In this document: positions 1 to 64,000 of the stretch, piece after piece
Position numbering within the stretch: position 1 is the stretch's first letter
How the letters are laid out: each line of letters opens with the position of its first letter
NCBI GenBank assembly: GCA_016866215.1
Contig: VGNE01000008.1
Coordinates: 1-64,000, forward strand
Direction: 5' to 3'
Source: Chloroflexota bacterium
Lineage (GTDB): Bacteria; Chloroflexota; Anaerolineae; Anaerolineales; Villigracilaceae
DNA: 64,000 nt
Made by a program: the position numbers and the translations under genes
The notes under the pieces: generated by a model
The model's database searches: none
Seen by the model: the letters and a program-made list of their open reading frames with translations, nothing else
Told to the model about the DNA's origin: nothing

Positions 1-66
1 ACTCGGCGGCAGCAGTTTCATCTGCTCCATGGCGTACGGCTTGAAGGTGATTTGTCCATTGTTCAT
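1..66 (-). CDS. Transposase, N-terminal fragment cut by the window edge
   Basis: Only the first 22 codons are visible. The minus-strand reading begins MNNGQITFKPY and continues to MKLLPPS before the window ends. The FKPY...LLPPS pattern resembles the N-terminus of IS1182/IS5-type DDE transposases, which often start with a short F-x-P-Y-x-x-x-Q-x-x-L-L-P-P segment. Family assignment rests on this short motif only. The gene would act on the element's own ends. Confidence 0.4.
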   Translation of the reverse strand, partial: MNNGQITFKPYAMEQMKLLPPS

Positions 67-128
67 CCCCCGATTGTATTAAATTTCCTTTAAAATGAAC
101 AGGGGCTGTCCCTTTTTAGACAACCCCC
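1..128 (-). mobile_element. Edge of an insertion sequence, IS1182-like, cut by the window
   Basis: The left window edge holds the first codons of a probable transposase on the minus strand. About 35 bases upstream of it lies a near-perfect inverted pair: GGGGCTGTC at 102-110 and GACAACCCC at 119-127. Such a short stem in front of a transposase start fits the terminal inverted repeat of an IS element, which would place the element's outer end near 128. The other end lies outside the window, so neither target duplication nor family can be confirmed. Confidence 0.4.
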
Positions 129-282
129 GATCCAGAAGCCATTCACTGAGAGACCCAAGCTGAGATTTATTACCGGATTGGAAGATGGGAAGATAGGCAA
201 ATGACAAATCCATTGCCACAAAGTTACACGTTATAATCTCGGGCAAATCTTCAGGGATAATTTTTTCTCGCAGGAAACAAAA

Positions 283-2394
283 ATGGATTCCATCTCCAGT
301 CGCATACTTCGATATTTTTTATTGGCCACGGCCTTGGAAGGGTTTACAAGTTTTATTCTTTTGTTGAGTCTCCCGAAATCAGTCGAAAATGACTGGCTGT
401 TCGGTTACTCGTTCAACCGGGTAATCCTGATTCTGGGGATGTTTTTCCTTTGCCTGGGTTTGGCGTGGTTTACATTCAACACATGGCGCAAGACGGAATG
501 GCAGGAAAGAATACAAACCGTGCTTAAAAATTTGTTGGCACGGGACAATTTATTAGACCTTGTACTGGTGATTTTATCTGCAAGCTTTGTTATATTTGCC
601 TTTCTCCTATTTTTATGGAGTATTACTGAAGATGTTTACCATCTAGCCTACTTGACACGCTTCGGTCCGGTCCTTCTTTTTGGAGCATTGGTTGTTTTAC
701 AGACCTTTGGTATATCTCTATTAATGGTGCCATGTGAAAATAGGGCATTATGGGTTTGGTCCCTGCTTTTTGGGTCGGCTCTTATGATTTTTCAGGGTTG
801 GTCCTTGATTTGGTATAACAAACTCGGAAATGCTGCCATCATTTTAGCGATGTTCGCGGGGACGTTTTATGCACAGGGGATGTTCCGCCATGGTTTTAAG
901 AAGTCTCTAGTGATTAAGATAGGATGGATACTGGCTATCCTTCTGATCGGGTTGCTTTTATTGAGTCAATTGTTGTTTATCCCGAAGAAGTTTCTTTTTT
1001 ACCGCCAAAGCCTTTTTATTTTCAGCCCCATGATCCTTATGGGGTTTGCTGTCATAACGCACATGGCAGACAAGGTATTATCTGCCATGTGCATGGGCGC
1101 AGTAACACGACGAATACTATACTTGTTTGTTCTTGTCGGTTTTATATTTGCAGGAAATCAATATTATCTGGCAGGTAATGCTCATGCGAATCAGGTCAAT
1201 ACGACGTACATGCCAAATGATGATGAACAGGCGTTTATGGAATTTGCGGCAAAAGTTCACGATACAGGTTTTCGTTTTACCGGCTGGCGAAATCAGATGC
1301 CGATTTACCCTTATATACAGGCTTTATTCTATGGCCCGTCCATGACTTTTGATGAGTTCTTTGAACGCGGCAAGGAGGTGAACATAGCCTTATCGCTGAT
1401 TTCTCTGGCAGTGATTTTTATCGTTGTTCAAAGATTCCTTCTGCTTTACCAAGCGGTCAGCCTGACTTTGCTGATTTCTTTTGGCTTGTACGTTTTTAAG
1501 TCCGGATATATTCTTGTGGAAACGCTTTATTATATGATGGGATTCCTTGCTTATTTACTCGTTTGTATTTTATTAATAAAGCCTTCCCTGAAATGGGGCA
1601 TTGTTACTGGTATCGTTCTAGGGATCGGACACCTCACCAAGGCGTCCATTTTACCGGCATTGTTTCTGTTTATTGGGGTGTTTTTATTGAAGGAATTTGT
1701 GTCAACTTTCCCCCTCTGGAAAAAGGAATGCTCGGTGAGAGCGGTATGGAATGTCTCAAAGGCCAATCTGGCTAATTTAGGGGCCGTATTAACCTTATTC
1801 ATTATCGTTATATCTCCTTACGGCCTCGAAAGCAAAAAGATGTATGGCAGTTTTTTCTACAATCTCAACAATGATTTTTTATGGTACGACAGTTATGAAG
1901 AGGCGATTCAGGGACCGTCGTCGGCAGATATTTCTCCAATGGTTAAGTATTTCCAAGAACATAACCTCTCGGATATCTGGGACCGAATCGAGTATGGTTT
2001 GTACTGGCAGACAGAGAATATTCGATATCAATACGGCTTTTTTAATTACCCTGTTTTTCTGACAATGTTTCTGGTTCTTATCATCTTGCTCGATATAAAA
2101 CAAAGCTCACAACTTATAAAAAAATACTTTTTCGTTTTGCTCTTCGCAGCTCTTTACTTTGCAGCTTATTTCTTTTTATGTATTTGGTATTCCCCAATCG
2201 CCAACATGCCGCGATTTCTTTATGTAATGTACGTTCCGCTGTCGTTTTCAATCTTTATCGTCGCAAAGGAGATGGCAGGTGATAGCAATTATCCCCTGAT
2301 AAAAATGACCAACTTGGCGCTCTATGCAATGGTAATGATCGATATTTGGCACACCCTTTCACGTGGCCCATTTTTCCGAGACTTTGGCAGTTAA
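283..2394 (+). CDS. Polytopic membrane protein, probable glycosyltransferase of the GT39/GT87 type
   Basis: This 703-residue protein consists largely of hydrophobic segments separated by short loops, with a longer polar stretch near residues 305-350 and another near 545-600. The architecture matches GT-C fold glycosyltransferases that use lipid-linked sugars in the membrane, but I see no decisive catalytic motif. Its N-terminal part (NDWLFGYSFNRV) resembles no housekeeping protein I know. The neighbouring minus-strand operon encodes other large membrane proteins of the same general look, so a role in surface polysaccharide or lipoglycan assembly is likely. It is encoded alone, with a TATAAT box at 232-237 and a weak ribosome binding site (AGGAAA) before the ATG. 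Confidence 0.55.
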   Translation: MDSISSRILRYFLLATALEGFTSFILLLSLPKSVENDWLFGYSFNRVILILGMFFLCLGLAWFTFNTWRKTEWQERIQTVLKNLLARDNLLDLVLVILSASFVIFAFLLFLWSITEDVYHLAYLTRFGPVLLFGALVVLQTFGISLLMVPCENRALWVWSLLFGSALMIFQGWSLIWYNKLGNAAIILAMFAGTFYAQGMFRHGFKKSLVIKIGWILAILLIGLLLLSQLLFIPKKFLFYRQSLFIFSPMILMGFAVITHMADKVLSAMCMGAVTRRILYLFVLVGFIFAGNQYYLAGNAHANQVNTTYMPNDDEQAFMEFAAKVHDTGFRFTGWRNQMPIYPYIQALFYGPSMTFDEFFERGKEVNIALSLISLAVIFIVVQRFLLLYQAVSLTLLISFGLYVFKSGYILVETLYYMMGFLAYLLVCILLIKPSLKWGIVTGIVLGIGHLTKASILPALFLFIGVFLLKEFVSTFPLWKKECSVRAVWNVSKANLANLGAVLTLFIIVISPYGLESKKMYGSFFYNLNNDFLWYDSYEEAIQGPSSADISPMVKYFQEHNLSDIWDRIEYGLYWQTENIRYQYGFFNYPVFLTMFLVLIILLDIKQSSQLIKKYFFVLLFAALYFAAYFFLCIWYSPIANMPRFLYVMYVPLSFSIFIVAKEMAGDSNYPLIKMTNLALYAMVMIDIWHTLSRGPFFRDFGS

Positions 2395-2573
2395 ACAATA
2401 CTATTCTCATTAACGAAGCGGATGCAGACAAGACTGCCATCGTAGATTCGTGTTTTTGCAGCAAATTGAACGGATGCCTCAAAGCCGTGATGGAGGAAAT
2501 CCAGCGTGCGGAATGGGGGGGATGAGTAATGAATAAAGAGTAATATGAGAAGAAAGATAGAGAAGCGAAAAGG

Positions 2574-2599
2574 AAAAGCCCTCGCTAGGCAGGGCTTTT
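2574..2599 (-). terminator. Intrinsic terminator of the tRNA-Val gene
   Basis: A nine-base stem (AAAAGCCCT / AGGGCTTTT) encloses an eight-base loop directly downstream of the tRNA on the minus strand. The stem ends in a T run, as expected for rho-independent termination. Confidence 0.7.
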
Positions 2600-2600
2600 G

Positions 2601-2674
2601 TGGGCGCTGAGGGACTCGAACCCCCGACCCCTTCGGTGTAAACGAAGTGCTCTAACCAACTGAGCTAAGCGCCC
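2601..2674 (-). tRNA. tRNA-Val, anticodon TAC
   Basis: The minus strand folds into a complete cloverleaf of 74 bases. The acceptor stem GGGCGCT pairs with AGCGCCC. The anticodon stem CTTCG/CGAAG encloses the loop TTTACAC, giving anticodon TAC (valine). The T arm contains GGTTCGAGTCC. The discriminator base is A, and no CCA is encoded. It stands alone between two plus-strand genes and is followed by an intrinsic terminator. Confidence 0.95.
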
Positions 2675-2766
2675 GGGTGACCGGTATTATAGCATGTGAT
2701 CCTAAAAATCAATAAATTGTTTGTTCGCCTGCATTATAATCACAGTTATTCCACAGGAGAAACCTT

Positions 2767-3189
2767 ATGACTGACTCAAAACCACTTAACTGGACTCCCT
2801 CGCTCGATGTTGGTTACTCTGTGATCCGTCGCGGCGATGGCGGCATGACATTGACCTTCACCGATCTATCCGATACAACCATGGCGCATTGGCATGCATT
2901 TGCGCTCGAGCATTTGCTTGGCGCCGACCGTCGCACGCGCAACCTGTATGACCTGCGCGCTGTCAAGGATATTCCTGAAAAAGCCATCCGCATGGCTGTG
3001 GATGCAAACAGTGACCCCTCGGCGCGTAATATCCGCGTGGCAGTCGTAGTGGCGGATCAGTCCGTTGCGGATGGGATCCGGAGTGTGGCGGCGCTCGCAG
3101 AAACTGAACTGGCGTCCGCGATGAAAATATTTACAGACATCAACGAAGCAGAATCGTGGCTGGCGCGTCCGCTGGATCAGATTCCCTGA
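2767..3189 (+). CDS. Small STAS/SpoIIAA-like protein
   Basis: This soluble protein of 140 residues has alternating strands and helices. Segments such as MTLTFTDL, TRNLYDLRAV and RVAVVVAD, followed by a C-terminal helix with the motif FTDINEAESWL, recall SpoIIAA-like/STAS-related proteins, where a late helix follows an alternating alpha/beta core. The assignment is by pattern only. The ATG at 2767 is preceded by AGGAG (2755-2759), and a TATAAT box lies at 2735-2740, so it has its own promoter. A copy of palindromic repeat family A abuts its stop codon. Confidence 0.45.
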   Translation: MTDSKPLNWTPSLDVGYSVIRRGDGGMTLTFTDLSDTTMAHWHAFALEHLLGADRRTRNLYDLRAVKDIPEKAIRMAVDANSDPSARNIRVAVVVADQSVADGIRSVAALAETELASAMKIFTDINEAESWLARPLDQIP

Positions 3190-3281
3190 ATGTCATTGCG
3201 AGGAGGACTTTTGTCCGACGAAGCAATCTCCCTCAACGTTTTGGGGATTGCTTCGGGCAAAGAACGCCCTACTAATGACAC
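3190..3281. repeat. Palindromic repeat family A, copy 1 (intergenic)
   Basis: The element opens with TGTCATTGCGAGG and closes with a degenerate form of the reverse complement (AATGACAC). An inner inverted pair, GAAGCAATCTCC and GGATTGCTTCGG, surrounds the centre. The same layout recurs at 18119-18227, 25245-25342, 37866-37961 and 60898-61026. This copy begins at the stop codon of the STAS-like gene. Confidence 0.85.
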
Positions 3282-3556
3282 AAAGTGTCATTTCGCATAG
3301 GATAGCGGAGGTTGCCTGCTATGGATATACTCGCAACTACATGGGAAGATATTATGAAAGAACTCATTGAATTCAAAGCCACTTCCCTTGTTGGACATCC
3401 CGAAGAAGTGCAAGTGTAAAAAATTTCTTCCTGTCATAAAGGTTATGGGAAACGTATTTTAGTGATGTACTCATTAGTTACTCCTTCTCAGCAAAGCACC
3501 AAAATACAATTCATACAATGATGGTAAACCTCGCAGTTTCAAATGTAAACTCTTCT
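3282..3556. other. Intergenic stretch without a supported gene
   Basis: This stretch separates the plus-strand STAS-like gene from the 3' end of the polysaccharide operon. It contains a 32-codon reading frame at 3321 and AT-rich sequence near 3415-3480. I see no convincing promoter, RNA or terminator. Confidence 0.4.
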
Positions 3557-4690
3557 TTATTTTTCATGTATGCCATTTTGGAATATTATCTGATACTGAT
3601 CCACAACCTTCTGTATGTCAAAATCTCGTGATTTTTCAAGGCTGGCTTTACGGAACTGCAATAGAATTTCAGACTTGGAAATAAGTTCGCGCAAGACTTG
3701 CGAGAATCCCTGTCTATTCTGCACTTCGATCAAGTAACCGTTCCTGTCATGATCAACTAGATCCATAAAACCGCCGATCCGGCTGGCAACGATGGCGAGT
3801 CCTTTGGCAAGCGCCTGCACGCCGACAACGGGCAATCCCTCGGAAAATGATGGCATGAATAAAATATCGCTTTTTGAAAATTGATTTAGAACATCTTCAG
3901 GTGTGACCCAACCAGGCAGGTTAAAGCAATCGGACATGCCATGCTTTGCAATTTCCTTTTTTACATCTTCAAACAGGGGACCATCCCCTAACATGGTGCA
4001 GAACCAATCGAGGCCTGTGAGCTCGGAAAGGATTTTTACTATGGCAATTGGATTTTTCTGCGATACAAATCGACCGGCAAATACAATCTGAGCAGGCTTG
4101 TTCAATTGGATCTCAGAAGGGGCAAGATGTAAAACATCCGCGCCATTGGGAATCACTTCAATATCCACGGAATAATGTATCAAAGCCAGTTCACGGGTGA
4201 ACCGGCTGACGGCAATCACTTTTTTTGCACGCTTCCAAATGGGTATCGTGAACGGTTCAAGCCAGCGGAACCAGGCCCTCGTTTTATCCGGAACGCCACC
4301 AGGGACATCCCCCAGATGGGCGGTCAAAATGTAGGGAATACCGGTCAATATGGACAAGGTCCACGCGAGCGCGCCGGATGGAACAGCGAAGTGGGTGTGA
4401 ATGATCTCGGGGCGAGAAAGGTATATTAAACGGAGCCCGGCCCAAAGTCCCGCGAGAACGAAGGCTAACATGGTTGTAAAAGTCGCGCGGAAAGATTCCG
4501 TCCGAAGAGAAGAAATCCTGACCACGCGAATTCCATCCGCGTTTTCTTGAAATGGAATTCCTCGCATGTGCGCGGTGAGCACGGTAACTTCGTGACCGCG
4601 CGCAACAAGTTCCCTGCAAATATCGTAGGCGGCTCTGCCTCCGCCGCCGCCGATGGGCGGAAATTCATAAATGATTGTGAGGATACGCAT
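3557..4690 (-). CDS. GT4-family glycosyltransferase
   Basis: This 377-residue protein has the two Rossmann-like halves of GT-B enzymes. The N-terminal part (YEFPPIGGGGGRAAYD, then GHEVTVLTA) forms the acceptor side. The C-terminal half contains IVFAGRFVSQKNP and the donor-binding region MPSFSEGLPVVGVQALAKG, with the E-x7-E arrangement typical of retaining GT4 enzymes. It transfers a sugar from a nucleotide-sugar donor to a growing surface glycan at the cytoplasmic membrane face. It is the last gene of the long minus-strand polysaccharide operon, ten bases after the preceding gene. Confidence 0.85.
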   Translation of the reverse strand: MRILTIIYEFPPIGGGGGRAAYDICRELVARGHEVTVLTAHMRGIPFQENADGIRVVRISSLRTESFRATFTTMLAFVLAGLWAGLRLIYLSRPEIIHTHFAVPSGALAWTLSILTGIPYILTAHLGDVPGGVPDKTRAWFRWLEPFTIPIWKRAKKVIAVSRFTRELALIHYSVDIEVIPNGADVLHLAPSEIQLNKPAQIVFAGRFVSQKNPIAIVKILSELTGLDWFCTMLGDGPLFEDVKKEIAKHGMSDCFNLPGWVTPEDVLNQFSKSDILFMPSFSEGLPVVGVQALAKGLAIVASRIGGFMDLVDHDRNGYLIEVQNRQGFSQVLRELISKSEILLQFRKASLEKSRDFDIQKVVDQYQIIFQNGIHEK

Positions 4691-4699
4691 GAAGGTTTT

Positions 4700-6694
4700 T
4701 TATTCAGCAAACGGGTCTTTGCAGAGCGGACGCCCGGAACGCGGCTCGAAGATCTGCACGTTTGTTGATGTGAGTGTTTCGACAGGTTTATAAGCGCATA
4801 AGAGGGGCGCGCCGATATAACGCACCCAGGCAATATTCTCTTCCACAAATGCGCCTTTTTTTTGCTGGGTGAATTTTTGCTCCTCAGCAATAATGAGCGC
4901 GAAGCGGCGGTTATCGAGGTCAGAATAATATTGTTCCAAATAATCACGGCTGCGGGACATTGCCATTTCCATCAATTCGATCTGTTCATATTCAGGAATC
5001 AGGGGAATGTTTTTCAGCTGATCGAATGTCAAAAGCTGGCGCTCCGTAACAAACAGGACTTCGCCGCCATTGGCAACAGCCTCTGAAACGACTTGCTGGA
5101 GTCTTTGGATATCCTTTTCAGCGTTGACACGGTCGTACGAATGGAAGAATCCAATCTGTGGAAGCGCGAATCCAAGCGGGACCAGTAAAGCTGCCACGCC
5201 CCATTGGAAATTTCCCCAGCTTTGAATTGGTTCACCATCCCCGATCACACGTCCTGCAAAAAACGAAGTGGTAATCAACGCAAGCATTACGAGGAAGGCA
5301 TCCATATTGTGCAGGTCACCGCCGCCGCCAATCTTGGTGCTAACCACCACCCCGCCGAGGAACAGGATCAGCAAGAGCGCAAGAAGAGCAAGGGAACGCA
5401 ACGGATGCAAGCTTGCAAGTTTTCCGCGCAGCATTTGATAAAGCGCGATCCCCAACGGGGCAGAGACGATCAATATGCCAGGTAGAATACCCAATGGAAA
5501 TGTGCTGTTGGGAAGTAGACGATTCCATAGCAGGTCGGAGGTAAAGCTCGAACCAAAGGCGCGGACATTGGCATTGCCTGAAATGTTGATGTAAACAAAT
5601 TGAGCCGCAAGCGCGGTACCAAGCCCGACCACTCCCAAAAGGAAGGGATGTACCCAATAACGCCAGCCCTTCCCAGCCAGCGGGGTTTCGACACGCTTCG
5701 CGTCAACCAACGGGGTTTCAAGCACGTAAATGGCAATTCCCAGCATGGCTGGGACCGGGAGCCAGTTTACACGGCTGATGCCGGCCCAGATCGAGGCGAG
5801 AAACACAAAAAGGAGAGAGCGCCAAGGATGCTTCACTGAAACGCCAGCCAAAACAAGGATGACGCAAACCTGAAGATGATAATAGACTGCGCCCTGTAAA
5901 AAATACAAAAACGCCCATGCCATGACCAAAAAATTCATCCAACCCTTCAGGCGCATACGGCGAATTAACATTATGGCCGAGGCGGCGGTCAAACCGACCC
6001 ACAAGAGGGATTGCCACATGCGGTGAAACCAGAGCGGCAGCCCATCCACCAGAAATGGAAGGGACATTAATAGATATCGTGAAGGATGTAAGAATGGATA
6101 GGGAAGCTGCATTCCGTACAGCGATTTTGCGTAAAACAACGAGGCGTAATAATGGCGGCCGGCTTCGGAATAGCCAATGGAAAAGGGATAATCCGTGATG
6201 ATGGTGAGGTGTCCGTAAATTTGGTAGACCAGTCCCTGCAAGAGGATCGTCGCCGTAAAGAGCGGATACCACTTGAAACCTGTCATCAATTTCAAGCCAA
6301 AGGTCTGCAAGAGGCTTGCCCACAGGAACACCCAAAAGATGGGCATTAACTGGGGAAGGATATTTCCGAAAAAGAACAGGCGGATTGCCCAGATAAGAAA
6401 AAAGCCAAATACCACCAGGGCAAGCCCGAACAACTTTTTGAAATTGTTTGCCGGATCAAATTCCAAACCATCCATCCAGCGGATGATGCGCTTCAGGAAT
6501 GCCCAGCGGAGCAGGAACGCGCCAGCGGCGATATTTAGAAAAAATATGGCTAAGAGGAAAACCCATTTGGAATGCCAGAGAAGAATCTCAAGCTCATTGA
6601 CGCGCTGGATCGTTTGAACGATGGCAAAACCGCTCAACAGGATACTGGACCAAATAAATGTTTGCAGGAATTTTTTTGAAGTAACTGTTTCCAT
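4700..6694 (-). CDS. Large polytopic membrane protein, probable GT-C glycosyltransferase
   Basis: The 664-residue protein has many hydrophobic helices and a soluble C-terminal part (from about residue 545) that includes YDRVNAEKDIQRLQQVV and GGEVLFVTERQLL. Such a layout, with a multispan core followed by a periplasmic-type tail, is usual for GT-C enzymes using polyprenyl-phosphate sugars. No unambiguous acidic catalytic motif was found, so the activity is inferred from topology and position. It lies between the UPF0104 gene and the terminal GT4 gene with short gaps (16 and 9 bases), so it is co-transcribed with them. Confidence 0.6.
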   Translation of the reverse strand: METVTSKKFLQTFIWSSILLSGFAIVQTIQRVNELEILLWHSKWVFLLAIFFLNIAAGAFLLRWAFLKRIIRWMDGLEFDPANNFKKLFGLALVVFGFFLIWAIRLFFFGNILPQLMPIFWVFLWASLLQTFGLKLMTGFKWYPLFTATILLQGLVYQIYGHLTIITDYPFSIGYSEAGRHYYASLFYAKSLYGMQLPYPFLHPSRYLLMSLPFLVDGLPLWFHRMWQSLLWVGLTAASAIMLIRRMRLKGWMNFLVMAWAFLYFLQGAVYYHLQVCVILVLAGVSVKHPWRSLLFVFLASIWAGISRVNWLPVPAMLGIAIYVLETPLVDAKRVETPLAGKGWRYWVHPFLLGVVGLGTALAAQFVYINISGNANVRAFGSSFTSDLLWNRLLPNSTFPLGILPGILIVSAPLGIALYQMLRGKLASLHPLRSLALLALLLILFLGGVVVSTKIGGGGDLHNMDAFLVMLALITTSFFAGRVIGDGEPIQSWGNFQWGVAALLVPLGFALPQIGFFHSYDRVNAEKDIQRLQQVVSEAVANGGEVLFVTERQLLTFDQLKNIPLIPEYEQIELMEMAMSRSRDYLEQYYSDLDNRRFALIIAEEQKFTQQKKGAFVEENIAWVRYIGAPLLCAYKPVETLTSTNVQIFEPRSGRPLCKDPFAE

Positions 6695-6710
6695 GTGTAA
6701 TCTGTGAAAA

Positions 6711-7616
6711 TTAATCGGGTTTTGGTTTTTTCTCGTTCATCGCGGCGAGAATGGACGGCAAAAAGAACGCGCCAGGCAGGCTGGTGACAATGAATAACAC
6801 GCGGGTCAGCAGGGCAATTGTTGCGCTTTCGGAGGAACTTAATCCGCCCAGCTGGATAAGCAGGAAGGTCATCGAGAGCTCCTGCACACCCAGGCCGTTA
6901 ATGGAAATGGGGAATAGTGTCACGAAGTAGGTCAGGGTGTACAAACCTGCAACCAGCCAGTAGGAAACTTGATGATCGATGCCAAGCAAAAGAAGATAGA
7001 CTGCCAGGTAGATAAATGCCATGTTGCCTAAGGTGGCAAGCAGCGAACCGCTCAATGCGAGCGGTTTCTTCAGCCAGATGGAAAACGACTCAAAGGTGCG
7101 TTTGGTGAAATCCACACCTTTTTGAACCAGCGCAGAAACCGCAATGGACTGTGAGACTCCATTGCCAAGCGTAAATACAGGGGTCAGACCCAATGGGAGA
7201 GCCATACTCATGCCTGCCAAGCCAATCAATCGGTCGGCGACGAGCGAGGCGATGCAGATGGCACGGTCATAACCCAGCTGCATCGCGCCGGTCAACCGCA
7301 CCACATCCCCGCCGATGGTCGTCGGCAAAAAATTAGATGAAAAGTTGCCTGTGAAAGTCAACATGATTGAGCGAAGAAAAGAAATTTCCAGTCCCGCCGA
7401 CTTGAGCAATACATGCCAGCGTGAAGCGGCGAATAAACGCGAGATGAATAACGCTGCCACCGCCGCCAGGAAATATCCGCTGGAAACACGCCTCAACGCA
7501 GAGAAAAGTTGACCGTCTCCCTCTTCTTCAAGCAAAACAATCACGAGCGTCAACGCCAGGATGCTGCCCAAGACGCGTGCAATGGTTTGGCGGTTTTCAC
7601 GCAGCCATTTATTCAC
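6711..7616 (-). CDS. UPF0104 / lysylphosphatidylglycerol synthase TM-region family protein
   Basis: This 301-residue membrane protein carries the family hallmarks: SRLFAASRWHVLLKSAG near residue 60, then FTGNFSSNFLPTTIGGDVVRL near 90-108 and FPISINGLGVQE near the end. UPF0104 proteins are flippase-like integral membrane proteins often found with polyprenyl-phosphate glycosyltransferases. The start codon overlaps the end of the GT2 gene by eight bases, suggesting translational coupling. The substrate is unknown; lipid-linked sugar is the natural guess from context. Confidence 0.8.
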   Translation of the reverse strand: MNKWLRENRQTIARVLGSILALTLVIVLLEEEGDGQLFSALRRVSSGYFLAAVAALFISRLFAASRWHVLLKSAGLEISFLRSIMLTFTGNFSSNFLPTTIGGDVVRLTGAMQLGYDRAICIASLVADRLIGLAGMSMALPLGLTPVFTLGNGVSQSIAVSALVQKGVDFTKRTFESFSIWLKKPLALSGSLLATLGNMAFIYLAVYLLLLGIDHQVSYWLVAGLYTLTYFVTLFPISINGLGVQELSMTFLLIQLGGLSSSESATIALLTRVLFIVTSLPGAFFLPSILAAMNEKKPKPD

Positions 7617-8571
7617 GGGGATCGCGCTTCAGATTGAGCATGGTACGAATGGTATAAGTAGGCTTGCGCTGAGATTCGTGATAGGTGCGCACCAGCAATT
7701 CCGCGATCAAGCCCATCAATATGGATTGGAACCCCAGGATAAAGAACATGGCGCTTATTTGTAATAGGGGAGAATTGGCAATACCGACAAAAAAGAACCA
7801 TCGCCGCACAAAGAGAAAAAGCATGATGATTGCGCTGACGATCATTAAAAAACTGCCTGCGCCGCCAAAGAGATAGATCGGCTTCGACGCGTAGGAAATA
7901 AGAAACTTCACGGTAAACAAATCCAGCACGACTTTAACGCTTCTTTCCAGTCCGTACTTGGTCTTTCCAAATGTGCGCGGGTGGTGGCTGACAACGACCT
8001 CCGCGATATGTGCCCCGACCGAATGGGCATAGACGGGAATAAAGCGGTGCATCTCGCCATACAGGCGAAAGCCCTCAAGCACATCACGGCGGTAGGCTTT
8101 GAGTGTGCAGCCATAATCATGCAAATGCACACCCGTGACGCGCGAGATCAACCAATTGGCCAACATGGACGGGAAATTACGTGTGACCGCATTATCCTTC
8201 CTTTGTTTTCGCCAGCCGCTGACCAGGTCATAGCCTTCATCCAATTTGGCCAGCATCATGGGAATATCGGCTGGGTCGTTCTGCAGATCTGCATCCAGCA
8301 GGACAATGATCTCGCCTTGTGAATAATCCAACCCGGCGGCAATGGCGGCGGTCTGCCCAAAATTGCGGCGGAAGGAGATCACCCGAATATGCTCAGGGTC
8401 TTTTTCGGCATATTCCTTCAGGATGGATAAACTGTTGTCGCGGCTGCCGTCATCCACCAGGATCAACTCCCATGCTCGATCAAGGGTATGCATGGTTTTA
8501 TAGATCGCATCAAGAAGAAGCGGGAGATTATCCTGTTCGTTATAGACCGGGATCACAAGCGATAGGTTCAT
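7609..8571 (-). CDS. GT2 polyprenyl-phosphate glycosyltransferase (DPM1/ArnC-like)
   Basis: The 320-residue protein starts with LVIPVYNEQDNLP and has LVDDGSRDNS and LLDADLQNDP, the DxD-type nucleotide-sugar site of family GT2. Two hydrophobic helices near residues 230-260 and 265-295 anchor it in the membrane, as in GtrB/ArnC enzymes, which move a sugar from a nucleotide donor onto undecaprenyl phosphate. The product would feed the GT-C membrane enzymes encoded on both sides. The start overlaps the stop of the upstream gene by four bases. Confidence 0.87.
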   Translation of the reverse strand: MNLSLVIPVYNEQDNLPLLLDAIYKTMHTLDRAWELILVDDGSRDNSLSILKEYAEKDPEHIRVISFRRNFGQTAAIAAGLDYSQGEIIVLLDADLQNDPADIPMMLAKLDEGYDLVSGWRKQRKDNAVTRNFPSMLANWLISRVTGVHLHDYGCTLKAYRRDVLEGFRLYGEMHRFIPVYAHSVGAHIAEVVVSHHPRTFGKTKYGLERSVKVVLDLFTVKFLISYASKPIYLFGGAGSFLMIVSAIIMLFLFVRRWFFFVGIANSPLLQISAMFFILGFQSILMGLIAELLVRTYHESQRKPTYTIRTMLNLKRDPRE

Positions 8572-10433
8572 GGTAATCTGCGAAATACCCTTAATTCAGT
8601 GCCCACATTGCAGGAGGGCGCTGCCGGTGGTTTTTCATACTCTTCATAATCCTGGGGATTCAGGAAATCCTTCCAGGAGGAAAATCGTTTGGCTTCAATA
8701 ATGAATACATCCGCGCTGTTCCTCCATTCTGTATCCAATTCACTATTCCAATGGCTGAAGCGGCGAAGAATTTCAGGATCGCCTCCGATCCGATATGTGT
8801 AGCCACTATTAATCTGGGCGGGGAAAATACGAACATTTGGCACATAGACCATCGGCGTAAAAGCGTTTCCACCATCCCAATATACCAGACTATTTGCCGG
8901 GATGATTTCTGAAAGATAAGCGCCAAGTTGCTCATGGGCAAGAATCAAATCCTGTTTACAATCCAGCCTACTTTCGCCTAAATGGAGTATGGGGGAAAAG
9001 GCCAATCCGAACGTAAGATAGACATTGAGCAGAACAGAAGTAAAAAGAACATCTTTGTTACGGCGCCACCATAAAAATGAAACTGTCAAGGCGCCAAGCC
9101 CAACCAGCAATCCCATTGCAGAACTGATGGTCCTCTTGATCTCAGGCAAACCCAGATCAAGTCCATATTTTAATATGTCAACCAGGGCTGTTGAGCCAGG
9201 CAAAAATTGACCGTTCCTTATGCGCGGCACTGGCAGGTTTAGCAAATTATTACCAACATTCTCAAATAAAGAAAAACCGATCCCTGTGGAAACAAGCAAA
9301 ATAAAGGCAATCAGAAGGATTTTGACAAATCGAGAATGATCGAGTTTGGGAGAAGCAGAAAAAACGATCACAACCAATAAGATGCCCAACGGGTCAAAAA
9401 ATGTTAGATAGTTCGCAAAACAAAAAACGCAACTGTAGCTTTCGTATTGGCTCGCGAGCGCAGCCCAGGCATGCATGGCAAGCAAGGTGAAATATGACAA
9501 GGCCAGGAAAACAGCAGCCCGCATGGCAGGAGCAGATTTCCAGTCCCTGGGGAGCGCGAAGCGAATCAGCGCGAAAATACCGCCAATCACTGCAATAAAG
9601 TGGTAACGGATCCCCTGAAAGAAGGCATTCATCCGGTTCCAAAAATCAATGGAGGGATCCCAGACAGGAAAAGCATCTTTGGGCATCCGAAAAGCGTCCA
9701 GGAATGGGGTTAGACCTTCAGGAAGCCATGGCACCCAGATGGTTAAAATGTTAGGCCAATAATAAACATGGACTGCCAGAAAAATAAAAGCGCAAACCGC
9801 AAAAGACAATATCCCTTTTTCTTTACCATGTTGCCAGAATACATACAACACCAGTAAGGGCAGGATCAAAATCATGTTCTGGCGCGTCAACACTGCGAGC
9901 GCGGCGAGAATGGAGCCAAAAATGATCTGCCAAAGCGGGCGTTCTTCATCAAGCACGAACACACAGATCCAGGCGAGCATGAATGCAACAATCACCTGTG
10001 AGACTGTACGAGCATGTAACTTGATGATCATCGGACTGAGCGCAAAGACCCAAACGGTGCCTGCCGCGATCCATTTGCCGGCCCAGCGGCGTGCCGTGAT
10101 CCAAACGCCCAGCACCGTCAGCAAGCCGAGAAAGATGGAAAAAAAACGTCCCGTCCGCAAGCCGGGACCAAATAAAAATTCAGCCGAGCCGGGGATCAAA
10201 AACGCAAACGGGGCTTTGTTGGTGAGTGGACCATATGGCTCAAACGGCTGATAGACTCCGCGCAGATATAGAATCCCTTTTAATAAATAGGAACCTTCAT
10301 CCAGGCTGGAAACGGTTGTGTATGCATAAACCACGGCCTGGATTAAATAAAGAAACGTCCCCAAGCATGCCAGCAATACCGGTATCCATGAAGGCAACTC
10401 GCTCTTCCTGAAATTATCGAACTGCTGCAACAT
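8568..10433 (-). CDS. GT39/ArnT-like membrane glycosyltransferase
   Basis: This 621-residue multispan protein has the N-terminal signature SSLDEGSYLLKG, in which the first-loop acidic pair (DE) corresponds to the catalytic aspartate region of PMT/ArnT enzymes, followed by PYGPLTNKAPFAF. These enzymes take sugar from a polyprenyl-phosphate donor on the outer face. A soluble C-terminal domain with a conserved-looking YWDGGNAFTPMVY segment follows. It is placed directly upstream of the GT2 donor-making enzyme, with a four-base overlap, which supports a donor-acceptor relation between the two. Confidence 0.75.
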   Translation of the reverse strand: MLQQFDNFRKSELPSWIPVLLACLGTFLYLIQAVVYAYTTVSSLDEGSYLLKGILYLRGVYQPFEPYGPLTNKAPFAFLIPGSAEFLFGPGLRTGRFFSIFLGLLTVLGVWITARRWAGKWIAAGTVWVFALSPMIIKLHARTVSQVIVAFMLAWICVFVLDEERPLWQIIFGSILAALAVLTRQNMILILPLLVLYVFWQHGKEKGILSFAVCAFIFLAVHVYYWPNILTIWVPWLPEGLTPFLDAFRMPKDAFPVWDPSIDFWNRMNAFFQGIRYHFIAVIGGIFALIRFALPRDWKSAPAMRAAVFLALSYFTLLAMHAWAALASQYESYSCVFCFANYLTFFDPLGILLVVIVFSASPKLDHSRFVKILLIAFILLVSTGIGFSLFENVGNNLLNLPVPRIRNGQFLPGSTALVDILKYGLDLGLPEIKRTISSAMGLLVGLGALTVSFLWWRRNKDVLFTSVLLNVYLTFGLAFSPILHLGESRLDCKQDLILAHEQLGAYLSEIIPANSLVYWDGGNAFTPMVYVPNVRIFPAQINSGYTYRIGGDPEILRRFSHWNSELDTEWRNSADVFIIEAKRFSSWKDFLNPQDYEEYEKPPAAPSCNVGTELRVFRRLP

Positions 10434-10457
10434 ATATCTCTGTTTCTGGAAAAGGGA

Positions 10458-11420
<963 letters not shown>

Positions 11421-11465
11421 TTAAGTCTCCTAATTCAATATTCAGCGGCTGAATTGTACACCAAG

Positions 11466-13139
11466 TCAGGCGCGGCGCTGTTTATCGCACCATATTCCCC
11501 AGACAAGGATTCCCGCCCATAGTCCAAAAATAATCGCCACCATGTAGACAAAGGGCAATTGCATACCGATATGCAAATAACGATTCGCATACCACTGACC
11601 GAATACCGCCACAAAAACAATCTCCATCGCGATCACGCGCGAGAACCAGGTGTTCTTCGTCTCGCGCCACCACACCCAGACATTCCCAGCCAGGAGCGCC
11701 TGCCACAAAAACAGGATCGCCCGATAGCGCGGATTATCCCATTGATCGCCGCCGCCGCGCAAAGCCGTCAACAGGATCCAAGCCCACACCACCAGACTTA
11801 ACCAGGTCAATAACTTGCGCTTCTTTTCCGCGCCCTTCGACACGCTCAGGACACCGCCCGCGCCTGCGGAGGCCGCGAAAGAGAGGATCAAAGCTGGGAG
11901 TAAAGCGTACCAACCCACAGCACGCAGGATGCCAATGATCCGCCAGACGGATGTTGTTGGCGCAACAAATATCGCAGGCAGGACCGGCTGTAAAACGCCG
12001 TAAATTGTCACAAAAGGCAGACGCAGCCATTCGGGCATTTCATCGAAAAGTTTTTGCACCCAGCCCGAACCGCGCTCCAATTGATAGACATCCCACTTGA
12101 CCGCCTCGCGCATGAAATTGTTGATCACCCCAATCGGAGTCCCGCCGCCCCAATTCCCCTGCCGATCCAAAGCCGATGACAGAATGAATAAACCAGCAAT
12201 GAACACAAGCACAGCCATTGCGGCCAGCCACCACGAAATACGCCCCCGCTCACTGGTGAAATACATCCAACCGCCCAAAATTACCAGGGTCACCAGCGCC
12301 ACAAACGGTGAGACCAGCAACATGCCTGCAATGCCAAGCCCAAGCCAAATTCTGGAGTGCAGGAGCTTGCTCCCGTTCATGCCGACAGCTTGCTGTCGGA
12401 CTCCAGAGTTAACAAATCCCCACAACGCAAACGCGCTGAAAGCCATCAAATAAGGTTCACGCATGGCAGAACCGCCAAGTAACAGGCTTTCAGGATAAAG
12501 CGCAAAGATCCAGCCCGAAGCGAACGCTGCCTTTGCCCCCCACTCCTGTGAGACTGCCTTCCACAAAAACGGCAGGCCCAGCGCCCCCATCAACGCAGAC
12601 AGTAACACCAGCATCAAGACACGATGTTCATCAGGCGAAAGATAGCGATAGATCAATGCGCTGAATGCCAGCAAACCGCCATATTGGTCGTATGCAAATT
12701 TCTTGTTGAACGCATCCATGATCGGTTGATCGGAACTCGCCAACTCCCAGGCCTGTGCGTCACGGCGATGCGCATCCGTGTAGACAAAGCCCGCGCTTTG
12801 ATCTTCATCATCAACATAGCCATAGACCGGTAATGCAAGATATGTGGCAACTCCGCCAGCAAAACGCAGACAAAATGCGAGCGCAACCATCCATGCAAGA
12901 GTTTTCCGAATGTTGAGTAGTTCTGCTGGTCGAGTCGGGCAAGTGCTCTTCTCGCCCGTATCGAGACCACCTGCCCATTTTGTGGAAAGTGTTAGAAGTG
13001 AGAAGGAAAGTAGAAAGAGGAAAGAAAATCCCAGCCAGCCGATCAGCCAATTGCCAGGCTGAATGGATGATAAAACAGCCCCGAGGCCGAGAGAGAGAGG
13101 CAGAATCCAGAGAAAGCCGCGTTGATTGAAGTTCTTCAT
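11466..13139 (-). CDS. Polytopic membrane protein of the polysaccharide operon, interrupted by three in-frame repeats
   Basis: A 557-residue membrane protein with GT-C-like layout, including an extracytoplasmic loop containing YGYVDDEDQSAGFVY and RRDAQAWELA near residues 125-155. The function is not certain; PMT-like glycosyltransferase or polymerase are both possible. Its striking feature is three insertions of different repeat families, all leaving the frame open: family B near residues 57-71 (GLDTGEK...PTRP), family D near residues 245-263 (SGVRQQAVGMNGSKLLHS) and the AEPVEA/SVSKG-type word near residues 429-436 (VLSVSKGA). They lie in or beside presumed loops. Confidence 0.6.
   Translation of the reverse strand: MKNFNQRGFLWILPLSLGLGAVLSSIQPGNWLIGWLGFSFLFLLSFSLLTLSTKWAGGLDTGEKSTCPTRPAELLNIRKTLAWMVALAFCLRFAGGVATYLALPVYGYVDDEDQSAGFVYTDAHRRDAQAWELASSDQPIMDAFNKKFAYDQYGGLLAFSALIYRYLSPDEHRVLMLVLLSALMGALGLPFLWKAVSQEWGAKAAFASGWIFALYPESLLLGGSAMREPYLMAFSAFALWGFVNSGVRQQAVGMNGSKLLHSRIWLGLGIAGMLLVSPFVALVTLVILGGWMYFTSERGRISWWLAAMAVLVFIAGLFILSSALDRQGNWGGGTPIGVINNFMREAVKWDVYQLERGSGWVQKLFDEMPEWLRLPFVTIYGVLQPVLPAIFVAPTTSVWRIIGILRAVGWYALLPALILSFAASAGAGGVLSVSKGAEKKRKLLTWLSLVVWAWILLTALRGGGDQWDNPRYRAILFLWQALLAGNVWVWWRETKNTWFSRVIAMEIVFVAVFGQWYANRYLHIGMQLPFVYMVAIIFGLWAGILVWGIWCDKQRRA
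11832..11853. repeat. Short palindromic word (family E) inside a coding gene
   Basis: The word CTTCGACACGCTCAGGAC lies within the membrane-protein gene and is read as VLSVSKG. The same family (CTTCGACAGGCTCAG and variants) occurs at 45535, 46588, 48366 and 53187 inside DUF559 remnants and around 22190, 23085 and 28130 between genes. Confidence 0.7.
12351..12407. repeat. Palindromic repeat family D, copy 1 (in-frame inside a gene)
   Basis: A 57-base unit bounded by TCTGGAGT and ACTCCAGA contains two smaller perfect palindromes, GGAGCTTGCTCC and CCGACAGCTTGCTGTCGG. Its length is 19 codons exactly, so the reading frame of the host membrane-protein gene is kept. A related copy lies between genes at 28902-28954. 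Confidence 0.8.
12926..12970. repeat. Palindromic repeat family B, copy 1 (in-frame inside a gene)
   Basis: The unit starts CTGGTCGAGTCGGG and ends CGTATCGAGACCAC, an imperfect inverted repeat about 45 bases long. The host gene reads it as GLDTGEKSTCPTRPAE. Another copy at 60914-60953 is read in the same frame as GLDT...PTRP within the Res subunit. Confidence 0.8.
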
Positions 13140-13201
13140 ATCCCCACTTTTACCACGAAGTGATGAAGAATGTAGTAGATAATTGAGAATAGGTTACAGG
13201 G

Positions 13202-14410
13202 TTATGAAAATAGATTCATCACCCTCTGCTCCCTCTTCACCCACGTCAACTGCTCCACATCCTGCCTCGCTTGATTCCCCAACTCACGCCTACGCGCCTC
13301 ATCCGCAAGCAAAGCCTCAATCGCCAATCGCCAATTACCAATTACCTCGTGGTCTCGATACGGGCCGGGAAGAGCGCCCAGCCCTACTCGACCACCACCT
13401 AATTCCTGATTCCTAATTCCTAATTCCCCTGCCTCACAAAACACCGCATTCCCCTCATTCAGCACTTCACGTATCGAAGGCAAATCTGCCGAGACAATTG
13501 CGCGGGCAGACGCCATGTATTCAAACATCTTCATCGGGTTGATGACTTCGGCAATGTCCTGCCCACTGCTCGCGGAGATCGAGCGGCTGTATGGCATGAG
13601 CAAAATATCCGCGGCGGCTTGGTAGAGCGGGATACTTTCATGCTTCATAAAACCCGTCATCGTCACGTTCGTGATTTTTGCTTCGGTTAATTTGCCTCGC
13701 CAAAATTCAACCAACTCAGGCGTGCCGCCGACCCACAAAAAATTCACCTGCGGCATTTGCTTCGCAAGTTCAAACAACAAATCCGCACCTCTTCCCGGAT
13801 AAATATGACCCGTGAATCCAACCGTCAGTCCCTCAGGAAGATTCAATTGACGACGTGCTTCGGCAGGACTCGGCAACCCGTCATATTTTTCCAACTCGAC
13901 GCCATTCGGTGCGACGAGCAGCGCATCATCCTTAAACTGGATTTTGGTCGAGCGTTCTAAAGCATTTCTCAACGCAGACGTAGTGACGGTCATCACCTTT
14001 TGTCCGCGCGCTTTCCAAAATTGACGCAGCCACCACGCGCCCATTTTTCCAGATACATCCGCGTGCATTTCGAGAACGACGGGATAGCCCGCCCACAATC
14101 CCAGCACAGCAGATTGGGGAAGCCATGTGTAAATTAGATCCGCGCCAAATTTTTTCGCGGCGCGCTGGGCATGGAAGATAAAGTCAAAGCGTTTGAGTCG
14201 CTTGCTGGACGGGAGCAGTTCGAGGCGGGGCGTGAGGCGTAAACCATAATGAGTAATTAGAAATTCTGTTGGGACGTATTCAGTCTCGGCGGGCGCGAAC
14301 ATCCGTAAATCATGCCCCAATTGCATTAAAGCCTGAGCGACCTTCATCGCTTGAATCGAATTAGCAGTCAACGATGGAATACGCGAGTTTGTGATCAGCG
14401 CAATCTTCAT
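13202..14410 (-). CDS. GT4-family glycosyltransferase with a repeat-derived insertion
   Basis: The 402-residue GT-B protein has an N-terminal ITNSRIPSLTANSIQAMKVAQAL segment and a C-terminal nucleotide-sugar site with LTVGFTGHIYPGRGADLL and the late motif NPMKMFEYMASARAIVSADLPSIREVL, in which the conserved glutamates of GT4 enzymes are present. It therefore transfers a sugar to the surface glycan. Between residues about 325 and 362 the normal fold is broken by a segment rich in glycine that comes from micro-repeats and a family B palindrome (13318-13428). The frame stays open. It follows the flippase gene by two bases. Confidence 0.82.
   Translation of the reverse strand: MKIALITNSRIPSLTANSIQAMKVAQALMQLGHDLRMFAPAETEYVPTEFLITHYGLRLTPRLELLPSSKRLKRFDFIFHAQRAAKKFGADLIYTWLPQSAVLGLWAGYPVVLEMHADVSGKMGAWWLRQFWKARGQKVMTVTTSALRNALERSTKIQFKDDALLVAPNGVELEKYDGLPSPAEARRQLNLPEGLTVGFTGHIYPGRGADLLFELAKQMPQVNFLWVGGTPELVEFWRGKLTEAKITNVTMTGFMKHESIPLYQAAADILLMPYSRSISASSGQDIAEVINPMKMFEYMASARAIVSADLPSIREVLNEGNAVFCEAGELGIRNQELGGGRVGLGALPGPYRDHEVIGNWRLAIEALLADEARRRELGNQARQDVEQLTWVKREQRVMNLFS
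13318..13428. repeat. Micro-repeats plus family B palindrome inside a glycosyltransferase gene
   Basis: From the plus strand: CAATCGCCAATCGCCAATTA-type words, then the palindrome GTGGTCTCGATACG...CTACTCGACCACC at 13349-13396, then AATTCCTGATTCCTAATTCC words. All of it is read through in frame by the GT4 gene on the other strand. Similar six- to eight-base word arrays occur at 15740-15795, 16541-16580 and 32630-32765. Confidence 0.8.
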
Positions 14411-14412
14411 GC

Positions 14413-15738
14413 CTAATCTCTAATCTCCAATCTCTTTATTTCTTTCAATCCGCGCCAGACCATGATGCTCACTGAAGCAATGTAATAGAACGACAGCAAC
14501 GCGCCCGCGGCAATAATGCCAAAGCGCGCCACAAGCAGAAACGAAAAACCGAGTTTGAGCAAGCCCACGACCAGCGTGACATAAATTGGAAATTCGGGCA
14601 AGCCCAGCGAAAGCAACAACGGACGATTCCAAAACAGGATGTAATTGAATACAAGCCCGATGGTCAATGCGATCAACGCGGGATAGGCAGGGAGATATTG
14701 TTCGCCTGAATAAATGAGAATAATCCAGCGCCCCAAAAATACGAGACTCAATCCAAGAGCAAAATTGTAAGCCAGGGAAAGCGTTGTGATCTTTCGCAGA
14801 AAATCCTTGAGGCGCTGCCATGCCTTGTCGACAACGAGGCGATTGATCTCGGGAAAAGTCGTGGAGATGAGCGGGTCGGCGGGGATGGACAGAAAATGGA
14901 CGAGAGTATAAGCCACGCGATAATAACCGACAGCGGTTATATCGAGGAAGAGACCGATCCAGATCATTTCGCTTTCGCGGAAAATCTTAATGATGGTCGC
15001 GCTGATGTTTGAACTGAACGCAAAACGGATCAACTCGTGCGTGGATGTCAATTTGGAGAATGGCGTTTTCCACCATCCATTGCCAAGTACACGATGCAAT
15101 TGGGCTTGCGCGGTGATGAACATGCCAAGCCCCAGAATGGTCTTGCCAAGCAGGTACGCGCCCAGCACGATGGACAATGTGCCATTCAAGAAAAACGCGC
15201 CGACGATAATCAGCGTCGTAAAAATACTTTGCACGAGGTTGAGCGTGCCTTGTAATTTGATCCTGTCGGTAATTTGCAAAATACCTGTGGATGTTTCGGT
15301 GTTGAAATTTGCCAGCAACCCTAAAGCATAAACAGTGAACATCCAGGCCGCGCCGGGTGTTTTGGCAAGAACCTGTTCCGCCAGCCCCGCTGTCAATATG
15401 ACAACGAAAAACGCAAACAGCGAAACGATGCCTTCTGTTAATCCCGCCGCTTTTATGATCGCTGAGGCTTTATCTTTTTCTCCCCGGTTGAGATATTCGC
15501 CGCCATAGCGCACGACCAGTTCACTCATCCGAAACGAGAAAAGACTGTTCACCGTGGAAGCGAACGCCATGACCACACCCAGCAAACCAAAGCCTGCAGG
15601 TCCAAGCAGGCGTGTGACCAGGACGCCCTGCAGGACGCTTAATCCCAGGCTGATAGTGTTACTGCTGAACAAAGCCCCGCTGGAGCGGATCACTTTTGCA
15701 AAGAGGGGATCGTTTTTGAATTTTGAGAAGATGGGCAT
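14413..15738 (-). CDS. Polysaccharide flippase of the MATE/RfbX type
   Basis: This 441-residue multispan protein begins with SSGALFSSNTISLGLSVLQGVLVTRLLGPAGFGLLG, the typical first segment of oligosaccharide repeat-unit translocases (Wzx/RfbX), and keeps the regular pattern of hydrophobic helices to the end. It would move the lipid-linked repeat unit across the cytoplasmic membrane. It sits between the sugar-nucleotide genes and the glycosyltransferases of the same operon, two bases upstream of a GT4 gene. Confidence 0.85.
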   Translation of the reverse strand: MPIFSKFKNDPLFAKVIRSSGALFSSNTISLGLSVLQGVLVTRLLGPAGFGLLGVVMAFASTVNSLFSFRMSELVVRYGGEYLNRGEKDKASAIIKAAGLTEGIVSLFAFFVVILTAGLAEQVLAKTPGAAWMFTVYALGLLANFNTETSTGILQITDRIKLQGTLNLVQSIFTTLIIVGAFFLNGTLSIVLGAYLLGKTILGLGMFITAQAQLHRVLGNGWWKTPFSKLTSTHELIRFAFSSNISATIIKIFRESEMIWIGLFLDITAVGYYRVAYTLVHFLSIPADPLISTTFPEINRLVVDKAWQRLKDFLRKITTLSLAYNFALGLSLVFLGRWIILIYSGEQYLPAYPALIALTIGLVFNYILFWNRPLLLSLGLPEFPIYVTLVVGLLKLGFSFLLVARFGIIAAGALLSFYYIASVSIMVWRGLKEIKRLEIRD

Positions 15739-15799
15739 AAAATTATTGAATTACCGATTATGGATTACAGCATTGGTAATTCGTAATCGGTAGTTAGGT
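15739..15799. repeat. Short word repeats between flippase and epimerase genes
   Basis: The gap holds AATTACCGATTATGGATTACAG and a partly inverted second half (GGTAATTCGTAATCGG), the same class of A/T-rich word repeat found inside several neighbouring genes. Confidence 0.5.
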
Positions 15800-16780
15800 C
15801 TACGGTGTGAGCACGTCTTTCGCCCATGCGCGTTCAGCATAATACCAATCGATCAGATTCTTGATTCCCTCGTGCAATCTCACCTGCGGATCCCAACCCA
15901 ACATTTCGCGGGCTTTGGTCACATCCGCCTGGTTCATGAACATATCCGCAAGATTGGGCGGACCGTATTGCACATTGGCTTTCTTGCCGGTTAACTCTTC
16001 GACCAATTCAACCAGACCGTTGATGGTGATGACTTCATGTCCGCCGAGATTAATCACTTCATATCCCAGGGGCTTCAAAGCCGCGATGGTGCCGCGGGCA
16101 ATATCATCCACATAGGTAAAGCCGCGTGATTGTTTCCCATCTCCATTGATGCGAATGGGTTCGCCTTCAATGATCCACTTCACGAAGCGGAAGATCGCAA
16201 GGTCCGGGCGTCCTGCAGGCCCATAGACCGTGAAATAGCGAAGGACTGTCACGTCAATATCATAAAGATGATGATAAGAGTGCGCCAATGCCTCTGCGCC
16301 TTTTTTGCTGGCCGCATAGGGCTGCATCGGCTCACTGCTTGAAGCTGTTTCAGGTGTTGGGTAAGGCGGATCCTCTCCATAGATACTGGAGGTGGACGCG
16401 AGAATGAATTTTTTGCATCCAAGTTGACGGCAGACTTCCAGCATGTTCAATGTCCCAGTGACATTGGATTCGAGGAATGCCCATGGATTTTCCACGCTGT
16501 AACGCACTCCTGCGCGCGCCGCGAGATTAATAACACCATCGAATTTACGATTTGTGATTGCCGATTTACGAGTGAGGATTTTGCGGTCTGAAATATCATC
16601 GCGCACAAATTCAAAATCGTTGAGCGCCTCTAATTTTTTGAGACGATATTCTTTTATACGCGGATCATACGCGTCGTTCATGTTGTCAACGCCAACAACG
16701 GTATGTCCCTGCTCGATCAGCATCTCCGATGTCCGCGCGCCGATGAAGCCGGCCGCGCCGGTTACAAGATAATGTGACAT
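15800..16780 (-). CDS. NAD-dependent nucleotide-sugar epimerase (UDP-glucuronate 4-epimerase type)
   Basis: The 326-residue enzyme opens with VTGAAGFIGARTSEML (NAD-binding glycines), has STSSIYGEDPPYP and the catalytic Y-x3-K in YAASKKGAE, and ends with FTYVDDIARG and an LGWDPQV segment. These features match the CapI/GalE-like group that interconverts UDP-glucuronate and UDP-galacturonate. It follows the UDP-sugar 6-dehydrogenase gene directly, which would supply its uronic acid substrate. A segment ILTRKSAITNRKF near residues 69-81 replaces the usual short loop and derives from a word repeat on the DNA level (16541-16580). Confidence 0.85.
   Translation of the reverse strand: MSHYLVTGAAGFIGARTSEMLIEQGHTVVGVDNMNDAYDPRIKEYRLKKLEALNDFEFVRDDISDRKILTRKSAITNRKFDGVINLAARAGVRYSVENPWAFLESNVTGTLNMLEVCRQLGCKKFILASTSSIYGEDPPYPTPETASSSEPMQPYAASKKGAEALAHSYHHLYDIDVTVLRYFTVYGPAGRPDLAIFRFVKWIIEGEPIRINGDGKQSRGFTYVDDIARGTIAALKPLGYEVINLGGHEVITINGLVELVEELTGKKANVQYGPPNLADMFMNQADVTKAREMLGWDPQVRLHEGIKNLIDWYYAERAWAKDVLTP
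16541..16580. repeat. Word repeat inside the epimerase gene
   Basis: The segment TTACGATTTGTGATTGCCGATTTACGAGTG contains two interleaved copies of a CGATTTGTGATT-like word and is read in frame as part of ILTRKSAITNRKF. Epimerases of this family usually have a shorter loop here. Confidence 0.5.
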
Positions 16781-18103
16781 CTATAATCTTTCAACTTTCT
16801 CATGGGTCTTCCCGAATTTGCCGGTGGCATTGCGTGAGTCAAAGACAAATTTTGCAGATTCGACGATAGCTTTGTAATCATACTGACTGTGATTGGTGAC
16901 GATCACCACGGCATCCGATGCCTTCACAGATTTCATCAAATCCTTGACGCTGTCGAAGTGCCAGCCGTCATTTTCATGATGAATATGCGGGATAAAAGGG
17001 TCATGATATTCAACGATCGCGCCCTTCTTTTGCAAAAGACCGATCACATCCATCGCAGGCGACTCGCGCACATCGTCAATGTCAGGCTTGTAAGCAACGC
17101 CTAATACAAGCACCTTCGATCCTTTGAGAGGTTTGCCGCGATCATTCATCGCTTCCAACACACGGCTGACCACATAACGCGGCATATTGGTATTGATCTC
17201 AGATGCCAGTTCGATAAAGCGCGCATTGTAATGAAAGGATTTCATTTTCCATGAAAGATAGAGCGGGTCAATCGGTATACAGTGACCGCCCAAGCCAGGT
17301 CCGGGCGTGAATTTCATGAAACCAAATGGCTTGGTGGCGGCGGCGTCAATCACTTCCCACACATCCACACCGAGACGTTCACACATGATCGCCAGTTCAT
17401 TGACCAGACCGATATTGATCATACGGAAGGTATTTTCAAGCAGTTTTGACATTTCCGCCGCTTCCGCCGTGGACACAGGATGCACGATCTTGATCGCGCC
17501 TTCGTACCAGGTAGTAGCCACTACACCGCAGATCTCGGTGATACCGCCCATCACTTTAGGCGTGTTGATGGTGGTGTAATCTTCGCGGCCTGGATCCACA
17601 CGTTCCGGGGAAAATGCCAGGAACCAGTCCTCGCCAACTTTCAAGCTGTGGTCGTTGCCCAATTTCGGCAGGAGCAGTTCACGGGTCGTGCCCGGATACG
17701 TGGTTGATTCCAAAACAATCACCATGCCCTTGTGCATGTACTTCGCCAGTTCTTCAGTCGCAGAAATGATGAACGACATATCCGGGTCGCCCGTTTGACG
17801 CAGCGGAGTTGGCACACAAATACTGACCGCGTCCATTTCTTTCAATATAGCAAAATCGGTTGTGGCCGTGAGATGCCCGCTCTTCACCAATTTTGCGACA
17901 GCCTCTGATTTCACATCCGGGATATACGACTCACCCTTTTTGAGTAAATCTATCTTGCGCGAATCAGGATCAACGCCTGTTACGCGAAACCCTGCCTCTC
18001 CAAAAACAACGGCGAGCGGCAAGCCCACATAGCCAAGACCAAGAATGGCTATTGTGGCGGTTTTATCCTTCAGTTTTTTTACGAGAGTTTCTTTTGCAGT
18101 CAT
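16781..18103 (-). CDS. Nucleotide-sugar 6-dehydrogenase (UDP-GlcNAc/UDP-Glc dehydrogenase type)
   Basis: The 440-residue enzyme has the N-terminal NAD site ILGLGYVGLPLAVVF, the central helix region with SKLLENTFRMINIGLVNE, and the catalytic cysteine in GPGLGGHCIPIDP. The C-terminal domain starts at VLVLGVAYKPDIDDVRESPA. It oxidises C6 of a UDP-hexose to a uronic acid in two NAD-dependent steps. The sequence resembles the WbpA/TuaD group; whether UDP-GlcNAc or UDP-Glc is the substrate cannot be told. It is the first gene of the minus-strand polysaccharide operon. Confidence 0.9.
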   Translation of the reverse strand: MTAKETLVKKLKDKTATIAILGLGYVGLPLAVVFGEAGFRVTGVDPDSRKIDLLKKGESYIPDVKSEAVAKLVKSGHLTATTDFAILKEMDAVSICVPTPLRQTGDPDMSFIISATEELAKYMHKGMVIVLESTTYPGTTRELLLPKLGNDHSLKVGEDWFLAFSPERVDPGREDYTTINTPKVMGGITEICGVVATTWYEGAIKIVHPVSTAEAAEMSKLLENTFRMINIGLVNELAIMCERLGVDVWEVIDAAATKPFGFMKFTPGPGLGGHCIPIDPLYLSWKMKSFHYNARFIELASEINTNMPRYVVSRVLEAMNDRGKPLKGSKVLVLGVAYKPDIDDVRESPAMDVIGLLQKKGAIVEYHDPFIPHIHHENDGWHFDSVKDLMKSVKASDAVVIVTNHSQYDYKAIVESAKFVFDSRNATGKFGKTHEKVERL

Positions 18104-18118
18104 TTTTTCCTTTTTGGT

Positions 18119-18227
18119 ATGTCATTGCGAGGGCGCTTTTGTTCCGCATGTTTTCGCGGCCCGAAGCAATCCCCAACACGACGAAGAGATTGCTTTGTCG
18201 GGAAGTGCGCCCTCCTCGCAATGACAT
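18119..18227. repeat. Palindromic repeat family A, copy 2 (intergenic)
   Basis: The element is bounded by ATGTCATTGCGAGGGCGC and its inverse GCGCCCTCCTCGCAATGACA, with inner arms CCGAAGCAATCC and AGATTGCTTTGTCGG. It lies upstream of the polysaccharide operon and downstream of the uracil-DNA glycosylase gene, so it could also form a long transcript hairpin there. Confidence 0.9.
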
Positions 18228-18233
18228 AATAAT

Positions 18234-18878
18234 TTAGAACAAACTCAATTGTTTCGGCTCTTCATTCTGCTGTTGAGTCTCTTCTTTCGTCTTTTCACCA
18301 GCAGATTTACCTTGTGCAGCACGCGCCTGTTTCAACAATTCCGGCAGTTTTGCAAAATCAGCAAGGATGGCTGGCTTCAATGCCGCCTGATGCAAGGCCG
18401 CCGCCGGGTGGAACATCGGGATGACAAAGCGATCTCCCACCTTGCGCATCTGACCATGGATCGCGCTGATCTTGGCGCCAGGGATGAACTTATTCATCGA
18501 AAAACGACCAAGCGTCACAATGATACTCGGATTAATGGCTTTGATCTGCGCTTCCAAATGAATGTCACACGCTGCTAACTCTTCCGGCAAGGGATCGCGG
18601 TTACCGGGTGGACGGCATTTCACTACATTACCAATAAACACATCCACGCGAGTCACGCCCGCCTGCGCCAGCAATTGATCCAAAAACTTGCCGGCCGCGC
18701 CCACGAACGGACGTCCCTGCTCGTTTTCATGAAAGCCGGGACCTTCGCCAATAAACATAATTTCCGCATTTGCTGGTCCTTCGCCTGGCACCGATTTTTT
18801 GCGCGATTCATGCAAAGCGCAATTTGTACAAACCGAAACCTCTTCTGCTATTTTGGAAATAATTTCTTCTGCGCTCAT
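18234..18878 (-). CDS. Type-4 uracil-DNA glycosylase (iron-sulfur)
   Basis: A 214-residue protein with the UDG motifs: MFIGEGPGFHENEQGRPFVGAAGKF (motif A) and MFHPAAALHQ (motif B). Four cysteines fit the [4Fe-4S] cluster of family 4: VCTNC near residue 17-20, then VVKCRPPGNRDP and ELAACDIHLEAQI. It removes uracil from DNA in base excision repair. The tail of about 25 residues (GKSAGEKTKEETQQQNEE) is polar and probably disordered. It is the last gene after rimI in this minus-strand group. Confidence 0.88.
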   Translation of the reverse strand: MSAEEIISKIAEEVSVCTNCALHESRKKSVPGEGPANAEIMFIGEGPGFHENEQGRPFVGAAGKFLDQLLAQAGVTRVDVFIGNVVKCRPPGNRDPLPEELAACDIHLEAQIKAINPSIIVTLGRFSMNKFIPGAKISAIHGQMRKVGDRFVIPMFHPAAALHQAALKPAILADFAKLPELLKQARAAQGKSAGEKTKEETQQQNEEPKQLSLF

Positions 18879-18906
18879 TCCGTTCCTCCGTTAGGGATTC
18901 GGCGAT

Positions 18907-19359
18907 TCAGCGACTCAGCGAGGCAAGCGACATCAGGATCGCATCTTCACCATTATCTTTATAATAATCTGCACGGCGTCCATCTTCCACAAAACCAAAA
19001 CTGCGGTACATGTTGATTGCCACAATATTGCTCTCACGAACTTCCAAAAATGACTTCACCGCCCCTTCTTCCTTTGCAGAACGCAGTACATGCAAAAGAA
19101 GCTTTCTGCCAGCACCCTGACCGCGAAACTCAGGATGCGTCGCAAGCGTGGCAACATGAATCTCATCCACAATAAACCATGCCACCAGCATCGCGATCAC
19201 ACGCCCATCCACCTCCGTCACCCAACAGCGCGAGGCGGGGTTATCTGTCAACTCAAATTGAAATGAACGCACAGGCCACGGTAAACCAAATGAAGCCTGG
19301 TCAATTGCAATAACCTGCTCCAGGTCATCCAAAGTCATTTTGCGAATTATATAACTCAT
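18907..19359 (-). CDS. rimI: GNAT acetyltransferase, probable ribosomal protein S18 alanine acetyltransferase
   Basis: A 150-residue GNAT protein with the acetyl-CoA loop HPEFRGQGAGRKLLLHVL and the late motif NIVAINMYRSFGFVEDGRR, both normal for RimI. It is four bases overlapped with tsaB (ATGA), an arrangement that is widespread in bacteria, where RimI follows the threonylcarbamoyl-adenosine genes. The substrate is inferred from that synteny. Confidence 0.85.
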   Translation of the reverse strand: MSYIIRKMTLDDLEQVIAIDQASFGLPWPVRSFQFELTDNPASRCWVTEVDGRVIAMLVAWFIVDEIHVATLATHPEFRGQGAGRKLLLHVLRSAKEEGAVKSFLEVRESNIVAINMYRSFGFVEDGRRADYYKDNGEDAILMSLASLSR

Positions 19360-20030
19360 AAAATCGGTGTTCCCGCCACATGTAAATAAACAGGCGCAAG
19401 GGATGCAGCATCATCCACATCGTTATTCTGCCAGCGCGCCCAGGCCAATTCCGCGAGCATGGCTGGACGGCGGACACAATTCACCGGCGATGCCAGCAAT
19501 ACATTTACACGTTTACGCGCCAGCCGGCTGCGATCTTCGGACGATAACTCGCCTGCCACATACGTTGGACTCTCGATCTCATCTGCCAGATCATCAACTG
19601 TTCCGCTTCGCACCGGACCCTGAACCTGCCACTCGTTCTTCAGGCATTTATATTTGCTGAAAGCGATTCGCTTCCGTCCGGCTTGAATCACCACCACCAG
19701 CCGCGAAGCGTGTTTCCCCGCAGGCTGCGCAGTTGCAATAATATCCAAAGTAGGAATACCAATAACAGGGATATGACGAGCAAGCGCGATCCCTTTTACC
19801 AAAGATAAACCAACACGTAAACTTGTAAATGAACCTGGGCCTACAGCAACACCCAAAGCGTTGACCCTCTCCATGGAAACGCCGCACCAACTCAAAAGTC
19901 TGGAAAGAGCCGGGGCTAATTCAGTGGTGTGATGCTGGCAAGTCCTCCAGGTCATCTCGCTGAGCACTTGAGACCCGTCAAATAAAGCCAATCCTGTCTG
20001 TGCAGTGGATGTATCTATTGCTAGTAACAT
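19356..20030 (-). CDS. tsaB: tRNA threonylcarbamoyladenosine biosynthesis protein TsaB
   Basis: The 224-residue protein starts LLAIDTSTAQTGLALFDG, carries HHTTELAPALSRLL and GVAVGPGSFTSLRVGLSLVKGIA, all hallmarks of TsaB, the actin-like non-catalytic partner of TsaD in t6A synthesis at position 37 of ANN-decoding tRNAs. It overlaps tsaE by one base (TAATG) upstream and rimI by four bases downstream. The TsaD gene itself is not in this window. Confidence 0.92.
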   Translation of the reverse strand: MLLAIDTSTAQTGLALFDGSQVLSEMTWRTCQHHTTELAPALSRLLSWCGVSMERVNALGVAVGPGSFTSLRVGLSLVKGIALARHIPVIGIPTLDIIATAQPAGKHASRLVVVIQAGRKRIAFSKYKCLKNEWQVQGPVRSGTVDDLADEIESPTYVAGELSSEDRSRLARKRVNVLLASPVNCVRRPAMLAELAWARWQNNDVDDAASLAPVYLHVAGTPIL

Positions 20031-20527
20031 TAGGTCCCACCAAACATGGACTGGCGAATGCCATCCAGCAATTCATCATAACGCCCGCCGTTTGCATTGA
20101 AACGCATTTGGCGGTGTTCCTCTGCGCCATGTTCGAGATTGATCCATAAACGTTCTGCGGGAATCAAATTGCCCAATCGTTCCGGCCATTCAATGATCAG
20201 CGCGCCTTCTGCAAGCATGGCATCAAGATCAAGTTCCTCGGCCTCGGGAATGGACTCGAGGCGATATGTATCCAGGTGAAAAATTTGATCGCCATTTGCG
20301 CGGCGATATAGATTTACAAGAATAAAGGTTGGGCTGGAAACAGAATCCTGCGAACCCCAACCTTGCGCGAGACCCTGCACAAAAGTGGTCTTCCCCGCGC
20401 CGAGATTTCCCTGCAAACAAATAACATCACCCGCATTAATTGCACTGCCAAGCCGCATTCCAATGCGGCGTGTTTGCTCGGGGCTGCGGCTGAAAAATTC
20501 AATGGTGTGAGAATCCAATATGGGCAT
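20030..20527 (-). CDS. tsaE: tRNA threonylcarbamoyladenosine biosynthesis ATPase TsaE
   Basis: A 165-residue P-loop protein: QGNLGAGKTTFVQGLAQGWG is the Walker A segment, SPTFILVNLY follows, and FHLDTYRLESIPEAEELDLD matches the TsaE D-x-Y-R motif. It powers the TsaBDE complex. It is the first gene of the tsaE-tsaB-rimI group; a TATAAT-like box and a CTCCT-containing leader lie just upstream on the minus strand. Confidence 0.92.
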   Translation of the reverse strand: MPILDSHTIEFFSRSPEQTRRIGMRLGSAINAGDVICLQGNLGAGKTTFVQGLAQGWGSQDSVSSPTFILVNLYRRANGDQIFHLDTYRLESIPEAEELDLDAMLAEGALIIEWPERLGNLIPAERLWINLEHGAEEHRQMRFNANGGRYDELLDGIRQSMFGGT

Positions 20528-20641
20528 GGCAGGAGAATTATACTCGCTGATAAATCAATGCGAGAAAAATTAAACACGAAGGACACAAAGGTCACAAAGG
20601 AAAAAACCTTAAGATCTTAATCCTTTGTGTTTAAATGTTCT

Positions 20642-21886
20642 TTAAAATTTCAATCTCGCAGAAATACGCGAGGCTAAACTCCCGCGCCAGTTTTGTAATA
20701 TGGCTTCGATATATAGATCTTCAAGCGCACGCACCTGCCCTTCAATGGAAAACTTTTCACTCAACTCCGTGGAACGTTTTCCATATCGCACGAGCTTTTC
20801 AGGATTAGACAACAACTTCACCAACCTGTCGCTAAACGCGCCCACATCCAGCGGAGTCAAATGACCGTTCTCATTTTCCACGATCATGCCTTCAAAGGCT
20901 TCATCCTGCACTGCCACCAAAGGCAAGCCCGATGCAATCGCTTCGATCACTGAAATGGGATGCACCTCTGTTGTGGATGCGGAAAGGAATATCGTTGCAT
21001 CATGCAAAAGATCAGGCAACTCCGCGCGACTGACCATGCCGAGAAAATGAATGCGGTCATTCACTTTTGTAGCGGCGGCTTGATCTTCCAGCTTTTTGCG
21101 GGCACTTCCATCTCCAGCAAAAACAAGATGCGCTTCGGGGATTCGATCTGCCGAACGCGCGAAGGCATCGATCAGAAAATCGAGGCCTTTCTCCGGGTCA
21201 ATTCTGCCTACAGATAACAAGATCGGCGCACCCGGCTTTAACCCGAGCTTTTTCCTGAAACTGCCAGGATGTTTCGCCGTTTTGAAATTACTTAGATCAA
21301 TTCCATTTGGAATAATATGGATCGGTTTGGTGACCTTCTGCTCCAAAAGCAGGCTATGAAATTTTCGAGATGGTACAACAATTTGATCACCAAGATTGGT
21401 TGAGGTTGTGCTGAACCAGCGCGCCGCATGACGAATCACTCCCGTGCCGCCGATGACTTTGAGGTAATGGGTGTAATCTGTAATGGAAGTGTGATAGGTA
21501 TAAATAAGAGGCAGGTTCTTTGTTGAAGCAGTGAAATATGCCAGCAATCCCACTGTCAACGGGCTGTGCGCGTGCAACACGTCAAAATGTTTTCGCGTCA
21601 AGGACCAGGTACTGCGCGGCGTACCCAACACCGCGACATAAATGGGCGGGTCATTCAAATATTTCAGGGAGGGAAGACGGACCACACCTGGCTGATCGTC
21701 TTTGTAACCGGGAATCCTCGGCGCAAAAATAGTGACCTGGTGACCCTTGCGCTGTAAGCCTTCCGATACCAACTGCAAAGAAATGGAAACGCCGTTTACC
21801 TGCGGCGCATACGTGTCCGTGAATAACCCGATGCGGAGTGATGCAATATTCTTTTTTAGATTAGATTCCCTTGCGGTTTCTGCCAT
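20642..21886 (-). CDS. GT4 glycosyltransferase, glycolipid type
   Basis: The 414-residue GT-B enzyme starts LRIGLFTDTYAPQVNGVSISLQLV, the pattern of mono/diglucosyl-diacylglycerol and phosphatidylinositol mannosyl transferases. It has IPNGIDLSNF, LLSVGRIDPEKGLDFLIDAF, and the donor site SASTTEVHPISVIEAIASGLPLVA with the retained glutamates. It likely adds a hexose to a membrane lipid. It stands alone, with short repeat words (ACACGAAGGACACAAAGG) at its 3' side at 20573-20640. Confidence 0.83.
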   Translation of the reverse strand: MAETARESNLKKNIASLRIGLFTDTYAPQVNGVSISLQLVSEGLQRKGHQVTIFAPRIPGYKDDQPGVVRLPSLKYLNDPPIYVAVLGTPRSTWSLTRKHFDVLHAHSPLTVGLLAYFTASTKNLPLIYTYHTSITDYTHYLKVIGGTGVIRHAARWFSTTSTNLGDQIVVPSRKFHSLLLEQKVTKPIHIIPNGIDLSNFKTAKHPGSFRKKLGLKPGAPILLSVGRIDPEKGLDFLIDAFARSADRIPEAHLVFAGDGSARKKLEDQAAATKVNDRIHFLGMVSRAELPDLLHDATIFLSASTTEVHPISVIEAIASGLPLVAVQDEAFEGMIVENENGHLTPLDVGAFSDRLVKLLSNPEKLVRYGKRSTELSEKFSIEGQVRALEDLYIEAILQNWRGSLASRISARLKF

Positions 21887-21943
21887 GCTGCATTTCTCCT
21901 GAAATTAATAGAGGTGATACACTTCGCAAGTGACTGCCACCTG

Positions 21944-22156
21944 TTATTTCGTTTCCACTTTTTGTTCATCTTTCTTCGTTAAATTCGCCTTCATGCGCTT
22001 TGTTAATTCACGGCGGGTGAGCATGACGCGATGCTGACACCCCTTACATTCCAGTCCAATGTCAGCGCCGAGGCGCACCACTGTCCATTCGTAGGAGCCG
22101 CATGGATGTGGTTTCCTTAAACGCAAATGATCGTTCAACTGCAAGTCGGGAAGCAT
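21944..22156 (-). CDS. DUF951 family protein, 70 residues
   Basis: I chose the internal ATG at 22156 because the conserved part begins there. The protein reads MLPDLQLNDHLRL, then KPHPCG, RLGADIGL, CKGC and the arginine/lysine-rich end, which is the standard DUF951 pattern (YyzM-like, with paired cysteines C19 and C37/C40 that may bind metal). A TATAAT box at 22164-22169 (minus) puts the transcript start one base before the ATG, so the message would be nearly leaderless. Function in bacteria is unknown. Confidence 0.8.
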   Translation of the reverse strand: MLPDLQLNDHLRLRKPHPCGSYEWTVVRLGADIGLECKGCQHRVMLTRRELTKRMKANLTKKDEQKVETK

Positions 22157-22169
22157 AAGCAGGATTATA

Positions 22170-22272
22170 CCGCCATGACGCCGACCACCGTCCTGAGCTG
22201 GTGGTTGAGCTTGTCGAAACCGAGCCGCACGCATTTGGCATCCTGAGCGTAGTCGAAGGACGAACAAAGATT
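22170..22272. repeat. Short inverted-repeat words between divergent genes
   Basis: The interval holds CTGAGCTGGTGGTTGAGCTTGTCGAAACC and CATCCTGAGCGTAGTCGAAGGACGA, members of the same palindromic word family (CTGAGC...GTCGAAG) that appears inside genes elsewhere in this window. Confidence 0.6.
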
Positions 22273-22273
22273 G

Positions 22274-22279
22274 TATAAT
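22274..22279 (+). promoter_or_regulatory. -10 box (TATAAT) for a leaderless thioesterase gene
   Basis: TATAAT at 22274-22279 is followed by exactly six bases before the ATG at 22286, so a transcript starting seven bases downstream would begin at the start codon. This decides the start in favour of the ATG over an upstream TTG. Confidence 0.6.
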
Positions 22280-22285
22280 CCCGCC

Positions 22286-22705
22286 ATGACCGATTTCAAA
22301 TTCTTCCACCCAACCGAAGTCCGTTATGGGGATTTGGACCCGCAGGGACATGTCAACAACGCAAAATACCTGACCTATTTCGAGCAGGCGCGTATTTACT
22401 ATCTCATTCAATTGGGCTTGTTCAGCAAGGATCAATCCTTCATGGAGGTGGGCATCATCATTGCTGACATTCACATTACCTTTCACTCCACCACACATTA
22501 CGGCGACGACCTCAAAATCGGCGTAAAAATCACAAAGATCGGCAATAAGTCACTAACAGTGGAACAATGTGTGATGGACAATAAAACGGGGGAAGTTACT
22601 GCAAGCGGCACGGTGGTCTTGGTCACATTTGATTATGAGGGCTTGAAGACCATTCCCGTGTCTGATGAATGGAGACAGAAGATCAGTGAGTTTGAAGGTT
22701 TGTAA
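22286..22705 (+). CDS. Acyl-CoA thioesterase, 4HBT/YbgC-FadM type hot-dog fold
   Basis: From the ATG at 22286 the protein is 139 residues: FFHPTEVRYGDLDPQGHVNNAKYLTYFEQARIYY is the hot-dog signature with the catalytic aspartate in D-x-Q/M-G-H-V-N-N, followed by IGVKITKIGNKSLTVEQ. The enzyme hydrolyses small acyl- or aryl-CoA thioesters in the cytoplasm. It stands alone, facing away from DUF951, and its message is predicted to be leaderless. Confidence 0.88.
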   Translation: MTDFKFFHPTEVRYGDLDPQGHVNNAKYLTYFEQARIYYLIQLGLFSKDQSFMEVGIIIADIHITFHSTTHYGDDLKIGVKITKIGNKSLTVEQCVMDNKTGEVTASGTVVLVTFDYEGLKTIPVSDEWRQKISEFEGL

Positions 22706-22791
22706 GAGAACAGTGGAGAATTAACAAACTTATGGTGGAAACCCGCATGACTTATCCACATTCTTTTGGCAGAACGTTTCGGATCACAATC

Positions 22792-22995
22792 TCACTCTTT
22801 TGAAATGACGATCTCCTTCACCCGTCCCACCTGCCCATCCACCAGGCGGACTTTGATCCCATGCGGATGATTGGGCGATTTGGTGAGAATATCTTTCACA
22901 ATGCCCTTGGTCAATTTTCCTGTGCGCTGGTCTTGTTTCAAGACGATCAGCACGGTAATGCCAGGTTCGATGTTGGAGCGGGTTTGTCCGTTCAT
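22792..22995 (-). CDS. YwbE family protein (DUF2196)
   Basis: This 67-residue protein has all the parts of the YwbE family: NGQTRSNIEPGITVLIVLKQDQRTGKLTKGIVKDILTKS, then HPHGIKVRL and GQVGRVKEI. The family has no known activity; its fold is predicted to be a small beta barrel. It is preceded on the minus strand by AAGGAT and stands between repeat-rich gaps. Confidence 0.88.
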   Translation of the reverse strand: MNGQTRSNIEPGITVLIVLKQDQRTGKLTKGIVKDILTKSPNHPHGIKVRLVDGQVGRVKEIVISKE

Positions 22996-23004
22996 TTTTG
23001 ATCC

Positions 23005-23165
23005 TTTTGTGTCACCCTGAGCGTTAGCGAAGGGTCTCTTGCTTGGCGTGGATGAGGATCCTTCGGTCGCAACGCCTGTACTGAGCCTGTCGAAGTGAAC
23101 GCTCCCTCAGGATAACACAGCGGATGTGTCACTCTGAGTCGAAAGGCGATGAGTCTCTCGCTTGG
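23005..23165. repeat. Composite palindromic words between YwbE and an unknown gene
   Basis: Two variants of CACCCTGAGCG...CGAAGGGTCTC and CACTCTGAGTCGAAAGGCGATGAGTCTC flank a central CCTTCGGTCGC...CTGAGCCTGTCGAAG segment. A similar composite lies at 28133-28215. It has no coding potential and no clear terminator. Confidence 0.65.
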
Positions 23166-23188
23166 TATGGAGAGATCAGATGAAGAAA

Positions 23189-23716
23189 TTAACTTGAGTA
23201 TTCTTTAGCCTTTTCATCAATTTCGTCTAAGTAATCCTTCCACCAATAATACGCTTCCAAGGCTATCTCCTTTTCGTTTTTACCTTGATAGCGGCCATCA
23301 GCAATATATGATCTTGCTTCATCTTTTGTTACGCCTCCCCTGCCTCTCGAATTTGCTGTATCAACCTTTATAGTAATAGTCGCTGGCATTTCATCTAGCT
23401 CCAACTTAAAATATATTCCTCTGTTGATACCATGTTGATAATTCTTAAGAAATCTATCTCTTTCTTTTTTGATGAATTCCCAATAAATTCTTGGCTCAGG
23501 TTTTGTGTTTTTGAGTTCATCCCATTTCTCTTTAATTGCTTTATTCAAAGGGTCGGATAATTTTGCATCAACATTCTCTAATACATGACCAACAGCACGA
23601 AGTAGTCCAATTATTGAAAACCAACTAATCCGAAAACTCTCCCCTCGCAATTTATTGTTATGTTTGTCAATAGCAAATTTTGCATCCTGCAAGACAAGAC
23701 GTGCATTTTGTGTCAT
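23189..23716 (-). CDS. Hypothetical protein, 175 residues
   Basis: I do not recognise this family. The sequence is soluble, with a basic helix region (KEKWDELKNTKPEPRIYWEFIKKERDRFLKNY) and a C-terminal amphipathic part (EIALEAYYWWKDYLDEIDEKAKEY). The AT-rich codon use differs from the GC-richer neighbours, which suggests recent transfer; many toxin-like or abortive-infection proteins in this genome have this composition. The ATG is preceded by AGGAG (minus). Confidence 0.5.
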   Translation of the reverse strand: MTQNARLVLQDAKFAIDKHNNKLRGESFRISWFSIIGLLRAVGHVLENVDAKLSDPLNKAIKEKWDELKNTKPEPRIYWEFIKKERDRFLKNYQHGINRGIYFKLELDEMPATITIKVDTANSRGRGGVTKDEARSYIADGRYQGKNEKEIALEAYYWWKDYLDEIDEKAKEYSS

Positions 23717-23792
23717 AAACTTGCTCCTAGTTTAGCGATCAACCCAACAATATCTCGGAAGGGATAAAAACACCTGCACATCGTTGAACCAA

Positions 23793-23825
23793 ACGTGACG
23801 GTCACCTTTAAGGTGACCGTCACGT
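23793..23825. promoter_or_regulatory. Perfect 33-base palindrome downstream of the class V aminotransferase gene
   Basis: ACGTGACGGTCACCTT and AAGGTGACCGTCACGT are perfect 16-base arms around a single central T. It follows the stop codon of the aminotransferase gene by seven bases. It may be a terminator stem without a clear T run, or a repressor site. A 16-base direct repeat (CCTGCACATCGTTGAA at 23772-23787 and 23867-23882) flanks it, which suggests the palindrome arrived by duplication of the gene's 3' end. Confidence 0.6.
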
Positions 23826-23832
23826 GGACAGC

Positions 23833-25230
23833 CTACCCTAGCAATCCTCGCGCAAACGCCAAAAACGCCTGCACATCGTTGAAATTCGTGACCATGCCCA
23901 CGGAGATTCTCACCGCTCCGCTGGACTTGCCGTCAATGCATAGGCGGAAGTCGTCAATGGACAACCTGTCTTCATGTCCCTGGCGCGTGAAGCATACGTC
24001 TAATTCAACGCGGGAGATGCCGAGGGCCACTTCACCTGCGCCGGGGTTGCAGAAACAACCTGTGCGAAGGGAGATGTTGACTTTGTTGGCTTCACTTTCA
24101 ATAAAACGATGGTCAAAGGCTTTGCCGTTCTTGTCGTAGAAATTAACTGTGACTGCGCCGCCGCGACCGTCTGTGGAGTTGGGTCCAAATAAACGCACAA
24201 GTGGCTCGCCCGTGCTGTGTTTCATTTGCGTGAGATTTTCCAACAGCCAGCCTGTCAGCGTTTTGACGCGCTCACTGATGACATCATAGCCAATGGATTC
24301 GATGTGCTTGAGCCCGATCTCAATGGCGGGGATGTTGAGATAATCGAGCGTGCCGTCTTCAAAGGCAGCGGCGCCCTCGGCGAGATAATATTTATCCCCT
24401 TGCACCGATGCAACGGTGATTGTCCCACCTGCGAACCATGGCCGATGCAGTTTCGCCAGCGCAGATTTGCGGGCGATCAATGCGCCAAGTCCAGTTGGGT
24501 AGCCGAAGATTTTATAAAATGAGATCGGGACAAAATCCGGTTTGACTTTGCTGAGATCAAGTTTGTTCGTTGGGACATACGCGGCGGCATCGAGCAAAAC
24601 ATCCCAGCCGTGAGCATGGGCTTTTTCGATCCACTCCAACGGATGTTTGACCGAGGAGAAGTTGGATTGCGCGGGATATGCAAAAAGGTTGTGTCCGCTC
24701 TTCGAAGGCTGAGCCAGTTCAAGGTCAAGTTGTGACGCGTCTACGAGCATGTCCGGCAGCATGACCGGGATGTAGGTCACGTTCGCGCCGCGGGCGTGGG
24801 CAAATTCCCGAATCCCATTTACAGAATTATGGTTGTCAAATGTCAGCAGGTAACGCCCGTTTGGAAATGGATAAGATTCACCCACAAGTTTAAGCGCGCC
24901 GCTGGCATTGGGTGTGAAGATGGCGAGATATTCGTTTGGGTCGGCGTTGAGAAATTTTAAAACATATTCGCGCGCGCTTTCAACAACTTCAGTAGCCGCA
25001 AGCGAAGTGGGGTTGGATGAATGGGGATTGCCATAAACGTTTTCATGCAAAAGTTGATGATGTTTTTGAATTTGCGATTCAGCATAGATACCGCCGCCGG
25101 TGTAGTCAAGATAAATATGTTCGCCGCGATCAAGCCGTGAGTAATCTTTTTTGCGAAGGGCATCTATGGATTCGGTTTGTTTGTATGCGGGATATCGTTC
25201 GAGGAAAGTTTTAAATTCACTTGTGGTCAT
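23833..25230 (-). CDS. Class V aminotransferase, molybdenum-cofactor-sulfurase-like
   Basis: I place the start at the ATG at 25230, because the 17 codons upstream read through repeat family A and a GAAGGAG ribosome site stands before this ATG. The protein (465 residues) has the PLP lysine in SFYKIFGYPTGLGALI, an arrangement typical of the NifS-like domain of Moco sulfurases, and HENVYGNPHSSNPTS near the N-terminus. A cysteine desulfurase or selenocysteine-lyase-like role is likely. RTGCFCNPG near the C-terminus supplies a candidate catalytic cysteine. It is upstream of the FAH gene on the minus strand. Confidence 0.75.
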   Translation of the reverse strand: MTTSEFKTFLERYPAYKQTESIDALRKKDYSRLDRGEHIYLDYTGGGIYAESQIQKHHQLLHENVYGNPHSSNPTSLAATEVVESAREYVLKFLNADPNEYLAIFTPNASGALKLVGESYPFPNGRYLLTFDNHNSVNGIREFAHARGANVTYIPVMLPDMLVDASQLDLELAQPSKSGHNLFAYPAQSNFSSVKHPLEWIEKAHAHGWDVLLDAAAYVPTNKLDLSKVKPDFVPISFYKIFGYPTGLGALIARKSALAKLHRPWFAGGTITVASVQGDKYYLAEGAAAFEDGTLDYLNIPAIEIGLKHIESIGYDVISERVKTLTGWLLENLTQMKHSTGEPLVRLFGPNSTDGRGGAVTVNFYDKNGKAFDHRFIESEANKVNISLRTGCFCNPGAGEVALGISRVELDVCFTRQGHEDRLSIDDFRLCIDGKSSGAVRISVGMVTNFNDVQAFLAFARGLLG

Positions 25231-25244
25231 GATACAAACTCCTT

Positions 25245-25342
25245 CGTCATTGCGAGGGCGATATTCTTTCGCCCGAAGCAATCTCCAGCACTAGACGGAG
25301 ATTGCTTTGCCGCCAAGAACAAGTGCGCGGCTCGCAATGACG
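25245..25342. repeat. Palindromic repeat family A, copy 3 (intergenic)
   Basis: Ends are CGTCATTGCGAGGGCG and GGCTCGCAATGACG, with inner arms CCCGAAGCAATCTCC and GGAGATTGCTTTGCC. It separates the aminotransferase start from the stop codon of the FAH-family gene and extends the apparent 5' coding frame of the aminotransferase. Confidence 0.9.
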
Positions 25343-25347
25343 AATAA

Positions 25348-26124
25348 CTATACCTTCACCGGGTTGCTCAACTTTCCCAATCCTTCAATTTCGACATCCA
25401 CCACATCGCCGTTCTTCAACTCGCCCACACCCGCGGGTGTGCCTGTGAAGATGATGTCGCCTGGTTCAAGCGTCATCACGGATGAGATATAGGCGATCAA
25501 TGTGCTGACGTTGAAAACCATATCGCGGGTGGATGCCATTTGGCGCATCTGACCATTCACGCGGCAGGTGACTACTGCATCCGACGCATCAAACTCAGTA
25601 TCGATCCATGGGCCGAAGGAACAGAAGGTATCGAAGCCTTTTGCGCGAGTCCACTGACCATCTGTTTTTTGCAGATCACGCGCGGTGATGTCATTGCCGA
25701 TGGTATAACCGAAGATGTATTCCTTCGAAGTTTCAGTTGTGATGTTTCGTCCCCGTTTGCCGATGACGACAACCAGCTCCGCTTCATGCTCGACCTGATT
25801 CGATTGCGGCGGCAAAATGATATGTTCGCCGTTCGAGATGACCGAGGAAGGCGGCTTCAAAAAGATGAGCGGAACTTTTGGCACTTCGTTGCCGAGTTCT
25901 TTGGCGTGTTCCACGTAGTTGCGCCCCACGCATAAAATCTTGCTCGGCAGACAGGGTGCGGCAAGTTTTACATCTGCCACAGGTGTTTTTGCTTCGCGCC
26001 GGCGGTATTCGCCGAAGATATCACCTTGAATTTCACCGATCCTGTCCTCCAGCATCCAGCCGTACACCGCCCTCTCGGGCAGGTGCGGCGCGTCTCCATT
26101 GGTTTGATAACGGACAATTTTCAT
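25348..26124 (-). CDS. Fumarylacetoacetate hydrolase family protein
   Basis: The 258-residue enzyme has the FAH-domain features LCVGRNYVEHAKELG, the metal-binding acidic residues in EVEHEAELVVVIGKRGRN (E-x-E-x-E pattern), then GYTIGNDITARDLQ and FCSFGPWI. Members hydrolyse or isomerise acylpyruvates and related carbon-carbon bonds with a divalent metal ion. The exact substrate is not deducible. It is three bases downstream of folK and shares its operon direction. Confidence 0.85.
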   Translation of the reverse strand: MKIVRYQTNGDAPHLPERAVYGWMLEDRIGEIQGDIFGEYRRREAKTPVADVKLAAPCLPSKILCVGRNYVEHAKELGNEVPKVPLIFLKPPSSVISNGEHIILPPQSNQVEHEAELVVVIGKRGRNITTETSKEYIFGYTIGNDITARDLQKTDGQWTRAKGFDTFCSFGPWIDTEFDASDAVVTCRVNGQMRQMASTRDMVFNVSTLIAYISSVMTLEPGDIIFTGTPAGVGELKNGDVVDVEIEGLGKLSNPVKV

Positions 26125-26126
26125 GT

Positions 26127-26618
26127 TTACTTTCCCTTGAATAGAGTTATTTCACTTCGATCCACATCATCCAATAACTTACTGACGGGTTTTTGTAATA
26201 CTGGATGGAGGAGATCAGGCGCGAGGTGCGCGAGAGGCACCAGCACAAAAGCGCGCTGATGCAAACGCGGATGCGGAATCACTAGCGTGGGCGTATCCAT
26301 TACCACGTCGTCAAAAAATAGAATATCAATGTCTATCAGGCGCGGCCCATTTTCAAAACTCGGCACACGTCCCATGGACGCTTCGAGTCGTTTCAAATGG
26401 CCTAGAAGCGCTTCAGGCTTGAGATGGGTTTCCACTTTCACAACCTTATTTAAGAAAGCGTCCTGATCTGCAAACCCCCAGGGCGGCGTTTCGTAGACAG
26501 GCGACTGTTTCTTCACTTTCATTTGCTGTGCAAGCTGACTGACTGCATTTTTCAAATTGGCTAGGCGGTTGCCCATGTTACTTCCAAGCGCGAGGTATAC
26601 AATATATTCCATAATCAC
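26127..26618 (-). CDS. folK: 2-amino-4-hydroxy-6-hydroxymethyldihydropteridine diphosphokinase
   Basis: The 163-residue protein shows YLALGSNMGNRLANLKNAV at the N-terminus and RVPSFENGPRLIDIDILFFDD, the conserved HPPK motif with the two aspartates that hold magnesium. It phosphorylates the pterin on the way to folate. A second ATG (26612) is equally plausible. The gene overlaps nothing and precedes the FAH gene by two bases. Confidence 0.93.
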   Translation of the reverse strand: MIMEYIVYLALGSNMGNRLANLKNAVSQLAQQMKVKKQSPVYETPPWGFADQDAFLNKVVKVETHLKPEALLGHLKRLEASMGRVPSFENGPRLIDIDILFFDDVVMDTPTLVIPHPRLHQRAFVLVPLAHLAPDLLHPVLQKPVSKLLDDVDRSEITLFKGK

Positions 26619-26848
26619 CCTTGCTGTTACAAAGTAAGTGATGAGAATTCCTTGATAGAAAAGTTATAGCCCTAGATATACCATATTTGAAACACACCCA
26701 AATGGAGTGGCAAAATTATATCACCTTCATTATTTCACATCATTGCATACCATTGCCCGGTCATTCGGAAAACGTAACTTTTGTCACGTGAAATTTCCCA
26801 GAAAACAGATAAGATGGATAGTGTTTGGTTCATTTCCAAGGAGAAGTC
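26619..26848. other. Intergenic promoter region between folK and the radical SAM gene
   Basis: This 230-base AT-rich gap separates two divergent genes. It carries TTGTCA at 26781-26786 with a loose GATAAG-like -10 region, and a CACGTG element at 26785-26790. A strong AAGGAG ribosome site precedes the ATG at 26849. No RNA gene is evident. Confidence 0.4.
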
Positions 26849-28117
26849 ATGACCGTTTTATCGATCAAATCTACAACTGCCTGGGCTGAAGTGGATGAAC
26901 AGGGACGCCTCGTTCTTCCACCCGAAGTTGCCCGCCAATATGGGCTGAATCCTGGCTCGAAGGTTCGCCTCGATGAAGGTCACAACTTTGTCCGTATGCA
27001 CCGCCCTGTGACCCACCTCACTAAAGTCTATATTGAGCCTACCACCGCCTGCAACCTGGATTGCATCACCTGCTTCCGCAACGCGTGGGAACAACCCATC
27101 GGGCGCATGACCGAGGAGACATTTGAAAGCATCCTCAATGAACTCAAGCACATGGATCCCATTCCGAGCGTGTACTTCGGCGGAATCGGCGAACCTCTCT
27201 TTCATGTCAAAACCATAGAATGGATTCGGCGCGTCAAAGAACTTGGCGTAAAAGTTGAACTCATTACCAATGGAACCATTCTCACCGAGAAAAAATCCCG
27301 CGAACTCATCGACGCGGGACTCGATGTCCTCTGGATTTCGCTGGATGGCGCCACCCCCGAAGGTTTTGGCGATGTGCGTTTGGGGGCAGAACTTCCTCTC
27401 ATTCTTGAAAATTTACGCCGCCTCTTCAAAATGCGCAAAGGCGGACATTTCCCCAAACCTGAAATTGGCGTTGCCTTTGTGGCCATGAAGCGCAACATCA
27501 ACGATCTGCCCAAGATCATCAAAATGGGACATACCTTCGGCGCAAAATATTTTTCCGTGAGCAATGTGCAGCCCGCCACACGCGAAATGCAGGAAGATCG
27601 TCTTTACACGCGCACCATGCGTAATATTGCCTACATGCCCTCGCCCATGCTCCCCAAGCTCAGCCTCCCCAAAATGGACTTCAACGAAGAGACTCAAGCG
27701 GCACTCATGGAAACCTTCAATAGCGGATGTAATGTCAGCTTTGCGGGCAATAACTGGGGCGGAGCGAACGATGTATGCAACTTTGTCGAAAGCGGCACAC
27801 TCTCCATCGCGTGGACTGGGGATGTCAGTCCCTGCTGGCCGCTCATGCACACGCACACAAGTTACCTGCATGGCAAACCGAAACTTTCAAAGAAGCATGT
27901 GATCGGAAACGTCAGGGAAAAAACCATCGAAGCGTTGTGGCTCGATCCTGCCTACGTCAGTTATCGCGAGCGTTTGCATAACTTTGTCTTTGCGCCATGC
28001 ACCTTCTGCGGCGGCTGTGACCTCTCCGAAACCAACGAAGAGGATTGCCTCGGCAATACCGATTTCCCTGTGTGCGGTGGATGTCTGTGGGCACAGGGAA
28101 TCATTCAGTGCCCGTAA
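26849..28117 (+). CDS. Radical SAM/SPASM protein with an N-terminal AbrB-like domain, tungsten-enzyme maturation type
   Basis: The start is the ATG at 26849, preceded by AAGGAG. Residues 1-50 resemble a SpoVT-AbrB swapped-hairpin domain (AEVDEQGRLVLPPEVARQYGLNPGSKVRL). Residues 60-330 form a radical SAM barrel with C68-x3-C72-x2-C75 (CNLDCITC) and the GGIGEPL motif. The C-terminal region is SPASM-like, with many cysteines (CTFCGGCDLS, then DCLGNTDFPVCGGCLW). Radical SAM genes beside aldehyde oxidoreductase genes are called cofactor-modifying proteins; that role is inferred here. Adjacent MoaD-like genes and the AOR gene support it. The AbrB part may be a dimerisation or DNA-binding unit, possibly autoregulatory. 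Confidence 0.8.
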   Translation: MTVLSIKSTTAWAEVDEQGRLVLPPEVARQYGLNPGSKVRLDEGHNFVRMHRPVTHLTKVYIEPTTACNLDCITCFRNAWEQPIGRMTEETFESILNELKHMDPIPSVYFGGIGEPLFHVKTIEWIRRVKELGVKVELITNGTILTEKKSRELIDAGLDVLWISLDGATPEGFGDVRLGAELPLILENLRRLFKMRKGGHFPKPEIGVAFVAMKRNINDLPKIIKMGHTFGAKYFSVSNVQPATREMQEDRLYTRTMRNIAYMPSPMLPKLSLPKMDFNEETQAALMETFNSGCNVSFAGNNWGGANDVCNFVESGTLSIAWTGDVSPCWPLMHTHTSYLHGKPKLSKKHVIGNVREKTIEALWLDPAYVSYRERLHNFVFAPCTFCGGCDLSETNEEDCLGNTDFPVCGGCLWAQGIIQCP

Positions 28118-28129
28118 GCTACTATATGT

Positions 28130-28215
28130 CATCCTGAGCGGAGCGAAGGATCTCGGCTCCCGAATGTACGAGACTCTTCGGTCGCGAAGAACGCTCCCTC
28201 AGAGAGACACGCTAT
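28130..28215. repeat. Composite inverted-repeat words after the radical SAM gene
   Basis: CATCCTGAGCGGAGCGAAGGATCTC, then GAGACTCTTCGGTCGCGAAGAACGC and CCTCAGAGAGACAC. The block resembles 23005-23165 and lies just downstream of the stop codon, so it may also act as a transcript end. Confidence 0.6.
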
Positions 28216-28282
28216 TATTGCGATAAGTTCTACAGATAAAAATCATTCCGCATTTGGTATACTCTCGTTTGGAGAGAGAAAA

Positions 28283-28612
28283 ATGCAGATCCGTTTTTAT
28301 GCCAACATGCGGACAATAGTGGGACAGGAAATTTTCGAAGTCGCCGACTTAAACGAAGATAAAACCTTGCGTAGTTTGTTAAACGTTCTCATTGAGCATT
28401 TCCCCAATGTTCATCCTTATTTATTCAACTCAACCAATAATCTTTTGCCGGACGTGCCGATCTTTGTCAATGGACGCAACCCGCGTCTCGAAAAAATTGG
28501 CATGGATATGCCGCTTGAATCAGATGACATAATCAGTATGTTTTCCCCTATTTCCAGCGGAAAAATGAATGTTGAAGCCATGCGCGGCCCCGCTTTTAAT
28601 GAAAGGAGATAA
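28283..28612 (+). CDS. MoaD/ThiS-like ubiquitin-fold protein with an unusual C-terminus
   Basis: The 109-residue protein has a beta-grasp pattern: MQIRFYANMRTIVGQEIFEV at the start and LPDVPIFVNGRNPRLEKIGMDMPLESDD in the middle, where MoaD-type proteins read xDxVxIFPPVxGG. Here the tail is MFSPISSGKMNVEA followed by about 13 more residues; the expected terminal Gly-Gly is missing. MoaD proteins carry sulfur as a C-terminal thiocarboxylate, so this one may need cleavage or play a different role. Its stop codon is three bases before the next gene, and the AAGGAG of that gene lies inside it. Confidence 0.7.
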   Translation: MQIRFYANMRTIVGQEIFEVADLNEDKTLRSLLNVLIEHFPNVHPYLFNSTNNLLPDVPIFVNGRNPRLEKIGMDMPLESDDIISMFSPISSGKMNVEAMRGPAFNERR

Positions 28613-28615
28613 ACC

Positions 28616-28894
28616 ATGAAAGTAAATTTCTTCGCTACCTTGCGCGATATTGCCGGCGGAAAGACCGTCGAGTTTGACGTGGACCATGGCATTACGGCAA
28701 AGGAATTGCTCGATGCGATTATTGCGAGATTCCCATCCATGAAAAAAGAATTGCTCAATCAGGATGGGCGCATGTACGGGCATGTCCATTTTTTTATCAA
28801 CGGACGCGACGTGCAATTTATGGATGATGAATTTCAAACGACGATCATGGCTGATGATACGGTGAATATTTTCCCTGCAGTGGGTGGCGGGTAA
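28616..28894 (+). CDS. MoaD-like sulfur carrier protein with a terminal Gly-Gly
   Basis: A 92-residue beta-grasp protein: MKVNFFATLRDIAGGKTVEF, then LLDAIIARFPSMK and FFINGRDVQFMDDEF, ending VNIFPAVGGG. The terminal glycines allow adenylation and thiocarboxylation by MoeB/ThiF enzymes, as in molybdopterin synthase. Together with the first MoaD-like gene and the AOR gene it probably makes a dedicated tungsten-pterin cofactor pathway; a full moa set is not visible here. Confidence 0.85.
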   Translation: MKVNFFATLRDIAGGKTVEFDVDHGITAKELLDAIIARFPSMKKELLNQDGRMYGHVHFFINGRDVQFMDDEFQTTIMADDTVNIFPAVGGG

Positions 28895-28901
28895 CCATTT
28901 G

Positions 28902-28954
28902 GGGTGCAGAAGCTTACTCCTGCATTTGGATAGCAGGCTGTCCGAGACTCCAGA
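28902..28954. repeat. Palindromic repeat family D, copy 2 (intergenic)
   Basis: The unit GGGGTGCAGAAGCTTACTCCTG...GCAGGCTGTCCGAGACTCC is the inverse counterpart of the 57-base element at 12351-12407 within the polysaccharide membrane-protein gene. Here it lies after the second MoaD-like gene, before a terminator. Confidence 0.75.
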
Positions 28955-28962
28955 GCACAAAA

Positions 28963-28990
28963 CAGGGCGACGAAAGTCGCCCTGCTTTTC
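28963..28990 (+). terminator. Intrinsic terminator after the MoaD-like genes
   Basis: A perfect nine-base stem CAGGGCGAC / GTCGCCCTG with a GAAA tetraloop is followed by CTTTTCT. It separates the two plus-strand MoaD genes from the converging AOR gene on the minus strand. Confidence 0.8.
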
Positions 28991-29050
28991 TAGTGGGGGA
29001 TTCTGCTTTTCGGAACAGAAGCAGGTTTCAGTTAAGAAAGAAACGGAGAA

Positions 29051-30877
29051 TTAGATGATCTCCAATTCCTTCAATTTGGATTCCGGCACAACGCCGTTTA
29101 CCCATCCGCGCTTGTCGTAGTATTCCACGAGCATGTCATCGAGTTCGCAGACGTGACCCTTGCTTCCACCCATCGTGGAAGCTTCAGTGGTGAAGCGTTT
29201 GGGAAGCGTGTCACTGCCTTCCCCGAAACCGTTGATGTTGTTGTAGTGGCGTTCGAGGTTATAAACGCGTTCGCCGACTTTGAGCAGGTGGCCTGCATCA
29301 GACTTGACGCCCGTCATCGCTTCATACTGCGCTGCGAATGAATCCAGCGATTCTGCGAAGGTGGCGAATTTGCAGACATCCAAACAATCGGTGACGGCGT
29401 GAACATTTTGGAAAATGAAATTCATTTCGCCTTTGCCCTTCCACGCAAGCGGATCGGCTACGGTGGATGGACCAAGTACGTTGCCGACAACTTCGGCGGC
29501 AGGGGTGTAACCGCGCAGATGGCACGCACCGCGATTGGATGTGGCATAGCCGAGGCCCATACCCTTGATACCGCGCGGATCGTACGCGGGAACGCCCTGA
29601 CCTTTGCATGTCATCGCCAGTTCAGAGTGACCAAAGTGAGCGGCGGTTGCATTCGCGCCGTTGGCCATGACATCACCGATACCTTCGCGCCTGGCAATCT
29701 TACCAGCGAGTTCAACCATCTTTGCGCCATCACCCCAGGCGAGTTTGCCATCGCCATTGGTGTAACCCTTTTCGGAGGCTTCCATCCAAACAGAAAGCGG
29801 ATGGCCGATCTCGATCGCATCCATGCCGAAGTCGTTACAGCAATCGATCATTTTCGCAACCACGCGGACATCGTCGTTGCCACAGTTTGCGCCCACAGAC
29901 CACGCAGGTTCGTATTCCACCGACTCCATGTGCAGACCTTTATAGGGTCCATCCTTGATTTCCACTTCCTTCTTGCATGCAACTGGGCAGGCGTGACAGG
30001 TGGGATTGTCAACAAGGATATTGTCGTTGACATATTCGCCGCTGATCTTCTCTGCGCCTTCAAATGCAGTGAACTGGCTGTTTTTGGCGGGCAAACCGCC
30101 GATGACGTTGGTCATGTTCATCAGCACATTCGTACCGTAAACCGAGAGACCACCCTTGCGCGGTGACGTGACCACGCGCTCGTCCATGATCTCAGCCAAT
30201 GCCTTGGTGTGCGCGGCCTTCCATTTATCGCGATCCGCCGCTTTGACGATCTTCTTCTTAGCCTTGACGACAATGGCTTTCAGGTTCTTGCTCCCACCCA
30301 CACAACCTGTGCCGCCGCGGCCTGAGGCGCGGTCATCTTCGTTGATCCAGCATGCGAATTTGACAAGGTTCTCACCTGCAGGGCCAATCGCGATCACGGT
30401 CAAATCTTTTTCACCGTATTTTTCCTTGAAATGTTTAATGGTATCGTGAACGCCTTTTCCCCATACTTCCGAAGCATCCAGCAATTCCAATTTGTCATCA
30501 TGGATGTAGGCGTAAGTCGGCTTCGCGGCTTTGCCTTTGAAAACCAAGCCGTCGAAGCCGGCCCAGCGTAATCGGGCGGCTGACCAGCCTCCATGGTGAG
30601 AATCAGTTACGGTTCCAGTCAGAGGCGATTTTGTCACGATCGCCATGCGTCCGCTCATATTGGCTTCCGAGCCGGTGAGAGGACCGTTCATAAAACATAA
30701 AATATTATCGGGGGAGAGGGCATCCACCTTTGGACCGTTATCAAAAACAAACTTTACGCCCAAGCCGCGTCCGCCAATATATTTTCGGGCGTCGTTCTCT
30801 GGCACAGGCTTGAATTCCACTTTGCCTGCGCTGAGGTCAACCCAGGCAATTCGATCTGCGTAACCACCAAGATTCAT
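29051..30877 (-). CDS. Tungsten aldehyde:ferredoxin oxidoreductase
   Basis: The 608-residue enzyme is of normal family length and opens with GGYADRIAWVDLSAGKVEFKPVP, then KYIGGRGLGVKFVFD. CHACPVAC near residue 300 gives the first three cysteines of the [4Fe-4S] cluster, and DCLDVC near residue 510 the last. GRGGTGCVGGSKNLKAI is a family segment for pterin binding. It oxidises aldehydes to acids with ferredoxin as acceptor. The AAGGAG at 30888 (minus) sets the start. Converging with the radical SAM and MoaD genes makes a self-contained cofactor/enzyme locus. Confidence 0.92.
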   Translation of the reverse strand: MNLGGYADRIAWVDLSAGKVEFKPVPENDARKYIGGRGLGVKFVFDNGPKVDALSPDNILCFMNGPLTGSEANMSGRMAIVTKSPLTGTVTDSHHGGWSAARLRWAGFDGLVFKGKAAKPTYAYIHDDKLELLDASEVWGKGVHDTIKHFKEKYGEKDLTVIAIGPAGENLVKFACWINEDDRASGRGGTGCVGGSKNLKAIVVKAKKKIVKAADRDKWKAAHTKALAEIMDERVVTSPRKGGLSVYGTNVLMNMTNVIGGLPAKNSQFTAFEGAEKISGEYVNDNILVDNPTCHACPVACKKEVEIKDGPYKGLHMESVEYEPAWSVGANCGNDDVRVVAKMIDCCNDFGMDAIEIGHPLSVWMEASEKGYTNGDGKLAWGDGAKMVELAGKIARREGIGDVMANGANATAAHFGHSELAMTCKGQGVPAYDPRGIKGMGLGYATSNRGACHLRGYTPAAEVVGNVLGPSTVADPLAWKGKGEMNFIFQNVHAVTDCLDVCKFATFAESLDSFAAQYEAMTGVKSDAGHLLKVGERVYNLERHYNNINGFGEGSDTLPKRFTTEASTMGGSKGHVCELDDMLVEYYDKRGWVNGVVPESKLKELEII

Positions 30878-31141
30878 GATACAGCTCCTTTTTTGTAAAT
30901 GTTGAATGGAAATAATAGGAACGTATTACAGGTTTTTGGCCGAATTACCAATTTGTACAATAGGCCTCCTTTTTCACAATGGATCAGAGACGAATTTGTA
31001 TTTGTTGAATTGTCTGTACCTCAAACATCGTTTGCAACCCCCCAAAAACGCCCATCAATAAAAGAAGATAACAATATTATAATGGCTACGCAGGTAAGTA
31101 GCAATAACCCAAAACCTTAATAAATTCCCAAGACAGGTCTT
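30878..31141. other. Divergent intergenic region between AOR and the two-domain dehydrogenase
   Basis: The 264-base AT-rich gap carries the AOR ribosome site at its left end and a TATAAT at 31077-31082 near the right-hand gene. Polypyrimidine tracts (30956-30972 and 31042-31052) are visible. I see no small RNA or terminator. Confidence 0.4.
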
Positions 31142-33295
31142 ATGAAACAACTCCTCCAAAATATCAAAAACGGAAAAACCACAGTCGAAGATGTGCCTGT
31201 GCCAACTCCTCGTGAAGGTATGGCGCTTGTAAAAGTTGCCGCGTCGCTTGTCTCTGCTGGAACCGAGCGCATGGTCGTTGAATTTGCCGAAAAATCCCTC
31301 GTTGGCAAGGCTCACTCGCGACCCGACCTCGTCAGGCAGGTGCTCGATAAAGCAAAACGCGAAGGCGTTATGCCGACCATGCAAGCCGCGTTCAATCGCC
31401 TCGATCAACCGATGGCGCTTGGCTATTCGTCCGCTGGCACGATCGTGGCGCTTGGAAAAAATATGCAGGGCTTCAAGGTCGGTCAACGTGTGGCGTGCGC
31501 GGGCGGCGGATATGCCACGCACGCCGAATACAATGTTGTGCCGCGCAACCTGCTCACGCCCCTCCCCAAAAATGTTGATTTCGAATCCGCCGCCTTCACA
31601 ACCCTTGGTGCGATTGCCCTTCACGGATTCCGTTTGGCAGAGCCTCAGCTTGGCGAGAATGTTGCCATCATTGGCTTGGGTCTTTTAGGTTTTTTGACGA
31701 TTCAACTGGCATCTGCGGCGGGATGCAGCGTCCTCGGCATTGACCTTGACCCGAAGAGGATCAAACTCGCCTCTTCTCTTGGACTGGAAACTGTTTCCCG
31801 TTCCCAGGCAGAGTCAGCCTCCCAGGCATTTACATCCAAGCGCGGCTTCGACACGGTCATCATCTGCGCGGACACTCCGGCCAATGACCCGATCGAACTC
31901 GCGGGCGTCATCGCGCGTGACCGAGCCAAAGTCGTCGCCACTGGCGCGGTTGGACTTAACATCCCAAGAAAGATCTACTACGAAAAAGAAATCTCCTTCA
32001 TCAACTCGCGGTCTTACGGCCCCGGCCGCTATGACTCGAACTACGAAGAAAACGGACTTGATTATCCAATTGGTTATATCCGCTGGACGGAGGGGAGGAA
32101 TTTCCAAGCTGTTGTGGATTTATTATCCAGTCGAAAGTTGAAGGTCGAAAGTCTTATCTCGCATCGTTTTCCCATCGAAGATGGTGTGCAGGCGTATGAA
32201 GTTATTACAGGAAAAAAGAAAGAACCATTTCTTGGGGTGTTGCTTAAGTATGAAACGAGTAACGAGAAACAAGAAACGAGTAAAAGGATCGAATTCCCAC
32301 TTGTTACTCGTAACTTGTCCCTTAGTTCTGTGAAACTTGGCGTTCTCGGCGCGGGACTCTATGCCAACGCTACTTTGCTTCCCATTATCAAAAACAACAA
32401 AGACTTTGAACTCGTTGGCATCGCCTCCTCAGGCGGACTCCACGCCCAGCATTCAGGTAAGAAATTCGGCTTTCAATACGCCACGTCATCGGAAGATGAA
32501 ATCATCAACGATCCAAATATTAATACTGTTGCTATTCTTACAAGACACGACTCACACGCGGATCTGGTTGTGAAGGCCTTGAAGGCTGGGAAGCATGTGT
32601 TTGTGGAAAAGCCGCTTGCGATAAATAGTCATCAGTTATCAGTTATCAGTAAACAGTTACTGAAAACTGATAACTATTTACTGCTCACTGGTTTTAATCG
32701 CCGCTTCTCTCCCCTCGCTCATAAACTCAAATCGTCAATCGTCAATCGTCAATCGTCAATTTACGCCCACTACCGCGTCAACGCAGGCTATCTCCCCCTC
32801 AACCACTGGACTCAAGACCCAGCCCTCGGCGGTGGACGCATCATCGGCGAAGCCTGTCACTTCATTGACTTGATCACCTTCCTCATCGGCGTACCTCCCG
32901 TCAGCGTGACCGCCCACGCCCTGCCCGATGACGGCAAATACCGTGAAGACAACGTTTCCATGACCTTCACCTTCCCCGATGGCTCTCTCGGCGTAGTGGA
33001 CTATCTCGCCAACGGCGATAAATCCTTTCCCAAGGAACGGCTCGAAGTCTTCTGCGAAGGCATGATCGCAGTGTTGGATGATTATGTCTCGTTGACCACA
33101 ATCAAAGATGGAAAGAAGAAAGTGGAAAGCGGCGCACAGGATAAAGGCTGGAAGGCGGAGATGACCGTTTTTGCAGAGGCAATCAAAAGCGGGGGAGAAG
33201 CGCCGATTCCGTATGAGCAGTTGATCGGTGTGACCAAGTCCACCTTTGCGGCGGTGGAGTCAATACGAAATAAAAGTACAGTTGAAATTAAGTAA
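31142..33295 (+). CDS. Two-domain oxidoreductase: zinc-type dehydrogenase fused to Gfo/Idh/MocA
   Basis: The 717-residue protein combines a medium-chain dehydrogenase part (residues 1-360, with ALGYSSAGTIVALG and the Rossmann segment VAIIGLGLLGFLTIQLA) and a Gfo/Idh/MocA part (from about residue 398, with VLGAGLYANATLLPIIK and the EKP motif in HVFVEKPLAI, then AHYRVNAGYLP). Such bi-domain enzymes occur in surface-polysaccharide loci. The join between domains and two loops contain word repeats: ETSNEKQETSKRIEF (about 373-389), QLSVISKQLL (about 500) and SSIVNRQSSIY (about 530), all read from repeated DNA words. The frame is open throughout. Confidence 0.8.
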   Translation: MKQLLQNIKNGKTTVEDVPVPTPREGMALVKVAASLVSAGTERMVVEFAEKSLVGKAHSRPDLVRQVLDKAKREGVMPTMQAAFNRLDQPMALGYSSAGTIVALGKNMQGFKVGQRVACAGGGYATHAEYNVVPRNLLTPLPKNVDFESAAFTTLGAIALHGFRLAEPQLGENVAIIGLGLLGFLTIQLASAAGCSVLGIDLDPKRIKLASSLGLETVSRSQAESASQAFTSKRGFDTVIICADTPANDPIELAGVIARDRAKVVATGAVGLNIPRKIYYEKEISFINSRSYGPGRYDSNYEENGLDYPIGYIRWTEGRNFQAVVDLLSSRKLKVESLISHRFPIEDGVQAYEVITGKKKEPFLGVLLKYETSNEKQETSKRIEFPLVTRNLSLSSVKLGVLGAGLYANATLLPIIKNNKDFELVGIASSGGLHAQHSGKKFGFQYATSSEDEIINDPNINTVAILTRHDSHADLVVKALKAGKHVFVEKPLAINSHQLSVISKQLLKTDNYLLLTGFNRRFSPLAHKLKSSIVNRQSSIYAHYRVNAGYLPLNHWTQDPALGGGRIIGEACHFIDLITFLIGVPPVSVTAHALPDDGKYREDNVSMTFTFPDGSLGVVDYLANGDKSFPKERLEVFCEGMIAVLDDYVSLTTIKDGKKKVESGAQDKGWKAEMTVFAEAIKSGGEAPIPYEQLIGVTKSTFAAVESIRNKSTVEIK
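32245..32332. repeat. Word repeats at the domain junction of the two-domain oxidoreductase
   Basis: GAAACGAGTAACGAGAAACAAG, followed by GAAACGAGTAAAAGG and an inverse partner TTACTCGTAACTTGTCC, form an interrupted inverted repeat. It is read in frame as a linker between the two domains. Confidence 0.65.
32628..32766. repeat. Word repeats inside the Gfo/Idh/MocA part
   Basis: CAGTTATCAGTTATCAGT with inverse CTGAAAACTGATAACT, and four consecutive copies of a seven-base unit CAATCGT at 32733-32760. Both are read in frame as loops of the oxidoreductase. Confidence 0.65.
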
Positions 33296-33318
33296 AGGTG
33301 GTCAGGTATAATTGATTT

Positions 33319-33534
33319 ATGAACCGCGATTTGACCTCGAATCTTAAAATAGACCGCAAAGCCTTTTCCGTTGTGTCCCTTACTGATGACTCAGGCGAAA
33401 AGGCTTATTGGCTTGCAAGAACACCTCAAGAGCGCCTGCAACAGGTGGAAATCCTCCGAAGGATCAACTATGGAACTAAATCTGCCGCTCGACTTCAAAG
33501 AATTCTTGAAATTACTGAACGAGAAAAGTGTTAG
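33319..33534 (+). CDS. Probable antitoxin partner of a nucleotidyltransferase module
   Basis: The 71-residue basic/acidic helical protein (TPQERLQQVEILRRINYG) overlaps the next gene by 65 bases and precedes the same type of nucleotidyltransferase here and elsewhere in Chloroflexota. TATAAT at 33307-33312 leaves six bases before the ATG, so the message is predicted to be leaderless. A neutralising role is inferred from position and size. Confidence 0.6.
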   Translation: MNRDLTSNLKIDRKAFSVVSLTDDSGEKAYWLARTPQERLQQVEILRRINYGTKSAARLQRILEITEREKC

Positions 33535-33916
33535 ATACCTGCTGATCGGGGGATATGCGGTTGGGTATCACGGATATCCACGCGCCACAGGTGACATGAA
33601 CGTTTGGATCGCCATCCATCCTGATAACGCGCAAAAGATGGTTGCCGTTTTGAAAGATTTTGGTTTTGACCATCCAGAATTAACCCCTGAACTTTTTCTT
33701 CAGGAAAATAAAATTATCAGAATGGGGCATCCTCCCATGAGGCTTGAGATTTCAACAGGGATTTCAGGTGTGAAATTTGACGAATGTTATGCCAGTCGAA
33801 TCGCGGATACAATAGACGATGTCGAAGTCAACATTATTGACCTGCCTCACCTCAAAGTCAACAAAAAAGCTGCAGGTCGCCTCAAAGATTTAGCTGATTT
33901 GGAAAACTTGCCGTAA
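33470..33916 (+). CDS. Minimal nucleotidyltransferase-like protein of a toxin-antitoxin module
   Basis: The start is the ATG at 33470 after GAAGGATC; longer upstream codons are spurious. The 148-residue protein contains YLLIGGYAVGYHGYPRATGDMNVWI, a nucleotidyltransferase loop (G-G-x-A...R-x-T-x-D) in which the usual D-x-D is replaced by D-x-N-V, then VNIIDLPHLKVNKKAAGRLKDLADLENL. The family resembles DUF6036/AbiEii-type enzymes that modify tRNA. The changed second acidic residue may alter activity. Confidence 0.65.
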   Translation: MELNLPLDFKEFLKLLNEKSVRYLLIGGYAVGYHGYPRATGDMNVWIAIHPDNAQKMVAVLKDFGFDHPELTPELFLQENKIIRMGHPPMRLEISTGISGVKFDECYASRIADTIDDVEVNIIDLPHLKVNKKAAGRLKDLADLENLP

Positions 33917-33954
33917 TGCATCCGTTCCCATCCGCTCATCCGCTATGATATCCG

Positions 33955-34130
33955 CTGACAACCGCCCTCTCCGCGTTTCTCTCTGCCACTCCAGTAATGA
34001 CAAACCCGCCGTGCGGGAGTTATATCAAAAACTGTGCGCCGCCCCACAAGGGGGTGATAAGCCGTGGATTCAACCCTGACTCGCCTTTGGCGCGAAGAAG
34101 AACACTACCCAGGCCAGTGGAACATTTGAC
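33955..34130 (+). pseudogene. TIR-domain gene fragment, copy 1
   Basis: In one frame the DNA encodes RPLRVSLCHSSNDKPAV and RELYQKL; after a small insertion and frame changes it encodes PWIQP and then WREEEHYPGQW. These are the consecutive parts of a TIR-domain N-terminus (R-x-F-L-C-H-x-S-x-D-K-x-x-V-R-x-L-Y-x-x-L...PW-D-E-E...L-x-P-G-Q-x-W). The fragment has several frame breaks and no C-terminal continuation. Two more copies lie at 34808-34910 and 35590-35738. Confidence 0.7.
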
Positions 34131-34180
34131 ACGTTATTCTCTCGGAAGTATGATATTTGTATAACGAAGGAGTTAGCGGT

Positions 34181-34429
34181 ATGACTGACAAAAAATTACT
34201 CGAACGCATTGCCATCAACCCCAAAGTGATGACTGGCAAACCCGTCATCAAAGGGACGCGCCTAACGGTTGAATTCATCCTTAACCTCATGGCGCACGGG
34301 GCAACCTTTCAGGAAATCATCGAAGAATACAAAGGCTTGACCAAAGCAGATATTCAAGCCTGCATTTTGTTTGCCAGCAAGGCACTGGAGAACACCGTTT
34401 TCATGCCGCTTTCAGTGGGGTCCGCGTAA
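34181..34429 (+). CDS. DUF433 antitoxin
   Basis: From the ATG at 34181 (preceded by GAAGGAG) the 82-residue protein reads KLLERIAINPKVMTGKPVIKGTRLTVEFILNLMAHGATFQEIIEEY, the standard DUF433 winged-helix pattern of VapB-type antitoxins. The stop codon is directly followed by the ATG of a DUF5615 toxin, so the pair is translationally linked. Confidence 0.85.
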   Translation: MTDKKLLERIAINPKVMTGKPVIKGTRLTVEFILNLMAHGATFQEIIEEYKGLTKADIQACILFASKALENTVFMPLSVGSA

Positions 34430-34780
34430 ATGCGTTTTCTGGTGGATGAATGTACGGGACCCGCTGTAGCCGAATGGCTGCAAGCCCAGGGGCATGAAGT
34501 TTTCTCTGTGTACGACTCTGCAAGGGGGATGGATGACAATGATATTGTTCAAAAAGCCTTTGAAGAAAACTGGATATTGATCACAAACGACAAGGATTTC
34601 GGCGACCAGATTTATCGTGAGCATAAATCTCATCACGGCGTCACCCTGCTTCGTTTGGACAATGAACGCGCCAAAAACAAAATTGATGTATTGAAGCAAC
34701 TGCTGGCTTCCTACGCAGACCGCCTGCCCGACCAATTTGTTGTCGTCACTGAAGAAAAAGTCCGCTTCGCCAAACAATAA
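34430..34780 (+). CDS. DUF5615 PIN-like toxin
   Basis: A 116-residue protein with MRFLVDECTGPAVAEWLQAQGHEV at the start, and ILITNDKDFGDQIYREH containing the conserved D-x-D-F of PIN-like ribonucleases. The family pairs with DUF433 antitoxins in a reverse-order type II module. All expected acidic residues are visible: D6, E7 and the DKDF aspartates. Confidence 0.87.
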   Translation: MRFLVDECTGPAVAEWLQAQGHEVFSVYDSARGMDDNDIVQKAFEENWILITNDKDFGDQIYREHKSHHGVTLLRLDNERAKNKIDVLKQLLASYADRLPDQFVVVTEEKVRFAKQ

Positions 34781-34807
34781 TTCATCCCTCATATTTCATC
34801 CTTTATG

Positions 34808-34910
34808 CCCCGCCCTCTCCGCGTCTTCCTCTGCATGTATCCCCTTTAGGGGGCTCCTACAATGACAAACCCGCCGTGTGCGAGTTGTACCAAAAACTGC
34901 GCGCCGAGTA
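34808..34910 (+). pseudogene. TIR-domain gene fragment, copy 2
   Basis: The DNA encodes RPLRVFLC, is interrupted by an insertion containing a small palindrome (CCCCTTTAGGGGG), then resumes with NDKPAV and CELYQKLRAE. It is the same 5' part of a TIR-domain gene as copies 1 and 3 and ends at the promoter of the next module (TATAAT at 34909-34914). Confidence 0.7.
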
Positions 34911-34932
34911 TAATAAATTAACGAGGTGACCT

Positions 34933-35151
34933 ATGGTTGTCATAAATATTCCTTTGGACAACGAAACCGCTAAAATCTACGAACAAGCGCCACAAGCGGA
35001 TAAGAAGAAAATGCAAATTCTCATGAGCCTTTGGTTGCGTGAGTTTGAAAAACCATCCATTTCTCTTGACGAATTGATGGACGACATCAGCCGCAAAGCG
35101 GAAGCGCGCGGGCTGACCCCTGAAATTCTGGAGTCTATCCTCAATGGCTAA
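34933..35151 (+). CDS. Antitoxin of a PIN-domain module
   Basis: A 72-residue acidic/basic helical protein beginning MVVINIPLDNETAKIYEQAPQADKKKMQILMSLWLREF. It overlaps the PIN toxin gene by eight bases and resembles the small CopG-like antitoxins before COG1569 PIN toxins. GAGGTGA precedes the ATG and TATAAT lies at 34909-34914. Confidence 0.75.
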   Translation: MVVINIPLDNETAKIYEQAPQADKKKMQILMSLWLREFEKPSISLDELMDDISRKAEARGLTPEILESILNG

Positions 35152-35560
35152 TCGGGGGAGGTTTGTTTGTGACACAAATGTAGTCATCAGCGCGCTGCTG
35201 ATGAAGAAGTCAATAGCGCGCGACGCATTAGATAAAGCAAGGATGGCAGGGGGTATTTTGTTGTCACTGGAAGTTATTGAAGAATTACGTGATGTTCTCA
35301 GCCGACCAGCCTTTGACCGTTATGTTGAAGAAGAAGATCGTCTCAAATTTCTGTCACTTCTGGTCAAAGAGGCAACATTGGTGGAAATCATCGAAAGAAT
35401 AAAAGAATGCCGCGACCCGAAAGACGACAAATTCCTTGAACTCGCCATAAATGGGAGTGCAAGCATTATCATAAGCGGTGACAAGGATTTACAAGTTCTT
35501 CATCCCTTCCGAAACATCCCAATCATCTCCCCACGAGAATTTCTCGACACCGCTCTGTAG
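35144..35560 (+). CDS. PIN-domain toxin (COG1569 family)
   Basis: The 138-residue protein carries CDTNVVISALL, the PIN N-terminal aspartate, EVIEELRDVL, and then ECRDPKDDKFLELAINGSASIIISGDKDLQVL with the three further acidic positions. It is a likely RNase toxin; the antitoxin gene overlaps it at the 5' end. Confidence 0.88.
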   Translation: MANRGRFVCDTNVVISALLMKKSIARDALDKARMAGGILLSLEVIEELRDVLSRPAFDRYVEEEDRLKFLSLLVKEATLVEIIERIKECRDPKDDKFLELAINGSASIIISGDKDLQVLHPFRNIPIISPREFLDTAL

Positions 35561-35589
35561 TTCAATTCATCCTTCATCATTCATCCTTT

Positions 35590-35738
35590 TCGGTGAGACC
35601 TCTCCGTGTGTTCCTCTGACACTCCAGCAATGACAAACCCGCTGTCCGCGAGTTGTATCAAAAACTGCGCGCCGAGCCGTGGATTCAACCTTAGCTCGCC
35701 TTTGGCGTGAAGAAGAACTCTACCCATGAAATACCCAA
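35590..35738 (+). pseudogene. TIR-domain gene fragment, copy 3
   Basis: The DNA encodes RPLRVFL, a stop in place of the conserved cysteine, HSSNDKPAV and RELYQKLRAE, then PWIQP, a stop, and EEELYP. Its right end runs into the ATG of the HEPN-like gene at 35726. It is the third copy of the same 5' end of a TIR-domain gene, each separating two modules. Confidence 0.72.
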
Positions 35739-36463
35739 CAGGTAAGCAAAAACATTCGTTTACGATTAACTTCTTTGAACAGCACCTTGCTCAAGCGCTG
35801 GATGACCTATGGAGGGTCGGGGGAATCGAAGAAGATTATTCGCACGATAATTTCTTAATTCGCTGGCGACTGTCTATCTCTTGCATATTACACAGTTTTT
35901 ATGCACTGGATAGTCTTGTAAATTTTTTAGCGTATGAATATTTTGAAAACAGTAAATCAAATTGGTATATAGAAATTGAAGACAGAGAATTTTTTACTGA
36001 AAAACATTTGAAAGATTGGCAAAAACTATCTTTTGAAAAGAGAATAAACATTGTTTGGAAAGAGCAAGGGTTTGCCTCAATTCCGCAAGAAATTAATAAT
36101 AAAATAACCGAATTGAAAAACCTACGTAATTGGGTTGCACATGGAAATCCATACACAATAATAGTTGAACATGAATTTATTCGAGTTGATGATGAAACCG
36201 TAAGGGGGATAACTCACGCAACCTATCCAGATCCAAACCAAAAGGGCTTTCAAAGTGAAGAATATAAATCCCCAGCTTATCTTACAAAAGATGACGCGCA
36301 AAAAGCTGTACGTCATGCTTTGGAATGTATCGTTTTTATTCTTAATCAAGCCAAAGGGTTTCATGTAATTCTAAAAACTTTTTATGGAGGCAAAAAAGAA
36401 TATTGGTTTGACGGCAATAAGCCTGTTGACGAAGTTCTTCGCGACCTCAGTATTGATGCTTGA
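35726..36463 (+). CDS. Hypothetical HEPN-like protein, 245 residues
   Basis: I do not know the family. AT-rich codon use sets it apart from the GC-richer surroundings. The protein is soluble and mostly helical, and near residue 134 shows LRNWVAHGNP, which matches the HEPN R-x4-H ribonuclease motif with the preferred N after R (RNWVAH). This makes a HEPN-type RNase effector plausible. It follows the third TIR-domain fragment directly. Confidence 0.5.
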   Translation: MKYPTGKQKHSFTINFFEQHLAQALDDLWRVGGIEEDYSHDNFLIRWRLSISCILHSFYALDSLVNFLAYEYFENSKSNWYIEIEDREFFTEKHLKDWQKLSFEKRINIVWKEQGFASIPQEINNKITELKNLRNWVAHGNPYTIIVEHEFIRVDDETVRGITHATYPDPNQKGFQSEEYKSPAYLTKDDAQKAVRHALECIVFILNQAKGFHVILKTFYGGKKEYWFDGNKPVDEVLRDLSIDA

Positions 36464-36557
36464 AGTGGATTTTTCTCTTGCCCACTTCCACTGGGGGAAG
36501 TAAACTTTCAACCTGACACCTGAAACTTGGAACCTGACACCTAAAACTGGAGCCCCC

Positions 36558-37433
36558 ATGCACCTCAAAGGAATATACGCCCCTATCGTCACCCCCTTCA
36601 ACGCAGACGAAAGCATCAACTACCCCGTCCTCGAACAACTGATCGAATACCTGATCGCCAACAAGATCGCAGGACTTGTCCCAGGCGGCACGACGGGAGA
36701 AGTCTACGCCTTCACCGAAGCCGAGCGTTTGGATATTTTCAAATTCGTCAAAGAGAAAGTGGACGGGCGGGTCACGCTCATTGCAGGCACGAACTCTGGC
36801 GCCACGCGCGACGTTGTCCGCTACTCGCAGATCGCCGAGGGCATGGGCTACGACGCGCTCATGGTCGCCGTCCCACCGTATTCGCGTCCGGACCAGCGCG
36901 AACTGCTCGCGCATTACGAAGCCGTCGCCAAAGCCGTCAAAATTCCCATCGTCCTTTACAACTTCCCCTGGCGCGCGGGCACCGAAGTCAGCTACGAAGT
37001 GATGGACGGTCTGGCAAAATACGATCACATCATCGGCATCAAGGAAGCCAGCGGCGACATGTCCCGCGTTTACGAGTTCCGCCTGCGTTACGGCGACCGC
37101 TATCAAATGATCTGCGGCTCCGACGATCAGGCGCTCGACTACTTCCTGTGGGGCACCACTTCATGGATCGGTGGCGCCGCCTCCTGTGCGCCCCTCCAGC
37201 ACCATAAAGTTCTTGAAGCCGCGCTCAACAACGACTTCGTCACCGCCCGCAAGCACATGGATAAACTCCTCCCGCTCCTCCGCAACATGGAAAGCGGCAG
37301 CTACACCCAAAAGGTCAAAGTGGGGTGTGAACTGCTTGGCATCCCAGTTGGCAATCCGCGCATGCCGTTGCTGCCCCTCGCCGCTGAAGACCGCGTGGAG
37401 TTTGAGAAAATTTTTAAAAATGCGATTGCGTAG
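36558..37433 (+). CDS. DapA-family lyase, probable hydroxyproline-pathway deaminase
   Basis: The 291-residue TIM-barrel enzyme has GIYAPIVTPFN, GGTTGEVYAFTEAE, the catalytic tyrosine in YNFPWRAG and the Schiff-base lysine in IIGIKEASGD. DapA-family proteins next to hydroxyproline epimerase and D-hydroxyproline dehydrogenase usually act as delta-1-pyrroline-4-hydroxy-2-carboxylate deaminase. That is the assignment I prefer here over dihydrodipicolinate synthase. It is the first gene of a three-gene plus-strand operon. Confidence 0.8.
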   Translation: MHLKGIYAPIVTPFNADESINYPVLEQLIEYLIANKIAGLVPGGTTGEVYAFTEAERLDIFKFVKEKVDGRVTLIAGTNSGATRDVVRYSQIAEGMGYDALMVAVPPYSRPDQRELLAHYEAVAKAVKIPIVLYNFPWRAGTEVSYEVMDGLAKYDHIIGIKEASGDMSRVYEFRLRYGDRYQMICGSDDQALDYFLWGTTSWIGGAASCAPLQHHKVLEAALNNDFVTARKHMDKLLPLLRNMESGSYTQKVKVGCELLGIPVGNPRMPLLPLAAEDRVEFEKIFKNAIA

Positions 37434-37477
37434 GATGCGCTCTCTAGCGCATCGTCGTTAGAGAACGACAGTTACGC

Positions 37478-38563
37478 ATGGATATTGATATGAAACGAAT
37501 CCCCTTCCTGGACTCACACACCGGCGGCGAACCCACCCGCCTCATCGAAACGCCTCCTTTCGACCTCGGAACTGGTTCTGTTGCTGACAAATTATCCCGC
37601 CTGAAAAAAGACCACGACGACTTCCGCACCACCGTCCTCAACGAACCCCGCGGATCAGATGTCCTTGTCGGCGCATTGCTCGTCGAACCTGCGGACCCAA
37701 CCTGCCAATTCGGAGTCATCTACTTCAACAACGTCGGCTACCTCGGCATGTGCGGACATGGCACCATCGGTCTTATCGCATCCCTTGCCTATCGCGGACG
37801 CGTGACTGAGGGAACTGTTCGGGTGGAGACTCCTGTTGGGGTTGTTGAAGCAACTCTGCATGCCCCGTCATTGCGAGGAGGGCGACAGCCCAACGAAGCA
37901 ATCTCGCGCAACGTCGAGGAGATTGCTTCGGGCAAAGAACAAGAGCGCCCTCGCAATGACGATAATTATCCAAATAAAGTCTCGGTCAAAAATATCCCCG
38001 CCTATCGTCATCTGACTCATGTCCCTGTCATAGTGAATGGCAAAACAATTCATGGCGACGTGGCGTGGGGCGGCAACTGGTTTTTCCTTGTCCACGACCA
38101 CGGCTTGGATGTGTCCATGCAAAACCTCGAAGCGCTGACCGATTTCTCGTGGCGCGTGCGCGAGCAATTGACCGCGAACGGAATCACAGGCGCGAACGGC
38201 GCGGAGATCGACCACATCGAGTTGTTTGCATCCACTACTTCGGCTTCCCCTTCGGGGACGATGTCGCTCAGTACAGGTCCCGACGCCGATAGTAAAAGTT
38301 TTGTCCTCTGCCCTGGCAAAGCCTATGACCGTTCTCCATGCGGCACGGGCACCAGCGCAAAACTGGCTTGTTTATACGCCGATGGAAAACTGCAAGTGGG
38401 TCAATCGTGGAAACAGCAAAGCATCGTCGGCAGTATCTTTGAAGGTAGCGTGCAGTTGGATGGTGAAGATATTATTCCCACGATTACAGGCGAAGCATGG
38501 GTAATGGCAGAAGGTGTGATTCTGGTGGATGAGCGCGATCCGTTTGGGAGAGGAATAAAATGA
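37478..38563 (+). CDS. 4-hydroxyproline epimerase (proline racemase family) with an in-frame repeat insertion
   Basis: The 361-residue enzyme keeps both catalytic cysteines: MCGHGTIG (C92) and SPCGTGTSA (C288), and the N-terminal IPFLDSHTGGEPTRLI. It interconverts trans-4-hydroxy-L-proline and cis-4-hydroxy-D-proline. Residues about 130-162 are extra compared with the family: the DNA at 37866-37961 is a complete 96-base copy of repeat family A, which adds 32 residues (PSLRGGRQPNEAIS and on) between ATLH and NKVSVKNIPAY. The frame is intact and both halves look normal. Confidence 0.88.
   Translation: MDIDMKRIPFLDSHTGGEPTRLIETPPFDLGTGSVADKLSRLKKDHDDFRTTVLNEPRGSDVLVGALLVEPADPTCQFGVIYFNNVGYLGMCGHGTIGLIASLAYRGRVTEGTVRVETPVGVVEATLHAPSLRGGRQPNEAISRNVEEIASGKEQERPRNDDNYPNKVSVKNIPAYRHLTHVPVIVNGKTIHGDVAWGGNWFFLVHDHGLDVSMQNLEALTDFSWRVREQLTANGITGANGAEIDHIELFASTTSASPSGTMSLSTGPDADSKSFVLCPGKAYDRSPCGTGTSAKLACLYADGKLQVGQSWKQQSIVGSIFEGSVQLDGEDIIPTITGEAWVMAEGVILVDERDPFGRGIK
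37866..37961. repeat. Palindromic repeat family A, copy 4 (in-frame inside the epimerase gene)
   Basis: Ends CGTCATTGCGAGGAGGGC and GCCCTCGCAATGACG are inverse of each other; inner arms CGAAGCAATCTCG and GAGATTGCTTCGG. The length is 96 bases, exactly 32 codons. It is read as the insertion SLRGGRQPNEAIS...RPRNDD in the hydroxyproline epimerase. Confidence 0.92.
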
Positions 38564-38634
38564 ATTTCCAACTCCGCTGGTTGAGCGCAAGCAGTCGAAA
38601 CCAGCAATGACAAGTAAACCTGAAATTCAAAGGT

Positions 38635-38683
38635 GTGGTCTCGATACGTCCCACGAAAAACACGCGGGACTACTCGACCACCA
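38635..38683. repeat. Palindromic repeat family B, copy 3 (upstream of a dehydrogenase gene)
   Basis: GTGGTCTCGATACGTCC and its inverse GGACTACTCGACCACC flank a short loop. It lies 20-70 bases before the start codon of the dehydrogenase gene and makes the apparent reading frame longer at its 5' end. Confidence 0.85.
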
Positions 38684-38704
38684 TATGTAATGGGAGTGTA
38701 TGAA

Positions 38705-39955
38705 GTGACCACAAAATCAGATGTCCTCATCATCGGCGGCGGACCCATTGGATTAAGTTGCGCCTATTACCTCCTGAAATCGGGACGCAAAGTAACCATC
38801 CTCGACGGAAAAGAAATCGGCAAGGGCAGCGGCTCGGGCAACGCGGGGCATATCGTGCCGAGTCACATCATTCCTTTGGCAGCGCCCGGGGTGGTGACCG
38901 CTGCTCTCAAGTGGATGTTAAGCCCAGCACACAGTCCCTTTGGAATGAAAATTAGCCTCGACCCAAAATATATTTCATGGCTGTTGCAATTCGTAATGGC
39001 GTGCACTGAAGCGAACGTCCAGCGCGCGCTGGAGCCGATGAAGAGTCTCGGTCAATTGAGCGCGGATAATTTTGCGAAAATCATTGCCGAAGAAAAATTC
39101 GAATGTCATTATCGGCAGACCGGTTTCCTGAATTTATATAAAAATCAAAACGCCTTCGACGAAGGTCGCCATGAAGCGAAGTTCATGCAAAAACACGGCA
39201 TCCCTGTGGAGGTGTACGACAAATCCAGAGTGGGTGAGGTTGAGCCTGCTGTACGGGATGATGTCCTCGGCGGTGTGCATTTCACGGGCGATGCGCATCT
39301 CAACCCCGCCCTCTTCCTTCAATTGCTGGGCGAACGCCTCCGCGCGATGGGCGCCGAGGTGTTCGAGTACACGCCCGTCACGCAGTTTGAATCAGCGGAG
39401 GGGAAAATCAGGGTTGTAAGAACAAGCGTCGGTGAGTTTGAAGCGCAGCAGGTCATCCTAGCCGCGGGTGCGTGGTCTCCCATCGTAGCGCGTGATCTGC
39501 GGTTGGACATACCCGTCCAGCCCGCGCGCGGATACAGCCTCACCGCATCTGCCATCCAGCACATGCCGCGCCAGGCGCTCATCCTTGGGGATCGCCGCGT
39601 GGCGGTCTCGCCGTTTGGAGATCTTCTGCGGGTCACGGGTCGCCTCGAAGTGGGGGAATACAGCACCACACCCAACCCACGCTGGATTCAACGGCTGGAA
39701 AATTTTGCCCGCGAATATATTAATTTGGATGAAAAACTGGATATCAAAGAAACCTGGGCTGGATTGCGCCCCGTCACGCCCGACGGAATACCGATCATTG
39801 GATACTCACCAAACCACACCAATTTGATCCTTGCCACAGGTCACGCCATGCTGGGTCTTTCGCTCGGACCAGGAACTGGACAGGTTGTGGCGGAGCTGAT
39901 CAATGGGCGCGAGACGGCGTTTGATTTAAATTCGCTGCGGGTGGAGAGGTTTTGA
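38705..39955 (+). CDS. D-hydroxyproline dehydrogenase (FAD, DadA-like)
   Basis: I place the start at the GTG at 38705, which has GGGAG eight bases upstream; the codons before it run into a family B palindrome. The protein has DVLIIGGGPIGLSCAYYL (FAD), GSGSGNAGHIVPSHI, and ends with GLRPVTPDGIPIIGYSP and ATGHAMLGLSLGPGTGQ, typical of DadA-type amine oxidases. It oxidises cis-4-hydroxy-D-proline to the pyrroline used by the DapA-family enzyme. No dedicated semialdehyde dehydrogenase is visible, so that step must be encoded elsewhere. Confidence 0.83.
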   Translation: MTTKSDVLIIGGGPIGLSCAYYLLKSGRKVTILDGKEIGKGSGSGNAGHIVPSHIIPLAAPGVVTAALKWMLSPAHSPFGMKISLDPKYISWLLQFVMACTEANVQRALEPMKSLGQLSADNFAKIIAEEKFECHYRQTGFLNLYKNQNAFDEGRHEAKFMQKHGIPVEVYDKSRVGEVEPAVRDDVLGGVHFTGDAHLNPALFLQLLGERLRAMGAEVFEYTPVTQFESAEGKIRVVRTSVGEFEAQQVILAAGAWSPIVARDLRLDIPVQPARGYSLTASAIQHMPRQALILGDRRVAVSPFGDLLRVTGRLEVGEYSTTPNPRWIQRLENFAREYINLDEKLDIKETWAGLRPVTPDGIPIIGYSPNHTNLILATGHAMLGLSLGPGTGQVVAELINGRETAFDLNSLRVERF

Positions 39956-40086
39956 TTTTCCTTATATGTTTTATCCATTTCACAGCTCAGTTCTGTAAGC
40001 CAATAACATCGGGTAGAATCACCTCACTATGGCAAATATATCCCTCGTAATCTACTCCATGAATAAAGTGGGACGCATCAATAAAC

Positions 40087-40122
40087 AAAAAAACCCCGAA
40101 CATTTGAAGGTCAGGGTTTTTT
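40087..40122. terminator. Bidirectional terminator between the dehydrogenase and toxin genes
   Basis: AAAAAACCCC and GGGTTTTTT form a stem of nine or more pairs with a loop containing CGAACATTTGAAGGTC. T runs on both strands suit it as the end of the hydroxyproline operon and of the minus-strand DUF433/DUF5615 pair. Confidence 0.75.
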
Positions 40123-40493
40123 CTATTCTGATTCTATCGGTAACGTCCGTATTCGCAGACTCTTGTCAGGCAGTGAAATAATCGCGCCATCCATCAAAGG
40201 GGATTCAATATCTTTCCAAACTGCATCAAGGCGTGACATGATTTCATTTGTGCGTAAATCTCTCAATCGCAACATAATCACCGATGGTGCACTCTCGCCA
40301 GAGAAAGCCAGCAGGTGACCATAATCCAAATCGTGGGTCATAATCACTTCACCCGTCTTTTTGGCTTCCGCAACGATCTCAACATCCTTCGCACGCGACA
40401 TTCCAATATCGCCCATATGTCGACAAACACGACCGCGCTTTTCCAATGCGCGGTCATCTCACGGTGCACATTCATATTGAGCAGAAAATTCAT
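40123..40493 (-). pseudogene. DUF5615 PIN-like toxin gene with a frameshift
   Basis: The ATG at 40493 overlaps the stop of the DUF433 antitoxin and begins [12 protein letters not shown], the DUF5615 start. About 15 codons in, near 40440-40455, the frame changes: the remaining family sequence (EKRGRVCRHMGDIGMSRAKD, then IMTHDLDYGHLLAF with the D-x-D) is in the next frame. A TTG at 40446 could start the second part alone, but the N-terminal aspartate would be lost. A one-base sequencing error or true inactivation would explain it. Confidence 0.6.
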
Positions 40494-40741
40494 CCAGCCA
40501 CTGCTCCAGGCAAGGGCAGTACACTTTCCTCCATCGCCCAGGAAGCATACGCCAATGCCTGATAAATATCATCTGCTTCTAACTCGGGCCATGATTTGAG
40601 AATATCCTTGATTGCCATCCCCGAACTCATGTACCCCAGCACAGACGCAATGGGCATACGCATCCCGCGAATACACGGCTTGCCAAAGCAGATTTCGGGG
40701 TTAAGTGTGATTCGGTCAAACTTATAATGTCTAATTTCCAT
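40490..40741 (-). CDS. DUF433 antitoxin
   Basis: The 83-residue protein has the DUF433 pattern [50 protein letters not shown] precedes the ATG (minus). Its stop codon overlaps the start of the DUF5615 toxin (ATGA), giving translational coupling. It belongs to the same module type as 34181-34780 but is on the other strand. Confidence 0.86.
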
Positions 40742-40789
40742 TGTGGACTCCTTCGCTTATGTCCAGCCAATATATTACCCTCTTTTACC

Positions 40790-40970
40790 ATGCCTATCAC
40801 CACCCCTCACCCTGTCCTCTCCCTTGGGAGAGGGGCAACCCGTCCCGCCGATTAATCGTCACAATCGGGGTGAGGTCGCACTGATCGCGAAGCATACCCG
40901 AGCAGAGCGAGTGGTAGATGCCCGAAGGACAGAGGCCTCATGGACACTCACGCCAGAAACGGTCATTTAC
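40790..40970. repeat. Inter-module repeat block
   Basis: Contains CCTCACCCTGTCCTCTCCCTTGGGAGAGG (a short palindrome), CACTGATCGCGAAGCATACCCGAGC and CGAGTGGTAGATGCCCGAAGGACAGAGG. The same words recur at 41745-41840 and 43620-43690. It sits between two convergent or tandem toxin-antitoxin modules. Confidence 0.7.
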
Positions 40971-40971
40971 G

Positions 40972-41006
40972 ATGTAAAAATAAAACTCCGAGATTTCCTC
41001 GGAGTT
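40972..41006 (-). terminator. Intrinsic terminator of the DUF4258/DUF2283 pair
   Basis: Stem AACTCCGAG / CTCGGAGTT with a five-base loop, then TTTTATTTTT when read on the minus strand. It lies 11 bases after the DUF2283 stop codon. Confidence 0.85.
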
Positions 41007-41016
41007 CATTTTCATT

Positions 41017-41223
41017 CTATCCCGCCATAGGCGAGACTTGGTATTCAATTTTACTTGGCACACTTACTCGCCTCGAAGCATCCATAATTTCAAGCGAGAC
41101 AAGATTGCCTTTATCGTCATAATCCAGAATCACACCAGGCTTATCCTCATCGCTCTCGGCGACAGGAGTCTCTGTGAAAATAATGGTAAGAGTATCGGTT
41201 TTGCTATCGTAATTGACTTTCAT
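41017..41223 (-). CDS. DUF2283 protein, antitoxin-like
   Basis: The 68-residue protein reads MKVNYDSKTDTLTIIFTETPVAESDEDKPGVILDYDDKGNLVSLEIMDAS, the DUF2283 pattern. It is three bases after a DUF4258 gene, a common two-gene module in bacteria. It probably neutralises that protein; the assignment is by family pairing only. Confidence 0.85.
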   Translation of the reverse strand: MKVNYDSKTDTLTIIFTETPVAESDEDKPGVILDYDDKGNLVSLEIMDASRRVSVPSKIEYQVSPMAG

Positions 41224-41226
41224 GGC

Positions 41227-41505
41227 TTATCTCCAATATTTTTCAATCTTACTTGTTCGATAAACAGTGACAACATAGGGCGGTCTGGGATCAATATCCA
41301 CAAAGACACGCAAAAGGTAAGTCTTTGGCGGTTCGTCCATTTCAAGCCTTGACTGATACACAGCCCGTCCGTCGCGCACCATTTCCGTTTGTTCGGGATT
41401 CGCCAGCACCGCTTTCGCATCTTTCTTGGAAATTTGACGCCGAGACATTTCGATCAACGCATGGTTTGTGAATTCAAACTCATGAATGGCTTCAAGGTTG
41501 GACAT
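41227..41505 (-). CDS. DUF4258 protein, RelE/ParE-like toxin
   Basis: The 92-residue protein contains FTNHALIEMSRRQISKKDAKAVLANPE and YLLRVFVDIDPRPPYVVTVYRT, the DUF4258 pattern, a group related to RelE-fold toxins. The ATG is preceded by a TATACT box at 41516-41521 (minus) with only 10 bases between, so the leader is very short. It is followed by DUF2283 and a terminator. Confidence 0.83.
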   Translation of the reverse strand: MSNLEAIHEFEFTNHALIEMSRRQISKKDAKAVLANPEQTEMVRDGRAVYQSRLEMDEPPKTYLLRVFVDIDPRPPYVVTVYRTSKIEKYWR

Positions 41506-41892
41506 ATGCGTTCAAAGTATAGCACAATCTAATTTCTCGCTTCTCTCGAAAAGAGACAATGCCCATCGCCGAGTTTCGACCAAATCCGATGTTGACGCAA
41601 ACCGAATCCGCATACAAAATTTCATCGCCGCAGAAAAGAAATCGTCTCCATGCCTCCCCCGCAGGGACGTGGGGATTCGTCCCGCCAAAAATCGTCAAAG
41701 TCCGTTTAAGTCCGCGAATTCGTTACAGAGTCCGTTGGCAACCTTGTCGCATTTGGGGGAGATGTCCAACGGACAGAGGGGGCACTGATCGCGAAGCATA
41801 CCCGAAGCGCAGCGAGTGGCAGATGCCCAACGGACAGAAGAGTGTAATGTGCCCAACCATCTCCTCGCCCGTTTGGATTTCATGCCAGGTGC
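41506..41892. repeat. Repeat-rich gap with decayed module remnants
   Basis: No intact gene. The segment 41556-41690 resembles the left half of the DUF559-associated palindrome in decayed form (GCCCATCGCCGAGTTTCG...AATCCGATG). 41748-41785 has TTTGGGGGAGATGTCC and ACGGACAGAGGGGG, the right half seen at 54950-54975 and 55180-55205. The stretch ends at the promoter of the next module. Confidence 0.6.
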
Positions 41893-41898
41893 TATAAT
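41893..41898 (+). promoter_or_regulatory. -10 box of a leaderless module
   Basis: TATAAT is separated from the ATG at 41905 by exactly six bases, predicting a transcript that begins with the start codon. Confidence 0.6.
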
Positions 41899-41904
41899 TA
41901 ACAC

Positions 41905-42120
41905 ATGGATGCCAATTTCGACATGAAGTTCTACCGCGAACGTTGGAAAGCCGTTGAGGAAATCGAACGGCAGGAATTGCGCGCCATGTCTATTGAGAAA
42001 CACTGGAAACAAATCAACAGCCTTGTTCGGTTCGCAATCGAAAACGGACTAGCTCGCGGCGAAGATAATAGTGAAATGGAAGTGTTTCTCCGCTGGACAA
42101 AATTGAGGGGAACTGCATGA
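41905..42120 (+). CDS. Small helical protein, antitoxin-like partner of a nucleotidyltransferase
   Basis: A 71-residue protein (MDANFDMKFYRERWKAVEEIERQELRAMSIEKHWKQINSLVRFA) predicted to be all helical. It overlaps the nucleotidyltransferase gene by four bases (ATGA). Similar partners precede this type of enzyme elsewhere; neutralising function is inferred. Predicted leaderless. Confidence 0.6.
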   Translation: MDANFDMKFYRERWKAVEEIERQELRAMSIEKHWKQINSLVRFAIENGLARGEDNSEMEVFLRWTKLRGTA

Positions 42121-42686
42121 AACTTAAGGACATAGAACCGTTTCGCGCAACAATCGAAGCCATTCAAAGGCTGCTCGCAAAATTTGACGATCGCGGCGTA
42201 ATCATCGGCGGAATTGCTGTTGGTTTTTTGGGAAGGCCTCGTTTGACCGAAGATGTGGATGCGATGTTTCTGCTTTCCACGCAAGATATTCCGAAATTTC
42301 TCGAAGCCGCAAAGAGTGAAAACATTCAACCCAGAATCCCAAACGCGGACAAGTTTGCAAGAAAAAATCGCATCCTTCTCCTCCAGCATACTCCCACTGA
42401 AACGAACATTGACATTTCTCTCGGCATCATGCCTTTTGAAGAGGAGATGGTTGAAAGAAGCATTGTTCAATCCACCTCCACGTTATCGGTCCGTTTACCC
42501 ACGCCCGAAGATTTGATCATCATGAAAGCAATCGCTCATCGTCCAAAAGACCTGGAAGACATTCGAACCATTGTGGACAAGAATCCCAAACTGGATGTCC
42601 CCCGTATCGAGCAGTGGGTCAAACAATTTGCAGAAGTTCTCGAAATGCCATTGTTGTGGGATGATATAGCGGACATTCTCAAGTAA
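42117..42686 (+). CDS. Nucleotidyltransferase-like toxin (AbiEii/DUF6036 type)
   Basis: The 189-residue protein has VIIGGIAVGFLGRPRLTEDVDAMFLL, the G-G...R-x-T-x-D-V-D loop of minimal nucleotidyltransferases, complete in both acidic residues, then ETNIDISLGIMPFEEEM and LPTPEDLIIMKAIAHRPKDLEDIRTI, the family's helical end. These enzymes modify tRNA or proteins; the module with its small partner is a toxin-antitoxin candidate. Confidence 0.8.
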   Translation: MKLKDIEPFRATIEAIQRLLAKFDDRGVIIGGIAVGFLGRPRLTEDVDAMFLLSTQDIPKFLEAAKSENIQPRIPNADKFARKNRILLLQHTPTETNIDISLGIMPFEEEMVERSIVQSTSTLSVRLPTPEDLIIMKAIAHRPKDLEDIRTIVDKNPKLDVPRIEQWVKQFAEVLEMPLLWDDIADILK

Positions 42687-42714
42687 GCAGAGCAAGCACC
42701 CCAAAAGCAGGCAA

Positions 42715-43104
42715 TCAATCCCACGGATAATCGTACCAACTCGAAAATTCATTATAGATTTCATCGGCAATGCTGTAACGTTCGCCGCCTTTGCTGACTC
42801 TTTGATACTTGACCCCAGCGTCTTTGAATAACCTATCTACAACATCGTGGATCAATTCCTTAATCGCTTCTGGGCAGCCCGCCTCATTTGCGTCAATCAA
42901 TGACATGGCAACAGAATGTTCTTCTTCGTTCCTATGTTTGATCTGCATTGACTTGTCTACTGCATATAACAACATCCCCGCGACGACAACGGAAAGCCGA
43001 TGTGTCCGCCCGTCAGGGACAAGTTCACGGAGCATATCTACCCAAACGGTATAAATTTCTTTCCCTACAACGTCTTGAAGGCTTCTTTTGGATTTTGACG
43101 GCAT
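42715..43104 (-). CDS. Hypothetical protein, 129 residues
   Basis: I do not recognise the family. It starts MPSKSKRSLQDVVGKEIYTVWVDMLRELVPDGRTHRLSVVVAGMLLYAV, has a histidine-containing acidic middle (KHRNEEEHSVAMSLIDANEAG) and a C-terminal SIADEIYNEFSSWYDYPWD. It is likely soluble and helical. AAGGAG is present before the ATG (minus). It has no partner; the neighbour on the left is convergent. Confidence 0.5.
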   Translation of the reverse strand: MPSKSKRSLQDVVGKEIYTVWVDMLRELVPDGRTHRLSVVVAGMLLYAVDKSMQIKHRNEEEHSVAMSLIDANEAGCPEAIKELIHDVVDRLFKDAGVKYQRVSKGGERYSIADEIYNEFSSWYDYPWD

Positions 43105-43116
43105 TGGCTAACTCCT

Positions 43117-43450
43117 TCACGAAAATTGCCTTGATACTGTTTCTTGAATCTTCCCCACCACCGCGGATCGCGTAGCATCCCTCACGACCTCATCATTCCG
43201 ACCCCCCACCCGTCCTCCCCCAAATACGACGATGAAAATTTTGAATCCGCATTCAGACTTTAGCTTGTCGTATTTAGGGGAGGTGCCCCGATAGGGGCGG
43301 AGGGGGTCGAAAGTGGACACCCAACTTATTCGCGCGCAATTCCTCCCACAGAATTTTCTCAGCAGGAGTCATATTACGGCGGAGTTCTTTTGCACGTTGA
43401 AGCTTTTCTTTGGTGACGGCTTGACCTGTGACGACATTTTTTATTGGCAT
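43117..43450 (-). pseudogene. DUF559 endonuclease remnant with a palindromic repeat in its centre
   Basis: From 43450 the first 44 codons read MPIKNVVTGQ, LQRAKELRRNMTPAEKILWEEL and GVHF, the N-terminus of DUF559 (very-short-patch-repair-like) proteins. At 43310 the family C palindrome begins and runs to 43197. After it, only the C-terminal remnant RNDEVVRD follows. The middle (IVDFYCHKSALVVEVDGD in the fullest copy) is gone. A TACAAT box sits six bases before the ATG. Confidence 0.75.
43197..43310. repeat. Palindromic repeat family C in a DUF559 remnant
   Basis: CCCACCCGTCCTCCCCCAAATACGACGATGAAA and its inverse partner ACGTATTT... (TCGTATTTAGGGGAGG) close with GGCGGAGGGGGTCG. The inner part contains TTGAATCCGCATTCAGAC. 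The same unit recurs at 45580-45682, 48506-48607, 53329-53430 and, in variant form, three times in 54568-55210. Confidence 0.8.
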
Positions 43451-43459
43451 GGCGGGATT

Positions 43460-43732
43460 GTAATGCAAAATGGTAAAACCCCACCCCCGCCGCCCCTTTA
43501 GGGGCGGAGCTAGTACCCACTTGCAACGAAGCCTTGCTTTGCAAATGTCCGTGCCAGCGGACAAGATAGGACTCAACCTCATGCCCTTTCCTTTAGGAAA
43601 GGGGCAAAGCAACATGCCGAAAAATCACCATCATCGGGGAAAGGTCATACCCGAGCCAAGCAAGAGGCAGATGACCGAAGGATAGGTGGCACACCGCCTG
43701 ATTATCTTCCTGTGCCCGTTTGGATTGACACA
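43460..43732. repeat. Repeat block between DUF559 remnant and PIN module
   Basis: Holds CCCCTTTAGGGGCGG and CCCTTTCCTTTAGGAAAGGGG palindromes and the words CGAGCCAAGCAAGAGGCAGATGACC. It has no coding potential. Confidence 0.6.
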
Positions 43733-44155
43733 TCACCCCAAGTATCTATCCACAAACTCGCGCGGCTTCAAGACATCAATCCCCTCATAACCTGAAACTT
43801 TCAACAAATGCTTGTCGCCGCTGATAATAACCGTGCTTCCACTTGCCAGTGCGCAGGCAAAAAACTTGTCATCGTCAGGGTCTTCGCAAACAAATTCTTT
43901 GAGTTTGGCAGGCTTGTACACTTTTGCATGTTCAATAACAAAATTCAAAATCGGATTCAAGTCGATCTTCGGACGTTCCTCCGCCAGAATTTCTCCGACT
44001 CTCCGATATTCATCCAAAATTTCCTGCGAAACCACCAACTCAAACTCACCCGATTGCCACACGTTGAGGATTTGATAGGGAGGTCCGCTGAAGAAGACAC
44101 CTGAGACGAATACATTGGTATCCATCACAACCTTCAAGTCCAGAACGATTTTCAT
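43733..44155 (-). CDS. PIN-domain toxin (COG1569 family)
   Basis: The 140-residue protein has VVMDTNVFVSGVFFSGPPYQIL, ELVVSQEILDEY and CEDPDDDKFFACALASGSTVIISGDKHLL, giving the four acidic positions of a PIN RNase. The ATG overlaps the stop of the AbrB-type antitoxin by four bases. It ends just before the repeat block. Confidence 0.88.
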   Translation of the reverse strand: MKIVLDLKVVMDTNVFVSGVFFSGPPYQILNVWQSGEFELVVSQEILDEYRRVGEILAEERPKIDLNPILNFVIEHAKVYKPAKLKEFVCEDPDDDKFFACALASGSTVIISGDKHLLKVSGYEGIDVLKPREFVDRYLG

Positions 44156-44415
44156 TTACGACCCCGCGCCTTGGCAACAGCAGATGTAATGTCCGCTGGT
44201 TTTAACCCCACTTCCTTTGCCTGCTTGCGCGCTTGTTTGATCAAGGCATCGAACTCGTTCATGTCAGGCGGAGTGACAACCTTTAAAATGACAACATCCG
44301 CATCACCGACAACAAGAAATTGCGCTCCCTCCTTTAGATCAAGTCGCTTGCGAATAGAGTCGGGGATGACAACCTGTCCTTTGGACGACATACGGGTGGT
44401 AGCTAAAGTTTCCAT
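44152..44415 (-). CDS. AbrB/MazE-type antitoxin
   Basis: The 87-residue protein reads METLATTRMSSKGQVVIPDSIRKRLDLKEGAQFLVVGDADVVILKV, a classic swapped-hairpin AbrB domain, with a helical C-terminal tail that would grip the toxin. A TATAAT and an AGGAGA site precede it (minus). It is paired with a PIN toxin. Confidence 0.9.
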   Translation of the reverse strand: METLATTRMSSKGQVVIPDSIRKRLDLKEGAQFLVVGDADVVILKVVTPPDMNEFDALIKQARKQAKEVGLKPADITSAVAKARGRK

Positions 44416-44457
44416 AGTTTTCTCCTTTGTCTTACTGGTAAGATTATAGCACAGAAA

Positions 44458-44552
44458 CCATCTCTCTAATTTTCCCCACCACCGCGGACAACCCCCCTCA
44501 CAACCTCCTCATTCCCAAAGCGGACAGCGCCTTCTCCTGCTGGGCATCTTCT
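44458..44552 (-). pseudogene. DUF559 remnant, C-terminal part only
   Basis: The minus strand encodes EDAQQEKALSALG, followed by GNEEVVRG and VVGKI-like remains out of frame. It lacks the palindromic AEPVEA word present in four other copies, so it branched off before that insertion. It fills the gap between two modules and abuts the operator at 44565. Confidence 0.6.
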
Positions 44553-44559
44553 TGCATGA

Positions 44560-44604
44560 TATAATGACGTCTAGTTGACGTCATATAACGTCAACTAGAC
44601 GTCA
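44560..44604 (+). promoter_or_regulatory. Promoter with a perfect 40-base operator palindrome
   Basis: TATAAT at 44560-44565 overlaps a perfect inverted repeat: TGACGTCTAGTTGACGT (44565-44581), spacer CATATA, then ACGTCAACTAGACGTCA (44588-44604). Smaller TGACGTCA steps lie inside each arm, so it may hold two dimers. It is immediately upstream of a winged-helix regulator gene; autoregulation is the natural reading. Confidence 0.75.
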
Positions 44605-44615
44605 GGAGAAATTGC

Positions 44616-44945
44616 ATGATCGAAGTACTTCTGGGTTCAAAAAACGCTGAACGAGTGTTGATTTACATCTTCACACGAGATGAAGGGTATGCGCGTGAGA
44701 TCGCCAGTTTTTACGGGACAGATTTGAAGCCCATTCAAATGCAATTAGACAAGTTCGAGAAAAGCGGCATCCTTGTGAGTCGATCTGTCGGTCGGACTCG
44801 ACCCTATGAATTCAATCCGCGTTATCCATTCTTGAATGAACTGAAAGCCTTGCTCGAAAAGGCACTTTCATTCTATCCTGCCAAAGAACAGGAAGAACTT
44901 CAAATGAATCGACGCCGTCCACGCGCGAAGGGGAAGGCATTATGA
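44616..44945 (+). CDS. Winged-helix regulator/antitoxin of a nucleotidyltransferase module
   Basis: The 109-residue protein has SKNAERVLIYIFTRDEGYAREIASFYGTDLKPIQMQLDKFEKSGILVSRSVGRTRPYEFN, an ArsR/MarR-like winged helix, and a basic C-terminus. It overlaps the nucleotidyltransferase gene by four bases. AGGAG lies eight bases before the ATG. It probably binds the palindrome at 44565-44604. Confidence 0.8.
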   Translation: MIEVLLGSKNAERVLIYIFTRDEGYAREIASFYGTDLKPIQMQLDKFEKSGILVSRSVGRTRPYEFNPRYPFLNELKALLEKALSFYPAKEQEELQMNRRRPRAKGKAL

Positions 44946-45475
44946 AGCAGATCAAGAACATGAGCCAGATGGAATTGGCGGCATATATCCAAGACTCATT
45001 GCAAACAGAGGGAATTCAAGTTGTACTTTCAGGCGGAAGCGCAGTTTCGTTTTATAGCAGCAATAAATATGTTTCAAAAGACCTGGACTTGATCAACATA
45101 AGTTTCTCCAGACGCAGCAAGATCAAGGCTGTGATGGAAAAACTGGGCTTCAAAGAACAGGGACGTTATTTTGTTCATCCCGAAACAACTTTCTTTGTGG
45201 AATTCCCCGATGGACCGCTCTCTGTTGGCGAAGAACCTGTGAAGGAAGTCAGTGAGTTCGAACTTGCAACAGGAACATTGCGAGTACTCTCCCCCACCGA
45301 CTGCGTCAAAGACAGGTTATGCGCGTTCTATTTTTGGAATGACTTGCAGGGATTGGAACAGGCAGTTTTAGTTGCGAAAAGTCAGCGGGTGGATTTGAAG
45401 GAAATAAAACGTTGGTCAAAAGTAGAGGGAAAAGAAAAGGAATATAAATCTTTCACAGACAAACTTGCTCTCTGA
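44942..45475 (+). CDS. Nucleotidyltransferase-like toxin
   Basis: The 177-residue protein has VVLSGGSAVSFYSSNKYVSKDLDLINISF, the G-G-S...K-D-L-D-L loop of the AbiEii/DUF6036 group, and later LSPTDCVKDRLCAFYFWND. Paired with an upstream winged-helix gene, it resembles known tRNA-modifying toxin modules. All catalytic acidic residues seem present. Confidence 0.8.
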   Translation: MKQIKNMSQMELAAYIQDSLQTEGIQVVLSGGSAVSFYSSNKYVSKDLDLINISFSRRSKIKAVMEKLGFKEQGRYFVHPETTFFVEFPDGPLSVGEEPVKEVSEFELATGTLRVLSPTDCVKDRLCAFYFWNDLQGLEQAVLVAKSQRVDLKEIKRWSKVEGKEKEYKSFTDKLAL

Positions 45476-45477
45476 TC

Positions 45478-45778
45478 TTCCCCACCACCACGGACAACTC
45501 CCTCACCACCTCATCATTCCGAAAGCGGACAATGCTTCGACAGGCTCAGCACAAGTCCTCAGCCCCATCTCACGCCCCCACCCGTCCTCCCCCAAATCCG
45601 ACGATGAAAACTTTGAATCCGCATTCAGATTTTATGTCGTCGTATTTGGGGGAGGTGCCGAAGGCGGAGGGGGTCGAAAATGGACTCCCAACTTATTCGC
45701 CCGCATTTCCTGCCACAAAATCTTCTCAGCAGGAGTCATTTCACGGCGCAGTTCTTTTGCGCGTCGAAGTTTTTCTAC
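45478..45778 (-). pseudogene. DUF559 remnant with repeat in its centre
   Basis: Near 45778 the N-terminal part lacks its first codons and reads AKELRREMTPAEKILWQEMRANKLGVHF. It runs into family C palindrome (45580-45682). On the far side is GLRT plus the AEPVEA word and then FGMMR. The DUF2283 gene overlaps the truncated end, so the remnant was cut when that module joined. Confidence 0.7.
45580..45682. repeat. Palindromic repeat family C, copy 2
   Basis: CCCACCCGTCCTCCCCCAAATCCGACGATG and the inverse CGTCGTATTTGGGGGAGGTGCC close with GAAGGCGGAGGGGGTCG. It replaces the middle of a DUF559 gene. Confidence 0.8.
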
Positions 45779-46141
45779 TTATGCTGGTTGCGGTAAGTGG
45801 AGCAGGGTAATTGGTATTGCTTCTGAGAAAGACGGTGTAAATGTGGAAAGTGACAGAATCTCCTTGACAGGCGATTTTCCCATGATTTCCATCACTATCT
45901 CACGCGTTTCTTCTGATGATTTTGCCAACCCTGTCAGAGGAAAACTGCGCGGTCCGAAATCCGCTTTTTGTATGAGGATCGAGTAGTTGAGGAAAGTCAA
46001 CCCAACAGCCTGGCGATTTTCCTTGTCAATTCGCAAGAGGATGTGTTCGTTCAACTCGATTCCTGTCGCTTTGACGTTGGGGATGAAGGAAATGTACAGC
46101 GTGTCGCTGGTTTCGTCGTAGTTGATTACTGGTGTATTCAT
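45779..46141 (-). CDS. DUF2283 protein with a long C-terminal extension
   Basis: The N-terminal 60 residues (INYDETSDTLYISFIPNVKATGIELNEHILLRIDKENRQAVGLTFLNYSILIQ) are DUF2283. The remaining 60 are not typical: SFPLTGLAKSSEETREIVMEIMGKS and a tail that ends where the DUF559 remnant begins, so part of the tail may come from read-through into it. It lies four bases after a partner toxin-like gene. Confidence 0.7.
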   Translation of the reverse strand: MNTPVINYDETSDTLYISFIPNVKATGIELNEHILLRIDKENRQAVGLTFLNYSILIQKADFGPRSFPLTGLAKSSEETREIVMEIMGKSPVKEILSLSTFTPSFSEAIPITLLHLPQPA

Positions 46142-46145
46142 GGCG

Positions 46146-46475
46146 TTACCCTATTTCTTTCTGGTAAGCAGTGACAATAAAATTGTTCGATTCGATTTCG
46201 CCGACTCCGCGTTCTTGAAGCCTGAACAGGACGATGGCGACAATGTGCGTGTTGTCTGCGGGAAGATTGTCAAATTCTTTTGAATATCTATATTTCTGCG
46301 GATTAAGCGAGTCCTGTTTGCGCACGCCCGATTGGACGGTTTCTTTCAGTCCTTCTTCGTAGTTTTTCATTTCAGGGTGATTGAGTGGATCAATGATGTG
46401 CTCCCATCGTTCCTGGGTCAGGTAAATGTAATTACCGTATCTATCTTGCACCTTCCAGCGGATGGGCGATGTCAT
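46146..46475 (-). CDS. Toxin-like protein paired with DUF2283, RNase-type fold possible
   Basis: The 109-residue protein starts MTSPIRWKVQDRYGNYIYLTQERWEHIIDPLNHPEM and ends NNFIVTAYQKE. The W-x-H-I...HPE pattern occurs in phage-Barnase/EndoU-like or RelE-like small toxins that pair with DUF2283. A TAAAAT box with six bases before the ATG (46482-46487, minus) predicts a leaderless message. Confidence 0.6.
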   Translation of the reverse strand: MTSPIRWKVQDRYGNYIYLTQERWEHIIDPLNHPEMKNYEEGLKETVQSGVRKQDSLNPQKYRYSKEFDNLPADNTHIVAIVLFRLQERGVGEIESNNFIVTAYQKEIG

Positions 46476-46509
46476 GGCTGAATTTTACCCCGATTTGAGG
46501 ACATAGATG

Positions 46510-46902
46510 AAAGCATGTCAATCACTTCGCCAATCTTCCCCGCCACCGCGGACAGGTTCCTCACGACCTCATCATTCCTAAATCGGACAATGCTTCGACA
46601 GGCTCAGCACAAGTCCTCAGCCCCAACGCGGACAGCACCTTTTCCCGCCTGGCATCTTCCTCCTGTTGCAGATCATGGACATCTCCATCCACTTCAACAA
46701 CCAGCGCAGACTTGTGACAGTAAAAGTCAACGATGAACCCTGCGATGACCTGCTGCCTCCGAAAGTGGACGCCTAACTTATTCGCGCGCAATTCTTCCCA
46801 CAGAATTTTCTCAGCGGGTGTCATATCACGCCGCAGTTCTTTTGCACGTTGAAGTTTTGCTTTGGTGACCTGTTGACCTGGGATGATGTTTTTGACTGGC
46901 AT
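46510..46902 (-). pseudogene. DUF559 endonuclease gene, the fullest copy, broken at its 3' end
   Basis: From 46902 it encodes MPVKNIIPGQQVTK, LQRAKELRRDMTPAEKILWEELRANKLGVHF, RRQQVIAGFIVDFYCHKSALVVEVDGDVHD and LSALGLRT, matching DUF559 to residue 100. Then the word that encodes CAEPVEALS (CTTGTGCTGAGCCTGTCGAAGC inverse at 46588-46610) has been inserted and shifts the frame; it stops at 46561. The old C-terminus, RFRNDEVVRNLSAVAGKIGEVI, remains in another frame down to about 46510. The translated product may still fold, but it lacks the end. Confidence 0.75.
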
Positions 46903-46929
46903 AATGCTGGCATTTTACCCCTCCCCCGC

Positions 46930-47567
46930 CTCCCCCAAGGGGGAGGCGCCAAAACCATCCTGAACCCAAGCCTTGCTTTGGAAACCCAACACGCCATCAG
47001 ACAGAAAAGAAGTCAAGCCCTTACCCTCTCCATTTGGAGAGGGACAAACCGACACGCCGATCAATCACCACCTTCTGGGTGAGGTCCATCCCCAACCCCT
47101 CTCCCGTCTCCCCCAACCCTAAAGGGCGCTACGCAGGGGGGAGAAGCCCAGACCTTCCTCAAACGAAACGCTGACTTGAAAACCCAACACGCCATCAGCG
47201 CAGAAAAGAAGTCAACTCCATGCCATCTCCATTTGGAGAGGGGCAAACCGTCACGCCGATCAATCACCACCCTCTGGGTGAGGTTCCATCAAACCCCTCT
47301 CCCGTCTCCCCCAACCCTAAAGGGCGCTACGCAGGGGGAGAAGCCTAGACCTCCTCAAACGAAACGCTGACTTGAAAACCCAACACGCCATCAGCGCAGA
47401 AAAGAAGTCAACTCCATGCCATCTCCATTTGGAGAGGGGCAAACCGTCACGCCGATCAATCACCACCCTCTGGGTGAGGTTCCATCAAACCCCTCTCCCG
47501 TCTCCCCCAACCCTAAAGGGCGCTACGCAGGGGGAGAAGCCTAGACCTCCTCAAACAAAATTATCCT
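46930..47567. repeat. Three tandem copies of a 196-base repeat
   Basis: The units at 47176-47371 and 47372-47567 look identical; an older, diverged copy occupies about 46980-47175. Each holds ACCCAACACGCCATCAG, CTCCATTTGGAGAGGGG, GATCAATCACCACC, CCCTCTCCCGTCTCCCCC and CTACGCAGGGGGAGAAGCC. A partial fourth copy is at 48750-48890. The units carry small palindromes but no gene, and are not of CRISPR size. Confidence 0.9.
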
Positions 47568-47658
47568 TGGTAAACCGTCATAGCCATCAACCGATCAGCC
47601 CTCTTCATTTTACGAAATTGCCTGTTGCCATATTCGCGGGTGGGTGGTAAATAAATAC

Positions 47659-47688
47659 AAAATCCGAAGTCATCAGACTTCGGATTTT
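47659..47688 (-). terminator. Intrinsic terminator of the brnT-brnA operon
   Basis: AAATCCGAAGT / ACTTCGGATTT form an 11-base stem around CATCAG. On the minus strand it is followed by TTGTATTTATTT, and it lies just after the brnA stop codon. Confidence 0.85.
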
Positions 47689-47699
47689 TCGACTTTTGC

Positions 47700-47957
47700 T
47701 TATTGTGCTACGCTGTGCAATTCCTCGCGTACAACCCGCCGCAACAATTCTTCCAACGGTTGTTGTTGCTGATTCAAATATTCGCGTAAAGTCTGATTGA
47801 TCAGAGTCTGGTAATTCCCACCGCCTGCTGCTTCGACTTCGCCGCGAAACCAATCCAGAATATCATCGTCAATGCGGATGGTGATGCGGGTTTTTCCCTT
47901 CGGTGCGGGGACTACCGCCCCGCGCTTTCCTTTGCTAAAGTTATATTCTTTCTTCAT
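47700..47957 (-). CDS. brnA: BrnA-family antitoxin
   Basis: I choose the ATG at 47957 (GAGG six bases upstream), although 47969 is possible. The 85-residue protein has GKTRITIRIDDDILDWFRGEVEAAGGGNYQTLINQTLREYL, the ribbon-helix-helix pattern of BrnA. It overlaps the end of brnT and would both neutralise the toxin and repress the operon. Confidence 0.87.
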   Translation of the reverse strand: MKKEYNFSKGKRGAVVPAPKGKTRITIRIDDDILDWFRGEVEAAGGGNYQTLINQTLREYLNQQQQPLEELLRRVVREELHSVAQ

Positions 47958-48222
47958 CTTGATCCTCATACATCTTTCTTTCACGCGCGGTGGCTTTTCG
48001 CGCGGAAATGATTCGAATAACAATATCGCGAAACGTATAAACCACAACCAATACTCGGCTCAGAAAATCCATGCCGATGGTGATAAAACGATCTTCTTTT
48101 TCGTGATCGTCTTCGATGGTGATAGCGTTTTCATCTTCAAATACACCAACAGCATCGGCGAATTTGACGCGATGTTTCTTGTAGTTTGACTTTGCCTTGT
48201 TAGGGTCCCATTCATAGCTCAT
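47941..48222 (-). CDS. brnT: BrnT-family ribonuclease toxin
   Basis: The 93-residue protein starts MSYEWDPNKAKSNYKKHRVKFADAVGVFEDENAITIEDDH and has DRFITIGMDFLSRVLVVVYTFRDIVIRIISARKATARERKMY, a full BrnT sequence with the RelE-like RNase arginine near the end. A TATAAT box (48231-48236, minus) puts the start of the transcript two bases before the ATG. Confidence 0.92.
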   Translation of the reverse strand: MSYEWDPNKAKSNYKKHRVKFADAVGVFEDENAITIEDDHEKEDRFITIGMDFLSRVLVVVYTFRDIVIRIISARKATARERKMYEDQDEERI

Positions 48223-48299
48223 CGAACCTGATTATATGCACAATTGTACACAGGCGCAAGGACATTTCTCCAGTTTCTTGGAGTTTCTATTTCAAATGT

Positions 48300-48664
48300 T
48301 CTTTGATTCTCCCCACCACCATGGACACGTCCCTCACAACCTCATCATTCCCAAAACAGACAATGCTTCGACAGGCTCAGCACAAGTCCTCAACCCCAAC
48401 GCGGACAACGCCTTCTCCCGCCTGGCATCTTCCTCTTGCTGTAAATCCTGGATGTCGCCGTCTACTTCAATGACCAGCGCGGACTTGTGACAATAAAAAT
48501 CGACCCCCACCCGTCCTCCCCCAAATCCGACGATGTGAATTTTGAATCCGCATTCAGACTTTAGCTTGCCGTATTTGGGGGAGGTGCCCGATAGGGCGGA
48601 GGGGGTCGCGTTGAAGTTTTTCTTTGGTGACACGTTGACCGGGGATGATGTTTTTGACTGGCAT
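48300..48664 (-). pseudogene. DUF559 remnant with repeat in its centre
   Basis: From 48664 the first 19 codons read MPVKNIIPGQRVTKEKLQR. Family C palindrome (48506-48607) then replaces about 30 codons, and the C-terminal half resumes with VDFYCHKSALVIEVDGDIQD, LSALGLRT, the CAEPVEALS word and GMMRL. Both ends are retained but in different frames. Confidence 0.75.
48506..48607. repeat. Palindromic repeat family C, copy 3
   Basis: CCCACCCGTCCTCCCCCAAATCCGACGATG and its inverse CCGTATTTGGGGGAGGTGCC, closing with ATAGGGCGGAGGGGGTCG. Nearly identical to 53329-53430. Confidence 0.85.
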
Positions 48665-48669
48665 GGTTC

Positions 48670-48925
48670 GCTCATTTTACCCGCTTTCAAAACAAACCCC
48701 TCTCCCGTCTCCCCCAAGGGGGAGAGGCTAAAACCTTCTTGAAACGAAAGTCCTGCTCTGAAAACCCAACACGCCATCAGCGCAGAAAAGAATTCAACTC
48801 CATGCCCTTCGCGAAGCACCCCTGTGGGGCTCCATTTGGAAAGGGGCAAACCGTCACACCGATCAATCACCACCCTCTGGGTGAGGTCCTCCTCCCCTTT
48901 CTCTTCCCTCCCCCGTCTGGATTTT
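48670..48925. repeat. Repeat block before an MNT/HEPN module
   Basis: Holds CCCTCTCCCGTCTCCCCC and a diverged copy of the 196-base unit of 46930-47567 (ACCCAACACGCCATCAGCGC at 48763 onward). An additional small palindrome, AAGCACCCCTGTGGGGCTC, is inserted at 48816. There is no gene. Confidence 0.75.
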
Positions 48926-48941
48926 CACGTATAATTCGGAT

Positions 48942-49310
48942 ATGGCTACTCAATCGGCATTTCGATTTCCACAACTGAACAGGCGCACCCGAATTCCCAT
49001 GCGGACAATTCGCGCGCTTGCAAACCAGATTGCCGAGAAATTCGACCCCGAAGAGATTATTCTCTTTGGCTCACACGCGTATGGCAAGCCCCACGCCTGG
49101 AGCGATGTGGATTTGCTGGTTGTCATGGAAACGCCGAAAGGGGAATTCAAAACAATCATGGAAATTTCAGATTCCCTGCCAGCCCTTCCTTTTCGGGTGG
49201 ACATTATCGCACGCTCACGAGCAGTGATTAACAGACGCAAAAATGCAGGTGACTTTTTCCTGCGCGATATCACAAAAAAGGGAAAAGTTCTCTATGCGCG
49301 AAGTCGCTAA
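48942..49310 (+). CDS. MNT-type minimal nucleotidyltransferase, antitoxin of a HEPN pair
   Basis: The 122-residue protein has IILFGSHAYGKPHAWSDVDLLVVMET, the G-S-x10-D-x-D nucleotidyltransferase motif. MNT proteins inactivate the HEPN RNase encoded next by adding nucleotides to it. TATAAT at 48930-48935 and six further bases before the ATG predict a leaderless message. The stop overlaps the HEPN start region. Confidence 0.82.
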   Translation: MATQSAFRFPQLNRRTRIPMRTIRALANQIAEKFDPEEIILFGSHAYGKPHAWSDVDLLVVMETPKGEFKTIMEISDSLPALPFRVDIIARSRAVINRRKNAGDFFLRDITKKGKVLYARSR

Positions 49311-49677
49311 AGAATGGATTGCAAAAGCAGAGGGTGATTACCATTCTGCTGAAGCGCTTCTTTATGAAATCGAAGTTCCCGAAATCGATTCTGCCTGTTT
49401 TCATTGCCAGCAATGCGCTGAAAAATACGTAAAAGCCTTTCTCACTGAACAGGACATTGACTTTCCTCGAAACCATGATCTTGTTCGTTTAATGGAATTA
49501 TGCCTGACAGTCGATGAAAGTTTCGAGAAACTTCGCGACACCTTGCGAAGGCTTGAAAACTATGGCGTCATCATTCGTTACCCTGGCTTGACCGTTCCAC
49601 TTGAAATGGCGCATGAAGCCTATAAAAACGCCACCAAAGTACGAAACTTTATCAGAAAGAAACTCAAAGTGAAGTAA
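49294..49677 (+). CDS. HEPN-domain protein, toxin of the MNT/HEPN pair
   Basis: I use the ATG at 49294, inside the end of the MNT gene. The 127-residue protein has EWIAKAEGDYHSAEALLYE and FHCQQCAEKYVKAFLTEQDIDFPRNHDLVRLMELC, the COG2250 pattern. The R-x4-H-like motif reads RNHD in a related position. It acts probably as an RNase controlled by its MNT partner. Confidence 0.8.
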   Translation: MREVAKEWIAKAEGDYHSAEALLYEIEVPEIDSACFHCQQCAEKYVKAFLTEQDIDFPRNHDLVRLMELCLTVDESFEKLRDTLRRLENYGVIIRYPGLTVPLEMAHEAYKNATKVRNFIRKKLKVK

Positions 49678-49680
49678 GCA

Positions 49681-49755
49681 GACACCATGTACTACCGCAG
49701 AAAAATCCTCCTTGCCCTAATCGAAGTTTTCGGCGGCAGTCTGCAAAGCGCATAC
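49681..49755 (+). pseudogene. Duplicated 5' fragment of a DUF488 gene
   Basis: The bases GACACCATGTACTACCG and the following codons (MYYRRKILLALIEVFGGSLQS) are nearly identical to the start of the full gene at 51411, then diverge. The AbiE operon lies between the two copies. It is either a scar left when that operon came in or a recombination footprint. Confidence 0.85.
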
Positions 49756-49773
49756 AAAGTCGCAAAAGTTCCG

Positions 49774-49805
49774 AAATACCACATTTTTTATAAAATGTGG
49801 TATTT
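49774..49805 (+). promoter_or_regulatory. Operator palindrome upstream of abiEi
   Basis: AAATACCACATTTT and AAAATGTGGTATTT are perfect 14-base arms around TTAT. It overlaps the -35 region of the promoter whose -10 TATAAT is at 49812-49817. AbiEi proteins are known to repress their own operon by binding inverted repeats. Confidence 0.78.
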
Positions 49806-49811
49806 TTGTTG

Positions 49812-49817
49812 TATAAT
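49812..49817 (+). promoter_or_regulatory. -10 box for leaderless abiEi
   Basis: TATAAT is followed by six bases and then the ATG at 49824, so the predicted transcript has no leader. The ATG is preferred over the upstream TTG for this reason. Confidence 0.6.
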
Positions 49818-49823
49818 ACTTGC

Positions 49824-50414
49824 ATGGCAAACTACAAAAGAATTTTCACCGCCAACAGCGGCATCCTGCGTGCCTCGAAAGCCATTGAACTGGGCGTACC
49901 CAAACACGTTCTCTACGAAATGATGAAAACGGGCGAACTTGTCCGTGAGGCGCAAGGGATATACCGCCTGAGCGAGACTCCCATGCCAGGGAATCCCGAT
50001 CTCGTGAATCTCAGCCTGCGCGTGCCAAAGGCGGTGTTCTGTCTCATCTCCGCGCTGTACTTTCACGAACTGACTACACAGATTCCGCACGAAGAGTACT
50101 TTGCCCTGCCGCGTGATGTCAAAACGCCGAAGATTCAATATCCACCTATTAGCGTTTTTCATTTTTCAAAAGAATCGTACCAGGCGGGCATTGTTGAACA
50201 TGATCTGGATGGGGTCAAAGTCAAAATATACGATCGCGAAAAAACCATCGCGGACTGCTTCAAATTCCGTCAAAAAGTGGGCATGGATGTAGCGATTGAA
50301 GCCGTCAAGGATTATCTTAGACAGCCGAAGATGGACGTGCATAAACTGCTGGAGTATGCAAAAATCAACCGCGTGGAGAAGGTCATGCGTCCATATCTGG
50401 AGGCGCTAATATGA
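49824..50414 (+). CDS. abiEi: AbiEi antitoxin of a type IV abortive-infection module
   Basis: The 196-residue protein has MANYKRIFTANSGILRASKAIELGVPKHVLYEMMKTGELVREAQGIYRLSE, the winged-helix N-terminal domain of AbiEi, and the C-terminal part VKVKIYDREKTIADCFKFRQKVGMDVAIEAVKDYL, which is the family antitoxin domain. It represses the operon and counteracts AbiEii. It overlaps the abiEii reading frame by four bases. Confidence 0.9.
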   Translation: MANYKRIFTANSGILRASKAIELGVPKHVLYEMMKTGELVREAQGIYRLSETPMPGNPDLVNLSLRVPKAVFCLISALYFHELTTQIPHEEYFALPRDVKTPKIQYPPISVFHFSKESYQAGIVEHDLDGVKVKIYDREKTIADCFKFRQKVGMDVAIEAVKDYLRQPKMDVHKLLEYAKINRVEKVMRPYLEALI

Positions 50415-51326
50415 AGCAGCCAGTTAAGAACATTCCCGTATCCATTCTGGCGCGGCTAAAAAATCGATCTGAAATTTTGAAACGACCTTTTGCCGAAATC
50501 CTCCAATATTACGCAATGGAACGTTTCCTCTATCGCCTTTCCAAAACCAAGTACGCGGCGAAGTTCGTTCTCAAAGGCGGATTGCTGTTTTACGTTTGGA
50601 ATGTCCCGTTGCGGAGACCGACGCGGGATTATTGATTTTCGCGGCTACGTCACAAGCGACAGCGAGCATTTGCTGGGGATTTTCAGGGAAGTAGCTCAAG
50701 TCTCCGCGCCTGAGGATGGTCTTGTCTTCGATCTTGATTCAACCTCAATCGAAGAAACACAGATTGACGCCGACTATCAGGGCATCCGCGTGAAGTTGAC
50801 CGCCCTGCTGGCGCGTTCGAGAATCTTGGTGCAGATTGATATCGGCTTCTCCGACGAACTCGCGTCAAAGGCTCAGATTGTGAAGTATCCGAAAATCCTG
50901 CCCGATCTCGAACAAGTTCACATGAAGGGCTATCCAAGGGAAGCCGTTGTAGCAGAAAAATTCCACGCCATGATTCGTCAAGGGGATTTGAACAGCCGTA
51001 TGAAAGACTATTACGATATCTGGCTGCTTTCCCAGACCTTTGAATTTGAGGGCAAATCCCTGCAAACGGCGATTGAGACCACGTTCAAAAACCGCGACAC
51101 CGACCTGCCTGGCGAAAGATCCGAGTCGCTCTCCATGGGATTTGCATCTGCCAACAACGCGCGCTGGAACAATTTTCTAGAAAAGATGAATATCGAAACC
51201 ACCGAAAGCGCCGACTTTGCAAATGTCATCGAACGAGTGTGGGAATTCATCGAACATCCGCTGCAAGCCTCCCTCGACCAGAAGCCATCATCTCGCAAAT
51301 GGACTCCGCAAAAAGGTTGGAAATAG
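50411..51326 (+). pseudogene. abiEii: AbiEii nucleotidyltransferase toxin gene with a one-base insertion in the catalytic motif
   Basis: The first part reads MKQPVKNIPVSILARLKNRSE, FVLKGGLLFYVWNVPLRRPTRD and then stops; the rest (IDFRGYVTSDSEHLLGIF and on to VVAEKFHAMIRQGDLNSRMKDYYDIWLL) is in the next frame. The family motif should be R-P-T-R-D-I-D-F. The DNA reads GATTATTGATTTT where GATATTGATTTT is expected, so one T has been added near 50629. If genuine, the toxin is dead while the antitoxin remains. Total length without the insertion would be about 304 residues, normal for AbiEii. Confidence 0.8.
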
Positions 51327-51410
51327 ATTTCGAGCGCCTATATCATCCTCGGGTACCCGAAATTGTCATGTGACCATCAGCCATTCTCCACTATAATCAA
51401 AGCGGACACC

Positions 51411-52328
51411 ATGTACTACCGAAGAAAAATCCTCCTTGCCTTGATTGAAGTTTTTGGCGGCAGTCTGCAAAGCACGGACTGTGAGAAACTTCTATTTAAC
51501 TTCTGCCAGCAGACAGGCAAGAATCATTACGATTTTTTCCCCTATAAGTTCGGACCCTTTAGTTTCCTCTCGTATTACGATAAGCGAAGAATGATTGATC
51601 TAGGTCTTCTCAAAAAAGCAGATGATTTCCAACTCGGCACAAAGCATTCCTACTTGAACGAACTCACCCCAGCGGACAAAATCGCCCTGTTGAAACTCAA
51701 ATCGCAAATCGGCGATTCACGCGGTGACAAACTCGTCAAGAAAATCTATCGAGATTTTCCCCAATACACATCCCGACACTTGCACCGCACTGCGTTTGGT
51801 GCAGTGCAGGTGAGCAAAATCGCGGGCAGACATTTCACCGCGGACGAGATCAATCAGCTTCAATTCGCATGGAACACAGACACTAAACCTGGTGTATTCT
51901 CCATTGGCTATGAAGGCTTGACCATTGACTCCTTCCTGAACAAACTCATTGCAAATAACATCACCCTCGTCGTGGATGTTCGCAATAACCCGCAATCTAT
52001 GAAATACGGATTTTCCAAGAAGAGTTTCAAGCAATATATCGAAAGCGCAGGGATGAAATATATTCACATCCCCGAACTCGGTATTCCATCCTCCATGCGC
52101 AAGGGACTTGGCGAAAGCGTTTCGCACAAAACCTTATTCAAGGCGTACGAAAACAAACTTTTGCCAAACCACGAAACCGAAATCAAGCAACTAATTGACC
52201 TGACGGAGCAAAACGAGCGGATCGCCTTGGTCTGTTTTGAAGCCGACCATAATTTCTGCCACCGCCACACATTGATTGAGCATTTGCAAAAGAATAAATC
52301 ATTCAAGAGAACCGTTATTCACTTATAA
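51411..52328 (+). CDS. DUF488 protein with an extra N-terminal domain
   Basis: From the ATG at 51411 the protein has 305 residues. The N-terminal 150 (MYYRRKILLALIEVFGG, then YKFGPFSFLSYYDKRRMIDLGLL) form a winged-helix-like domain similar to antitoxin-like SocA proteins. The rest is DUF488: FSIGYEGLTIDSFLNKLIANNITLVVDVRNNPQSMKYGFSKKSF and ALVCFEADHNFCHRHTLIEHL, with the conserved R-N-x-P and C-F-E...C-H-R-H motif. Function unknown; the DUF488 group is often near stress or defence genes. Pieces of both its ends are repeated nearby. Confidence 0.8.
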   Translation: MYYRRKILLALIEVFGGSLQSTDCEKLLFNFCQQTGKNHYDFFPYKFGPFSFLSYYDKRRMIDLGLLKKADDFQLGTKHSYLNELTPADKIALLKLKSQIGDSRGDKLVKKIYRDFPQYTSRHLHRTAFGAVQVSKIAGRHFTADEINQLQFAWNTDTKPGVFSIGYEGLTIDSFLNKLIANNITLVVDVRNNPQSMKYGFSKKSFKQYIESAGMKYIHIPELGIPSSMRKGLGESVSHKTLFKAYENKLLPNHETEIKQLIDLTEQNERIALVCFEADHNFCHRHTLIEHLQKNKSFKRTVIHL

Positions 52329-52395
52329 CGGGGAAACATGCCCTATCTTCCCGACGAACTCCCAAATGCTAGGATTTGGCGCTGGTTGAAAGTGC

Positions 52396-52401
52396 TATAA
52401 T
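52396..52401 (+). promoter_or_regulatory. -10 box of a leaderless module
   Basis: TATAAT stands exactly six bases before the ATG at 52408. Confidence 0.6.
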
Positions 52402-52407
52402 TCCTTC

Positions 52408-52842
52408 ATGCCGCTGACAGCAAAAGCAGTTTTATCCAACACCGATATCCGGTCTGCATTGCAACAAGCATGGACAGATTCAAACCCAGGCTTAAATAGC
52501 GGACATGAGGAAGGTGGCTTTGTCGTCAGAGATTCAGACGGAAGTTTGAGCGTCAGGCGTTGGCAAAGAGGATTGCAAGATACGATTCAAGTTCCGCCAC
52601 ACAGAAACTGCGTTTTTGACGGCTTGGAGATTGTCGCTTCATTTCATACTCATCCAAATACTGGAAGTGATTACCTACAAGAACCGAGTGAAACCGACAA
52701 ACGCGCTGTCCGCGACGACCTCGATTTGAAAGGCGATGAATACATTGGCGAATTTGTCATCTCGCAGGCAGTAATTTATCTGGTATCGCCTGCTGGACAA
52801 GTCCGTGAAATGGACGATACGGAAGTTGTATTCGGCACGTAA
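52408..52842 (+). CDS. JAB/MPN-type metalloprotease-like protein
   Basis: The 144-residue protein has NSGHEEGGFVVR followed by VASFHTHPNTGSDYLQEPSETDKRAV. The H-x-H...S-x2-D arrangement is the JAMM zinc motif, and the upstream glutamate in GHEEGGF would be the catalytic acid. JAB proteins remove ubiquitin-like tags or process peptides. The nearest partner is a small protein 12 bases downstream. No E1 or E2 gene is nearby, so its substrate is unknown. Predicted leaderless. Confidence 0.75.
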   Translation: MPLTAKAVLSNTDIRSALQQAWTDSNPGLNSGHEEGGFVVRDSDGSLSVRRWQRGLQDTIQVPPHRNCVFDGLEIVASFHTHPNTGSDYLQEPSETDKRAVRDDLDLKGDEYIGEFVISQAVIYLVSPAGQVREMDDTEVVFGT

Positions 52843-52853
52843 GGAGTTTGATT

Positions 52854-53117
52854 ATGGCTACACTTTCTTCTGAAGTTCTTCAAGACGATATGGCTGTTGC
52901 ATTGGCGCGCGTAATGGCAACAGCAAATAAACGCGCCCGCGAATTGGGCGTGGACATCATCCAGAGTCTTGTCACAATTACTCAGCATTTCGATAAAGGT
53001 ATGCTCTGGCGGATCAACTACGGTCCCAAAGATTACATCAACCAACGCGGCGGCGACTTGATTATCGAAGTCGGAGGGGATGATATAAAAATCAAGCAGG
53101 TACTCAGAGGGCAGTAA
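52854..53117 (+). CDS. Small protein encoded with the JAB protease
   Basis: The ATG at 52854 is preceded by AAGGAG. The 87-residue protein starts MATLSSEVLQDDMAVALARVMATANKRARELGVDIIQSLVTITQ and ends with GGDLIIEVGGDDIKIKQVLRGQ. The N-terminal half is helical; the second half looks like strands. I do not recognise the family. As the only co-transcribed neighbour it is the obvious partner or substrate of the JAB protein. Confidence 0.6.
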   Translation: MATLSSEVLQDDMAVALARVMATANKRARELGVDIIQSLVTITQHFDKGMLWRINYGPKDYINQRGGDLIIEVGGDDIKIKQVLRGQ

Positions 53118-53124
53118 TCAATTC

Positions 53125-53487
53125 CCTGATCTTCCCCACCACCGCGGACACGTTCCTTATAACCTCATCATTCCTAAATCGGACAATGCTTCGACAGGCT
53201 CAGCACAAGTCCTCAACCCCAAAGCGGACAAAGCCTTCTCCTGCCTGGCATCTTCCTCCTGTTGCAGATCGTGGACGTCCCCATCCACTTCCACCACCAG
53301 CGCGGACTTGTGACAATAAAAATCGACCCCCACCCGTCCTCCCCCAAATCCGACGATGTGAATTTTGAATCCGCATTCAGACTTTAGCTTGTCGTATTTG
53401 GGGGAGGTGCCCGATAGGGCGGAGGGGGTCGCGTTGAAGTTTTTCTTTGGTGACTCGTTGACCTGTGACGATATTCTTGATCGGCAT
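53125..53487 (-). pseudogene. DUF559 remnant with repeat in its centre
   Basis: From 53487 (TACAAT box six bases upstream) it reads MPIKNIVTGQRVTKEKLQR. Family C palindrome (53329-53430) follows, then VDFYCHKSALVVEVDGDVHD, LSALGLRT, the CAEPVEALS word and DLGMMRL. It has the same breakpoints as the remnant at 48300-48664, so the two are copies of one event. Confidence 0.78.
53329..53430. repeat. Palindromic repeat family C, copy 4
   Basis: CCCACCCGTCCTCCCCCAAATCCGACGATG and the inverse TCGTATTTGGGGGAGGTGCC, closing with ATAGGGCGGAGGGGGTCG. Nearly the same as 48506-48607. Confidence 0.85.
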
Positions 53488-53509
53488 TGCGGGATTGTAA
53501 TGCAAAACG

Positions 53510-53670
53510 GACAAACCCCTCTCCCGTCTACCACTCGCTCCGCTCGGGTACGCGTCCCCCAAGGGGGAGAAGCTCAGACCTCCTCAAACAAATCTCATCC
53601 TTGGCAAACCGTCATAACCATTAACCGATCAGCCCCCTTCCCATTTGGGAAGGGCGGGGGGATAGGTCCC
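53510..53670. repeat. Repeat block of CCCTCTCCCGTCT and CCATTTGGGAAGGG words
   Basis: Contains CCCCTCTCCCGTCTACCACTCGC, GTCCCCCAAGGGGGAGAAGC and CCCCCTTCCCATTTGGGAAGGGCGGGGGGATAGG. The last word is repeated at 55455-55493, 56392-56427 and 56570-56604, always outside genes. Confidence 0.8.
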
Positions 53671-53673
53671 TTG

Positions 53674-53792
53674 AAGCCGACCACAACTTTTGCCATCGCC
53701 ACACTTTGCTTGAGCATTTGCAAAAGAATAAAGCATTCAATAGAGCCGTTATTCACCTGCAAACCCACAACGGGGGAAACATGTCTTATCTT
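53674..53792 (+). pseudogene. Duplicated 3' fragment of a DUF488 gene
   Basis: The DNA encodes EADHNFCHRHTLLEHLQKNKAFNRAVIHLQ, closely matching the end of the DUF488 gene at 52239-52328 and extending past its stop codon (GGGGAAACATG). The 5' fragment at 49681-49755 and this 3' fragment bracket a span of about 4 kb with the complete gene inside. Confidence 0.85.
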
Positions 53793-53802
53793 CTTGCAGC
53801 GC

Positions 53803-54189
53803 TCAATTAGCGTGTTTGTTCAAATACCCTTGTGCGGCTTCCAAAAACTCGCGCGCACGATTGATCATGTCGGCAACAGCGTCCGTTTCGATTTGCGTGT
53901 CAACGTGATAATCGCCAATAAGACGCGTATCAAAGCCTTCGATCAACCAGCGATGGAATTTCTGGTCGAGTAATTTTGTTTTGGAATACTGTTTTCCATA
54001 TGCGCCGATAACATCGCCATGTTTGCCAAACTGCAACCCCTTCTCGGTCAATAACGCCTCGGCGATGTAAAACAGGGCGTAATATGCCCGACCAGCGGCA
54101 ACGTCGGTTTTTCCATGATCGAGCAGTAGTTCGGCGCTTTCAATGGTGTCAATTGCTTTATCGAGCAGTTTGCGCGTGTACTCGTTCAT
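53803..54189 (-). CDS. HEPN-domain protein, toxin of an MNT/HEPN pair
   Basis: From the ATG at 54189, which overlaps the MNT stop, the 128-residue protein has MNEYTRKLLDKAIDTIESAELLLDHGKTDVAAGRAYYALFYIAEALLTEKGLQFGKHGDVIGAYG, the COG1895-type HEPN pattern. The end region DMINRAREFLEAAQGYL is helical. It is probably the RNase of the pair. Confidence 0.85.
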   Translation of the reverse strand: MNEYTRKLLDKAIDTIESAELLLDHGKTDVAAGRAYYALFYIAEALLTEKGLQFGKHGDVIGAYGKQYSKTKLLDQKFHRWLIEGFDTRLIGDYHVDTQIETDAVADMINRAREFLEAAQGYLNKHAN

Positions 54190-54518
54190 GCTGGCACGCC
54201 ATCCTTTTGGATATTTCGAATGACTGGCATGACCGATTCCTGCCATTGAATTTCCTTGATGATCAAACGACTGACCGTTACATCATATTCAAGGGATAGA
54301 TCACTGGCGAGTTGAGTGGAACGCCGTAGTTCGTCCCAATAATTCCTGTAATCCTTTAGCATGATCATCACGTCTACATCCGAGCCTGGACGATAATCAC
54401 CACGAGCGTACGAACCGTACAGGTATACGTCTTTCAGCCTGTCCCCATAAATGCGGACAAGCCCCTCCTTCAATTCCTTCATCAGTTTCCTGATTCGCAG
54501 AGGCACTTTCCTGTTCAT
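54186..54518 (-). CDS. MNT-type minimal nucleotidyltransferase
   Basis: The 110-residue protein carries VYLYGSYARGDYRPGSDVDVMIML, with the G-S-x10-D-x-D motif, and ELRRSTQLASDLSLEYDVTVS. It is the antitoxin-type enzyme for the HEPN protein next to it. A TAAAAT box at 54525-54530 (minus) with six bases to the ATG predicts a leaderless message. Confidence 0.87.
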   Translation of the reverse strand: MNRKVPLRIRKLMKELKEGLVRIYGDRLKDVYLYGSYARGDYRPGSDVDVMIMLKDYRNYWDELRRSTQLASDLSLEYDVTVSRLIIKEIQWQESVMPVIRNIQKDGVPA

Positions 54519-54544
54519 GACTTTATTTTACCCCATCGTCCCCG

Positions 54545-55350
54545 CACTTGACATTCCTTTAGATCACAATGCCCATCGCGGAGTCTCCCCTCGCGAAGTG
54601 TCGCCATGGCGCCATGCGACACACCCTGTGGGCAAATCCGACGATTCAAACTCTCAATTCGCATCCCGAATTTCCATTGTCGTATTTGGGAGTCGCGAAG
54701 CAGTCCGAAGGACAGAGGGGGTCCCGCCGTTCGTCTTCCCCTTTCTGCAAGTCGTGGACATCCCCATCCACCTCAATGACCAGCCCCGCCGAAGAGCAAG
54801 GATGAATTATGAAGGATGAATGATGAATTTTTGTCTCGTTTGCAGGGAAAACGCCCATCGCCGAGTCTCCCCTCGCGTAGCACCCTGTGGGCAAATCCGA
54901 CGATTCAAACTCTCAATTTTCATCCCAAATTTCCCTTGTCGTATTTGGGGGAGATGTCCGAAGGACAGAGGGGGTTCCCGCCGTTCATCTTCCTCTTTCT
55001 GCAAGTCGTGGACATCGCCATCAACTTCAATGATCAGCCCTGCCGAAGAACAAGGATGAATTATGAAGGATGAAGGATGAATAATGCCGCGTTTGCAGGA
55101 AAATGCCCATCGCGGAGTCTCCCCCAAATTCGACGATTCAAACTCTCAATTTTCATCCCAAATTTTCATTGTCGCATTTGGGGGAGATGTCCGAAGGACA
55201 GAGGGGGTGAAAATGGACTCCCAGCCTATTCGCCCGCAATTCCACCCACAAGATTTTCTCGGCGGGAGTCATCTTGCGGCGCAGTTCTTTTGCGCGTTGT
55301 AGCTTTTCTTTGGTGACGTGTTGACCTGGAATGATGTTCTTGACTGGCAT
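54545..55350 (-). pseudogene. Three tandem DUF559-derived remnants with family C palindromes
   Basis: About 54568-54828, 54850-55080 and 55102-55350 are repeats of one unit: GCCCATCGC(C/G)GAGTCTCCCC, then CCGACGATTCAAACTCTCAATT, CGTATTTGGG, GTCCGAAGGACAGAGGGGG, and a DUF559 C-terminal piece (AGLVIEVDGDVHDLQK on the minus strand). The last one instead carries the N-terminal piece (MPVKNIIPGQHVTKEKLQRAKELRRKMTPAEKILWVEL to GVHF) with a TAAAAT box six bases before its ATG. ATGAATTATGAAGGATGAA words separate the copies. Confidence 0.75.
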
Positions 55351-55359
55351 AACGAGATT

Positions 55360-55580
55360 TTACCCCTCTCCCGTCTCCCCCAAGGGGGAGAGGCTAAAAC
55401 CATCCTGCAACAAAGCGACTCTCCGCAATGGACAGTCACCGCCGCTATCACTCAACAAGCCCCCTTCCCATTTGGGAAGGGCGGGGGGATAGGTCACCCC
55501 ACACCCCGATCAATCACGCCAATCAGCGAGAGCTCCATCCCTTCCTCGTTTGGACTTGATTGTATCAACTTACGCAACTT
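55360..55580. repeat. Repeat block before mntA
   Basis: Contains CCCCTCTCCCGTCTCCCCC with its inverse GGGGGAGAGG, and CCCCCTTCCCATTTGGGAAGGGCGGGGGGATAGG. No coding sequence is seen. Confidence 0.8.
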
Positions 55581-55584
55581 CCGC

Positions 55585-55590
55585 TATAAT
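55585..55590 (+). promoter_or_regulatory. -10 box of the leaderless mntA-hepT operon
   Basis: TATAAT lies exactly six bases before the ATG at 55597. Confidence 0.6.
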
Positions 55591-55596
55591 TAAGAT

Positions 55597-55887
55597 ATGG
55601 AAATCGAGAAACTTCTCCAGTCACGAAAAGAGCAGATATTAACCCTTGCTCGCAAAAACGGAGCCTATGATGTGCGCGTATTTGGCTCGGTTGCCCGTGG
55701 CGAAGCGCGCCCAGACAGTGACATTGATTTCCTCGTAAAACTCGAAGCGGGACGCAGTTTGTTGGACTTGGCGCGTTTACTTCGTGAATTGCAGGCTTTG
55801 CTCGGTATACCAGTGGACGTTGTCACAGAAGCAGGGTTACGTCCGCGGATACGCCCGCAGGTGTTGAAGGATGCGCGTCCTCTATGA
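55597..55887 (+). CDS. mntA: MntA-type nucleotidyltransferase antitoxin
   Basis: The 96-residue protein has YDVRVFGSVARGEARPDSDIDFLVKL (G-S-x10-D-x-D), then GRSLLDLARLLRELQALLGIPVDVVTEAGLRP. MntA adds AMP groups to the HepT toxin to inactivate it. It overlaps hepT by four bases. Confidence 0.92.
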   Translation: MEIEKLLQSRKEQILTLARKNGAYDVRVFGSVARGEARPDSDIDFLVKLEAGRSLLDLARLLRELQALLGIPVDVVTEAGLRPRIRPQVLKDARPL

Positions 55888-56222
55888 GAAGCGAGCGCGA
55901 ACGATTGCTGGATATTCTCGAAGCTATTGAGCGGATCGAGAAATACGCAGCCGAAGGCAAAGCCGCCTTTGAAGCGGACGAACTCATCCAAAACTGGATG
56001 GTCAATCACATTTCAGTTATCGGTGAAGCGTGTCGTTCACTTTCCCCTGAATTCCAAGCCTATCATGCAAACGTCCCCTGGGCGGACATTATCGGCATGA
56101 GAAATATCCTTGTTCATCACTACTTCGGCATTGATGAAGACGCGGTTTGGTCGGTTGTAGAGAAAGATATTCCTGAGTTGAAGTTCAATATTGAAGCGAT
56201 TTTGAAAACCCTGGACGAATGA
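55884..56222 (+). CDS. hepT: HepT-like ribonuclease toxin (DUF86)
   Basis: The 112-residue helical protein has LLDILEAIERIEKYAAEGKAAFEADELIQNWMVNHISVIGEA and ends with GMRNILVHHYFGIDEDAVW. RNILVHHY is a full R-x4-H-x-Y motif: R and H are the RNase residues, and Y is the site that MntA modifies in characterised pairs. The gene overlaps mntA and ends inside a terminator stem. Confidence 0.92.
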   Translation: MRSERERLLDILEAIERIEKYAAEGKAAFEADELIQNWMVNHISVIGEACRSLSPEFQAYHANVPWADIIGMRNILVHHYFGIDEDAVWSVVEKDIPELKFNIEAILKTLDE

Positions 56223-56240
56223 AGCCAGGGTCTTTCTTTT
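56205..56240 (+). terminator. Intrinsic terminator overlapping the hepT stop codon
   Basis: ACCCTGG and CCAGGGT form the stem with the loop ACGAATGAAG, followed by CTTTCTTTT. The TGA stop of hepT lies in the loop. Confidence 0.75.
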
Positions 56241-56264
56241 GAATAGGGTGGAATTTCAGAACCA

Positions 56265-56650
56265 AGAGCAAACCCCTCTCCCGTCTACCACTCGCTGTCG
56301 CTCGGGTACGCGTCCCCTAAAAGGGAGAAGCTAAAACCATCTACACCCCAACCTTCCCGCGGACATGAACCTCCAATCTGCAAACGGACCAGCCCCCTTC
56401 CCTTTAGGGAAGGGCGGGGGGAAAGGTCAAACGGACACGCCGATCAATCACGCCAATCAGGGAGAGGTCCCAACCCAAACCCCTCTCCCGTCTCCCCCAC
56501 GGGGGAGAAGCTAAGACATCCTCGAACAGAGTCACTCTTGGAAAGTCATCACAACCATCAACCGACCAGCCCCCTTCCCATTTGGGAAGGGCGGGGGGAT
56601 AGGTCTCTCCCCTCCCTCCCCGCTTCCCTCTCCTCCCTCTCCCGTTTGGA
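56265..56650. repeat. Repeat block between hepT and the AlbA_2 gene
   Basis: Two copies of CCCTTCCC(T/A)TTTAGGGAAGGGCGGGGGG-type words (56392-56427 and 56570-56604), plus CCCCTCTCCCGTCTACC and CCCCTCTCCCGTCTCCCCCACGGGGGAG. About 390 bases without a gene. Confidence 0.8.
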
Positions 56651-56679
56651 TTGACTCCTACAAACGTCGCGCTATTTTG

Positions 56680-57324
56680 TCAATAGTTTTCTCTGTCAAA
56701 CGATTCCATATCATCCACCCTTGACTGTAAATCTTCATAATCGGAAAGTAAAGATTCGTAACGATCCTCGATTGCGCTGACCTCAGATTGAACAATATCT
56801 TGCAGGTAGTAATTCAATTCATCTCTTTTCATTTGAACGACAATCTTCACCATTTCAGATGGATCGACGAATCCCATTTGTCCGTCCCTACGGATTTTAT
56901 ATGTGCCGTTTGGCGTGCAATGCAATCCTGCTGGAATCTCTATTCTGAATAAAGATTTGTTCCTGATCACCTCAGTCAAAACTCGTATGGGTATTGCGGG
57001 TCTGCATTCTTTTGCGCGATTGACAATCCGACTTTTTTCTTTATCGGACACCACACATCCAACGGCTTTTCCTTTTTGTGCTCCGTCCAAACCCTGAATT
57101 TCATCCACACCGACCAGAATTACACCGCCCCCCGCGTTTGCAAATGCAACCAAATCTTCCGACGTTACAGATTCTGCCGTTCGCTTAAAGTCAAGTCCTG
57201 TGCTTTCCGGCTTCGACAATAATTTACTCGTTGAAGTTTGCAATAGATCAGTTTCGTTCTTTGCGCTTTGCTTTGAACGTGTATTAACTATCGAAGTTTT
57301 TTGAGCGGGCGGTTTCTTTTTCAT
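56680..57324 (-). CDS. AlbA_2 (Schlafen-like) domain protein
   Basis: The 214-residue protein has ESTGLDFKRTAESVTSEDLVAFANAGGGVILVGVDEIQG, which is the AlbA_2 pattern (E-x-x-x-x-D-F-K...A-x-A-N-x-x-G-G-x-I-x-x-G-V), then VLTEVIRNKSLFRIEIPAG and YKIRRDGQMGFVDPSEM. A C-terminal coiled coil (RYESLLSDYEDLQSRVDDMESFD) may dimerise it. The N-terminal 30 residues are lysine-rich and disordered. These proteins act on nucleic acids or as regulators and are frequent in defence loci. It lies 12 bases after the Mod gene on the same strand. Confidence 0.78.
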   Translation of the reverse strand: MKKKPPAQKTSIVNTRSKQSAKNETDLLQTSTSKLLSKPESTGLDFKRTAESVTSEDLVAFANAGGGVILVGVDEIQGLDGAQKGKAVGCVVSDKEKSRIVNRAKECRPAIPIRVLTEVIRNKSLFRIEIPAGLHCTPNGTYKIRRDGQMGFVDPSEMVKIVVQMKRDELNYYLQDIVQSEVSAIEDRYESLLSDYEDLQSRVDDMESFDRENY

Positions 57325-57335
57325 GGCAATCTATC

Positions 57336-59822
57336 TCACTTCACCTCAACCACCTTCATTACCTCATCGCCAAAGTGATTGATGACCTTGACCGCAATCT
57401 TGCCCGTCTTCGGTTTCGGGAATGAACGAGATTTCGTAGAGTACAGCTCATTCCATAAATCCTCGTTGATATCTGCTTTCAAGGCTTTCTTCAATTTCTC
57501 AAAAGGCTTATCTGCGCCAAGAAAATACGCGTGTGTGACAAAGAACGCTTCGCCGTTGTAATTGGTGTCAATGAACCAGGCGGCGATGTCATGTTCAAGG
57601 TTGCCCGAACCGCTGGAACGTAATTCGCTTTTGACGGGGTCGTACACATCCAAGCCTAGCACTTCAACGACAATGCCATCCTTGTTTTCAGTCACCTTGA
57701 GTTCAGGTTCGCCGAAGGCAAGGAACAAGTTTCCCGAACCTGTCTTCTTCAATAAGTCGCCCATCGAAAGGTCGGGGTTGATCTTGACTTTCATGATCTG
57801 TAGGGACAAATTGGCAATTTGTCCTACCGAATGTGCAGAAGCATCGAATGAAGTTGCCGCCATAACCAGTAGATCGGCAAAGCGACTTGCCACATTTGCC
57901 GCGTCGCGGATGAAGTCATCGTCCACACTGCCGAATTCGGGACCGATGGCAACGGCGGCTTTCTTCAAACCGTCCTTTGTTTTGTATTCGCCGACCGCCT
58001 GCACTTCGGGACCGCTGGGCAGAATATCGAGATTGACGAACTCGACGCGCGCGCCTTTCTCGCCCGTTTGCACGCCCGCTCTCAATAAATTTTCGATGAC
58101 GATGTTGACGAAGCGCTCGGTGCTGACCATCTCTTGTTCATCACTTACGCGGTGCGGACTGAGCGACTCGACCGTGAACGGACCCGCCACGCGCACGACC
58201 TTTTTGTTTTCAAGCGGTTTATCGTACAGCACTTCGTTATCGGCTTCTTCGTCGTTCGCCAGTGACTTCAAGGTAACGTGCGGCACGGTTTCGTATTCAA
58301 ACCCCGCGCTGATACTTTTTTCATCCTTCAGTCTGTAGAAAGAATATTTCGCCGTCATCAGCCGCGTGCGCGCCAATGCCAATGCCACGCGTGAAGTATC
58401 AATCGTGATCCATCTTCTGCCCCAGCCCTCGGAGACGTACGCTGTTGTGCCGGAGCCGCAGGTGGGATCGAGTACGATGTCGCCTGGGTCGGTGGTCATT
58501 AAGAGACAGCGTTGGATGACTTTTGTCGCAGTTTGTACAACATATATTTTGTCGTCAGTAAAATTGCCAGTAGCAGTATCGTCCCATAAGTTAGTATATG
58601 GTTGCCAAGGAAAATCATCAGCGAACCTAACAAAGCGTATACTGTTTTCTGCTACATGAATACGATTTGCTTTTGCAAGTTTTTCTAATCCTTCAATTGT
58701 TGTTTTCCAATGATTGCCATTGCCACAATCATAAGTTTTACCTTTGTAGATAAACTTTCTTACAGTAGATAGTGACGAGCCTTGTGAAATTAAACTTGTT
58801 GGTTGATAAAGTCTTGCGCCTTCGGGAATAATTTCTTCTCCGCGTAGTTCGCGGGCTGTTGCTCCACGCATTTTCCCATCTGGTAATAATAACCACCGAT
58901 AGCGTCCGCCTTCAAGACTTGTATCTTTTGAATAATAGAGTTGGCGATATTTGACGCCCTCGATATTTTTAGCAAACCAAATAAGATAGTCGCCATTTCT
59001 CGCCAATGTGCTGGTTTCAAAACCACTTGTGGTTACAAAACTGATTAGGCTTACAAAGTTACTGCTACCAAAAACTTCATCCATCACTTCCCGCACATGA
59101 TGAACATTCTCATCGCTAATCTGCACGAAGCACGAACCGCTCTCGTTGAGCAGTTCGCGGGCGGCGATCAAGCGGTCTCGCAAATACGAAAGGTAGGAAT
59201 GAATGCCCAATTCCCAGGTATCGCGAAAGGCTTTCACCTGTTCGGGCTGGCGAATGAAGTCTTCCACCTTGTTATTCTTCACGTCGCGATTTCGAGTCGA
59301 GACCTGCCAATTGCTCCCGAATTTGATTCCGTACGGCGGGTCAATGTAAACTGTCTGCACCTTGCCGCGCATGCCTTCTTTTTCGAGAAGCGAATTCATC
59401 ACCAACAGCGAATCGCCCAGAATCATGCGGTTCTGCCAGTTGTCTTCGTGCTTGTAAAACTCCACCGCCTTTTGGAACTGGTCTTCGGCGGTCTCGCCAA
59501 AGAGAAGCATTTGCCTGTCGTCGGTCGCGCCCGTTTTCAGTCGGGCAATGAGCGCTTCAGGCGCGACGTGTTCCTGCACGTAGATCGGCACGGTCGGGAC
59601 GCTGAATTCCGCGCCCGCTTCCTGCTTCCCGCTCCAAGTCAACTGCGGGTCGAGCGAAGGGTCGTAGGCGTAGGTTTTCTTCACAGGCTTTTTCTCGCGC
59701 CGCGACAGTCTCACCGATTCCTCCTGGGTGGGAATCCGCACGCGAGTCTTGTCGTGCTTATAGGAAGTCACGGGCGCGGCGGTGGTGGGGGCGGGTTTGG
59801 GAGTTTTCTTTTTGGGGGGCAT
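57336..59822 (-). CDS. Type III restriction-modification methyltransferase (Mod)
   Basis: The 828-residue protein has the beta-class amino-methyltransferase motifs in the usual type III order: DPPYGIKF (motif IV, residues 161-164) and LDPTCGSGTTAYVSEGWGRRWITID (motif I, residues 452-460). It modifies an adenine within an asymmetric recognition site. The central part between residues 240 and 450 would be the target recognition domain, and codons there are AT-richer than in the flanks, as in mosaic Mod genes. A basic proline-rich N-terminus (PPKKKTPKPAPTT) is unusual. The Res gene follows two genes upstream on the same strand. Confidence 0.9.
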   Translation of the reverse strand: MPPKKKTPKPAPTTAAPVTSYKHDKTRVRIPTQEESVRLSRREKKPVKKTYAYDPSLDPQLTWSGKQEAGAEFSVPTVPIYVQEHVAPEALIARLKTGATDDRQMLLFGETAEDQFQKAVEFYKHEDNWQNRMILGDSLLVMNSLLEKEGMRGKVQTVYIDPPYGIKFGSNWQVSTRNRDVKNNKVEDFIRQPEQVKAFRDTWELGIHSYLSYLRDRLIAARELLNESGSCFVQISDENVHHVREVMDEVFGSSNFVSLISFVTTSGFETSTLARNGDYLIWFAKNIEGVKYRQLYYSKDTSLEGGRYRWLLLPDGKMRGATARELRGEEIIPEGARLYQPTSLISQGSSLSTVRKFIYKGKTYDCGNGNHWKTTIEGLEKLAKANRIHVAENSIRFVRFADDFPWQPYTNLWDDTATGNFTDDKIYVVQTATKVIQRCLLMTTDPGDIVLDPTCGSGTTAYVSEGWGRRWITIDTSRVALALARTRLMTAKYSFYRLKDEKSISAGFEYETVPHVTLKSLANDEEADNEVLYDKPLENKKVVRVAGPFTVESLSPHRVSDEQEMVSTERFVNIVIENLLRAGVQTGEKGARVEFVNLDILPSGPEVQAVGEYKTKDGLKKAAVAIGPEFGSVDDDFIRDAANVASRFADLLVMAATSFDASAHSVGQIANLSLQIMKVKINPDLSMGDLLKKTGSGNLFLAFGEPELKVTENKDGIVVEVLGLDVYDPVKSELRSSGSGNLEHDIAAWFIDTNYNGEAFFVTHAYFLGADKPFEKLKKALKADINEDLWNELYSTKSRSFPKPKTGKIAVKVINHFGDEVMKVVEVK

Positions 59823-60038
59823 TCAAAAATTCCTTCTTGAAAATCGGTCAAATCCAGTTATAATCAACTTGCCAGCGGACAAAAATCGGCTCCATGCCGT
59901 GAGATTACGAGACTACGGTCTACATAATCCTATATTCGCTGGTCAAAAGCGTTTCGATCGCTCATCCTGTCTCGCGAAAAGTAGCCGTATGGCTGCCTGC
60001 CCACCCTTCGAGGGTATGGGATAGCGAGGCGGGTTATT
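59823..60038. other. Gap between Mod and DUF3800 genes with a plus-strand promoter-like pair
   Basis: The 216-base gap holds TTGAAA (59837-59842) and TATAAT (59859-59864) spaced by 16 bases and pointing right, where no gene follows. A palindromic block CTCGCGAAAAGTAGCCG...CCACCCTTCGAGGGTATGG is at 59970-60020. It could be a small antisense RNA promoter or chance. Confidence 0.35.
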
Positions 60039-60659
60039 TTAAGGGCGATACACTTCCAGCCGTTTGATCTTCTTTGCAATCTTATCAAAAGCCTCCGAGT
60101 CATGCTGGGTGTCCCTGCGCATGATGGCGCCCGCCGCAAGGTCTGCCGCTTGAATAAGCGACTCGCTGTGTGAACTGCGGACAACAACGCGCCTGAATAA
60201 ACGCGGCATGTGACGCTTGATCATGGCGCGGCGTAACTCTGTTCTCAAATCGGGCGTGGAGCCGAATTCATCAAGGATCAAGGTCGCGTTCTCCTGCAGT
60301 TCAGCGGGGATCATGCCAAGCAATTCGGTAATGAAATGCAGGTAAATTTCGAGGCTTCCCAAGGTCTCGAAAATTTTCGGCAACCTGGTTTTATCCACCG
60401 CAAGCGCCCAAACCTGAAAATCGGCTCGCGCCAACGCAGAAAATACTTCATTACGGATGACGCCGTCCGCCATTTTATGGAATTTGAATTCATGCGCTTC
60501 GTGCAGACCAAGCGACTGGCGCACTTCCGCCAGAGTTTGCCTGAGCGGGTCGGGAAATTGGGTGGATATAAAGACAGGCACAAAATAACGCGAAGCGCCT
60601 TTCTCAAAATTCAAACTGACGTCGCCCGCTTCATCGCCTGCAAAGATGAACGTGATCAT
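60039..60659 (-). CDS. DUF3800 protein encoded between Mod and Res
   Basis: The ATG at 60659 overlaps the Res stop (ATGA). The 206-residue protein has FIFAGDEAGDVSLNFEKGASRYF and LILDEFGSTPDLRTELRRAM, then SHSESLIQAADLAAGAIMRRD, matching the DUF3800 RNase-H-like pattern D-E-x-G near the start and Q-x-A-D-x-x-A-G near the end. DUF3800 proteins are common in mobile and defence DNA, but their activity is not well established. Here it is part of the type III operon, between Res and Mod. Confidence 0.85.
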   Translation of the reverse strand: MITFIFAGDEAGDVSLNFEKGASRYFVPVFISTQFPDPLRQTLAEVRQSLGLHEAHEFKFHKMADGVIRNEVFSALARADFQVWALAVDKTRLPKIFETLGSLEIYLHFITELLGMIPAELQENATLILDEFGSTPDLRTELRRAMIKRHMPRLFRRVVVRSSHSESLIQAADLAAGAIMRRDTQHDSEAFDKIAKKIKRLEVYRP

Positions 60660-63600
60660 GCGTTTTTTTCTTCCTGATGATCGAACAGCGTTCCCAACAT
60701 GAGATTCTCGAACCCGCGCTCCATCCCCGCGCGGATCAGGTTCTGCGTTTCGTGGATGTCTTGGATTTCCAACATCGCCCACGTGCCATACTTTCCGCTG
60801 TTATTCACGGCGGGAATCCACATCTCGCGGGCGGTTTTTACCTTCAAGCCCTTCTTATCGTCCTTCTTGCCTGTGACTTCGATCAACAAGTTCAATACGT
60901 CATTGCGAGCCGCCGTTGGTCGAGTAGGCGTGTTCGTCGCCGTATCGAGACCAGGCGGCGAAGCAATCTCCTCCTGCCGCGCGGGGATTGCTTCGTCGCT
61001 CACTCCGTTCGCTCCTCGCAATGACGACATGTCGAGGACAACAATAAAATCAGGCAAATATTGCCTGCTCACGCCTTGATACTCATACGGAATCGAAAAG
61101 CCAAGATTTTGGTTCTTCACATACGCCAACACTTCGGGCATTTGCTCCAATCGCTTGGCGACGCCCTGCTCCCATTCGGCGGTATCCGCCACCACGTAAT
61201 TGATGTGGCTCTTGGTCGTCTCGCGCACTTCCTTTGTGGTCAGGAAATCCACATAGCGCGTCGAGCCGAGCGTGTCATACGGGACGAAGATGGGCAGCAG
61301 GCGTTTCTCTTCTTGATGTTCGATATTTTCCTTGACGATTCCCTGCTGGATTTTGGTCAACGCGCCAGAGAAATATTCTCCAACGGAGAGATAACCAACC
61401 ACCATGCGGTCTTTCAAACGCACATGATTTCGCACATACTCCCCGACGATCTTCTGCAACTGCGGGAACAGCCAATATTTTTCAACGCCGTCGCCATCGG
61501 TGTAATAACGCTTGAGCAAGGCTTGTGTCAGTCGCATCACCACTTCGCCTTCGCGCCGTTCTTTGATCTTCTCCAACGTCTCTTTGGTCTCTTCGCCGAT
61601 CAAGCCTTCGGAAATCACTTCGGTTGGTTCGTTTTCGATGACTGTGCGCGATTCTTGGGTAAATTTCGCGGCAAGTTGCCGTTCATCCAATTCGTACCGA
61701 TAGCCTTCCAACCGCGGGAAGGTGATTTCAAATTGCTCACGTTCCTCAATGGCATGAACACGGTGAACGACCTTTGGCGTCTGCGCGCTTGTTGTGCCTT
61801 CGGCTTTCAGGAAGTTGAACGGAACGCCATACACCTCAGCATATTCTGGCGTAAATTTTTCGACACCATCGGCATCCACGACTGGGGAATAATCCACCCG
61901 CCTCAATGCCCGACCAACCACCTGCTCACAAAGCAACTGGGTTGTAAAAGCCCTGACACCCAAAATGTGAGTGACAGTGTTTACATCCCAGCCTTCGGTC
62001 AACATCGAAACCGAAACCACACATTTTATATTTTCGCCCAACCTGCCAGGCTTACCCACCGTGTTCATTACTTCGCGTAAAAGTTCTTCATCCGTTGGTT
62101 CATCCCTGCCAGGAAATCGTCTGCGATATTCCTTGTGAAAGTCTGCAATTTCAACGGCAAATACCTTTTTGAAGGCTGGGTCAATCTGCTCGCCGCTTTC
62201 CAATTGCGCGCTGTCTATCAATAACGTGTTGGGGCGGTCGTAGAAATTCACGCCATCTTCGTTGCGGGGGATGTCGAGATTCCCTTTTTCAATGCGAATT
62301 TGCCCTCTGGGGCTGGCTGTTTCGCGCTCATAGCCTGCAATCCAGCGATATACCATTTCGGAAACGGTTGTGTTGTTGCACACCACGATCATCACAGGTG
62401 GCATCACGGCTGGATTGTCTCGCTTCTGCTTTTCGTATTCCCGAAAATATTTTTCGTAATTGCCATACAGCGAATGCAACGCCTCTTCCAATTTCGTTGG
62501 CAGGATGATGGTCGAAAGATCGTAATCACCTGTTTTCTTGCCTTTCTTGGGCAAATCTCCACTGACATATTCCCACAAATTGCGAAACTCTGGAACATCG
62601 CCATAAACGATGGTGTCTGAAGCAACAGGCAGTCGCGGAATTTTCACAATGCCGCATTCGAGCGCATCGAGAAGTGAGAAGTCATACACTGTCCATTGAA
62701 ACAAAGTTCCTTCGGGATAGCCTGACCCGCGCAGGAAATACGGTGTGGCAGAAAGGTCAATGATGGCGTTGATGTTCTTCTTTTGCGAGAGGGCTTCCAG
62801 TCCGCTAATCCACACTCGCGCCGCCTTGTTGTTATCGTCGGCTTCTTTGCGTTCATCTATGCTCATGTTTTCGGCGCTTGGTTTCTCGCGATAACAGTGA
62901 TGGGCTTCATCATTGATGACAAGCACGCGCGGCTTATTGAGCAGGCTCTTAAAAGCGCGGTTAATCATTGCGTTGGGCGATTCTTTTACTGCTTCGTCTT
63001 GGATCAAGCCTGTGGCTTTGAGCGTGCCTCCCATTTCAAGGCGCGGGTTTTCACGCAGCGCCAATTGATGGAAGTTCGTAATGAATACAACGGCTTGATG
63101 GAGCAATTCGAAATCCTGACGAGACACTATATCGCGCGCCAGATAGTAGTTTCTCGGATTCTCTGGCTTGAGTACATCCAGACGGTCTTTGATAGTTATG
63201 CCTGGCGTGATTATGGCGAATGCGTCCGTAAATCTTGTATCTTGCGGGTAACGAACCTTGTTTAAGGTGTGATAGGCAATAATCATTGCCATGACCACTG
63301 TTTTTCCTGAACCTGTAGCCATCTTGAATGCCAGTCGGTACAAACCAGGATTGGCTTCGGCATTGGATTTCCGCAATTCGTTGGGAATCCATGTTTCGCC
63401 AGCTTTTTCCGCAACTTCAGTAATAAACATCAGGGTTTCCAATGCTTCGATCTGGCAAAAGAAGAGTTTATTTTCTCGGTTTTCATCTCTCCAGTAATAC
63501 AACAAATCTCGCGATGTCCTTGTAATTCCTGAATAGCCACTCTCTCGCCATTCTTTTATCTTTGCCCGAATCTTGTTGATAAATTCATTTTCGGTCTGAA

Positions 63601-63790
63601 GTTCACTGCCATACGCGCCCTCGGCTATATCCAATTCAAGTTGTCTTTCTTTGAGCCGTGCTCGTGGAACGGGAATGTAGAAACTGCTTGGACGACGAAC
63701 TTCCAGAATTTCTTCTGAAATCCCGCGCTCGTCCGCCTTGAAGTGTCGAATAGGTTCAAAATACGGGGAATTGATAATCGGGTTATTCAT
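60656..63790 (-). CDS. Type III restriction enzyme Res subunit, with a nested repeat insertion
   Basis: The 1044-residue protein has Walker A MATGSGKTVVMA (residues 158-164), the DEAH box in VINDEAHHCYR (294-297) and the helicase C-terminal part with VSVSMLTEGWDVNTVTHILGVRAF and QVVGRALRR. The endonuclease domain includes YLPDFIVVLD and NLLIEVTGKKDDKKG, a PD-(D/E)xK-type motif. Between them residues about 922-965 come from repeat family A with family B nested in it (60898-61026, 129 bases, 43 codons). The insertion divides the nuclease domain between the aspartate and the E-x-K residues but the frame is open. It is the first gene of the operon. Confidence 0.9.
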   Translation of the reverse strand: MNNPIINSPYFEPIRHFKADERGISEEILEVRRPSSFYIPVPRARLKERQLELDIAEGAYGSELQTENEFINKIRAKIKEWRESGYSGITRTSRDLLYYWRDENRENKLFFCQIEALETLMFITEVAEKAGETWIPNELRKSNAEANPGLYRLAFKMATGSGKTVVMAMIIAYHTLNKVRYPQDTRFTDAFAIITPGITIKDRLDVLKPENPRNYYLARDIVSRQDFELLHQAVVFITNFHQLALRENPRLEMGGTLKATGLIQDEAVKESPNAMINRAFKSLLNKPRVLVINDEAHHCYREKPSAENMSIDERKEADDNNKAARVWISGLEALSQKKNINAIIDLSATPYFLRGSGYPEGTLFQWTVYDFSLLDALECGIVKIPRLPVASDTIVYGDVPEFRNLWEYVSGDLPKKGKKTGDYDLSTIILPTKLEEALHSLYGNYEKYFREYEKQKRDNPAVMPPVMIVVCNNTTVSEMVYRWIAGYERETASPRGQIRIEKGNLDIPRNEDGVNFYDRPNTLLIDSAQLESGEQIDPAFKKVFAVEIADFHKEYRRRFPGRDEPTDEELLREVMNTVGKPGRLGENIKCVVSVSMLTEGWDVNTVTHILGVRAFTTQLLCEQVVGRALRRVDYSPVVDADGVEKFTPEYAEVYGVPFNFLKAEGTTSAQTPKVVHRVHAIEEREQFEITFPRLEGYRYELDERQLAAKFTQESRTVIENEPTEVISEGLIGEETKETLEKIKERREGEVVMRLTQALLKRYYTDGDGVEKYWLFPQLQKIVGEYVRNHVRLKDRMVVGYLSVGEYFSGALTKIQQGIVKENIEHQEEKRLLPIFVPYDTLGSTRYVDFLTTKEVRETTKSHINYVVADTAEWEQGVAKRLEQMPEVLAYVKNQNLGFSIPYEYQGVSRQYLPDFIVVLDMSSLRGANGVSDEAIPARQEEIASPPGLDTATNTPTRPTAARNDVLNLLIEVTGKKDDKKGLKVKTAREMWIPAVNNSGKYGTWAMLEIQDIHETQNLIRAGMERGFENLMLGTLFDHQEEKNA
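60898..61026. repeat. Palindromic repeat family A with family B nested, copy 5, inside the Res gene
   Basis: Ends ACGTCATTGCGAG and CTCGCAATGACG are family A. Inside, at 60914-60953, CGTTGGTCGAGTAGGC and CGTATCGAGACCAGG are a complete family B unit, so B entered A. The length, 129 bases, is a multiple of three, and B is read as GLDTATNTPTRPT, in the same frame as in the polysaccharide membrane protein. Confidence 0.9.
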
Positions 63791-63854
63791 TGAAAAAGAT
63801 TATAACGTAATTATTTCACTACCCTCATCCCCGTGCGGGCTAACAGCAAAACAA

Positions 63855-63873
63855 ACGGCCCCCTTGCGGGGGC
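63855..63873 (-). terminator. Intrinsic terminator of dinD
   Basis: GCCCCC and GGGGGC form a stem around TTGC; read on the minus strand it is followed by CGTTTTGTTTTGC. It lies just past the dinD stop codon. Confidence 0.7.
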
Positions 63874-63878
63874 AACAA

Positions 63879-64000
63879 CTACTTCCTCTTCTTCACATCC
63901 TTCAACAACTTCTTCTCGTCTGAATTCAACTTGCGTTCCACTTTCCTCACATCCTCCGCAGGCGGCAGGGACTCTGGTTTGACTCCGCGCTCTATCAACA
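63879..64000 (-). CDS. dinD: DNA damage-inducible protein D, C-terminal fragment cut by the window
   Basis: The last 39 codons read LIERGVKPESLPPAEDVRKVERKLNSDEKKLLKDVKKRK on the minus strand in overlapping pieces: LIERGVKPE, LPPAEDVRKVERKL and DEKKLLKD. This is the characteristic end of DinD, a LexA-controlled protein that inhibits RecA filaments in Escherichia coli. Its N-terminus is outside the window. It lies upstream of the Res gene in the same direction, with a terminator in between. Confidence 0.8.
   Translation of the reverse strand, partial: LIERGVKPESLPPAEDVRKVERKLNSDEKKLLKDVKKRK

Follow-up and report, generated by a model that had tools for sequence, protein, structure and literature searches.

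A palindromic insert in a proline-racemase-family gene

The window (the whole stretch of DNA analysed, 64,000 nt) carries at 37478–38563 (+) an open frame of 361 aa in the proline racemase family, most likely a 4-hydroxyproline epimerase by its profile and structure matches. The product scores 276 bits against Pfam Pro_racemase (cut-off 27). Its best NCBIfam matches are to 4-hydroxyproline epimerase, under the curated cut-offs (378 vs 442 and 362 vs 450 bits), perhaps because of the inserts described below; solved hydroxyproline epimerases are about 50% identical to it, and its predicted fold matches that of 4j9w with a TM-score of 0.95 (by target length) at 50% identity. C92 and C288, which we take to be the catalytic cysteines of this family, are invariant in 37 of 37 aligned sequences, in keeping with an earlier note on this DNA that had found both cysteines and the frame intact. 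That note had named a pseudogene as fatal to its reading; the flanks of the insert argue against one, with omega at 0.06–0.11 in nine pairs, indicating purifying selection. The neighbouring ORFs at 36558–37433 and 38633–39955 presumably encode, by the look of their sequences, a dihydrodipicolinate-synthase-like enzyme and an FAD-dependent amino-acid oxidase, and the epimerase may sit with them in a hydroxyproline-use cluster.

Within the gene, at 37866–37961 (+), lies a CGTC-tagged palindromic repeat dimer of 96 nt, read in the frame SLRG...PRND as about residues 130–162 of the epimerase ORF. In a fold computation it forms an extended hairpin with two pairs of arms: the outer left arm (37866–37878, +), consisting of the tag CGTC and ATTGCGAGG, pairs over 13 bp with the complementary outer right arm (37949–37961, +), and inside these lie an inner left arm CGAAGCAATCTC (37894–37905, +) and an inner right arm (37919–37930, +). 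Its dG is -52.7 kcal/mol (z -7.62), where 200 shuffles average -28.9 and none of them (0/200) is as stable; this bears out the 96-base palindrome with terminal and internal arms described earlier. Taken by itself, and at up to two mismatches, the 12-base end motif occurs 9 times in the window against 6.7 by chance, no excess, so the case for the element is made by its whole copies and its fold. Rfam at the gathering threshold has no match to the element and two matches elsewhere in the window. Also seen in the window is a match to DUF3800-IX RNA at 59965–60038 (+), scoring 58.9 bits against an Rfam gathering score of 36.8.

The element had been said to add exactly 32 codons. This holds for its own length but not for the net gain, which is 29 residues (35 vs 6), because the six-residue linker of insert-free orthologues has not been retained.

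The structural model, proposed earlier for residues 130–162, has a mean pLDDT of 87.4 and places the insert between strands 121–127 and 167–171, as a low-confidence stretch (blocks 131–160 at pLDDT 52–57, vs above 90 in the flanking strands) that includes a low-confidence helix at 138–149. Orthologue loop lengths reveal a second in-frame insert of 14 codons at about 38237–38278 (+), with the peptide TSASPSGTMSLSTG. In the 40 orthologues covering this loop, it has 6 residues in 38, 20 in the window epimerase, and 13 in one other (G093), whose insert is different and shorter. The model is again of low confidence here (pLDDT 67 and 56 for blocks 251–270), and both inserts fit flexible loops. Given these loop lengths, the second loop may be another insertion site. 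A 24-nt stretch of it recurs at three other places in the genome, in matches of just 23–24 nt, and a repeat motif tried for its origin was found at one place elsewhere in the window.

A dispersed family of CGTC-tagged dimers

The element is one of many. BLAST against its own genome (G000) gave 52 matches, and an exact dimer pattern occurs 39 times there and up to 137 times in one genome, with a reversed-pattern control at 0. At least one such dimer is carried by 56 of the 57 genus genomes; the counts are 10 of 16 for other genomes in the family and 16 of 48 for other genomes in the order. When the phylum was sampled evenly, matches turned up in 15 of 201 genomes. The earlier note had listed copies at 3190, 18119 and 25245, and these were recovered along with more across the genome. 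The first (3191–3280, +; right end approximate, the scripted match having run to 3341) is partly decayed in its right arm; the second and third (18120–18226 and 25245–25342, both +) fall in no long open frame. A further copy, unlisted earlier, lies in frame at 60898–61026 (-) within a BPTD_3080-family restriction endonuclease gene.

Forty copies were located, in the window and in 36 stretches around BLAST matches; at least four further places in the genome (on contigs 2, 5, and 9) lie outside this set. All 40 are head-to-head dimers, as the search pattern required. Among their 80 half-elements 41 start with CGTC and 33 with TGTC, under a pattern that tolerated two substitutions yet favoured the CGTC-type end; the consensus after the tag is ATTGCGAG, opening with A (0.85 of halves) and T (0.97), and 65 of the 80 contain a GCAA(T/C) arm. 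Judged on these features the element resembles a head-to-head dimer of CGTC-tagged REP-like units, with loops that look longer than the 4–5 nt of CGTC-REPs.

Target duplications are absent at 27 of the 40 copies, and the longest elsewhere is 4 nt. Linkage was checked for transposases of the Y1_Tnp type: no copy lies beside any of the seven Y1_Tnp stretches in the genome (two of them adjacent), and the end motif is absent within about 1.5 kb of these loci save for one mismatched 10-mer, at L033.

Eleven of the 40 located copies have a length that is a multiple of three, three of these within genes. Four of the 40 are internal to genes of recognised families, and all four are in frame, which supplies the count of frame-keeping copies that had been proposed as a check. 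Two other long frames run through copies (L165 and L166); neither has a Pfam family match.

Other repeats are also evident. Between 40800 and 56600 the window has many direct-repeat families, several with hairpin-like GGGGGAG/CTCCCCC cores, and in the longest ORF of locus L036 the peptide KLALSGAEGE resembles one more in-frame insert of repeat origin.

Occupants of the epimerase site

Searching relatives yielded 42 epimerase orthologues, of which 41 could be classed at the insert site. G016, with a frameshifted site, was left out of the counts and the tree; a broken fragment (G087) was not counted, and a partial gene (L016) was kept in the class counts and the tree but not in the Mantel test described below. 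The alignment (A1) holds 36 of 80 named loci.

The 41 orthologues share one site with mixed occupants: a CGTC dimer in 18 (site length 26–43 residues), a different hairpin repeat, here called GVR-type, in 13 (14–47 residues), something else in three (11–23 residues), and nothing in seven (6 residues). The GVR class is defined by a peptide pattern, and a DNA hairpin pattern also matched in 12 of its 13 members; the same type of pattern occurs in the window at 40805–40835 (-) and in 3 of the 36 fetched stretches of the genome, a tally with no chance control. All 18 CGTC inserts are read in one frame from nearly one left junction, and in two species (G026, L006; G076, L039) an extra short piece is nested in the CGTC insert with the frame kept. 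The linker KNEA(G/D)(E/K) recurs in five species that belong to three genera and are scattered on the tree. Of the 42 orthologues, 41 have an open gene; in the 42nd (G016, L021) the frame is broken at a GVR-type insert, in a genome 78% complete, by gene loss or assembly error. CGTC insert lengths in the epimerases are multiples of three because the genes are open, and so are not independent evidence.

The earlier note had read the insert as an in-frame palindrome of the Rickettsia type, in a loop. In 28 of 28 aligned more distant homologues the turn is just 2 residues, the search for empty sites that it had called for found seven among the 41, and the flanks are constrained, all of which supports that reading. 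It had also taken the insert as one insertion; that the sequence was inserted stands, but occupation appears recurrent and by different repeats, with mixed occupants at three more genes as described below.

Some mitochondrial genes contain bypassing elements, which are skipped in translation. A hairpin-forming insert within a conserved gene is what one would expect of such an element, but bypassing would not need the frame to stay open through the site, as it does in 41 of 42 orthologues, and we consider it very improbable here.

Other genes with in-frame copies

The four genes with in-frame copies in G000 are the epimerase, an alanine racemase (TIGR00492, above cut-off), a geranylgeranyl-reductase-like gene (best match to that family at 122 bits, below the cut-off of 158.8, with FAD-binding Pfam domains above theirs), and the BPTD_3080 restriction enzyme, a 1044-aa product encoded at 60659–63790 (-) in the window (NF046055, 1081 bits vs a cut-off of 800).

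For the alanine racemase, loci were taken from the best 30 of 56 genomes with matches, and for the geranylgeranyl-reductase-like gene from the best 30 of 37; since these are the best matches to an insert-bearing query, the tag shares that follow are biased upward. The tag is present at 16 of 27 alanine racemase sites that could be read by anchors (L192, L207, and L212 could not), 14 in the frame SLR and two, from sister species, in the frame VIA; the class without it includes partly decayed inserts. On the alanine racemase tree 7 changes suffice to explain the tag, where shuffles average 8.9 and 63 of 500 are as low, a result that counts against the recurrent insertion preferred below. In the geranylgeranyl-reductase-like gene it is present at 8 of 29 read sites (L229 was not read). 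BPTD_3080 is found in 4 of the 57 genomes, and its three readable sites (L248 was not read) hold a CGTC dimer in the window, a GVR-like repeat, by eye, in G011, and nothing in G012. Orthologues thus differ in what they hold at all four sites, the epimerase's included.

History of the inserts

A gene tree was built from the epimerase flanks only, with 12 of its 38 inner branches starred. The four site states require 19 changes on it, where shuffled states average 19.5 and 95 of 200 shuffles are as low; the starred branches imply no fewer than 7 changes for CGTC and no fewer than 7 for GVR. Well supported sister pairs with different states include G007/G066, G008/G069, and G076/G071. The histories of inserts and flanks do not match: insert and flank distances are uncorrelated in a Mantel test (r -0.09, n=17; 1427 of 2000 permutations reach or exceed it), and the median identity between orthologous inserts (0.69) is like that between the inserts and other copies in G000 (0.68 as found, 0.70 on the best strand). 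A weak vertical signal could be missed, the repeat copies being far diverged.

Individual comparisons point in several directions. The best non-self match of the G015 insert is another copy in the same genome (79% over 95 nt), ahead of the five other genomes included in that search, in which 40 of 82 G015 candidates were scored. The G000 insert is nearer to three orthologous inserts (0.83, 0.80, and 0.78) than to any other located copy in its own genome (0.76). The G018 and G030 inserts have one half only in common, and the G012 and G028 inserts are 95% identical between flanks that differ by about 18%. The last case implies that exchange between species also occurs, and together with the nearness of the G000 insert to orthologous ones it indicates that inheritance or exchange also plays a part.

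One explanation for these data would be a single CGTC insertion in an ancestor of the genus, after which copies diverged, were lost, or underwent ectopic gene conversion, with no repeated insertion. The single frame of all 18 epimerase inserts would follow naturally, as would the half-shared inserts of G018 and G030, which conversion would give, and the resemblance of the G000 insert to some of its orthologues over copies in its own genome. A single event does not readily account for a different hairpin repeat at the same site in 13 of 41 orthologues, for the scattered KNEA(G/D)(E/K) linker, for two reading frames of the element at one site in alanine racemase, or for three orthologues of one further gene (BPTD_3080) that are CGTC, GVR-like, and empty. 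As an account of the whole genus we regard it as unlikely; given the constant epimerase junction and frame, ancestral insertion with conversion may apply in part of the species.

As a second possibility, insert-bearing alleles might have spread between species by homologous recombination, so that the scatter over the tree would reflect allele exchange. The G012/G028 pair is the kind of case this predicts, but there the high identity ends within about 30 nt of flank, and for 12 of the 18 CGTC inserts the closest orthologous insert is at most 84% identical. We think this quite unlikely as the general explanation.

A third possibility is that the insert is useful to the enzyme or to its mRNA, say as a binding loop or a regulatory hairpin. 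The hairpin is stable, and 34 of the 41 orthologues hold more than the six-residue linker; on the other hand seven manage without, no site state is conserved on the tree, and within the three inserts compared dN/dS is about 0.6 to 2.6. These three pairs were picked as the closest ones (dN 0.09–0.17, dS 0.06–0.24, against a flank dS of 0.79–1.06), and their low dS may reflect similarity within the repeat family rather than age. A function of this kind seems improbable.

A probable recurrent landing site

The explanation we prefer, with a probability of roughly 0.7, is that selfish REP-like elements have again and again entered, or been exchanged at, a small number of tolerant loops, while selection maintained the frame. 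The epimerase insert would then be a selfish, non-autonomous palindromic repeat placed in the turn after residue 128 of the enzyme. That turn would be a recurrent landing site in the genus, with a CGTC dimer in some species, an unrelated hairpin repeat in others and an empty site in yet others; in two species a further piece would have nested in the CGTC insert. Resident inserts would be exchanged or replaced, in part presumably by gene conversion between copies. Once translated, the insert would form a flexible loop with little effect on the enzyme, and insertions that broke the frame or fell elsewhere would be purged by selection. Insertion itself might be the work of a trans-acting enzyme or of template switching where hairpins form; transposition was not observed, and the Y1_Tnp loci of the genome yielded no inserting enzyme.

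A small number of protein loops thus seem to receive mobile DNA repeatedly, and the cell to translate and tolerate it. They would provide a natural map of loops in which 11 to 47 residues can replace the 6 of relatives while the gene stays open.

It seems conceivable, if rather unlikely, that insertion is also directed to these loops, a single-strand-acting enzyme or template switching preferring some feature of the coding sites. The same handful of codons would then attract unrelated palindromes, and throughout the genus the loops of housekeeping enzymes would go on being reshaped.

Comparison with known repeat systems

A REPIN consists of two inverted REPs forming a small mobile unit. REPINs are described as mobilised by RAYT transposases (PMC3116915), and in this the present element differs, none of the Y1 transposase loci of its genome being flanked by copies. 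A RAYT-mobilised REPIN was ruled against on that ground.

In Chloroflexota, a 2025 RepRanger table gives REPs in three genomes, including Anaerolinea thermolimosa (PMC12306157); for these genomes, the portion of that source consulted has nothing on in-frame insertion or CGTC dimers. A text search of open-licence PMC papers with a ten-base motif gave no bacterial-repeat paper, by title, among the matches listed.

The closest likeness in make-up is to the CGTC-tagged REPs surveyed by Di Nocera, De Gregorio and Rocco in 2013 (PMC3733652), which are described as having a tag CGTC, TGTC, or CCTC, a stem of 8–9 bp starting with A, T, and a loop of 4–5 nt. Shared features are the CGTC, often TGTC, at the outer ends, the AT-first arm, and a dispersed distribution with no linked transposase (here, of the Y1_Tnp type) and some copies within genes. 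Head-to-head dimers predominate among CGTC REPs, and the copies located here have that form, for which the search asked; the inner loops of the present element look longer and vary. In the parts of the survey at hand, CGTC repeats are listed from Proteobacteria, Chlorobi, Bacteroidetes, Spirochaetes, and Thermotogae, and Chloroflexi appear with GTAG repeats only. Different REPs at about one site of Xanthomonas recB genes are reported there; unrelated repeat families at one orthologous site, as found here, were not seen in those parts.

The same survey places Rickettsia RPE-4 and RPE-6 in the CGTC REP superfamily, and any kinship between these and the present element would run through that superfamily (PMC3733652). 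RPE-4, RPE-6, and RPE-7 are in-frame palindromes of 68–192 bp in conserved genes, described in the 2013 R. japonica genome paper (PMC3767692) as occupying solvent-exposed places in their proteins. In-frame insertion in unrelated conserved genes, the mark of an RPE, is found here for 4 of the 40 located copies, and RPEs, like the present inserts, occupy the same loci in orthologues with types differing per species (PMC3767692). The R. japonica authors weighed hot spots against a common origin and, in the sections available to us, leaned to the latter while keeping hot spots possible, so that the choice between hot spots and one old insertion was left open (PMC3767692). An unlike repeat family and empty sites at one epimerase position favour hot spots here, against the Rickettsia leaning. 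In the present genus dozens of species are sequenced, some sites are empty and one codon position takes two unlike repeats, which makes the question testable.
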